Shown here: positions 1 to 36,584 of the stretch, in pieces
Layout: each line of letters opens with the position of its first letter
Position numbering within the stretch: the first letter of the stretch is position 1
Source: Planctomycetota bacterium
GTDB taxonomy: Bacteria; Planctomycetota; Planctomycetia; Planctomycetales; Planctomycetaceae
Direction: 5' to 3'
Assembly (NCBI GenBank): GCA_003671275.1
Contig: QWPB01000096.1
Span: 1 to 36,584, forward strand
Length of the DNA: 36,584 nucleotides
Translations under genes and position numbers: made by a program
The notes under the pieces: model-generated
The model's database searches: none
What the model saw: only the letters and a program-made list of their open reading frames with translations
Told to the model about the DNA's origin: nothing

Positions 1-978
1 AACACGGCGTTCATTGCCGACCGATTCCGGGGGGATATGTTCGTAGCTGCGAGCGATCCGGTTGATGGCGTGTACGTGCATTCCCCCCTTGTGGGCGAAC
101 GCACTGCGGCCCACGAACGCCTGGTTGTTCCGGACATTCATATTGGCCAGTTCGTAGATGTATCGAGACAGTTCCGTCAGCCGCTTGGTGCCATCGGGGG
201 CCAGGATTTGCTGCTGCTTTTTCAAGGCCAGATTGGCCGCGACGCTGATCAGATCCGCGTTCCCACAACGCTCTCCGACGCCATTGATCGTTCCCTGCAC
301 CTGAAGTGCTCCGTGATCGATCGCGGCCAGAGAATTGGCCACCGCCAGGTCGCAGTCGTTGTGACAGTGGATTCCCAATGGAACAATCAGTTTGGCCTTC
401 AGTTCACTGATGGTGGCGGCGATTCCCTGGGGCAGATTCCCCCCGTTGGTGTCGCAGCAGACGATGACCTCGGCCCCGGCTTCTGACGCGGCGGTCACGG
501 TTTGCAGGGCGTACTCTGGATTGGCGTTCCAACCATCGAAGAAATGTTCGGCATCGTAGAAGACGCGCCGCCCTTGCGACCGCAGGTAGCTGACGGAGTC
601 GCGGATCATCGCTAGATTCTCTTCCAGCGACACTCGCAGCACTTCCGTGACATGCAGGTCCCAGGTCTTGCCCACCACGGTGCAGACCTTGGCCCGAGTA
701 TTCATCATCGCCTGAATGCCGGGATCTTCGGCGGCGGTGACTCCTTTTCGACGAGTCATCCCGAACGCACAGACCACCGCATGTTTCAGCGGCATGTCGG
801 CCACCCGTTGAAAATATTCGGTGTCCTTGTCATTGGAACCCGCGAAACCCCCTTCGATGAAGTCAAATCCCATCTCATCAAGCTTGCGAGTGATCAGCAG
901 CTTGTCCTGGAGTGAGAAGTTGACCCCTTCTCCCTGGCTGCCATCACGAAGGGTTGTGTCGTAGAGTTGAACTCGCAT
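1..978 (-). CDS. cimA: Citramalate synthase (partial, N-terminal 326 codons)
   Basis: The gene runs off the left edge. CimA condenses pyruvate with acetyl-CoA to citramalate, the first step of the threonine-independent route to isoleucine. The ATG at 978 gives MRVQLYDTTLRDGSQGEG, the metal- and substrate-binding start of the LeuA/CimA/homocitrate synthase TIM barrel. It is followed by the CimA-style FIEGGFAGSN segment. Further on are CCDTNGG and GIHCHNDCDLAVANS (metal-binding His pair), then GTINGVGERCGNADL and SAFAHKGGMHVHA. The early block resembles CimA more than 2-isopropylmalate synthase, because LeuA proteins usually have an IEVGFP-like segment there. The C-terminal regulatory domain lies outside the window. 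An attenuator with Ile codons upstream supports an isoleucine role. The alternative, another DRE-TIM lyase such as homocitrate synthase, is less likely. Confidence 0.9.
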   Translation of the reverse strand, partial: MRVQLYDTTLRDGSQGEGVNFSLQDKLLITRKLDEMGFDFIEGGFAGSNDKDTEYFQRVADMPLKHAVVCAFGMTRRKGVTAAEDPGIQAMMNTRAKVCTVVGKTWDLHVTEVLRVSLEENLAMIRDSVSYLRSQGRRVFYDAEHFFDGWNANPEYALQTVTAASEAGAEVIVCCDTNGGNLPQGIAATISELKAKLIVPLGIHCHNDCDLAVANSLAAIDHGALQVQGTINGVGERCGNADLISVAANLALKKQQQILAPDGTKRLTELSRYIYELANMNVRNNQAFVGRSAFAHKGGMHVHAINRIARSYEHIPPESVGNERRV

Positions 979-1012
979 GATTTCGGGCAGATGAGGGGTG
1001 AATGGCTGGAGG

Positions 1013-1030
1013 GCAGGCAACCAGGCCTGC
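1013..1030. repeat. Short inverted repeat upstream of cimA
   Basis: GCAGGC (1013-1018) and GCCTGC (1025-1030) form a perfect 6-bp stem with a 6-base loop. It lies in the cimA leader between the terminator and the start codon. It resembles the palindromic elements at 17052-17071 and 33230-33249 and may be a degenerate member of that family, or a local leader structure. Confidence 0.35.
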
Positions 1031-1106
1031 GCCGCACTGGCAACGGGTGGTTTGAGAATGTTTCCGGGATAGGCGGGATTGTCGGTCCGACTGCCAGAAA
1101 CGACAA

Positions 1107-1134
1107 AACCTCAGGTCGTGGGCGACCTGAGGTT
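1107..1134 (-). terminator. Intrinsic terminator of the cimA leader (attenuator stem 3:4)
   Basis: On the minus strand, arm AACCTCAGGTCG (1134-1123), loop CCCA, and arm CGACCTGAGGTT (1118-1107) form a perfect 12-bp stem. The T-rich stretch TTTTGTCGTTT follows at 1108-1098. No minus-strand gene ends upstream of it. The only gene downstream is cimA, about 120 bases on. This position suits a leader terminator better than an end-of-operon terminator. Confidence 0.75.
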
Positions 1135-1172
1135 GGGATGACTCGTGTTGTGCGAGAACCCTCAGTGTCGCC
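1121..1172 (-). promoter_or_regulatory. Antiterminator pairing that competes with the cimA leader terminator
   Basis: The minus-strand segment GGCGACACTGAGGGTT (1172-1157) covers the last codons and stop of the leader ORF. It can pair with AACCTCAGGTCGCC (1134-1121), which contains the whole 5' arm of the terminator. The pairing has 14 base pairs with two single-base bulges (A1166, G1159). The segment is almost a copy of the terminator's 3' arm, so the two structures exclude each other. A ribosome reaching the leader stop would cover the segment and allow termination. A ribosome stalled at the Ile codons would leave it free to antiterminate. The pairing was worked out by eye, without folding energies. 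Confidence 0.65.
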
Positions 1173-1209
1173 GGAGCGCAGCAATAATTCGAATGCCACC
1201 GCTCATCAT
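1162..1209 (-). CDS. cimA leader peptide, 15 codons, isoleucine-containing
   Basis: This short minus-strand frame reads MMSGGIRIIAALRRH and stops with TGA at 1164-1162. Three of its 15 codons are Ile, all ATT (positions 6, 8 and 9). Its stop lies inside the antiterminator segment, just before a perfect terminator hairpin upstream of cimA. That is the layout of leader peptides in ribosome-mediated attenuators of branched-chain amino-acid operons. No Shine-Dalgarno is visible before either ATG (1209 or 1206), which is common in this phylum but weakens the call. Arg is also frequent (3 codons), so Ile as the sensed amino acid is an inference supported by the cimA product. Confidence 0.6.
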   Translation of the reverse strand: MMSGGIRIIAALRRH

Positions 1210-1307
1210 CAAGCGGTCGGAGCAAATCGAAATCGATCGCAGAGCGGACACCACAGACCTCGGCAGATCAAGTGCAGAGAAGTACCGATTCTCACACCCG
1301 ATACCTT

Positions 1308-1336
1308 AGCTTACCCCACACCCCGGAAAAGGTCAA
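1308..1336 (-). promoter_or_regulatory. Candidate sigma-70-type promoter for the cimA leader
   Basis: On the minus strand TTGACC (1336-1331) matches five of six -35 consensus bases. After exactly 17 bases comes TAAGCT (1313-1308), a weak -10 element with three of six matches. Transcription would begin near 1300, giving about 90 bases before the leader peptide. The elements were found by eye only. Confidence 0.35.
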
Positions 1337-1435
1337 ATTGACTCTACTGGCAAACCTCCGGCGAATGCAGGAAACTGCCGGTGTCGTTGTGGCAATTGTG
1401 ATCTTGTCACACAGGTGATCCACGGAGAAACGTTC

Positions 1436-2572
1436 ATGTCGCATCGAAGCTGGAGCTGGTTGGTGGTAGGACTGTTCTGGAGTGGAGCGCTGGTAGCAGC
1501 TGCCGAGCCTGCGGCAGGCCCTTCCGTAGAAGAAATGCATCTGCTCGACCCGGTTTGGGAAAGTGAAGTCATCTACGGTGAAAGTACGGTCCTGCTGCAG
1601 GCGAAGAGCGGTGGGCCGCTCGTCGGTCGGTTGGCCTGTCCTGTCGCGGAGATCCTGGAGGTCCGCAACTCGAATCGCGAACAGTCCTATGATGTGTCGC
1701 GGCAGGTCACGTTGCAGCCGGACGGAACCATCGAACTGGCTGTTGATACGAAGGCTCCGTTCCTCACGATGGGCGATCTGTTTCCACCGACCGGGGCTCC
1801 GATGAGCTACAAGCATCGGGTGAACCAGCCGGATGTCTCACTTCTTTATGGACCGGGGCGTTGGTTTCACGACCATCAGGTGGAAGTGACCTATCGTCGG
1901 AAATTGACCCCATGGAAGGGGACGGTTCCCCGATTCGCCGCCGGGCAGTTGCCCCGGACTATCGCCCGTCTCAAGGCAGGGGAACCACTGATCATCGGCG
2001 TCAGTGGAGACAGCATCTCCGCGGGTGGTGATGCGTCGGGGCTCAATAACGTTGCTCCCCATCAACCCGCGTTTCCGGAGCTTGTCACGCGACAGCTTCG
2101 AGCCAGTTATCCGGGGACGATCACATTGAAGAACCGGGCGGTAGGCGGCTGGAGTATTGCCAACGGGAATTCGGACCTGGAGGCTCTATTGGCCGAGAAG
2201 CCCCACCTGATCGTGATGGCGTATGGGATGAACGATGTCGGACGCCGTGATCCAGCCTGGTTCAAGGGACAGGCGGAGCAGTTCATTCAACGGGTGCGTG
2301 CGGCTGATCCGACCATCGAGTTAATTTTGGTAACGCCGATGCTGGGACACGTCGAGTGGGTTCACACGCCGCGTGACATGTTCTTTCAGTATCGGGACGA
2401 ATTGCAGTCGCTGTGTGGTCCCGGAATTGTCATGGCGGATCTGACATCCGTGTGGCATGAACTGTTGCAGCACAAGCACGATCTGGATCTGACGGGGAAT
2501 GGGCTCAATCATCCGAATGACTTCGGTCACCGGCTGTATGCTCAGGCATTGCTGTCGCTGCTGGTCGAGTAG
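1436..2572 (+). CDS. Secreted SGNH/GDSL-type hydrolase
   Basis: This is a 378-residue exported hydrolase, probably an esterase or carbohydrate deacetylase. The ATG at 1436 is preferred over the in-frame GTG at 1415 because GGAGA ends 7 bases before it and because a signal peptide follows directly (hydrophobic WLVVGLFWSGALVAAAEP). An N-terminal beta-rich region of about 160 residues precedes the SGNH fold. The fold shows block I GVSGDSIS with the nucleophilic Ser, an Asn in NRAVGGWS, block III MAYGMNDVG, and block V GLNHPNDFGH with the catalytic His. The Asp usually three residues before that His is not present; Gly is there instead. Substrate cannot be told. It is divergent from cimA and convergent with the next gene. 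Confidence 0.8.
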   Translation: MSHRSWSWLVVGLFWSGALVAAAEPAAGPSVEEMHLLDPVWESEVIYGESTVLLQAKSGGPLVGRLACPVAEILEVRNSNREQSYDVSRQVTLQPDGTIELAVDTKAPFLTMGDLFPPTGAPMSYKHRVNQPDVSLLYGPGRWFHDHQVEVTYRRKLTPWKGTVPRFAAGQLPRTIARLKAGEPLIIGVSGDSISAGGDASGLNNVAPHQPAFPELVTRQLRASYPGTITLKNRAVGGWSIANGNSDLEALLAEKPHLIVMAYGMNDVGRRDPAWFKGQAEQFIQRVRAADPTIELILVTPMLGHVEWVHTPRDMFFQYRDELQSLCGPGIVMADLTSVWHELLQHKHDLDLTGNGLNHPNDFGHRLYAQALLSLLVE

Positions 2573-2600
2573 GCTCGGCTGAGGATGGTCAGAGGGACGT

Positions 2601-3290
2601 TTACTTGCGGATCGACTCCAGCATCTGGATCACCTGAGCTTCATTGTATTGGGCTTCGGGGATGAGGATCTGGATATACCCGGCACCCTGCTTGGCAGGG
2701 ATGCTGCCGGACACCATGCGTCCGGGGATTTCAGCACCGACATCCGGCACGATGGCTCCCTTCGCAATGAGGAAGTCGCGTTCCATTCCGTCGACCTTCA
2801 CTTTCCGAGTCTCCGAGGAGTCGATGCGGAATTTTTCTCCCTGTTTGTCGATCTCTTGCTGAAAGCTCTGTTCGATTTGCTGTTGCGTCTGTCCCGAAAC
2901 GGTCATTCCCGCGAGGAAGATCCCGCCGCCGGTCTGTCCCTGAAAACCGACCATTCTCATCTGCATGAACCCCAGATTCATGTTCAGCCCCATCTCGGGC
3001 TGGAACTCAGCGGGAATGTCAATCTGAACGATTTCAGCCTGCATGGCCCGGACCTTGGCGGGATCCAGCACCAGGGCGTCTTTCATGAAATAGGCCCCGA
3101 CACCGCAGCAGATCGCCGCGCAGGCTCCCCCGAGGGCCACCATGATGACGATCACCTTAAGCCACGAGGTGCCCCGTTTTTCGGGGGCCGATCGGGCACG
3201 GCGGGCCGGACGACGCTCCTCGACGACTTCGAACTCCTCGTCGTCCGCATCCTCCCGGTCTGCATATTCCTGATCGTCGCGGTAGGTCAT
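2601..3290 (-). CDS. Single-pass membrane protein of unknown function
   Basis: I do not recognise a named family in this 229-residue protein. It starts with a highly charged cytoplasmic stretch, acidic then Arg-rich (residues 1-42). One strong transmembrane helix follows at about 45-69 (VIVIMVALGGACAAICCGVG), with two adjacent Cys. The exported part of about 160 residues contains a Gly/Met-rich piece and a mixed alpha/beta tail. The layout suggests a membrane-anchored sensor-like or assembly protein, but no catalytic motif is visible. It is the last gene of a long minus-strand run, 62 bases after the aldo/keto reductase start, and converges with the SGNH hydrolase. Confidence 0.7.
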   Translation of the reverse strand: MTYRDDQEYADREDADDEEFEVVEERRPARRARSAPEKRGTSWLKVIVIMVALGGACAAICCGVGAYFMKDALVLDPAKVRAMQAEIVQIDIPAEFQPEMGLNMNLGFMQMRMVGFQGQTGGGIFLAGMTVSGQTQQQIEQSFQQEIDKQGEKFRIDSSETRKVKVDGMERDFLIAKGAIVPDVGAEIPGRMVSGSIPAKQGAGYIQILIPEAQYNEAQVIQMLESIRK

Positions 3291-3352
3291 GAAGGCGTTC
3301 CGTAATGCGGGGAATCGATTCGGGTCAGCGTCAGCTCACAGGCGACGTTGTA

Positions 3353-4324
3353 TCAGGTCACCGCAGCGCGTGATAAGACCTCTCCACGGTCGCGGATGGC
3401 CTGGTCAATCTCACTCAAATCCGTTGCGGTCAGGCACCGATTCATTGCCTGCGCCGATTCCTGGATCTGATCAGGACGCTTGGCCCCGCACAGTGCGGCG
3501 GTGATCCCCGGCCGCTGGATGGTCCAAGCCGTGACCAATTCGGCCAGCGGGCAATGGTGGCGGGCCGCAATCGGTCGCAGCCTGTCGATAAAGTCGTGGG
3601 TTTTGTTCCACTGGTCCCCAACAAAGACCGGGTACTTCTGGCGGCCATCCTTCGGGGACCAGGCATGGTCGCGCGACAGTTTGCCCGCGAGGAACCCTTT
3701 CATTAGTGGCCAGTAGACCATGACGGATACGTGATGACTCTGGCACCACGGGAGTCTCTCGGTTTCGATTTCCCGCTGCAACATATTGAAGTGAGGCTGG
3801 TCCGCGGAGATGGGGCAGACCGCGTGAAAAGACTCGTACTGGCTGATCTGATGAAAGTTCGAGACCCCCACGGCCCGCACTTTTCCCGCATCGAGCAATT
3901 CTTTGAGGGCTCCCGCCGATTCCGCCACCGGGACGTTTGGGTCCGGGGCATGCAAATAGTAAAGATCGATCGCATCGATGCCGAGACGCTGCAGGCTCTC
4001 ATCACACTGGCGGCGGATTGTCTCGGGGCGGGCATCCTTCCATTGCTTCTGATCGGGGGTCCAGCCGATGCCGCACTTGGTGGCAATGACGACTTCTTCG
4101 CGGTGTGGACGCAATACACGTCCGATCAGTTTCTCACTCTCACCGTCGTATCCATAACAATACGCGGTGTCGAAGAAGTTGATTCCGGCGTCGAGAGCGG
4201 CCCGGATGGTGGCCAGACTATTTTCTTCCGTGACGCCAATACTGGTGATTCCCGCAATTGGCCAGCACCCCATCGCCACTGGCGAAACCCACAAATTCGT
4301 TTGTCCAATCCGGCGGCGGGTCAT
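3353..4324 (-). CDS. Aldo/keto reductase
   Basis: This is a 323-residue NAD(P)H-dependent oxidoreductase of the AKR superfamily, which reduces aldehydes or ketones to alcohols. The catalytic tetrad is complete: Asp52 and Tyr57 in NFFDTAYCYG, Lys83 in IATKCG, and His125 in YYLHAPD. The barrel then shows VRAVGVSNF, and the C-terminal cofactor segment includes AALCGAKRPDQIQES. Length and motif order match Tas/YajO-like members. Only 3 bases separate it from the upstream glycosyltransferase stop, so the two are almost certainly co-transcribed. The natural substrate cannot be read from the sequence. A sugar-derived carbonyl would fit the neighbour but is inference. Confidence 0.9.
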   Translation of the reverse strand: MTRRRIGQTNLWVSPVAMGCWPIAGITSIGVTEENSLATIRAALDAGINFFDTAYCYGYDGESEKLIGRVLRPHREEVVIATKCGIGWTPDQKQWKDARPETIRRQCDESLQRLGIDAIDLYYLHAPDPNVPVAESAGALKELLDAGKVRAVGVSNFHQISQYESFHAVCPISADQPHFNMLQREIETERLPWCQSHHVSVMVYWPLMKGFLAGKLSRDHAWSPKDGRQKYPVFVGDQWNKTHDFIDRLRPIAARHHCPLAELVTAWTIQRPGITAALCGAKRPDQIQESAQAMNRCLTATDLSEIDQAIRDRGEVLSRAAVT

Positions 4325-4327
4325 GGT

Positions 4328-5437
4328 TCAGGCATCCACGTCTTTGGGGGAAGGCATCTCGGCGGCGACACTGCGATACATGCGAGCCGTGCGGGCGACC
4401 ATGTCTTCGACGGGAAATTCGCGGCACACATGGTCGCGTCCCGATTGTCCCAGTTGGCGGGCGGCCTCTGGATGACTCAGGAGTTCAATCACACGGCGGG
4501 CGAGGGCCGGGCTGTCCGAGGGCGGGACGAGCAGTCCGGTCTCGCCGTCTTTGACGATTCGATAAACCCCACCCGACTGTGTGGCGATGACCGGTCGATG
4601 GCGGGCCATGGCCTCCAGCATGATCGTGCCCAGCCCTTGTCGCAGGGATGGCAGGACGAAAATGTCCATGGCCTCAATGGCGACGGAGAGATCGGTCATT
4701 CCCGAAACGAATGTGACCTGCTCGGACATTCGCAGTTCACGGACCAGGTTGCGGAGCGATGCCTCTTCGGGGCCGGTTCCGGCGATCACAAACTGCGTGC
4801 CGGGAAAAGCCTGCAGGATGAGCGGTGTGGCTCGGATGAAAACGTCGTGGCCTTTATCGGCCTCCAGGGGGCCGGCGGTGCCGACCACGGGAGCCCGCCC
4901 CGGCGAAAGTAGATCCGAGGTTTCGGCCTGGCACTGGGTGTCGATACCACTGTGGATGACCTCGATCAGTTCCTGCGGATAGCGGGGATGTGTGAACAGC
5001 TCGTCACGGATCGGTTCACTTACCGCCAGATAACGGCGGCAGAGAACTTGATCTATCGACAGGCGTTCCCCCGGACGCAGGAAGTCATGGAACGTAACCA
5101 CATACGGTCGTCGCAACTTCCTCGCCAGCCATGTCCCAAACGGCAGGACGCGGCGCTGGTACACATGGATTAAGTCCGGAGGGGATTCCGCCAGTTCCCA
5201 GTAGAGCCAGTACCATGCCGCCCGTCGCAGGAACGGCCACTCCAGAGCCGGGGCTTCCCGGACATTGATCCCTTGCGTCTGTTCCTTGCCCAAACGGGAG
5301 GAATCCGGACACAGCAGTTGAACCTTGATCCCCTCGGACTCGGGGAGTCGACGAGCCAGTTGCAGCAACTGGCTCGTCCGTCCACGGACCTCCAATCGGC
5401 CAGCGAGGAGCAAGACGCTGAGTTCCTGGCTCGCCAT
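4328..5437 (-). CDS. Glycosyltransferase family 4 (GT-B fold)
   Basis: This 369-residue retaining glycosyltransferase moves a sugar from a nucleotide donor to a glycan or lipid. The N-terminal Rossmann domain starts with LSVLLLAGRLEVRGRTSQLL and includes PYVVTFHDF. The C-terminal domain has VVGTAGPLEADKGHDV, FVIAGTGPE and the donor-site block LPSLRQGLGTIMLEAM, followed by GLLVPPSD. The usual E-x7-E pair is altered: the first Glu is Gln267 while Glu275 is kept. There is no transmembrane segment, so it is cytoplasmic or peripheral. It lies 6 bases after the FloA-linked gene and 3 before the aldo/keto reductase. Acceptor and donor are unknown. Confidence 0.88.
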   Translation of the reverse strand: MASQELSVLLLAGRLEVRGRTSQLLQLARRLPESEGIKVQLLCPDSSRLGKEQTQGINVREAPALEWPFLRRAAWYWLYWELAESPPDLIHVYQRRVLPFGTWLARKLRRPYVVTFHDFLRPGERLSIDQVLCRRYLAVSEPIRDELFTHPRYPQELIEVIHSGIDTQCQAETSDLLSPGRAPVVGTAGPLEADKGHDVFIRATPLILQAFPGTQFVIAGTGPEEASLRNLVRELRMSEQVTFVSGMTDLSVAIEAMDIFVLPSLRQGLGTIMLEAMARHRPVIATQSGGVYRIVKDGETGLLVPPSDSPALARRVIELLSHPEAARQLGQSGRDHVCREFPVEDMVARTARMYRSVAAEMPSPKDVDA

Positions 5438-5443
5438 AAAAGA

Positions 5444-6166
5444 CTACTTACGAAGTGCCCGGGGAGGAGTCATGATCTCGGCCAGCAGAACGGCATTTCG
5501 AACGGAACCGGGATTCCGCAGCATCTTCAGCAGAGGAGACGCCTGGCTGTTGGACGGATCGCTTTTTCCGGTGACTTTGAAGGCGTCGAGATTTGCCTGC
5601 AACTGCCGGTCCGTGACCGCAGCGGCCTGCTGTCCGGCGGTGGCCAGATGGGGAAGATCCTTCTGGGCCTGTGCCGCCACCCGCTCGCTCATCGCGGATT
5701 GAACGTGCTTACGCAGACCATCACCCAGATCCTGGTGGCCGACGGATCGCGACGATGCAGGCAACGGACTGGAGGGTGTCAGTGTTTTGGGACGCGCGGG
5801 GGCCGGTGGCTTGGTCGCCCTGGCGGAGGGCTGAGCTGCGGGCCGTTTCGTCTGTCTGGGCTGTCCGGACGGAACGGCTTTCGGTTTCACAGAACGTCGC
5901 ACGGGTTCGTCAACGATCTCCAGATCGTCTTCACTGAGGATCATGGGCTTTTCGGCTTTGGGTTTCCGACCGCCTTGCTGCTCCAGAAACTCTTCGATTT
6001 CGCGGCGCACGCTGGAATCGCGAGGGCGGGGGCGATTGCCACCCTTGTTGTTCTTGTCTTTATTGCTGTTGGAGGCGTTAAGAACCGCTCCGATGACGGA
6101 AATCGCCACGAAGAAGAGCGTCACAATCGTTCCAAAATCGACTGCCAGTAGCTGGATACCAGCCAT
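5444..6166 (-). CDS. FloA-linked low-complexity protein with one N-terminal membrane helix
   Basis: This 240-residue protein has no function I can name. The ATG at 6166 is preceded by GGGAGAG at good spacing. An N-terminal hydrophobic helix (about 6-30, VDFGTIVTLFFVAISVIGAV) lacks an obvious cleavage site and probably anchors it. A basic stretch (NKDKNNKGGNRPRPRD), a REIEEFLEQQGG segment and a long Pro/Ala/Arg/Lys-rich disordered linker follow. A compact helical tail ends with LLKMLRNPGSVRNAVLLAEI and PPRALR. That tail, recalled from planctomycete genomes, looks like the conserved part. It sits 92 bases after floA, so a role in the NfeD/FloA membrane system is a reasonable inference. Confidence 0.7.
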   Translation of the reverse strand: MAGIQLLAVDFGTIVTLFFVAISVIGAVLNASNSNKDKNNKGGNRPRPRDSSVRREIEEFLEQQGGRKPKAEKPMILSEDDLEIVDEPVRRSVKPKAVPSGQPRQTKRPAAQPSARATKPPAPARPKTLTPSSPLPASSRSVGHQDLGDGLRKHVQSAMSERVAAQAQKDLPHLATAGQQAAAVTDRQLQANLDAFKVTGKSDPSNSQASPLLKMLRNPGSVRNAVLLAEIMTPPRALRK

Positions 6167-6258
6167 GGGACTCTCCCTTTCTACGCCCGGTGAACGGATC
6201 GCTCACCGAGGCCACCACCCGGGACGGTCGCTGTCATCGCTGCTCGTTCCCGAAAGAC

Positions 6259-7293
6259 TTAGGCCATCGAGTCGTCCTTGATCCCGGCAATCGCCGATCG
6301 CATCTTGGTGTCGGCCTGAACGTTCTTGAGTTCGAAGTAGTCCAGCAAACCCAGCCGTTCATTGCGGAACGACTGTGAGATGGCCACAGGGACCGTCGCT
6401 TCCGCCAGCACGACCTGAGCCCGATTTTCCTGGGTCAGGGCCACCATCTCCTGTTCGCGGGCCGCCGCCGCAGCTCGGCGTTCTTCCGCACGGGCCTGGA
6501 AGATCCGGACATCGGCCTCGGCGCGATCTGCCTGCAGACGGGCACCGATGTTCTCACCTACATCAATGTCGGCGATGTCGATCGACACAATCTCGAAGGC
6601 TGTCTGGGCTTCCAGGCCTTCATTCAACACGGTCTGCGAGATCAACTCGGGGTTCTCCAGCACCTCTTTATAAGAGGCGGTGGAACCGATCGCCCGGACG
6701 ATTCCCTGGCCCACGCGGGCGATGATCGTCTCTTCGGTCGCTCCCCCGATCAGCTGCTTGATGTTGGTTCGGACCGTAACGCGGGCTCGGGCCTTGAGCT
6801 GAATCCCGTCCCCGGCGACGGCGTCCAGCGTTGCGGTTGTCGACTTCGCATCCGGGCAGTCAATGACGCGGGGGTTGACGCTTGTTCGGACAGCTTCCAG
6901 TACATCCCGTCCGGCCAGGTCGATGGCCTGGGCATCTTGCCACTCCATGTCGATTCCGGCGCGGTGTGCGGCGATCAGAGCGCGGATGACATTCGAGATG
7001 TTCCCTCCCGCCAGAAAGTGGGCTTCGAGTGCCTGGGTCGGAATGTCCGGCAAGCCCGCCTGGACGGCCATGATTTTGCAGCGAACCATCAGGCTGGGGT
7101 TGACCTTCCGGATCGACATCATGACGAGTTTCCCCATCCCGATCCCGACTCCGGTGAACTTGCACTGAATCCATAGGTTAAAGAACCGGGCCAGCACGCC
7201 CAGCACGATGAGAAACACAATGCCGACGATCAGAATGATCGCGATTATCAAACCATTGCTATTGTCAGCAGCCAACTGCGGATTCATCAGCAT
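6259..7293 (-). CDS. floA: Flotillin-like protein FloA
   Basis: FloA is an SPFH-type scaffold that organises membrane microdomains; it is the product formerly called YqfA/UPF0365. I chose the ATG at 7293 (GAGG about 8 bases upstream), giving 344 residues, rather than the longer frame from 7338. A hydrophobic segment at about 13-37 (LIIAIILIVGIVFLIVLGVL) anchors the protein. The conserved core follows: LMVRCKIMAVQAGLPDIPTQ, EAHFLAGGNISNVIRALIAA and ARARVTVRTNIKQLIGGATE. An Ala/Glu-rich coiled coil (RAEADVRIFQARAEERRAAA) precedes the tail DYFELKNVQADTKMR. It is 83 bases downstream of nfeD, the arrangement known from many bacteria including the Bacillus floA operon. Confidence 0.95.
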   Translation of the reverse strand: MLMNPQLAADNSNGLIIAIILIVGIVFLIVLGVLARFFNLWIQCKFTGVGIGMGKLVMMSIRKVNPSLMVRCKIMAVQAGLPDIPTQALEAHFLAGGNISNVIRALIAAHRAGIDMEWQDAQAIDLAGRDVLEAVRTSVNPRVIDCPDAKSTTATLDAVAGDGIQLKARARVTVRTNIKQLIGGATEETIIARVGQGIVRAIGSTASYKEVLENPELISQTVLNEGLEAQTAFEIVSIDIADIDVGENIGARLQADRAEADVRIFQARAEERRAAAAAREQEMVALTQENRAQVVLAEATVPVAISQSFRNERLGLLDYFELKNVQADTKMRSAIAGIKDDSMA

Positions 7294-7376
7294 CGTGGTT
7301 TCCTCACGGGGAAGGCTCGGGCCGAGTGCCCCATGCATCCGATACGCAGCACACTCGGGAGCCCGCTGCTTACGGT

Positions 7377-8015
7377 TTAGTCCTGCGGAATATCAAAGTC
7401 AAGGGGCAAAGGATCTTGCGCTGGAGTTTGCGGTGTCATGGGCGGATGGTCTCTTGAGGTCAGGTCGTTCACCGCATCACTCGCGAGGGCGACTGGCGGT
7501 GCCACCGAGGCACTCTCCAGGGTCTTGCGGACCAGGATTCGCGTCCCTCGGACGGCGATCACCTCGACCGATTCTCCCTGCAGGATCAGCAACCCCTCGG
7601 AGAAGGCGTGCAGCCGTTCGTTCTCCACACGCACCATCCCCCCGGGGGCCATCTGGGTCAGGGCTGTTCCGATCCGGCCTACGAGCCGTTCGAGTTGGGC
7701 AGTCTCTTCCTGATAGGGGACCACCTCTTTGGGATCGGGTTTGGGAAGCAGCAGGTTCTTGCCCAGTGAAGTGCGCTCCAGCATCTTCAGAAAGAAGACT
7801 AGAAAGCTGGGGATCAAGACACCCAGACTCAGCGTAAACCCCCAGAACAGTTTGGGAGAGCTGTCGTACCACGCCGAGTGGGCACAGACGATGGAGCCCA
7901 CGAAAGAGAATGCACAACTGAGGGCAATCATGCCCGCTGAAGGAACAAAGAACTCCATCGCGATCAGGATGAACCCGAGCAAGGCGAGGGCGAAAGCCCA
8001 GAATTGTGCATCCAT
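7377..8015 (-). CDS. nfeD: NfeD-family membrane protein (short form)
   Basis: This 212-residue protein partners SPFH proteins. Three hydrophobic segments lie in the first 95 residues (FWAFALALLGFILIAMEFF, MIALSCAFSFVGSIVC, LFWGFTLSLGVLIPSFLVFF). They are followed by the NfeD OB-fold domain: LVGRIGTALTQMAPGGMVRV, LHAFSEGLLILQGESVEVIA and VRGTRILVRK. The N-terminal ClpP-like protease domain of long NfeD proteins is absent. A Pro-rich acidic tail of about 40 residues is extra. It lies directly before floA, as expected from the known NfeD/flotillin pairing, and 69 bases after the DoxX-like gene. No clear ribosome-binding site precedes the ATG at 8015. Confidence 0.88.
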   Translation of the reverse strand: MDAQFWAFALALLGFILIAMEFFVPSAGMIALSCAFSFVGSIVCAHSAWYDSSPKLFWGFTLSLGVLIPSFLVFFLKMLERTSLGKNLLLPKPDPKEVVPYQEETAQLERLVGRIGTALTQMAPGGMVRVENERLHAFSEGLLILQGESVEVIAVRGTRILVRKTLESASVAPPVALASDAVNDLTSRDHPPMTPQTPAQDPLPLDFDIPQD

Positions 8016-8084
8016 AAGAGAGTGTCGAGTCCAGGGGCTGTCCGAAACACCGGGAGCTGGCGGGTGTCCCGCGTTTGGGAAAGG

Positions 8085-9635
8085 TTACTTCTTGGCGGCT
8101 CCCCCTCCCGGGGTAGCGGGCGCGGCGGCGGGCCGCGCGAGCAGTTTGCGAATCAATCCATCCAGACCGAACCACGTTCCCGTGGGAAGTGCGGCGATCA
8201 CCAGCAGGGCGAACACTTCAATCAGGTTCTTGTTGACGATCAGTGAATGCTCGGGACCGGCGGGTTGGGGAACTCCGGGCCACGGCGGCACAACCAGGTA
8301 GAAGCTCATCAGCATGACCGCTCCCCCGAGGGCTGCCACGCGTGTCCCCAGACCGAGCATCAGCAGCGTTCCCAGGATCAGTAGACCCCACATGGCTCGC
8401 TGGCTGGCCCGCCAGACGGGTGTCTGTTCCGGGGCCGGGGCTCCTAAAGCCATTTGCTCTGGTGTTAACAGCTTACGGGCGGCCTCTCGCATGCTGGCAT
8501 CGATCTGCCGCACCGGGCCGACGACCTCGGCCCGCTTGGCGGCAAGTTTCTTGCCGATCCGTTCGACGTGATCGAACTGGAAGTTGACTTGTGCCTTCGC
8601 CAGCGCGGCCTCGTATTCTTCGACCAGATCCTTGTAAGCCTGCACATCACCATACTTGATGTTGAAGTCCGTCTCCGAGCCTGCCGGAGCCGTGGTCATT
8701 ACCAGTTCGGCCTTGGGAGTGGTCCGCCAGACGACGCCAACGCGATCCGGGTCGGCGGACAACATGGCTGTCAGCCGCTGGGTGAATGAGAGAGCATTGG
8801 CTTTCTTTTCGAGGTCGACGATTGCTTTGAGGAACAGCACTTCATCGGCGTCAGCCGGGACGAGCTGGCCCCCCGTGCGAATCGGATGACCGTTGTCGTC
8901 AGCCCTCGCGAAGGTGGTCTCATCCACAGAAATAATACCCAGAGTGGCTTTGAGTCCCGCCAGCCGCTGTTTTTCGCGTGGGGTGGTGGCCCGCTGTTCC
9001 AGGTCAAGTACGTTCTTGTAGAAATCGATCTCTTCGGTCGATGGCCGAACGAACTCGCCGCCTTCACGCATCGGGACGCCCGCGTCATCGGTTTTTGCGA
9101 ACACATTATCGCCGAGATCGGCGACGTGGATCATCTTCTTGAGGGCCGCGACTTCTTCCCCCAGCAACGGGCCCGGAGCACTTAACTGCTTCTTCGCAGC
9201 ATCGTAGCTCAAGACTGGGGCTTTATTGGCGTCAACGGGAAATTTGGCCGGATTTACCGAGGCGGGTAGTTTCGCCAGATTCACTCCGACGACTCCGGCA
9301 GGGTCCATCAAGGCCGCCAGACGCTTCTGTTGGGCGTCGTTCAGCTGGTAATGCGTGCTGAATCTGGCCCGCCAGTCGGCCCATTTTTTCTGCATCGTGG
9401 CATGATCGAGCCAGCTTAGATCGTCGGGATCGCCGGTCATTCCCCGGAACTGGTCTCGGAACGGTCCTTGGGCGGCTTTCAGATAGCCTTCCGCTGACCA
9501 GGGGGTCGAGGAATCCATGGTGTCATGTTTCCACAGTCCCTCGTACAAGAACTGCCATCCAATCGACAGCCGCAGTACGACCACCAGTACAACCGCCACT
9601 ACGGAAACTCGCTTCAGGTCGTTCACGCCCGGCAT
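8085..9635 (-). CDS. DoxX-like membrane protein with a large duplicated insertion
   Basis: I start this 516-residue protein at the ATG at 9635; a TTG at 9671 would add 12 residues. The first helix ends in RLSIGWQFLYEGLWK, the typical opening of DoxX/DoxD-family proteins. The remaining helices come only near the C-terminus (AMWGLLILGTLLMLGLGTR, VAALGGAVMLMSFYLVVPPW, LIEVFALLVIAALPTG). Between them is an insertion of about 370 residues absent from ordinary DoxX proteins of about 130-180 residues. It contains two copies of a unit of about 55 residues, marked by FAKTDDAGVPMREGG (residues 179-193) and FARADDNGHPIRTGG (242-256). Electron-transfer or redox roles are known for some DoxX relatives, but none can be assigned here. 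It is the first gene of the run leading to nfeD and floA. Confidence 0.75.
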   Translation of the reverse strand: MPGVNDLKRVSVVAVVLVVVLRLSIGWQFLYEGLWKHDTMDSSTPWSAEGYLKAAQGPFRDQFRGMTGDPDDLSWLDHATMQKKWADWRARFSTHYQLNDAQQKRLAALMDPAGVVGVNLAKLPASVNPAKFPVDANKAPVLSYDAAKKQLSAPGPLLGEEVAALKKMIHVADLGDNVFAKTDDAGVPMREGGEFVRPSTEEIDFYKNVLDLEQRATTPREKQRLAGLKATLGIISVDETTFARADDNGHPIRTGGQLVPADADEVLFLKAIVDLEKKANALSFTQRLTAMLSADPDRVGVVWRTTPKAELVMTTAPAGSETDFNIKYGDVQAYKDLVEEYEAALAKAQVNFQFDHVERIGKKLAAKRAEVVGPVRQIDASMREAARKLLTPEQMALGAPAPEQTPVWRASQRAMWGLLILGTLLMLGLGTRVAALGGAVMLMSFYLVVPPWPGVPQPAGPEHSLIVNKNLIEVFALLVIAALPTGTWFGLDGLIRKLLARPAAAPATPGGGAAKK

Positions 9636-9883
9636 CCTCACCAAGTCACATTCGCATTCCGGTTCGGCCAACTGCCCATGGAGTGCAAGCCTTCAATCTA
9701 ACGATGGTTGCGAGTGTTTGCACCTCATGCAAGCCGATCCACCGACCCGCATCAATGATGGTAAGACTCCGGGTTTGTTCAGGGGGTAAGTTACTGGTAT
9801 GTTGTAGGCTTCCATTCGACGGTCTCAATTGAGCTGTCCGTTGTTGTTCGCCGCACTTTCCCGATTCTAATCAGGAATTTCTT

Positions 9884-12800
9884 GTGTCCAGTTCCACTGA
9901 TTCCGCAGCTGATTCCGCTGCGTCCCAGCTCTCTGTTGATCGTGTTCCGCCGGAAGTCGTTCCCCCCGCTGCAGGGTCTGGAGCCGAGGCACTGCCAGAA
10001 TACGAACCGCTCACCCCGGAGCTGGTGGAGGACGAGGCCGTTCGCGGCGATTTTGTGATCCGCTGGGCGACCGTGCTGCTGGCCCTGATGCTGGGCTGGA
10101 CGCAAATCGACGATACCTCGCTGTTGGTCCGAATTCGGAATGGGGGAGGGCACCCCTTGCCGTTTGGTACCGATACGCTGTCGGCTACCGCCGGAGATCG
10201 CAGTTGGGCCAACCTGGCATGGCTTTCCGATCCCATTCTGGCGGGGATCTATCGAGTCGGCGGGGCCCGTGGTCTGACCGTTCTGGGAGCCTTGACGGCC
10301 GCCGCCGCTTTCTGGTGTCTTTCTCAGGTCAGTCGGAAAGGGGTGTCGAGCTGGTGGAGTTCTACGTGCGCGGCAGCGGCGATTGTCGCCGTGTTTCCGC
10401 AGTTGACGCCCGGCCCCACGGGGTTGACGCTACTGGGCGTGACAATGATCTGCTGGCGGCTGCATCGCTGGGGAGAAGATTCGGCTGCGGGAATGACATG
10501 GCAGATCCCCGCATTCGTCTGGATCTGGGCTCAACTGGATACTCGCGGCTGGGTGGGAGCGGCTTTGGTACTGACCTATGCCGCGAGCTGGATCGGGTTG
10601 CGAGGCGTGGAGAGTGAAGACGCACCAGGCAAGGCAACCGCTCTCGCAAAGATGGCTGGCTGGAGTCTGATTGCACTGCTGATTCACCCGTCGCATATTC
10701 ATTCTCTGCTAGCCCCCTGGACGGCGTTTGCCATCGAGTACCCTGAACTTCGGGAATACAAAGTCAGCGACTGGCCGTCCGCATGGCAGTGGTATTCACT
10801 GGCTTCGGAAGAGTTCCGGCCCCTGGCGAATCAGTTCGCCTGGACTGGGATTGGGTTGTGCGCCACCGCTCTGTGCATGATGGGCCTGAATTTCCGCCGA
10901 CTGGCTTGGGAATGGGCTCTGCCGTGGGTGGTCATTCTGGGGCTGGCTGTGGGCTGCGGGCATTTCCTTCCGCTGGCCGCTCTGTTGAGCTGCGTCGTGG
11001 CAGGCATCAACGGACAACGCTGGTATCAGGCGACGTTCAGTCAATCGTATACGACGGACATTCTGCCGCTGCTGTGGAACCGCGGCGGGCGAGCCCTGAC
11101 GGTGATTGGCATGCTGATGCTGGGGCTGGTGGCGAGTAACGGGATGCTGATGGGCCGCGACGGCCGCCGGATTGGGGCCGGATTTTCTCCCTTGCTGAAA
11201 GCCAATATTGACAGTTCCGAGAAGATTGCGAAGGAGTGTTATTCGCCGGAGATCTTCAACTTCCGAATCGAGCAGGGGGATGTGTTGATCTGGGCGGGGC
11301 TCAAACCGTTCGTGGATCGTCGGCTCAGTCTGTATGCCCAGGGGGCCGAGAACCTGCTTCAGCTGCACCGTAATCTGCGTCCCGCATTGCTCAAGCCTAA
11401 GGGGCTGCTCAAGGACCGTGATAAGCCTGATCTCTGGAAGCCGGTATTCGACAAGTACAAAATTCGGCACGCCGTGCCCCGGCTTTCTGGCCCTAATCCA
11501 GACTATGTGACACTGGTGGAAATGTTGCGTCCGGAGTGGACCTTGTCGAGCGTGCAGGCAGCGGGGGCCTTGCTTTCGCGGACCGAGGCGGCAGGCGATG
11601 CCGCGTACGCCGGTTTTCTGAAAGAACACCCGGCGATCGATTTTATCAAGGACACGTTCCGCACTCCGGTTCCGGAATCGCTGACGCTCAATGCTCAGTG
11701 GCTCTGGCCTCGGAAGGTGACGGTTTACGACCAGTATCTGTGGCGTCCTCAAACGACGCTCAATGAAGCCTTGCAACTGGCAACCCACGAACAGCAACTG
11801 GTGGAATTGCTGGCTCAAGATCCCAATACGATCCCGACGACGACCGCCCTTGCCCTGTCGGCGTACCGTCACAGCCGCTCGGGGATCATTCTCGATCCGC
11901 AATCAGCGGAAGGGTACCGAATTATGGCGAGAGCGGCGTTGCATCTGCATCGGGTGGATGCAACGCTGGCGGGGAGCTTTCGGGCGAATTATCAGGAGCG
12001 TTTCTGGCTGTCGCAGGCGATGGCCGCATTGCACCATGCACTGAAGATCGACCCTCACAACCGGTTCGACCATGCCGAACTGGCCAACTTGGCACTGCAG
12101 CAACAGCAGGTCGATCTGTCGCGGCGGCACCTGTTGGAGGTATACCGTGTTTCGGGACAGTACACCCTGATTAACAGTTCTGTGGAAGGATTCAAAGAAG
12201 CCGAGGAGCAGTCGAAAAAGACCCTGGAGGAGATGAACAAGCACATTCATCAAGTCGAAACTCAGGTTCGTGAGCAGATGAAAAAAGGCGCGGCCCGTGT
12301 CGAACTGGTGGGTTTTGCCTTGCAGGCTCAATGTCCCCTGCTGGCTCTGAAGCTGATCGAGGAAGACAAGACCGTCCTGGCCAAGAGTTTTGATTTGCGG
12401 ATGATCCATGCGGAACTGCTGGTGGTGACCGGACGACTGGAAGAGGGGCTGAGTGCGATCGGTTCGCTCGTCGGGATGCTACCCAAGCGGGGACGTGAAG
12501 CGGCAATGCCCTCGGCCAGTGAATTGCGAGGGGATTATGCGCTGGCCTCGCTGGCCATCGGGGACAATGTTGAGGCGGAGCAGCTTTGGGAAACCGAAGC
12601 CGACATGATCTTGACACGATCCACGCTGGAGTTGCTGGGGTCGTTTTTGACCGAGGCACACCCCGCCTGGGCCAAAGACTTCGTCCAGCCCGCCTCGCTC
12701 ACACTGCACAGTTATCAGTCACTCATGGTGGTTCCTGACCGCTGGGCGTCCGTACAATTTGTGATGGCTCAGTCAGAGATGTCCACTTGGCGGAACAGTG

Positions 12801-13126
12801 CCGCACAGAAACGACTGGAAATGATTCTGGAAGGCGAGCCGACGACCAGCCTGCGCCCGCTGATTGAATTTTATCTGACCTTGCTGACCGGCAAATCGCC
12901 GGCAGCAGCTCCGGCCCCAGTCAACGCGGCCCCGGCGAACACGGCCCCTCAGGTTCCTGCTTCTCCAGCAGCTCCGGCCCCCACCCCATTGGAGGGGACC
13001 GCTCCCGTGAAACCCTCAGGTGTGACTCCGGCGGCCCCGGAGACGCCGCCAGCCAATCCCGCCAAGGAGTCAGATGCGAATCCAGCGACGCCTTCGACCG
13101 AGGCTGCTCCGGGAACGATCCCCTGA
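9884..13126 (+). CDS. Large polytopic membrane protein with TPR-like C-terminus (GT-C-like, putative)
   Basis: This is a 1080-residue protein with a GTG start at 9884; AGGA ends 7 bases upstream. After an acidic cytoplasmic stretch, about nine hydrophobic helices span residues 58-420. The loop after the first helix reads IDDTSLLVRIRNGGGHPLPF and then GDRSWANLAWL. That order resembles the first external loop of GT-C-like proteins (H-x-R-x-G then a W-x-N-x-x-W-L motif), though the catalytic acid is not certain. The second half is soluble and helical, with repeats of TPR character (for example around residues 650-770 and 850-920). The last 80 residues are Pro/Ala-rich. It is 52 bases upstream of uppP. 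A glycan-related role at the membrane is inference; the protein could equally be an uncharacterised TPR membrane protein. Confidence 0.72.
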   Translation: MSSSTDSAADSAASQLSVDRVPPEVVPPAAGSGAEALPEYEPLTPELVEDEAVRGDFVIRWATVLLALMLGWTQIDDTSLLVRIRNGGGHPLPFGTDTLSATAGDRSWANLAWLSDPILAGIYRVGGARGLTVLGALTAAAAFWCLSQVSRKGVSSWWSSTCAAAAIVAVFPQLTPGPTGLTLLGVTMICWRLHRWGEDSAAGMTWQIPAFVWIWAQLDTRGWVGAALVLTYAASWIGLRGVESEDAPGKATALAKMAGWSLIALLIHPSHIHSLLAPWTAFAIEYPELREYKVSDWPSAWQWYSLASEEFRPLANQFAWTGIGLCATALCMMGLNFRRLAWEWALPWVVILGLAVGCGHFLPLAALLSCVVAGINGQRWYQATFSQSYTTDILPLLWNRGGRALTVIGMLMLGLVASNGMLMGRDGRRIGAGFSPLLKANIDSSEKIAKECYSPEIFNFRIEQGDVLIWAGLKPFVDRRLSLYAQGAENLLQLHRNLRPALLKPKGLLKDRDKPDLWKPVFDKYKIRHAVPRLSGPNPDYVTLVEMLRPEWTLSSVQAAGALLSRTEAAGDAAYAGFLKEHPAIDFIKDTFRTPVPESLTLNAQWLWPRKVTVYDQYLWRPQTTLNEALQLATHEQQLVELLAQDPNTIPTTTALALSAYRHSRSGIILDPQSAEGYRIMARAALHLHRVDATLAGSFRANYQERFWLSQAMAALHHALKIDPHNRFDHAELANLALQQQQVDLSRRHLLEVYRVSGQYTLINSSVEGFKEAEEQSKKTLEEMNKHIHQVETQVREQMKKGAARVELVGFALQAQCPLLALKLIEEDKTVLAKSFDLRMIHAELLVVTGRLEEGLSAIGSLVGMLPKRGREAAMPSASELRGDYALASLAIGDNVEAEQLWETEADMILTRSTLELLGSFLTEAHPAWAKDFVQPASLTLHSYQSLMVVPDRWASVQFVMAQSEMSTWRNSAAQKRLEMILEGEPTTSLRPLIEFYLTLLTGKSPAAAPAPVNAAPANTAPQVPASPAAPAPTPLEGTAPVKPSGVTPAAPETPPANPAKESDANPATPSTEAAPGTIP

Positions 13127-13178
13127 TTTCGCGAGAAGGTTTGTCTGCTTTGATAACGTAAGTCGCGGAGAGCCTGTC

Positions 13179-13988
13179 GTGGATGTAACGGAAATCGTGC
13201 AAGTTGTGATTCTCGGGCTGCTTCAGGGGATCGCAGAGTTTCTGCCGATCAGTTCGTCGGGGCATTTGGTAATTGCCGAGGCAATGATGGGGACCAAACA
13301 CCCCAGTGCCGCGCTGAATATCGCATTGCATCTGGGAAGTCTGGGTTCGATTCTGGTGGTCTACCGCGATCGGATTGTGCGACTGGCCATGAATCGGCGC
13401 GTCATCGGAATGGTGGTCCTGGCCACACTGCCGCTGGTGGTGATCGGCGTACCGCTCAAGAAGCTGTTTGATCTCCTGGAGGAACGCCATTGGACGCCGA
13501 TCCTGGCGGGTGCGGGACTATTGCTGACCTCGTTTTACATGTTCCGCTCTCAACGGATACCGGGCGGGACGGGCTCACTCGAGGAAGTCACTCCGCGTCA
13601 GGCCCTGCTGGTGGGAGTGTTTCAGGCGATTGCAGCTGCTCCCGGGGTTTCACGGTCGGGCAGCACCATTTTTGCGGGATTAGTCGGGGGGATGACTCGT
13701 CAGGGGGCCGCCGATTTCTCGTTTCTGATTGCGATCCCGGCCATTCTGGGGGCGACCGTGTTGTACTCCAAGGATCTGTATGAGTCGGGGGAGACGGGGT
13801 CGCTGAAGCTGCTGTTGATTGGGGCGGCGGTCTCGTTTGTGACGGGGATTTTCGTGCTGCGGTGGTTATTGAAAGTCGTGGTGGCAGGGGATTTGAGAAG
13901 GTTTGCGTGGTACTGCCTGGGGATGGGGACGTGTGTGCTGGTGTGGCAGGGACTCCGGCTTCTGGGAACTCCGGGAAATCTGAATTGA
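13179..13988 (+). CDS. uppP: Undecaprenyl-diphosphatase (BacA/UppP family)
   Basis: UppP dephosphorylates undecaprenyl diphosphate so that the lipid carrier can be reused for peptidoglycan and other glycans. The GTG at 13179 is chosen because GGAG ends 8 bases before it and translation opens directly into the family N-terminus. The longer frame from 13074 overlaps the previous gene without homology. Residues 16-30 read QGIAEFLPISSSGHL, with the active-site Glu, Ser cluster and His. Residues 156-163 read GVSRSGST, holding the conserved Arg. The protein has 269 residues and about eight hydrophobic segments, the usual size. It follows the polytopic membrane protein and is probably co-transcribed with it. 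Confidence 0.95.
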   Translation: MDVTEIVQVVILGLLQGIAEFLPISSSGHLVIAEAMMGTKHPSAALNIALHLGSLGSILVVYRDRIVRLAMNRRVIGMVVLATLPLVVIGVPLKKLFDLLEERHWTPILAGAGLLLTSFYMFRSQRIPGGTGSLEEVTPRQALLVGVFQAIAAAPGVSRSGSTIFAGLVGGMTRQGAADFSFLIAIPAILGATVLYSKDLYESGETGSLKLLLIGAAVSFVTGIFVLRWLLKVVVAGDLRRFAWYCLGMGTCVLVWQGLRLLGTPGNLN

Positions 13989-14247
13989 AATCAGGTGCAA
14001 CTGGCAGAGCGGTTGACTATAGTTCGGCCATGGTTGAGGTTCACTTCCTTTGGGAGCCGGGTTTCTTGAATTTCGTTTGCCAGACCACCGATGTCAGACA
14101 ACTGAGGTGATCTGTTGGACGACCTGCAGGCTGATTTTTTTCAGGCACTGATGGTTTAAGGGTTTACGTCAAGCATTGACGGTACTCATCAAGAAATGGC
14201 ACTTCGCGGGAAGTGGTTTTGAACAGACTCATAAGGGTTACATCTGA

Positions 14248-15978
14248 ATGCAGGTTGAACTGAATCGACTGATTGCCAAGCTGGTCGAACGTCTGGTCCG
14301 CGACTCCCAGGAGGACGTGGAACTCAAATCGGAATTGCGGAACATCGCGGTCTGTCTATTGGATGCGACCAAAGGTGGTCCGCCCGTGACCGGCTCGCTG
14401 CCTCGCTCTACCCCTCGCGAAGAGGAACCTGCGGCATTTCGACCGCGTGAGTTCAGCCGCGAGGAACCCGATCTCACCGGTCGGGCTGCCGGTCGTGCGG
14501 GATCCATGCCGATCACCGATGGTGATCTGCCCATGATCGAAACCCGGTGTCGTCTGAAGCGGGAATCACTGCTTTGGGCCATTGACCGTCGCGCTCTGCT
14601 GGACCGTCGGGCCGACTATCAAACCGAGATTTCGCCGGTTGATCGGGAACTGATCCGCCGGGCCAAAGAGTTGCCGGACTGCTATCTGTGGATGCTCTCT
14701 TCGCAGTGGCGTCCGCCCGAGAATCCTCGCCAGCTCGAAGATCTCGCTGAGTGCTTCGAGAACATGGCCGCTGCCACGTCGCTGGCCCGGCGGTTGCTGG
14801 CCGATGAATCCCGCGACCGTTCGGTCTTCGAGCGGGCCCTCGATCTGCTCGCGGAAGCCCAATCGGCAGTCCGAATGGGTGTGTCGCAGGTCAACGACTA
14901 CTGGGACTTTGACCAGAATGCGGTCTTCCGCTGGCTGCGCGGCGTCGCGGCTCGGGAGCACATCCTGATCAAGCGTCACATGCGGCTGGATGACCCTGCT
15001 GATCCTGCCCGTTGGGCCGATTTGCAGTCCCGCATCGGCGCTCTGGAGTCGGACACCCTCAATCGCGATGAGCGAAATGCGGAACGGGAAAAGCTGTTCA
15101 GTGCCGTACGCGATCAACTGGACCAGATCAAGAATCTGGACGGAGAAGACGAAGGGGACGAGCAGTGGCGTCAAGTCGCTGAAGGGGTGGAAAGCCTGCT
15201 GAAGCTGGGTGTCGCCCCGGGCAGTCGTGAACTATACGAGATGTTCGAGCCCGTGCTGGATCAAGCACCGATCATTGAGGATCATCCTGGGTTTGAACGT
15301 GTTCTCGAAGAGATCGAGCGACGCGTGGATGCGGGCGGATTCCCCGCTGACGAACCGTCGGATGAACTCGACGACGCCGGTGATGATCTGGATGATCTCG
15401 ACGACGACCTGTCCGATGAGGACGACGACATTGTCGACGAGGCGGATCTCGACGATGAAGAGGAAGTCGAAGAAGTCGAGCCAGCTCCCCGTCGTGGTCG
15501 CCGGGCAGCAGTCGCTCCCGCTCCCCGGTCCCGAGTCTCCAAGCCCGCTCCGGTGGAAGAAGAAGCCGAAGACGACGAGGCATTCGACGACGAAGCGGAA
15601 GCTGGCGATGAAGGCTGGCCGGAACCCGATGTACTGGAGGTGCGCAAGCTCCTGAAGGGACGTTCCGTGGTGTTCGCCGGTGGCGATCGCCGCGCCGAAG
15701 TGGCTGAGGCCATCATCGACGAGTTCAAACTCTCGAAGTTGACCTGGGTGGCCATGCGGGATGACGAATCACTCGATCGCCTTGAAGAAGAGATCGAAGA
15801 AACGGACCCCGCTGTTGTCCTGGTCGGAGCCCGTGGGATCAGCGTTCCCCTCAAGAGTGTTCAGCGGATCTGTACAAACGCGGAACGCCCCATGGTGAAG
15901 CTGTCGCATTCCTACAATCCGGATAACGTGGCCACGCAGATTCTGTCGCAAGCCGGTGATCTGTTGCGGGATGAATAA
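14248..15978 (+). CDS. DUF2325-type protein with long acidic linker
   Basis: This 576-residue cytoplasmic protein has three parts. Residues 1-350 are mostly helical and charged; I do not recognise this part. About 350-460 is a disordered linker rich in Asp and Glu, with runs such as DELDDAGDDLDDLDDDLSDE, and a short Arg/Ala-rich break. About 463-576 has the pattern of DUF2325: LLKGRSVVFAGGDRRAEVAE, a variable helix, DPAVVLVGARGISVPLKSVQ and ERPMVKLSHSYNPDNVATQI. Such domains have a Rossmann-like fold of unknown function. A weak AAGGG lies about 11 bases before the ATG at 14248. It stands alone, 259 bases after uppP, and ends before two hairpins. Confidence 0.72.
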   Translation: MQVELNRLIAKLVERLVRDSQEDVELKSELRNIAVCLLDATKGGPPVTGSLPRSTPREEEPAAFRPREFSREEPDLTGRAAGRAGSMPITDGDLPMIETRCRLKRESLLWAIDRRALLDRRADYQTEISPVDRELIRRAKELPDCYLWMLSSQWRPPENPRQLEDLAECFENMAAATSLARRLLADESRDRSVFERALDLLAEAQSAVRMGVSQVNDYWDFDQNAVFRWLRGVAAREHILIKRHMRLDDPADPARWADLQSRIGALESDTLNRDERNAEREKLFSAVRDQLDQIKNLDGEDEGDEQWRQVAEGVESLLKLGVAPGSRELYEMFEPVLDQAPIIEDHPGFERVLEEIERRVDAGGFPADEPSDELDDAGDDLDDLDDDLSDEDDDIVDEADLDDEEEVEEVEPAPRRGRRAAVAPAPRSRVSKPAPVEEEAEDDEAFDDEAEAGDEGWPEPDVLEVRKLLKGRSVVFAGGDRRAEVAEAIIDEFKLSKLTWVAMRDDESLDRLEEEIEETDPAVVLVGARGISVPLKSVQRICTNAERPMVKLSHSYNPDNVATQILSQAGDLLRDE

Positions 15979-15987
15979 TGCCTCGGA

Positions 15988-16011
15988 AGGAGGCCCCCGA
16001 GGGGGCCTTCT
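15988..16011. terminator. Hairpin after the DUF2325-type gene (first of two)
   Basis: Arms 15988-15997 and 16002-16011 pair over 10 bp (one G-U) around the loop CGAG, ten bases after the stop codon. There is only a short T-rich tail. It lies between convergent genes and could serve both strands. Confidence 0.55.
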
Positions 16012-16032
16012 GATTGTGGCTCATGAATCGCG

Positions 16033-16060
16033 GAGGACGCCCTCGAAAGGGGGCGTCCTC
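16033..16060. terminator. Hairpin after the DUF2325-type gene (second of two)
   Basis: GAGGACGCCC (16033-16042) and GGGCGTCCTC (16051-16060) form a perfect 10-bp stem with an 8-base loop. On the plus strand TGTCGTTT follows. With the hairpin at 15988 it makes a tandem terminator between convergent genes. Confidence 0.6.
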
Positions 16061-16131
16061 TGTCGTTTGATCGTGGCGTCTTCCCGTCTGATTGAAAAGC
16101 GAAACCCCGACGCTTGTTCGTCCGAAAGTTT

Positions 16132-16962
16132 TCAGTAGGTCGCCCACAAGAGCAGATGGGCTGTCCCAAGCACATCACTGTCGATCAGCTCACCGCCTGT
16201 TACGGGCCATACCACCAGATTGACCGATTGCGTCTGACGGACTTCCGTAATCAATTGCTCGACATCGCCCGCATGGACGATGAAGTTTGCCCCCTGGGAG
16301 ATGCACCGGAAATCATTCCGGCTCAGTCGAGCAAATGCGATTCTTCGAAACTCGTCATTCTGCTCAGCGGTGGGAGGTGCGAACTCGTAGGTCGGATGGC
16401 CGACCAGGAGTCGCGCGGACCAGGTTTGAGCCAGTTCAATGGCGGCCTTAAGGGCGTGTTCGGCTTCGTCTGTAAAATCATCGATCATCAGTATCAGCGG
16501 GGGCTCGCTGGAGAGGCTGTCGACCTCGACTCCCACAAACCAGACACTGCATCCCGCCTGTTCCGTCCAGGTCACAGCCTGAGCGGGGATGGTGCCTCCG
16601 TTGACGCGACCGGGAACAATCAGCAGGTCCATCTCGCTGGTTCGGGCCGCCAGCGTCCACTCTTCACTGGGAAGACCGCACCAGGCCCCGACCTCGAACG
16701 ATTTCTGATCGGGAGAGGCGGACATGAGCCAGTTCCCGACTTCGGTTTCGACATCGACGGCCCACCGATCGACGGTGGCACAATCATTGGCGACAGCCTC
16801 GGGACATTCCCCCACAGCGGCAAATGCCACTTCACCCCGCCCTAATCGACGCATCTCCAGCGCCAATCGGACGACAGATTCGATGCACGGTGCGATTTGC
16901 GGCATGCCCGCTGCCGTGATGGAGAACGGGATTCCGGTGAGCAAGCGACGGAAGGGGAGCAT
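16132..16962 (-). CDS. Universal-stress-protein-like protein
   Basis: I take the ATG at 16962 (276 residues, MLPFRRLLTGIPFSITAAGM), because the longer frame from 17136 reads through Arg/Pro-rich sequence without homology. The protein resembles two UspA-like halves. The first has the helix CIESVVRLALEMRRLGRGEV and a strand-like MDLLIVPGRVNGG. The second starts with PPLILMIDDFTDEAEHALKA and IELAQTWSARLLVGHP. It ends in QTQSVNLVVWPVTGGELIDS, the last strand of the fold. The ATP-binding G-x2-G-x9-G(S/T) pattern is not complete, so nucleotide binding is doubtful. It is divergent from the protease gene. A stress-linked role is inference. Confidence 0.5.
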   Translation of the reverse strand: MLPFRRLLTGIPFSITAAGMPQIAPCIESVVRLALEMRRLGRGEVAFAAVGECPEAVANDCATVDRWAVDVETEVGNWLMSASPDQKSFEVGAWCGLPSEEWTLAARTSEMDLLIVPGRVNGGTIPAQAVTWTEQAGCSVWFVGVEVDSLSSEPPLILMIDDFTDEAEHALKAAIELAQTWSARLLVGHPTYEFAPPTAEQNDEFRRIAFARLSRNDFRCISQGANFIVHAGDVEQLITEVRQTQSVNLVVWPVTGGELIDSDVLGTAHLLLWATY

Positions 16963-17051
16963 GGTTGTTTCGGAAGATGAGGAATGGCCGTATGGAATTC
17001 TAACCATCCGACGGCTCGGCGTCCGCTGGGCCGTGCCAACGTCGGTGATGG

Positions 17052-17071
17052 GGCAGGCTATCCTGCCTTCC
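17052..17071. repeat. Short palindromic repeat (planctomycete REP-like)
   Basis: GGCAGG (17052-17057) and CCTGCC (17062-17067) form a 6-bp stem with a 4-base loop; the element continues to TTCC. It matches 15 of 20 bases of the inverted element at 33249-33230. It lies in the 292-base gap between the divergent genes starting at 16962 and 17255, where I see nothing else definite. Confidence 0.45.
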
Positions 17072-17254
17072 CGGTCATCGGAGAGAGCACCGGGGCGTGG
17101 AGACCTGTGACCAGTTGGTGCTGGTCGTATCTGCATTCTGGGTGCACACCCGCAGGGAGACTGGCTGGGGGACGGTATTGAAAAAATCAGGGCGATCGAG
17201 GAATCTCAACTACTGGGTCGTCTTGCCTTGGTCATCCCCTGAAAGTGCCGCTGA

Positions 17255-18049
17255 ATGAATGCGACTTCGTTTCGTCTGTTGCCGGTTTATCTTCTACTGT
17301 TCGTATTGCACGTCCGTGGGAGTTCGAGTGTGGTTCTGGCGGAGGAACCGCTGGTTGATTTGATGTCGGTGACCTGCCGCATTGTGGGCAGTTCGACAGC
17401 GACGGGGTACCTCGTCGAGCGTGGCGGGTCTTCGAGGGCCGCGTGGCTGGTTACGGTGTCGCACGCGTTTCAAAAGATCGACGGGGCCGAATGCCAGTTG
17501 GTCCTGCGCCGCACCACGATGGACGAGTCGATTCGCCGGGAAATCACGATCTCGATTCGTCAGGACGGGCAGCCACTCTGGAAATCACATGCCTCGGAGG
17601 ATGTCGCCATATTGGCCATCGAGTTGCCCGAGGATGTCACGATGCCACGGTTGCCACTGTCGCAACTGGCCGACGAGGCTCTGGTTCGCCAGTTGGGGTT
17701 AAGTCCCGGTGATGACCTGTGGGTAGCTGGTTACCCCTCGGGGATGGAGTCCAATCCGACGGGATGGCCGATACTGCGGCAAGGGCATGTGGCTTCGTAT
17801 CCGATTCTGCCATTGTCCACGAACCGCACGATGCTGATGCAGATCAACTCGTTTGGAGGAGACAGCGGGGCTCCCGTGGCGGTGGTTCATCAGGACCGGC
17901 CGGTCGTGGTGGCGATGGTCGTTGGACTCCATCGAATCACAACGAAGCAGGCGTCCGAATTTGAGGAACGGACAACGCACTTGCCGATGCATATTTCCTA
18001 CACGGCACATGCTTCGTGGATTCGCGAACTGATCGTGGCTCAGCCCTAA
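17255..18049 (+). CDS. Secreted trypsin-like serine protease
   Basis: This 264-residue exported peptidase has the chymotrypsin/trypsin fold. An N-terminal signal peptide (LLPVYLLLFVLHVRGSSSVV, cleavage probably after LAE or nearby) is followed by the complete triad. His70 is in WLVTVSHAF, Asp116 in HASEDVAILAIE, and Ser204 in INSFGGDSGAPV. The GDSGAPV context and the short length resemble bacterial V8/HtrA-like peptidases without a PDZ domain. The S1 pocket and substrate cannot be judged reliably. It stands alone, divergent from the stress-like gene and convergent with the envelope gene at 18211. In the 160 bases after it I see no clear terminator. Confidence 0.82.
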   Translation: MNATSFRLLPVYLLLFVLHVRGSSSVVLAEEPLVDLMSVTCRIVGSSTATGYLVERGGSSRAAWLVTVSHAFQKIDGAECQLVLRRTTMDESIRREITISIRQDGQPLWKSHASEDVAILAIELPEDVTMPRLPLSQLADEALVRQLGLSPGDDLWVAGYPSGMESNPTGWPILRQGHVASYPILPLSTNRTMLMQINSFGGDSGAPVAVVHQDRPVVVAMVVGLHRITTKQASEFEERTTHLPMHISYTAHASWIRELIVAQP

Positions 18050-18210
18050 CAGTCCGGTCCATGTTCTGGATTCGGGAGTGCCAGTCCGCCACGGTGTCCG
18101 TCCACCACGGGACGACACGTTCTGGTAGAACCGGATGCCAGCGCGTTTCGCAGTGGTTCGTCGAACCCGAAGCCTCAAAATGCAATGACGCTCAACCACG
18201 GGGCGGTATG

Positions 18211-19554
18211 CTACCGCACGACGCACTGGAAGGTGATGACGCCGCCTGTTTGCCCCTTGAGAGCTTCCGACAGCCGGTAGGTCAGCTTCGAACTGCCTTC
18301 CCCATTGTCTTCGACCTGCAGTTCGCCCGCGATGGTCGATTTGAGCGAGTCGGGAACGTATTCCAGACGCGGCGTCAGGTTGTCAATGATCGCCACTTCG
18401 GTCAGTTCCAATCCACCCAGGTTGTCAAAGCGAATCGTGAACTCGATCGTCTCTTCAATCGCGGCGACCGATTTATCGGCCAGCTTGACGACCCGCAGCT
18501 GCCCTGGACCACGGGGGTCTTTGACACCCGTATAGTCGGCGGCCTTGAACTTGCCTTCGACTTGATGCCCCGTCAGGTCGCTGCCGACGATGACCGGATA
18601 TTGCTCGCGGGACCAGACGTGAGCGGCATGCATGCCATCGCCAATGACCGGACTTTCGCTTCGGATGTATTCACCGTCACTCACAAACTTGAGCGACTCG
18701 AACGGGTTGATCAGCTTGGCATGAATTTTTGCGGACTCGGCGGTGTCGAAGACCCCGTCGCTTTGCCGTTTGGAGAGTCCGCTGGCTCGCGATCGCATGT
18801 CAAACCGAACGGGCCGGTCGATCTGCTGCTGTTCATCGATGGCTATGCGGGCCTTGAATCCATTAGCGGCCAGTCCATCGTGGGCACCGGCAGCCTTGTT
18901 GATCTGCACGCCCGCCACGGGAGCCGAAGCAGAACTGACAGCGGCAAACCGAGGTGCATAAATGCAGACCTTGTTGGTCGGCATGACGCGGCGTTCACCC
19001 AGATTGTCGTGGTATTCCACGACGGTGTCTTCGGTTTCCAGGCCAGCCATCTCCAGGCCGTGATAGTGAATTGGGGCGCCTTCGTCGCCCCCATCGCAGA
19101 TGTATTCGTCATTCAGGTAGAACGGTGGAGCTTGCGGGGCCATGGCCATCGGAATACCCGGTACGGCGTACTGGGGATATCCCGGGGGGCTCATGTGCCT
19201 CGTGGTGATGTCCTGTGGACAGCCGGGCGTGTTCACGAACTCGCGTGGTTCACCCGTGTGCTCAATCGGGGATGAGTCGGCGTTGAGCTGATAAGCCGTT
19301 TTCTGAATGGTTGCGGGTGAATGGCTGGTCAGCGGGCTTTGCCCCCGCCATGTCGCCGTGGCTTCCGGAGCATCGTCCAGCGTGACGGAGCCTGGTTGTT
19401 GTGCGACTGTTCGAGTGGCTTCCAGTTCGACTCGACCGATGGCATTGGTCGATGCACAGGACGGAGTCAGCAGGCAGACTCCCAGCAGGGCTCCCCAACG
19501 GGCCGGGCGGCAGCGGGTCACGGACCGTCGCAGGCGGAAGAGATTCAGTCGCAT
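18211..19554 (-). CDS. Probable envelope lipoprotein with C-terminal DUF11-like repeat domain
   Basis: The protein has 447 residues. An Arg-rich N-terminus and hydrophobic core lead to LLTPSC, a plausible though imperfect lipobox, so it is probably lipid-anchored. The middle is Pro/Tyr-rich (for example GYPQYAVPGIPMAMAPQAPP) and has no recognised fold. The last 110 residues show the DUF11/conserved-repeat pattern: ADKSVAAIEETIEFTIRFDN, LGGLELTEVAIIDNLTPRLE and YVPDSL, ending in GVITFQCVVR. Such immunoglobulin-like domains occur in large bacterial surface proteins. AGGA lies before the ATG at 19554. It is the last of three adjacent minus-strand envelope genes, which suggests joint function in the outer layer (inference). 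Confidence 0.75.
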   Translation of the reverse strand: MRLNLFRLRRSVTRCRPARWGALLGVCLLTPSCASTNAIGRVELEATRTVAQQPGSVTLDDAPEATATWRGQSPLTSHSPATIQKTAYQLNADSSPIEHTGEPREFVNTPGCPQDITTRHMSPPGYPQYAVPGIPMAMAPQAPPFYLNDEYICDGGDEGAPIHYHGLEMAGLETEDTVVEYHDNLGERRVMPTNKVCIYAPRFAAVSSASAPVAGVQINKAAGAHDGLAANGFKARIAIDEQQQIDRPVRFDMRSRASGLSKRQSDGVFDTAESAKIHAKLINPFESLKFVSDGEYIRSESPVIGDGMHAAHVWSREQYPVIVGSDLTGHQVEGKFKAADYTGVKDPRGPGQLRVVKLADKSVAAIEETIEFTIRFDNLGGLELTEVAIIDNLTPRLEYVPDSLKSTIAGELQVEDNGEGSSKLTYRLSEALKGQTGGVITFQCVVR

Positions 19555-19636
19555 GGGGATCTTCCTGGATTTCGGATCAGAGAGGCCAGCGGGCGGTTCC
19601 GGATCAACCAGTGGGTGGCGAATCGCACCCGCAGAT

Positions 19637-20314
19637 TCAGGGTTGTGGGATGAACGTCAGGGGGCTGGTGGAGAAGAATTCATCCTGGGGCGATTGAGGG
19701 TCAGGGATTCGACCCCCGAGACGCACAATGGCGATGGGACGACCGCGACGGTCAGCAGCTTCCAGCAGATTGATGTCGTGCTCTAGAACTTCCGTATGCA
19801 TCTTGCCATCGATCTGGCGTGTCGGAGTGGCCAACTGGGGTTGTTCCAAGTAGATGACCTTGGTCACCATCTGGTCGTTCAGAGCGGTTTCAATCTCCGC
19901 GGTGGTCAGTTCAATGGGGATGGGGAACTTGTCTTTCAACTCGGTAGGCGGATGCAGACGGTCCAGCAATTCGATGGTGGGGTACAGCTCCACGCCAGGA
20001 TAATCGGCCATCTGGGCGATCTTCACACGGTAGACATAGCCGACCTGCATCCCGGCCTGGGCAGGAGCGGGGGTGACCACGCCCGCTTGTGGACTGCCCT
20101 GGTAAAACGTTACTTCCCCTTCGGAGGGGAGGGCGATCCGGACTGGCTGGGAATAGCTCGACAGCCCCGGATAGATCGTGGCCTGCCAGCGACCGGCCCG
20201 TCCCACCGGCTGTTGATGATCCAGCGGATAGAATCGCCGGGTATCTTCCGGGTTCTGAGCCGCAGCTGTGGCGGCCAGAGCGAGCCAGGATGTGAGGATC
20301 AGCGATAAACGCAT
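19637..20314 (-). CDS. Secreted protein, paralogue of the 20518-21678 gene
   Basis: This 225-residue protein has a classical Sec signal (RLSLILTSWLALAATAAAQN). GAGG lies 6 bases before the ATG at 20314. The mature part shares a domain with the neighbouring gene: YVYRVKIAQMADYPGVELYP here aligns with [19 protein letters not shown] there. MVTKVIYLEQP matches [11 protein letters not shown], and EAADRRGRPIAIVRLGG matches [18 protein letters not shown] know no function for this domain. Both proteins are exported and adjacent, so a structural or surface role is likely. The next gene downstream, 82 bases on, is the DUF11-type lipoprotein. Confidence 0.75.
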   Translation of the reverse strand: MRLSLILTSWLALAATAAAQNPEDTRRFYPLDHQQPVGRAGRWQATIYPGLSSYSQPVRIALPSEGEVTFYQGSPQAGVVTPAPAQAGMQVGYVYRVKIAQMADYPGVELYPTIELLDRLHPPTELKDKFPIPIELTTAEIETALNDQMVTKVIYLEQPQLATPTRQIDGKMHTEVLEHDINLLEAADRRGRPIAIVRLGGRIPDPQSPQDEFFSTSPLTFIPQP

Positions 20315-20408
20315 TGTGACCTCGGGAAAAGAAAGTCGTCAGCGGAAATCAGTCGTCGAACCGCCAGCGGCACGGTTCGCGGGGCGATAACAGCCACTCC
20401 CAAAGACA

Positions 20409-20445
20409 AACGCGGTGGGTCTGTGTTTCCACGACCCACCGCGTT
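20409..20445 (-). terminator. Intrinsic terminator after the 20518-21678 gene
   Basis: AACGCGGTGGGTC (20409-20421) and its exact complement (20433-20445) form a perfect 13-bp stem with an 11-base loop. Read on the minus strand, the stem is followed by a T-rich stretch (TTTGTCTTT). It lies 72 bases after the lipoprotein stop and separates that gene from the paralogue at 19637. Confidence 0.8.
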
Positions 20446-20517
20446 GAATTCGGAGCTAGGAGACCGCAGGGCTGGCGGGTGGGTGTGTGGCCCGCCGGAC
20501 CGGTCCGGAGACCGAAA

Positions 20518-21678
20518 CTAGTTCGACCAGGCCGGGACCGAGGTTTCCCCCGGACTGTAGACCGGATGGGTTTCGGTATACTCGACGTGCTTGACCGGGT
20601 GCGGCATCCGGATGCCCGGATCGTGTTTCACATCGATCAGCATGTGATCGACCGGTTCCCCGATATCAACGCTGGTCAGGTTGCGGATCGTGTGAGATTT
20701 GAGCCCGGCGGGACGACCGTACGGCAGGTGCGGAGGCCCCGGCAGACCGATCGGAGTGCCGACCGTCGGCATACCGTACATCGGAGCATTGACCCCGGCG
20801 ATCATGTCATAGGGGGGCTGACCGGGACCAGCCGGACCACCCATCACCATGGCGTCGGGCACATTTCCACCAGCGGCCTGGAAGTCACCGATCGGCTGGG
20901 GCGGAACGAACTGTCCCGCTTCTCCATCGACTAGATCGATCGCGGCATCCTGACCATTCATGGTCAAACCATTCGTCTGGCCCGGCATTTCGTAATCCAT
21001 GTTACCCATCCGGAGGACAGCCATGATCGTCCCGCGGCGGTCCGCTTCAGCGACCGGATCGAGTCCGGGGCCCAAGCGGGTGGAGACCAGTTCTTCGACG
21101 CCAGCAATGGCCAGCTCCTGGTACTTCGCATCGGGCAGGTAGATCACCTTGGTGACGAAGTTGTTGGTCTCGACCTGATCGAGATCTTCGTCGTTGATCC
21201 GCAGTGGCAGAGCATTGTGCGAGAGGTATGCACTCGTCTGGCTCAGTGTCGGATAAACATGCAGGGTCGGATAGATCGTCAGACCTTCGCGCCCCGGAAT
21301 GTCACTCAGCTTCAGCCGGTAAGTGGCGCCCTGGCTGAAGTTGTACCGACCCGGAGCCATGATCTGGTGCTCCGCGAAGGCTTGGCCAATCTGCCAGCCC
21401 ACGTGCATTCCCTCAGGGCCGAGAAACTTCATCTGGCTCGTCCGGGGAGCCGCAGCTTCCGGACCGCCGGGTACCATGTAGTTGACGGGCATGATCCCCG
21501 GTGGCGGGAAATTCGCCGCCATTACCCCGGGACCGGGGCCGCCCACCATGGGGCCAGGTTGTGCCAGCATTTGAGCTGGCGGAGCATGGTACTCGTTCTT
21601 GCGGACCAATTGCTGACCATCTGCGCATCCGACGCACACGATCACCAATGTTCCCAATGCGAGGAAGTAGAATCTCAT
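20518..21678 (-). CDS. Lipoprotein, paralogue of the 19637-20314 gene
   Basis: The protein has 386 residues. A short signal ends in VIVCVGC, a likely lipobox, followed by ADGQQ. AAGGG lies 7 bases before the ATG at 21678. A Pro/Gly-rich stretch (residues 30-80) precedes the domain shared with the neighbour: [35 protein letters not shown] and [18 protein letters not shown] second Pro/Gly-rich region with [19 protein letters not shown] follows, and the protein ends in a short tail with [20 protein letters not shown]. The low-complexity arms and the lipid anchor suggest a cell-envelope structural protein. Function is unknown. Confidence 0.75.
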
Positions 21679-21811
21679 CGCACACCCTTCGTGGAAGCTG
21701 GACCTGTCGATTCGTTCCGATTGCGGTCGACCCTACGGGTTTGTTGCCGCTACAATTCCGACCGCTTGCGGTTCTGTTCCAGACGCACTCCCATCCGGGG
21801 AGAGGATCTGT

Positions 21812-21833
21812 GTCAGTGGTAATCACCACTGAC
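21812..21833. promoter_or_regulatory. Perfect inverted repeat in a divergent intergenic region
   Basis: GTCAGTGGT (21812-21820) and ACCACTGAC (21825-21833) form a perfect 9-bp inverted repeat around AATC. It lies between the divergent starts at 21678 and 21944 and has no T-tract on either side. An operator or a 5'-leader hairpin of either gene are the simplest explanations. Confidence 0.4.
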
Positions 21834-21943
21834 TGAGCGGAGGAGTCCAGTCATCTGGAAGCCTGCCGTTTACACGCAGTCACTCTCCTTCTTCGGACAA
21901 TGGCGACTGGATTCTTTGGCAAATCCGTCATTTTCGCGCCAAC

Positions 21944-22963
21944 ATGAAAACTCAGTCCAAATTCACAGTCGCGTTCTCCGTCCTCCTCTTCGGAATCGGA
22001 TGGTTGGGAATCCGCACGGCCCAGGCACTTCAGAAGCCCGATTCTCCTGCCACAACCACTGATGGCAAAGAGGGTTCTGGAAGTGCAGTCGCCGTTCCAG
22101 ACGCCATAACCACCTCTCCCGAGGAGATCGCCGCCGCTGAGGAGTTGTTGCAAAAGGCCCGCGCGGCGATCCTGAACGAGCGTACGTCGATGCAGGCCGA
22201 TCTCACTCAGACGCTGTTTGCCAGCGAAGATCGAAAACACACTGCACAAGGGACTTACGTCGCTGGAAAATTTCCCCGACTGAAGCTGACCTACACCATT
22301 CGCGTGGGGCAGATGCAGGGAATTCTGGAAGAAGTGTGTGACGGACAGATCCTGCACAGCCGGAAACGGATCGCCAAACTGGGGGCCGAAAAGAATTCCA
22401 AAGAAATCGAGCAGGAGTTCACCCGCCGGGACGTTCAGCGGATTCTGGCTGCGACCGAGAATGCAACCAACCTGCCCCTGGCGGTGCAAGTCGCCGAGTT
22501 GGGGATTGGCGGGCTGCCAGCAATTCTGGCTTCCATTGATCGCTCGATGATTGGTCGAAAGGTCACTCAGGAGGAGTTTGATGGCCAAATGTGCCAAGTC
22601 TTTCACGGCGGCTGGGATCCCGCAGTTCTGGAAAAATATAAAAAGGCAGACAAGCAGTTCGGAACACAGATGGAAATGGTTCTGCCGGATCAGGTTCGCG
22701 TCTATTTCGCGTCCGAGGCTCTGGTCCCGGTGAAGTTTGTGTATATCGCTCCCCAACGTGATGAGAAGGGGACTGTCGTGGGCGAGCGGGTCGTGATGAC
22801 CTTCGAATTGAAGAACGTCGTACTCGACAAAGAACTGCCGGGCAATCTGTTCGAGTATGTCCTTCCCAACGGGGCCGAAGAGAAAGACCTTACTCAGGAC
22901 TTTATTAAGATGATGAAAGAGTCCAGCCAGGCGCTGGAGGCCCCTGTCGAAGAGAAGAAGTAG
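21944..22963 (+). CDS. Secreted LolA-like protein of unknown function
   Basis: This 339-residue protein has a signal peptide (KFTVAFSVLLFGIGWLGIRT, cleavage near AQA). A Ser/Thr/Ala-rich linker and a helix (EEIAAAEELLQKARAAI) follow. The next region has alternating strands like the LolA/LolB outer-membrane lipoprotein-sorting fold: TSMQADLTQTLFASE, QGTYVAGKFPRLKLTYTIRV and CDGQILHSRKRI. Later strands include GQMCQVFHGGWDP, QVRVYFASEALVPVKFVYI and VVMTFELKNVVLDKELPGNL. The fold assignment rests on pattern only. Many planctomycete genomes carry such proteins without a known role. It ends in an acidic Lys-rich tail. No clear terminator follows. Confidence 0.65.
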   Translation: MKTQSKFTVAFSVLLFGIGWLGIRTAQALQKPDSPATTTDGKEGSGSAVAVPDAITTSPEEIAAAEELLQKARAAILNERTSMQADLTQTLFASEDRKHTAQGTYVAGKFPRLKLTYTIRVGQMQGILEEVCDGQILHSRKRIAKLGAEKNSKEIEQEFTRRDVQRILAATENATNLPLAVQVAELGIGGLPAILASIDRSMIGRKVTQEEFDGQMCQVFHGGWDPAVLEKYKKADKQFGTQMEMVLPDQVRVYFASEALVPVKFVYIAPQRDEKGTVVGERVVMTFELKNVVLDKELPGNLFEYVLPNGAEEKDLTQDFIKMMKESSQALEAPVEEKK

Positions 22964-23175
22964 CTGTACCGTCGCGGATTTTCGCTCGTTGCCGGGCGCA
23001 TGCGGGACAGCCGTTGTCTGGCAAAGTGAAAGGGCGGCTTCGTTTAACGCAGGAGATCCGCTGACTGAGCGGGGGCGGTCTCTGTTCTCGGTCTACCGGA
23101 CGGATGGACTTGGCATGCCCAGGCTTGAGTGGTATTTTGATTTCAAATGGTTTCTCCATGCCACTTGAGGTCTGC

Positions 23176-23850
23176 ATGAGCCAGAGTGCGATTCTGACAC
23201 CGGTCAGCCGGTTGCGGTCTGTGCGAGTCGATGCTGCGGCTCTTCCCTTGTGGGAGGTGGCGGTTTTGGGGCTCGCTGGGGGCTGTGCGGCTTTCGCCGT
23301 GGGTTTGCTGGATCTCCATTTGCGAATTCCGGGGCATTCGATTCTGCAGGCTGTGCTGCCGATGGCGCTGGGGTGGGCGGTGGTTCCTCGAAAGCTGTCG
23401 GGGGCAGGAATGAGTGTCTCGGCCGCTTTGACGGCGGGCACTCTGATGAAACTGGGATACGGAGAATTCGGAGCTGGAGCCTGGACCAGCCTGCTGGCGC
23501 TCGGCCCCGCCATGGATCTGCTGATGGGATCGGCTTTGGGGAGTCGGTGGCCCGCTTTGGCCATCGCGGTGGCGGGACTGGCTGCGAACACATTGGCCTT
23601 CATCGCCAAAGCATTTGAGAAGCTGGCCCAGCGTCCCATTCCTGGTTCCGGCATGGGGGGCGGACGCGGGATGGGAAATGGGGGAGGCCGTGGGCTGGGG
23701 CGCGGACGCGAGTGGGAAGAGTGGATTCGTGTCGCTCCTGCCAGCTACCTGATCTGTGGTCTGGTCGCCGGTTTGGTTTGTGGAGTGATCCTGTTCCGGC
23801 TGCGCCGTCAACGTTCAGCTGCGGATGCGGCCGGGAGTCCTTCTCCGTGA
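23176..23850 (+). CDS. Polytopic membrane protein, first gene of an overlapping trio
   Basis: The ATG at 23176 is chosen because GAGG ends 5 bases before it; longer frames from 23104 or 23158 lack this. The 224-residue protein has about six hydrophobic segments: LPLWEVAVLGLAGGCAAFAV, SILQAVLPMALGWAVV, MSVSAALTAGTLMKLG, WTSLLALGPAMDLLMGSAL, LAIAVAGLAANTLAFIA and a C-terminal SYLICGLVAGLVCGVILF. A Gly/Arg-rich loop (GSGMGGGRGMGNGGGRGLGR) separates the last two. The GPAMDLLMG and AANTLAF segments recall ECF-type substrate-binding (S) components, but this is a weak impression. Its stop overlaps the start of the next gene by four bases (GTGA). Confidence 0.6.
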   Translation: MSQSAILTPVSRLRSVRVDAAALPLWEVAVLGLAGGCAAFAVGLLDLHLRIPGHSILQAVLPMALGWAVVPRKLSGAGMSVSAALTAGTLMKLGYGEFGAGAWTSLLALGPAMDLLMGSALGSRWPALAIAVAGLAANTLAFIAKAFEKLAQRPIPGSGMGGGRGMGNGGGRGLGRGREWEEWIRVAPASYLICGLVAGLVCGVILFRLRRQRSAADAAGSPSP

Positions 23851-24545
23851 TCTGGATCGGCATCGATGACACGGACATCGTCGGCTCGCCAGGCACGAAT
23901 CAACTGGCACGGGCGATCGTTCGCGATCTGCAATCGACCGCTGATCTGGTGCGGATTACGCGACATCAGCTGCTTGATGATCCCCGCGTTCCCTACACAT
24001 CGCAAAATGGGTCTGCTTCCATTCTGCTGGAGCCGCATGGCTCGCTGGAGCTGAGTGAAGTCATCGACATCTGCCGCCATCGGATGATGGATTGGTACAT
24101 CGAGGGCAGTGACCCCGGGTTGTGTGTCTCTGACCATGTCCCCCGCGAACTGGTGGACTGGGGACGCCTTTGCCAGCGTGATCTGGTCCACCAGTCGATG
24201 GCATACGAGCTGGCAGAGTCCTTGCAGATTCACCTGGAGGGACTCGGGGGAACCCGGGGCGGGGTGATTGGGGCACTGGCTGCTCTCGGCCTGGCAGCCA
24301 CGGAAGACGATGGCCGTCTGGTCATGTGGCAGCTGTGGCCCGATGACCTTAGCGGTCCAGTGCTGGTGGATGTGGTGCGGTCGCGCTCGATTCATCTGAT
24401 CGAGCGGGCGACAGGGGCCTCCGTGGTTCAGGGGCAGGTCGATGTGGGCAAGCACCTGCGGCCCAACATGGTGGGGGGGCGAGCTGTCTTGTGGGTGACC
24501 TCGACAGGGGTATCTGATAGTTGGCAGGCTCTCAAGGTGAAATGA
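23847..24545 (+). CDS. TiaS-like protein (tRNA-Ile2 agmatinylcytidine synthetase-related)
   Basis: The GTG at 23847 sits in a GTGA overlap with the upstream stop and gives 232 residues. They begin [20 protein letters not shown]. This DDTD-containing opening is the hallmark of the archaeal TiaS N-terminal domain. A later [15 protein letters not shown] segment is also of TiaS type. The zinc ribbon and OB-fold RNA-binding domains of true TiaS (over 400 residues) are missing. Bacteria normally modify this tRNA with TilS and lysine, so the role here must differ or be accessory. The stop overlaps the ATG of the next gene (ATGA). Function is unknown; a small-molecule kinase- or ligase-like reaction is possible inference. 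Confidence 0.65.
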
Positions 24546-25501
24546 TGAAGAAGAAGTGTGGCTTCACTCTGATCGAATTGCTGGTGGTGATCGCAATCAT
24601 TGCCGTCCTGATTGCGTTATTGCTCCCTGCGGTACAGCAGGCTCGTGAAGCAGCCCGCCGGACGCAGTGCAAGAACAATCAAAAACAGCTCGGTCTGGCC
24701 GTTCATAACTACCACGATACGTTTACGGTTTTTCCGGCGGGGATGTTGAATTGGCCGACCCCGGTGGGGCAGACTCCGCGACCTCCAGCCAATCGGTCAG
24801 TGTCCCTGTTCTGCCTGTTACTGCCATATCTGGATCAGGGGCCACTGAGTCAGCAGTGGGACTACAATAATCCGTTCAACAATGTCATCGCCGGACGGAC
24901 GGCGGTCATACTGCCGGTCCTGATCTGTCCCTCGGATGTCATGCCGTCTCCGATCTATGAGACCACACCGACGAGCATCACACCCCCATTACTGACGCGG
25001 TACGCACTGGGCAGCTACGGGGGCAACGCGGGGCGGTGGTCTTACCACCCGAGTCGTCAACCGGTGGGGTACATTCCGGATGGGCTGTTCTATCTGAACA
25101 GTCGGCATCGCATGCGGGACGTGACCGACGGCACCACGCAGACGATCTGCTTTGGCGAGCGAGCCCACCGTGATGCGGCGTATAGCACCTGGGCGACGAC
25201 CAACAGCCGATCCACGATGGATGGCTATGGGTTGTGGGCGCCCTCGACCGGTTTGCCGGGGCTGGGCGATGTCACGCTGGGGACCGAACAGCGGATTAAC
25301 TACCGCCATGCCTCAGCCACTGCCCCCAATCAGAACAGTTTCGAAGATGCTCGCGTGTCGTGTCACGGCAGCGAGCATGTCGGGGGATCGCATGTGACGC
25401 TCTGCGATGGTTCCGTTCGGTTTATCAGTGAGAATATCGATCAGCTGATCTGGCGATCGATCGGGACACGGGCGGGCGGTGAAGTCGTGGGTGAGTTTTA
25501 G
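24542..25501 (+). CDS. DUF1559 protein with type IV pilin-like N-terminus
   Basis: Two adjacent ATGs (24542, 24545) are possible starts. AAGGTGA before them fits the second best, and the first overlaps the upstream stop (ATGA). The protein has about 319 residues. It opens with [17 protein letters not shown], a prepilin methylation and cleavage site (G before F) plus a hydrophobic helix, and then [19 protein letters not shown]. The C-terminus has [18 protein letters not shown], the H-x9-DG box that defines this very large planctomycete family. These are major-pseudopilin-like exported proteins of mostly unknown function. It is unusual that this copy is translationally coupled to a TiaS-like gene. 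Confidence 0.9.
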
Positions 25502-25863
25502 AGGCCGATCCCACAGCGTTCTTCAACAAGCTCCCAAGCCCCTCACATCACTGTAGAGTCCTCGCCATGAGTTGTACCGTCCGTCGAGAGCGGGGGCAGA
25601 GAACCGTCTCTGTTTATTCCTCTGACGCCCGCCCGGCCGGATCGCCCGGACGGTTTGCAGTAACTCGCAATCGTCGTTTTTGATACGATACCGGTGCGCA
25701 GTCACTGCTAAAATTTCGGGTGCGACGAATCAGCCGAAGCTCGCTCGCGTCCGGTTCCCACAAGGGGACGAGCGTCCCCGAGCGGATTGGCACGACCCGA
25801 ATTCAGAGCATTGATCCAGCACTCGACAACCCGCTGAACCATTGACTCCCGGGAGTGATCCCC
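25502..25863 (+). other. Intergenic region of 362 bases before the DUF1501 gene
   Basis: No convincing gene is present. GGGGAC and GTCCCC (25764-25769, 25774-25779) form a 6-bp stem with loop GAGC and no T-tract. A 12-base palindrome, ACTCCCGGGAGT, at 25845-25856 contains the ribosome-binding site of the DUF1501 gene. The short frame at 25567-25683 has no supporting feature. Confidence 0.5.
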
Positions 25864-27315
25864 ATGCCTCAAATTCCCTCGGCTCACACTGCAGTGCCAC
25901 GTCGCGAGTTCATGGACTGGGTGGGGCGCGGGATTGGCGGTGCGGCCTTGGTGTCGCTACTGGGGAGAGAGTTTGCCAGCGCGGCAGGGACTCCCCCCGA
26001 GTCGTCGATTCCCTGGCCGCATCATCCGGCCAAGGCTAAACGGGCCATCCATATCAATCTGTTTGGCGGGCTGAGTCAGGTCGACACCTTCGACTACAAG
26101 CCCGAACTCGAAAAATACCACGGCAAAAAGTACAGCGGAATCGAGTCCGCAGACGTGTTCTTTGGCCAGATCGGGCTGTTGCGGCAGAGCGATTGGGCCT
26201 TTCGACAGCGGGGGGAATCTGGTCTGTGGATCTCGGACCTGTTCCCACATCTGGGGGGTGTCGCCGATGAGTTGTCGATCATCCGCTCCATGTACGCTGA
26301 GACTTCGAATCACACCCCAGCCACGTTTCAGGAGAACAGTGGATTCCGATTAAACGGATTCCCCACAGCAGGTGCCTGGATCTCTTACGGGATGGGGGCG
26401 GAGACGGAAGACCTGCCCGCCTACGTGGTGATTCCCGACCCGCGTGGGCTTCCCGCCGGAGGCTCCATCAACTGGACCAATGGATTTCTCCCCGCCCGGC
26501 ACCAGGGCGTCATCCTGCGCAGCCAAGGGAAAGCCGTTGACGATCTGGTTCCCGCCCGCGAAATCGCCGCAGCCACCGATACCGCTTCGCGCGAGCTGCT
26601 CGATCGGCTCAACCGCCAGCACCTGGAGAGACATGGAGCCGAGGATGTCTTTTCTGCCCGTATTCGCAGCTATGAACTGGCGGCCCGCATGCAGCTGGCA
26701 GTCCCCGAGGTGACTGACCTGAATGGTGAGACCGAGGCGATCCATCAGCAGTACGGACTCGACAAGGACGAAACCCGCGATTTCGGGCGCAGCTGTCTGC
26801 TGGCTCGAAGGTTGCTGGAGAAGGGAGTCCGGTTCATCCAGCTCTATTCCGGTGGGGCATTCGGCTCCCCGCGAATCAACTGGGACGGGCACGAGGACAT
26901 GAAGAAGAACCATGGGCAAGAGGCTGGCCGAATCGATCTGCCACTGGCCGGGTTGATTCGCGACCTGAGGCAACGCGGGATGCTGGAGGACACGCTCCTG
27001 ATGTTTACCAGCGAGTTCGGACGCACCCCCTTCACGCAGTCGGGCTCAGATGTTCTGGGAATTGGTCGCGACCACAATCAATATGGGTTCAGCGTTTGGC
27101 TCGCCGGAGCGGGACTCCAGCACGGAGTCGCCTACGGATCAACCGATGACATCGGCTGGAAAGCCGTCGAGAACCGGACCCACTGGCACGACTTTCACGC
27201 CACGGTTTTGCATCTACTGGGGATCGATCACACGCGACTGACATTTTACCACAACGGCATTAACCGCCGTCTGACGAATGTCCATGGGGAACTGATCCAG
27301 GGCGTACTGGCGTAG
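25864..27315 (+). CDS. DUF1501 protein (alkaline-phosphatase-like fold), Tat-exported
   Basis: The ATG at 25864 has GGAG ending 8 bases upstream and gives 483 residues. A twin-arginine signal is visible (Arg13-Arg14 in VPRREFMDWVGRGIGGAAL). The mature protein shows DUF1501 blocks: AIHINLFGGLSQVDTFDYKP, GVADELSIIRSMYAETSNHT, GVRFIQLYSGGAFGSPRINW, DTLLMFTSEFGRTPFTQSG, RDHNQYGFSVWLAGAG and HWHDFHATVLHLLGIDH. The His/Asp/Arg residues in these blocks match the metal-binding arrangement of sulfatase/phosphatase-fold relatives. It therefore folds outside the cytoplasm. In planctomycetes such genes often follow DUF1549/DUF1553 cytochrome partners. None is adjacent here. The substrate is unknown. Confidence 0.92.
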   Translation: MPQIPSAHTAVPRREFMDWVGRGIGGAALVSLLGREFASAAGTPPESSIPWPHHPAKAKRAIHINLFGGLSQVDTFDYKPELEKYHGKKYSGIESADVFFGQIGLLRQSDWAFRQRGESGLWISDLFPHLGGVADELSIIRSMYAETSNHTPATFQENSGFRLNGFPTAGAWISYGMGAETEDLPAYVVIPDPRGLPAGGSINWTNGFLPARHQGVILRSQGKAVDDLVPAREIAAATDTASRELLDRLNRQHLERHGAEDVFSARIRSYELAARMQLAVPEVTDLNGETEAIHQQYGLDKDETRDFGRSCLLARRLLEKGVRFIQLYSGGAFGSPRINWDGHEDMKKNHGQEAGRIDLPLAGLIRDLRQRGMLEDTLLMFTSEFGRTPFTQSGSDVLGIGRDHNQYGFSVWLAGAGLQHGVAYGSTDDIGWKAVENRTHWHDFHATVLHLLGIDHTRLTFYHNGINRRLTNVHGELIQGVLA

Positions 27316-27501
27316 CCGGCTCCTGGGAATTCGCCTGAGGTTGACTCGGTTTTCTCAGCGGTTCCAGAATCCCGTTGGGAATTCAACTCCGCTGGGGCCG
27401 ATGAATTTGGAACGTGTTGATGGATTCCCGGTTGAGACCCACATCAAGGGCAGGGCGTGTTCCAGGCAATTCTGAAGCGGCGAGCCCGTTCGTTCAGGGC
27501 A

Positions 27502-28845
27502 TCACACCAGTCCCGTCAGTGTGCCGGTAGCGTCGGCAAACTGATCGGTCTCCAGACCCATCCGCTGCGCCATCGTTAATAATACGTTCGAAAGAGGGGG
27601 GTGCTTGTCGGCATCGTGGGCAATATGTTGACCGTGCTTCAGTCCCAGCTTCTGCCCCCCCGCCACGATCGTCGGCAGGTTCTTGGGTGAATGCTCGCCG
27701 CCTTTTCCCGAGTTCATCCCACTGCCGAACAGGATCATCGTACGATCCAGCATATGGCTGTCCGCTTCGCCTGTCGATTTCAGCATCGACATGAACCGCC
27801 CCAATCGTGACAGATGGAACCGGTCAATCTCCGCCAGTTTTTTGAGCATTCCCGGATCACCGCCGTGATGGGACAGCTCGTGATGGTTCTCACCGCCGCC
27901 TCCGTACCCCCCCGCTTCTCGCGACCATTCGAAGGTGATGACCCGTGTGGTATCCGTGATAAATGCCAGGTACGACAGCTCCAGCATCACGTCCAGCCAC
28001 ATGGGGCGGTCATGGGCATTGCCCGAGAGACTGTTGAGTTGCAGGCCGGTTGATGCCACGTCCGCCTTGGGCCGATCAATCCAGGACTGAAGCCGTTCGA
28101 CCTGTTTCTCGGTCTGACGAACACTCGACAGATACTCATCGAGTTTGCGGCGATCCTGGGTGCCTAGCTTGCGTTCCAAGGCGGCGGCCTCGCCAGCCAC
28201 GTCATCCAGAATGGAACGCCGTTCGTTGTACCGCTTTTGCGTTGCGACCCGGTCGCCCGCCGATTCCGGTACGAACAGCCGTTCAAATAACCGTTGCGGC
28301 GAGTTCTCGGACGGGAGTGGCGTACCGTTCAGATCGAATGACAAGGTGTGGCTGTGACCCGCTCCACCCGTTCCCGATTGATCGCCCAGCTGAAGCGAGG
28401 CGTAACGGGTTTCCTGTCCGTGCTTTTGAGCGACGAACTGGTCGATCGACTGTGTGTTTGTGTAATCCGCGCCGGGCTTGGCTTTGAGGTAAGCCGCGGT
28501 GAGCCAGGTATCCGCGCCGCTGTGGCCGCCTTCGGAAGCGGGATGTCCCAGCCCCGTTAGAACGCTGAAATCCGCGCGGTGTTCGGCGAGCGCTTGCAAC
28601 GTGGGAGACAGCGTATAAGTGCTCCCGCTTTCGGCAGGAACCCAGTCCAGTATGTTGACACCGTTCGGAATGTAACAACAGATCATTCGGGGTTGGACGA
28701 CATTCGATTGAGCCCACGGTTTGAAGGTCGATGGGGCTGCCAGAGCATGGGGGAGCATCGCATCGAGAAATGGCAGCGAGAGGGCCACGCCCGCTGCCTG
28801 GAGCAGATGACGACGCGAGAGCGGCCGGGTGCGGATGTGAAACAT
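27502..28845 (-). CDS. DUF1552 protein, Tat-exported
   Basis: The ATG at 28845 has AAAGG about 6 bases upstream and gives 447 residues starting MFHIRTRPLSRRHLLQAA, with a twin-arginine motif (Arg11-Arg12) and hydrophobic ALSLPFLDAM. Family blocks follow: RMICCYIPNGVNILDWVP, EHRADFSVLTGLGHPASEGG and HSGADTWLTAAYLKA. Later come ERKLGTQDRRKLDEYLSSVR, AFITDTTRVITFEWSREAGG and NHHELSHHGGDPGMLKKLAE. The end has LFGSGMNSGKGGEHSPKNLP. DUF1552 is related to DUF1501 and shares the exported metallohydrolase-like layout. It is convergent with the DUF1501 gene and 80 bases downstream of purF. No enzyme activity is known to me. Confidence 0.92.
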   Translation of the reverse strand: MFHIRTRPLSRRHLLQAAGVALSLPFLDAMLPHALAAPSTFKPWAQSNVVQPRMICCYIPNGVNILDWVPAESGSTYTLSPTLQALAEHRADFSVLTGLGHPASEGGHSGADTWLTAAYLKAKPGADYTNTQSIDQFVAQKHGQETRYASLQLGDQSGTGGAGHSHTLSFDLNGTPLPSENSPQRLFERLFVPESAGDRVATQKRYNERRSILDDVAGEAAALERKLGTQDRRKLDEYLSSVRQTEKQVERLQSWIDRPKADVASTGLQLNSLSGNAHDRPMWLDVMLELSYLAFITDTTRVITFEWSREAGGYGGGGENHHELSHHGGDPGMLKKLAEIDRFHLSRLGRFMSMLKSTGEADSHMLDRTMILFGSGMNSGKGGEHSPKNLPTIVAGGQKLGLKHGQHIAHDADKHPPLSNVLLTMAQRMGLETDQFADATGTLTGLV

Positions 28846-28925
28846 GTGAGACCTTTCATCCCAAGGATCACCGATCCGTGCCGACGGTCGCGGAGAAACG
28901 CACCGGTGCGGTGGCCCAGCTTCCA

Positions 28926-30518
28926 TTATCCCAGAGGAACCGGCGTCGGATTACAGGACACACGGTCGACCACACGCATGTCGGAGTCGCTGTTCAGCGA
29001 CAACTGGTAACATTCCTTGCCGGCTTCGGTCGGGTACTCTCCGGTCAGGCAGGCTCGGCACAGCTTGCTGGGCTTCATGTCGACCGCCTCTTCGATGGCG
29101 GACAACGGCAGGTATTTGAGTGTCGTGGCCCCCATCTCTTTTGCCATCGCGTTTTCAATTTCGGGGGTGATCGGGCCGCCTTGCAGGAATTGTGGGGCGT
29201 ACAGTTCCTTCACCTTGGTCATGTCGATCCCGTAGAAGCATGGGGCAATGATCGGGGGACAGGCCACCCGTACATGCACTTCTGCCGCTTTCCCCCGCTC
29301 GAACAGCTGGGAGATGAGCGTTTTCATGGTGGTGCCGCGGACAATGGTGTCCTCGACCAGGAGAACCTTTTTCCCCTCCAGCACTTCGCGGAGTGGGGTG
29401 TACTTCATCTGGGCCTTGCCACTGCGGTTCGTCCCCTCGATAAAGGTCCGCCCGACATAGCGGTTGCGGATCAACCCTTCAACGCTGGGAATCCCCAAAC
29501 GGTACGCCATGGCATCGGCAGCGGCCTTGGCGGTGTCCGGAACGGGAACGACGATCCAGTCGTCCTTGTCATTTTCCGGGGAGAACTGTTCCTGTTCGGC
29601 CAGCTTCTCGCCAAGCATCTTGCGAGTCAGGTAAACGCTGCGGTCGTCGAGTGTACTGGAGACGTTCGCGAAGTAGATCCACTCGAAAAAACAGTGGGCG
29701 GTGACCGGCGTTTCGGCATACCGTTCCACCCGCAATTTACCGTTCTGAATGATAATGGCATGGCCCGGTGGCAGGCTCATGATTTTGTCGCGGGAAAAGC
29801 CCAGGTTCGCGAGGGCCACACTCTCGCTCGCCGCCGCGAACATCCCGTCCTCTTCGGCCCAGCACAGCGGACGCAATCCCAGCGGATCTCGCGAGACAAA
29901 CATCTCGCCTAATGCGTTCAGGAAGACAATGTTATAGGCCCCATCCAGACGCGGCTGAAGCCGCTTGAGCAGATCCAGCAGGTCGCTCCGGGGCTGCTTC
30001 GCGATCTCCTGTCCCAGCAGATGGAGGAGGATTTCCGTGTCGGTGTCCCGGCTCAGGTGGAAGTCCCCCTGGGTCAGCACTTCCTGCTTCAACTGCTGGT
30101 AGTTGGCCAGTTGGCCGTTGAATGCAAACGCAAAGCATTTCCGCTTTTCGAGATGGTGCCGCTCGAACGGCTGCGCGTAGTTGCGATCATTTTTGCCACA
30201 GGTGGCGTAACGGACATGCCCGATCGCGGCTGGTCCCGTCAGAGATTTCATCAGTCGCTCAGCTTCCTCCTCGTTTTGCAGGTGGAAGACTTCATTAACA
30301 ACGCCGACATCCTTGTGGGTCTCAACCAGATTCGAGGCCCCGGGCAGATGCACCGACATCCCGGCAGCCAGCTGTCCCCGGTTCTGAATATCCAGGAGCA
30401 GGCGGGGCATCAGCCGCGACGAGGCGTTGGGCCCCAGCTTGGGGGCCAGTGAACTGGCCTTGTCCTGAGCCAGGTGGTAGATGGCAGCAATGCCACACTC
30501 GTGGAACAACTCAGCCAT
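28926..30518 (-). CDS. purF: Amidophosphoribosyltransferase
   Basis: PurF makes 5-phosphoribosylamine from PRPP and glutamine, the first committed step of purine synthesis. The ATG at 30518 gives [16 protein letters not shown], with a 7-residue propeptide before the nucleophilic Cys8, as in the self-cleaving Bacillus-type enzymes. An upstream start would only lengthen that tail. Glutaminase residues are seen in [23 protein letters not shown] and [13 protein letters not shown]. The PRPP site is [14 protein letters not shown]-terminal Cys residues ([24 protein letters not shown]) fit the iron-sulfur ligands of Bacillus-type PurF. The length of 530 residues is slightly above usual. No Shine-Dalgarno is visible. 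Confidence 0.96.
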
Positions 30519-30736
30519 TCGCGGGGTCCGCTTCGGTCGAGAGGAGTCACGGGAGGGGGCCAAAGCCACCCGGCTTTCGCCGAAGACGACCGGACCGCGC
30601 GGACCGGATGCCCCAGATTCACGAAAGCTTCACCCATCATATCGGGGGGAAGGGGGATTGCCAGTGGACGATTTGCCGATGGTTCGGTGCGAGAAAATCA
30701 CGGTGTCCACGCGATCGCCGCACTGCACAGCATCGC

Positions 30737-31999
30737 TCAGGCCAGCTGCCCCGCCTTGATGATCCCACCCTGCATGACGGCGATGAACCGGTCCCGCTGT
30801 TCCAGAATCGAGATGTCACGTGCCACATCTCCATCGACAATCAGAACATCGGCCAATTTATCGACTTCCAGTGTCCCCAGTTCGTGCCCGCGTCCCAGAA
30901 TCTCTGCTCCGGTCTTCGTGGCGCACCGCAGGGTTTCGAGAGGCGAGAATCCCACAAAGTTGACGAAGAACGTCAACTCCTTGGCGTAATCTCCATGTGG
31001 ATTCCAACCGAATCCATAATCGCCTCCCATCCCCAGACGCCCCCCCGCCTTCAGAATCCGGCGGGCCGATTCCGCCCCGCCATCCAGCGTTTCCTGATGA
31101 CCGTCAATCACCCGCTGTCCCAGCCCGAAGGCCGGGCCATTCTGGATGCTGGCCAGTTCAAAATAGAGGGCGGGCACCACGGGCACATCACGAGACAAGA
31201 GCATGTCCAGCGACTCGTCATCCATAAAAGTGCCATGCTCGATCGCATCGTATCCGGCTCTCAGGGCGTTCTTAATGCCTTCCGTGGCTCGGCAATGGCC
31301 CGTGACCTTCAAACCGTGATTATGAGCTGTGGTGACCACGGCGTGCATCTCCTCAAACGTCATACACAACGTGTGATGGTCGTTGACATCCGGGGCGGCA
31401 GCATCCCCGGTCGGGTAGGTTTTTACCCACTCCACCCCGTCCTTGACGAGTTTTCGGACCGCCGCGCGCGCCTCATCGGGGCCGTTGACCAGCAGCACGA
31501 GTCCTTCCATGCCGATCTTCCGATAATCGGGGTTCCAGTCCATCAGCCCCGCCACTCCGCAGATCTCCCGACCACTCGCGGCCAGTCGCGGACCAGGAAC
31601 CAGATCGTTCTCGATCGCCTTCTTGAGCCAGACATCAATATTGAACAAGCTCCCCCCGCTGCGGGCCGAGGTGTAACCGCACTCCAGTGCCAGCTTGGCA
31701 TTGGCGGCTGCCAGCAGCGTGACGTATTCCACGGGGTATTTGATGTCGAGGTCTTCCAGAGCCGCCACATTAAAGTAGGTCGGATGAAAGTGTGCCTCGA
31801 CCAGACCCGGCAGGATGGTGCCCCCGCGGGCATCGATCCGTCGCGCCTCCGGCGACACGACAGGAGCCCCTGCCGCAGCCCCCACATAAGCCAGGCGGCC
31901 ATTCTCAATGACTACCGAGCCCTGTGGAATCGGGGCCGCACCCGTTCCGTCGATGATCTGGCCATTGGTAATCAGCGTGGTACCGGTTGCAAGCTTCAT
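30737..31999 (-). CDS. Amidohydrolase-superfamily metallohydrolase
   Basis: The ATG at 31999 has AGG 7 bases upstream and gives 420 residues. A longer frame begins inside the upstream gene. Metal-binding residues of the superfamily are visible: His70 and His72 in EAHFHP, Lys193 in WVKTYP, His235 in VTGHCRA, His255 in IEHGTF and Asp327 in MGGDYG. The N-terminal beta sandwich (LITNGQIIDGTGAAP) and the C-terminal LADVLIVDGD are typical of imidazolonepropionase- or prolidase-like members. The substrate is not evident. The PhyH gene ends 43 bases upstream on the same strand, so the two are probably co-transcribed. Confidence 0.88.
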   Translation of the reverse strand: MKLATGTTLITNGQIIDGTGAAPIPQGSVVIENGRLAYVGAAAGAPVVSPEARRIDARGGTILPGLVEAHFHPTYFNVAALEDLDIKYPVEYVTLLAAANAKLALECGYTSARSGGSLFNIDVWLKKAIENDLVPGPRLAASGREICGVAGLMDWNPDYRKIGMEGLVLLVNGPDEARAAVRKLVKDGVEWVKTYPTGDAAAPDVNDHHTLCMTFEEMHAVVTTAHNHGLKVTGHCRATEGIKNALRAGYDAIEHGTFMDDESLDMLLSRDVPVVPALYFELASIQNGPAFGLGQRVIDGHQETLDGGAESARRILKAGGRLGMGGDYGFGWNPHGDYAKELTFFVNFVGFSPLETLRCATKTGAEILGRGHELGTLEVDKLADVLIVDGDVARDISILEQRDRFIAVMQGGIIKAGQLA

Positions 32000-32042
32000 G
32001 GGGGAACCTGGCGCAGGGGACGGAATGGAGTGGGCGGAAGCG

Positions 32043-32810
32043 TCAGGGCAGCAGCATCTCCGGCGATTCGCTGGAGCGGCTGTCGGGACGGGGAGGATTG
32101 TCTTCCGGGCGGAATGTGAATACGACCGAGGTCTTGGTTTCTTGCGTCTGGTTGCGATCGGCGGCATGAAACGTCAGACAGTGAAAGAACAGCACATCAC
32201 CCGGTTCCAGCGCGACGTATTGCACTCGCTCGAACAGCGGGGCATTTCGAGGTAAATCTTCCCGCAGAAACAGTTCATTATCAAACTGCTCGCGGTCATA
32301 AGTGAGGCGGTGCGTGCCGGGAATCACCTTCAGGCAACCATTCTCCGGACGCTCGTTCCCGAGAGCCAGCCAGACATTGACCAGCTCCGGACGGGTGAAT
32401 GACCAGTAACGGATGTCCTGATGCCAGCCGGTTTCACTGCTGAATCGGGGCTCTTTGGTCATGATGCAATTATGGTGCGCCAGCGGACAGACCACACGGG
32501 GCCCCAGCAACTGCTTGAGCCGCCCCAGAACACCCGGAAACGTGACCCATTGCAGGAAAACATGATCGCGGGTCATGGCCTGCTTCAACCGACGGACCGT
32601 GCGACCGCCTTCGGCGTCCAACGAGTTTGGGGCCCCGGGGTAGTGCAGTTCAGCCTCGAATTCGACGGGCGGGATTACACGATCCAGCCCCTCGCGGGTG
32701 ATCTCACGCATGCGGAGCAGCTGATCCCGTGGAGCCAATTGACGGATGACGATGAAACCGTCCCGTTCGAAACGAGCCAGTTCATCCGAAGTGAAGAGCG
32801 AAAGAGACAT
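32043..32810 (-). CDS. Phytanoyl-CoA dioxygenase (PhyH) family protein
   Basis: This 255-residue enzyme of the Fe(II)/2-oxoglutarate-dependent oxygenase class hydroxylates its substrate. I start at the ATG at 32810 (MSLSLFTSDELARFERDGFI), which gives the family's opening helix. A TTG at 32840 is possible. The iron ligands are His130 and Asp132 in TGWHQDIRYW and His215 in FHCLTFHAADRN. Lys226, or Arg234 in VVFTFR, may hold 2-oxoglutarate. The segment NGCLKVIPGTHR is characteristic. Many relatives act on small natural products or modified amino acids. Its pairing with an amidohydrolase suggests a catabolic step (inference). No Shine-Dalgarno is visible. Confidence 0.85.
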   Translation of the reverse strand: MSLSLFTSDELARFERDGFIVIRQLAPRDQLLRMREITREGLDRVIPPVEFEAELHYPGAPNSLDAEGGRTVRRLKQAMTRDHVFLQWVTFPGVLGRLKQLLGPRVVCPLAHHNCIMTKEPRFSSETGWHQDIRYWSFTRPELVNVWLALGNERPENGCLKVIPGTHRLTYDREQFDNELFLREDLPRNAPLFERVQYVALEPGDVLFFHCLTFHAADRNQTQETKTSVVFTFRPEDNPPRPDSRSSESPEMLLP

Positions 32811-33304
32811 GCGACGAGTGACAGTGGGGACAGGATACAAAGTCAGGGACTCAGGGAACCCTGCTCATCGTAATTCATACTTGCTCCGATTGGCATGATT
32901 CGATGGTGATGTCCACGGCAGATCGCTTCCGGCTCAGTGAGAAGATTTGTGAGTCGGCATCGTGCCAAACCTGCCCCGGAGATTTTTTTCGTGGAACCAG
33001 GATGCCGGGGCATTCTCGTGAAGGGGAAATGCGAGCCCTCTCGGGAGGTCGCCGTGCACTTCATGTCTGCCACATCGAGTGGAACCCACTCCATCGATCC
33101 GCAGGCGACGAATCCGTCGGAACTCGCTCGCGTTCGAGGTCCGTAGAAGGCACGCGTGCCATGACAGTCTGGCACAACGCGTTTTCAGACCCCGATCCTG
33201 TCACGATCTTAGAGTAGGCTCACAGGCCCGGCAGGCAGGGATGTCTGCCCCACTGATTCAGACATTCCAGTCTGTACGCTCTGAGGACCGACGTTGAATC
33301 TGCT
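32811..33304. other. Gene-free region between PhyH and glgA
   Basis: No frame here is convincing: short frames on both strands overlap each other and match no family. TGCCCCGG (32972-32979) and CCGGGGCA (33005-33012) could form an 8-bp stem with a 25-base loop containing a T-run. The right end holds two palindromic elements directly downstream of glgA, listed separately. Confidence 0.5.
33230..33274. repeat. Pair of inverted palindromic elements downstream of glgA
   Basis: The minus-strand element GGCAGACATCCCTGCCTGCC (33249-33230) and the plus-strand element CAGACATTCCAGTCTG (33259-33274) face away from each other. They share the core CAGACATYCC and a CTG-rich right arm. Each can form a short hairpin. 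The location after the glgA stop and the head-to-head pairing resemble REP/BIME elements. A related element is at 17052. Confidence 0.55.
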
Positions 33305-34774
33305 CTATTTCACGCGGGAGCGAGCGTTATTGTAGACCTTTACATACTCGGCAGCGCTTCGGGCCCAAGACCAGTCGCGGGTCATGCCGTTGCGGATCAA
33401 CCGATTCCAAGCCGCCTTGTCGTGCTGGAACACTCCCACTGCGCGCCACACACAGTTCAGGAATGCATCCGCCGTAAACTGCGAGAATTTGAAACCGTTG
33501 CCCGTCCCGTTACCGATCGATTCGGGAGAACAATCGACCACCGAATCGGCCAGACCACCGACATTGCTGACGATCGGCGGCGTGCCATAGGCCAGACTGT
33601 ACATCTGGTTGAGGCCGCACGGTTCAAACTGGCTGGGCATCAGGAAGGCATCACTACCCGCCTCGATGCGATGCGCCAGCCCCTCATTGAAACCAATCGT
33701 TGCTCCGACCTTGTTCGGGAACTGTGTCTTGAGTTCCTGCAGCCAGGTCTCATAGCGGGCTTCGCCGGAGCCCAGACAGACGAACTGTACATCGGCCCGA
33801 AACATGTCCGCTGCCCGCGAAGCGATCAGCCCCAGACCCTTCTGATCGGTCAGCCGGGAGACCAGTCCAAGAACCATCGCCTCGGGCTTCACAGGCAACC
33901 CCATCTCTCGCTGGAGCGCCGCCTTGCAGGCTGCCTTCCCCTCGCGGACGGTATCGACGGTGTACCGCAGCGGAAGCGCCGGATCGATGGCCGAGTTCCA
34001 CTCCGTGGTATCCACCCCATTCAGAATCCCGATCAGCGCATCGCCCCGGGTCTGGAGTGCGGGGTCCAGGCCATAGCCGAACTCTGGCCGACAGATTTCG
34101 CGGGCATAAGTCGGGCTGACCGTAGTGACGATTTCCGACATGGCGATCCCGGCCTTGAGCAGATTCAGTTCACCGTAGAACTCCAGCTGACGCCAGTTGA
34201 ACAGCTCCCACCGCAGCCCGGACAGCTTGTATTCCCACCAGGGATATCGCCCCTGAAACGCCATGTTGTGAATGGTAAAAACGCTGGCGGTCTTCTGGAA
34301 CCATGGCTGGAGCCGGTACTCGCTGGCAAGCATGGCCGGAATGATCCCCGTTTGCCAGTCGTTCGCATGTATCACATCAGGTTGCAGATCCAGCTGCCGC
34401 GCGGCCTCGAGCACTGCGCGCGAGAAGAAGATGAACCGTTCCGCATTGTCGGTGTAATCATGCCCCTTCTCGACATACAGTCCAGCTCGATCAAAGTAAT
34501 CCGGTTGATCGATCAGCAGGACCCGGACCGTGGAACCCGGTAGTGTGGTCGAGCGAATCTCAGCCTCGACCCGCTTCTCACCGACGGGGATGGTGACCTT
34601 ACCGACGAGTTCACCGATCAGACCGGGTTTAATGACTTGTCGATAGTGCGGTAGCACGAGAGTGACTTCGTGACCGATGGCCGCCAACGCTTTCGATAAT
34701 CCGGAAGCGACATCCGCGAGGCCCCCGGTTTTGGCAAAAGGCGTGGCCTCAGAGGCCGCCAGCAAGACTCGCAT
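33305..34774 (-). CDS. glgA: Glycogen synthase (ADP-glucose type, GT5)
   Basis: GlgA elongates alpha-1,4-glucan from ADP-glucose. Three start codons follow one another (GTG 34780, ATG 34777, ATG 34774). GGGAG ends 7 bases before the last, which is preferred, giving 489 residues. The N-terminal ADP-glucose loop KTGGL is at residues 15-19. VIHANDWQTGIIPAML, FTIHNMAFQGRYPWWE and ETVTTVSPTYAREI-like segments follow (the last reads EIVTTVSPTYAREI here). LGLVSRLTDQKGLGLI and MPSQFEPCGLNQMYSLAYGT mark the C-terminal domain. Length and order are those of bacterial GlgA. It is downstream of atpC with its own likely promoter. Confidence 0.96.
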   Translation of the reverse strand: MRVLLAASEATPFAKTGGLADVASGLSKALAAIGHEVTLVLPHYRQVIKPGLIGELVGKVTIPVGEKRVEAEIRSTTLPGSTVRVLLIDQPDYFDRAGLYVEKGHDYTDNAERFIFFSRAVLEAARQLDLQPDVIHANDWQTGIIPAMLASEYRLQPWFQKTASVFTIHNMAFQGRYPWWEYKLSGLRWELFNWRQLEFYGELNLLKAGIAMSEIVTTVSPTYAREICRPEFGYGLDPALQTRGDALIGILNGVDTTEWNSAIDPALPLRYTVDTVREGKAACKAALQREMGLPVKPEAMVLGLVSRLTDQKGLGLIASRAADMFRADVQFVCLGSGEARYETWLQELKTQFPNKVGATIGFNEGLAHRIEAGSDAFLMPSQFEPCGLNQMYSLAYGTPPIVSNVGGLADSVVDCSPESIGNGTGNGFKFSQFTADAFLNCVWRAVGVFQHDKAAWNRLIRNGMTRDWSWARSAAEYVKVYNNARSRVK

Positions 34775-34825
34775 CATCACACTCCCGACACAAAGAGGAA
34801 CGAGTAAACGTCCCTCGACCGGGAG

Positions 34826-34857
34826 ATTGTACGCTGGAATCCCGTCTGTCGAAACTC
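34826..34857 (-). promoter_or_regulatory. Candidate promoter of glgA
   Basis: TACAAT on the minus strand (34831-34826) matches five of six -10 bases. TTTCGA lies 17 bases upstream (about 34854-34849) as a poor -35. The element is about 50 bases before the glgA start. An inverted repeat GTCTGTC/GACAGAC (34844-34850, 34860-34866) overlaps this area and may be regulatory or part of the end of the atp transcript. Confidence 0.3.
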
Positions 34858-34898
34858 ATGACAGACAGTCTGGGGGTTTCCTGAAGCGGATTATATGA

Positions 34899-35300
34899 CT
34901 AATTCCGCTTAATCCGGAGCATCTGACGGGCGGCGTCGTCGGCAGCCAGTTTGGCGGTGTACTGGTCATCCGTCCCCGTCGGCATCAACAAGGCTGCATC
35001 GAGAGCCCGCTGCGCGGCGGCCGAGTCAATATCGGCTCCGTCGACTGCCCGATTGGTCAGCAGGGTTACAATCGATCCCTTGATTTGCAGGAAGCCACCC
35101 TCGATATAGAAACTTTTGGACGTTCCGCCTGCTTCGAACCGCAGTTCGCCCCGCCCCAGTCGACCCACCACCGGGGCGCGCCCCGGCAGAATTCCGATCG
35201 ATCCATCGAACAACGGCAACTGAACCGAACGGACGTTCTGATCGAGAAGTGTCGTTTCGGGGGTCACCAGGACCAGTCGTAGTTCAGTGGCGGCGATCAT
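34899..35300 (-). CDS. atpC: ATP synthase F1 epsilon subunit
   Basis: This is the epsilon subunit of the central stalk of F1Fo ATP synthase, which couples rotation to catalysis and can inhibit ATP hydrolysis. The ATG at 35300 gives 133 residues; AGGGG lies about 9 bases upstream. The longer in-frame reading upstream is only the wrong frame of atpD. The N-terminal beta-sandwich is clear: ELRLVLVTPETTLLDQNVRS, LPLFDGSIGILPGRAPVVGR, LGRGELRF and FYIEGGFLQIKGSIVTLLTN. The C-terminal helix pair (AAAQRALDAALLMP and later) is short. Its start overlaps the stop of the small ORF between it and atpD. A weak stem overlaps its stop codon (34899 region). Confidence 0.93.
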   Translation of the reverse strand: MIAATELRLVLVTPETTLLDQNVRSVQLPLFDGSIGILPGRAPVVGRLGRGELRFEAGGTSKSFYIEGGFLQIKGSIVTLLTNRAVDGADIDSAAAQRALDAALLMPTGTDDQYTAKLAADDAARQMLRIKRN

Positions 35301-35460
35301 GGTCGTGGACCCCTGTCGTGTGATTCGAGAACGTGTCGCAATCGGGCCGCCCGGAGTTGAGCCAAGGCGACATCTTTGACTTGAACACCGCTGGTACGAT
35401 GAGATAGCAGTGTATTCAGCATGGCCGCCCTGATCACTCCAACGCTGCTGACAGCAGGCA

Positions 35461-35461
<1 letters not shown>
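35297..35461 (-). CDS. Small ORF between atpD and atpC (54 residues, unknown)
   Basis: This frame is not recognisable by homology. Its ATG (35461-35459) overlaps the atpD stop by one base (TGATG). Its TGA (35299-35297) overlaps the atpC ATG in the sequence ATGA. It thus fills the 160-base gap exactly and would be translationally coupled at both ends. The product is basic (eight Arg/Lys) and starts MPAVSSVGVIRAAMLNTLLS, with a helical stretch VALAQLRAARLRHVLES. There is no transmembrane helix. Codon use is less G/C-ended than in atpD, which argues for caution. It may be a gene, or a non-functional reading that only carries ribosomes from atpD to atpC. Confidence 0.42.

Positions 35462-36584
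<1,123 letters not shown>

Follow-up and report, generated by a model that had tools for sequence, protein, structure and literature searches.

A predicted ribosome-mediated attenuator with isoleucine codons upstream of cimA in planctomycetes, and its leucine-codon twin upstream of leuA

Among the enterobacterial operons, ribosome-mediated transcription attenuators are known for trp, leuABCD, ilvGMEDA and ilvBN. In these systems, a leader ORF carries codons for the pathway's end product (rare codons in leu), an antiterminator formed by regions 2 and 3 competes with a terminator formed by regions 3 and 4, and the leader stop codon is near region 2. The predicted device described in this report resembles them in all of these respects. 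Unlike them, it precedes cimA, a gene of the pyruvate route to isoleucine, it is found in the phylum Planctomycetota, and no 1:2 protector hairpin is consistently predicted. Riboswitches and T-boxes also switch terminator/antiterminator pairs. T-box leaders are similar in that they respond to tRNA charging, as we infer for the cimA device, by means of a terminator switch; however, they bind tRNA directly, and the cimA device has no Rfam match.

The leader-peptide systems described by Naville and Gautheret (2010, PMC2965389) likewise combine a leader peptide with a terminator before amino-acid genes. Passages of that article mention Proteobacteria and Actinobacteria as well as new his leaders of Firmicutes, and term counts in its main text give zero occurrences of "planctomyc", "cimA" and "citramalate". 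The main text of PMC8632094 also has zero occurrences of "planctomyc" by term count. Open-access titles and abstracts, a scope that takes in few subscription papers, yielded no description of a planctomycete or cimA leader-peptide attenuator, and there is no Rfam family for it. An earlier note on this DNA, which knew of no described cimA attenuator in the phylum, is in agreement with this result.

In this report, we analyze a stretch of 36,584 nucleotides from a bacterium of the family Planctomycetaceae (contig QWPB01000096.1), hereafter the window, together with corresponding loci in other genomes. The region upstream of cimA in the window is very probably a ribosome-mediated transcription attenuator. 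Its elements, their conservation and their covariation are observed, and from these we infer ribosome stalling and readthrough.

The elements are listed in Table 1. An Ile-rich predicted leader ORF and an intrinsic terminator are located before the gene, and an antiterminator, whose 5' strand lies at the leader stop codon, is mutually exclusive with the terminator. Three elements on which the earlier note was based are present as it described them, namely the -35-like sequence with 17-base spacing, the segment over the leader stop codon, and the perfect 12-bp terminator followed by T-rich sequence. The terminator arms (1134-1123 and 1118-1107) enclose a 4-nt loop. The antiterminator had been put at 14 bp; its pairing with the terminator 5' arm is indeed strong, but this length is slightly generous, as we count 12 pairs (GGCGAC and CTGAGG) around one unpaired A. 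The duplex between region 2 and the terminator 5' arm has a predicted energy of -23.8 kcal/mol, which is equalled by 0 of 60 shuffles, and the leader fold, terminator included, is better than that of all 200 shuffles (z = -3.5). The product of cimA, of which only 326 aa are present before the contig end, matches TIGR00977 with an E-value of 1.8e-133 and 445.6 bits, compared with a cut-off of 450.

Table 1. Features of the window in and around the region upstream of cimA
Feature	Position	Strand	Remarks
Promoter-like pair	1308..1336	minus	-35 TTGACC at 1336-1331, 17-base spacer, -10 TAAGCT at 1313-1308
Leader ORF, predicted	1162..1251	minus	29 codons, (M)SALRSISICSDRLMMSGGIRIIAALRRH, probably from a GTG at 1251; TGA stop at 1164-1162
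Region 2, antiterminator 5' strand, GGCGACACTGAGGGTT	1157..1172	minus	overlaps leader stop; pairing and covariation
Region 3, terminator 5' arm and partner of region 2, AACCTCAGGTCGCC	1121..1134	minus	
Region 4, terminator 3' arm, CGACCTGAGGTT	1107..1118	minus	
T-rich tract after hairpin, TTGTCGTTTC	1097..1106	minus	
cimA, citramalate synthase	1..978	minus	cut by contig end, 326 aa present; TIGR00977
GDSL-like lipase gene, divergent	1436..2572	plus	

Two further observations concern other parts of the window. A strong hairpin at 20445-20410 on the minus strand (GGTGGGTC..GACCCACC) lies downstream of an ORF at 21678-20518; it has a pairing segment and no Ile or Leu leader, and is probably a gene-end terminator. 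At 25855-28926, a DUF1501 gene on the plus strand faces a DUF1552/HXXSHH gene on the minus strand.

The leader had been proposed as a 15-codon ORF with three ATT codons. Such an ORF, with Ile codons and a stop, does run from ATGATG at 1209, with ATT at 1194, 1188 and 1185, but its ATG start is not kept in the same-genus loci L003 and L004, in which other codons occupy the position of ATGATG. In both loci, the frame stays open further upstream and includes a shared ISIC segment, and the sole ATG, GTG or TTG codon in the L003 frame is a GTG aligned to window position 1251. Therefore, the window leader probably starts at this GTG and has 29 codons, of which five, all ATT, encode Ile (at 1233, 1227, 1194, 1188 and 1185). 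By comparison, ATT accounts for 2 of the 17 Ile codons in the window's own cimA.

Homologues of cimA are present in 56 of 59 related genomes. We assembled upstream regions for the best 30 of these 56 matches and, from named contigs, for the 80 best of 208 matches. The resulting 110 loci (L002-L111) include the window and some species twice, and represent the best-scoring matches, not a random sample. A strong terminator was detected at threshold in 89 of the 110, and none was detected in 16, one of which has only 9 nt of upstream sequence. Of the 84 distinct loci that passed the terminator filter, 77 have their best pairing segment within 40 nt of the terminator, and in 46 of the 84, no more than 2 of 60 shuffles equal the pairing.

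With openness as the only criterion for the leader frame, a leader was obtained in 76 of these 77 loci (all except L082). Ile constitutes 16.1% of codons in these leaders, versus 3.6% in other frames; for other amino acids, the corresponding ratios are 2.0-fold (Val), 0.63-fold (Leu) and 3.6-fold (Met). At individual loci, the Ile count is significant relative to dinucleotide shuffles (p at most 0.05) in 43 of 77 cases, with a mean of 4.5 Ile versus 2.5; this test is the weaker of the two when set against the pooled analysis, in part because a stop codon sometimes precedes the automatically chosen segment. Codon choice also differs, with an ATT:ATC ratio of 181:114 in Ile leaders versus 402:1007 in cimA genes, a contrast that, like that for Leu leaders given below, is not a literal probability, because relatives are not independent. 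The earlier note suggested looking for a conserved short ORF with Ile codons in related planctomycetes, and most relatives examined keep this ORF, a stop at the segment, the antiterminator and the terminator.

Inspection by eye removed L074, L081, L082 and L084 from the 77 loci, although the pairing in L081 is in fact good (z = -2.2), and the remaining 73 (alignment A1) were used to analyze promoters, protector hairpins and covariation. Upstream of the leader, the best pair of a TTG-type -35 and a -10 spaced 16 to 18 bases apart reaches p of at most 0.05 against Markov controls in 58 of the 73 loci, a set of which the window is a member, and the promoter-like pair in L032 has the same letters as that in the window. 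By the same rule, there is no such pair in L003, and the pair in L004 is weak (p = 0.62).

A leader ORF of this kind might instead encode a peptide that, by TnaC-like nascent-peptide arrest, itself responds to isoleucine or to some other ligand, so that tRNA charging would play no part. Neither the ORF nor the RNA switch would be different under such a mechanism. However, the peptide sequences vary widely between families, and what recurs is the Ile content, the codon choice and the position, which makes nascent-peptide arrest very unlikely.

Covariation in the two alternative stems also supports the attenuator reading. Across the 73 loci, 11 of the 12 terminator pairs exhibit changes on both sides, and the terminator scores 0.396 versus 0.197 when shuffled. 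For the antiterminator, 75.4% of cells are paired, and the score is 0.220 versus 0.162 (0 of 500 shuffles reach 0.220). Both stem scores fall when partners are slid by one column. Because the shuffles take no account of relatedness and the structure comes from the window itself, these scores constitute support, not proof. The compensatory changes proposed for both stems are thus seen in the scores, but not in the antiterminator's double-change pairs (7 versus 6.0 in shuffles) or its pair types, neither of which is in excess over shuffles.

A corresponding arrangement with leucine codons is found upstream of leuA, which is present in 55 of the 59 genomes. When the cimA RNA model, R1, was run on 21 genomes, the six matches inspected comprised four before leuA and two ordinary gene-end terminators, both in the window's own genome. 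Given that two of six matches are ordinary terminators, we make no claim of homology from R1 scores. The protein downstream of the Leu leader is 2-isopropylmalate synthase; the two proteins tested score above the cut-offs of the NCBIfam models NF002086 and TIGR00973. Among the best 30 of 56 leuA matches, 29 loci have both a strong terminator and a leader; the exception, L223 (214 nt), has no terminator. Leu makes up 27.0% of codons in these leaders, versus 8.3% in other frames, and Ile is present at 1.18-fold. Applied to 82 cimA loci, the same script gives 16.3% Ile versus 3.1% (5.2-fold) and 0.62-fold Leu. The codon CTA accounts for 38 of 191 Leu codons in Leu leaders versus 2 of 956 in leuA genes, with the same reservation about relatedness. 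In the window's own genome, for example, a MTHTIDLLGLLLLASFGKS leader, a TAG stop, a pairing segment and a terminator precede leuA (L227, G000:C149).

In a leuA alignment of 27 loci (A2, with L203 and L210 left out), the terminator covaries (0.416 versus 0.231 shuffled). The leuA antiterminator pairs in 83.9% of cells, and no measure of its covariation in the 27 loci is above shuffles. This match of Leu codons to leuA and Ile codons to cimA is the specificity that sensing of charged tRNA by the codons would predict. The two genes thereby provide an internal specificity control, in that Ile codons precede an enzyme of isoleucine synthesis, and Leu codons precede its relative in leucine synthesis. 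Taken with the conserved ORF, the position of its stop, both stems and their covariation, the Leu-codon device at leuA supports the trp/ilv/leu-type logic that was first proposed for the locus.

As control genes, we used ilvB (14 of 15 matches, with L244 excluded as below the cut-off) and trpE (14 matches above the cut-off, from which L249, cut by a contig end, was excluded). A strong terminator is found in the same upstream interval in 84 of 108 cimA and 28 of 29 leuA loci, versus 1 of 14 ilvB and 0 of 13 trpE loci. We also considered attenuation of amino-acid genes in general, and rejected it because ilvB and trpE are without the device.

The cimA site could be an ordinary terminator accompanied by an ORF and a pairing segment that arose by chance. 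Strong terminators are common at gene ends, as the two R1 matches of this type illustrate. Moreover, in a search of nearly the whole window on both strands, three terminator-like sites were found at threshold, and in each of them a segment pairs strongly with the 5' arm (-21 to -24 kcal/mol). Pairing by itself therefore does not distinguish the cimA site. Of the three, the cimA site is the only one in which three or more Ile codons are followed by a stop at this segment. On the sequences compared, the case for a cimA attenuator is stronger from relatives than from this within-window chance test. The gene upstream, which encodes a GDSL-like lipase, is divergent, so the cimA terminator cannot serve any upstream minus-strand gene. 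Also, the Ile-rich ORF, the pairing segment and the promoter recur in relatives, with covariation, and ilvB and trpE lack this set. An ordinary terminator is therefore extremely improbable. Scarcely credible, too, is a metabolite- or tRNA-binding RNA (a riboswitch or T-box) that drives the terminator and leaves the ORF incidental, since, for all that such RNAs use terminator/antiterminator pairs, neither the window nor 20 cimA loci nor a further set of 18 leuA and 2 cimA loci gave an Rfam match at the gathering score, a permissive search of positions 900-1500 gave only two unrelated weak matches (E = 0.22 and 3), and codon identity fits the pathway at both cimA and leuA.

To establish the taxonomic range of the putative attenuator, a further 52 cimA loci were scored by a rule that calls for a terminator and an ORF with at least three Ile codons, which misses some loci judged by eye (L165). 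The further loci include 25 of the remaining 26 matches in related genomes (G041, which is partial, was left out) and 25 of 26 outside the class (G149 was left out). Within the class Planctomycetia, the device is present by this rule in 4 of 6 loci of the window's family, and in 5 of 6, 2 of 3, 2 of 4 and 1 of 1 loci of families f3, f4, f5 and f7, respectively. Family f2 (L177-L182 and L186) has cimA, and the rule finds the device in 0 of 7 loci. Outside the class, it finds the device in 3 of 25 cimA loci, for example MNIQNIIISIIINIGGD in L151. For leuA, a terminator and a 7-Leu ORF are present in 3 of eight genomes, six of which belong to f3. At the expected site before cimA in L060 (Gemmatales), there is a hairpin (CCCTGTGGTCC..GGCCGCAGGG) without a T-run after it, and the terminator rule consequently finds none; this hairpin might be a stop of another kind or a terminator that has been lost.

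The predicted switch would operate as follows. Polymerase would start approximately 7 bases after the -10 sequence TAAGCT (an assumed distance), and then transcribe a leader of probably 29 codons. With ample Ile-tRNA, the ribosome would get to the stop codon inside region 2 and cover this region, and the 12-bp terminator would form before cimA. With scarce Ile-tRNA, the ribosome would stall at the ATT codons. If the last ATT were in the A site, the leading edge of the ribosome would end directly before region 2, which would then be free to pair with the emerging terminator 5' arm, and polymerase would continue into cimA. Readthrough into cimA would depend on the ribosome and on charged tRNA-Ile.

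We folded the nascent RNA with a ribosome mask of 15 bases on each side of the P site (an assumed size). In this mask model, the antiterminator has a probability of 0.885 when the A site is at the last ATT and 0.000 when it is at the stop codon. Folding with and without a ribosome mask, as earlier suggested, thus separates stalling at the last ATT from arrival at the stop, but in nascent RNA free of ribosomes, formation of the antiterminator is predicted as well (P = 0.877). Once the transcript is complete, every simulated state favors the terminator, which means that a working switch has to be kinetic, with the decision made during transcription. A 1:2 protector hairpin is predicted inconsistently: upstream pairing of region 2 exceeds P = 0.5 in no more than 24 of 73 loci, and the window (0.01) is not among them. 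Pairing of region 2 with region 3 at P > 0.5 is predicted in 38 of 73 loci (0.90 in the window).

The occurrence of the device in Gemmata is relevant to the cell biology of these organisms. The three genomes of genus Gemmata in the set (L172, L173 and L174; g37 of f3) carry an Ile leader and a terminator before cimA, and that of L174 is a 9.0-Mb single contig. The evidence for Gemmataceae is mixed, because in contrast to the Gemmata loci, L106 and L072, both of Gemmataceae, have, respectively, no terminator before cimA and a terminator with no Ile-rich frame by the rule. Attenuation requires a ribosome that follows RNA polymerase; since Gemmata genomes carry the device, it bears on the disputed question of whether transcription and translation are separated. 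Gemmata obscuriglobus is said to separate the two processes (Gottshall 2014, as cited in a passage of PMC6212462). That article also states, in the part consulted, that some Gemmata ribosomes share the DNA compartment, and a passage of PMC6554331 disputes the compartment view of Gemmata. In bacteria with the device, ribosomes probably translate RNA that is still under synthesis.

As predicted from these comparisons, the cimA device belongs to a mechanism that is already known, ribosome-mediated attenuation, and adds a new lineage to it; the device is conserved, of the classical type and accompanied by a leucine twin. Leader-peptide attenuation would thereby extend to a phylum, and to a gene, in which we found no description of it, and the interest of the device lies in its distribution and in its bearing on planctomycete cell biology. 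We think it reasonably likely that paired Ile and Leu attenuation guards the related branch-point enzymes encoded by cimA and leuA in much of Planctomycetia, at cimA in Gemmata, and in some genomes from outside the class, and that Gemmata ribosomes translate nascent leader RNA, which would be at odds with full separation of transcription from translation. To the same degree, both leaders may descend from one leader-gene unit with swapped control codons.
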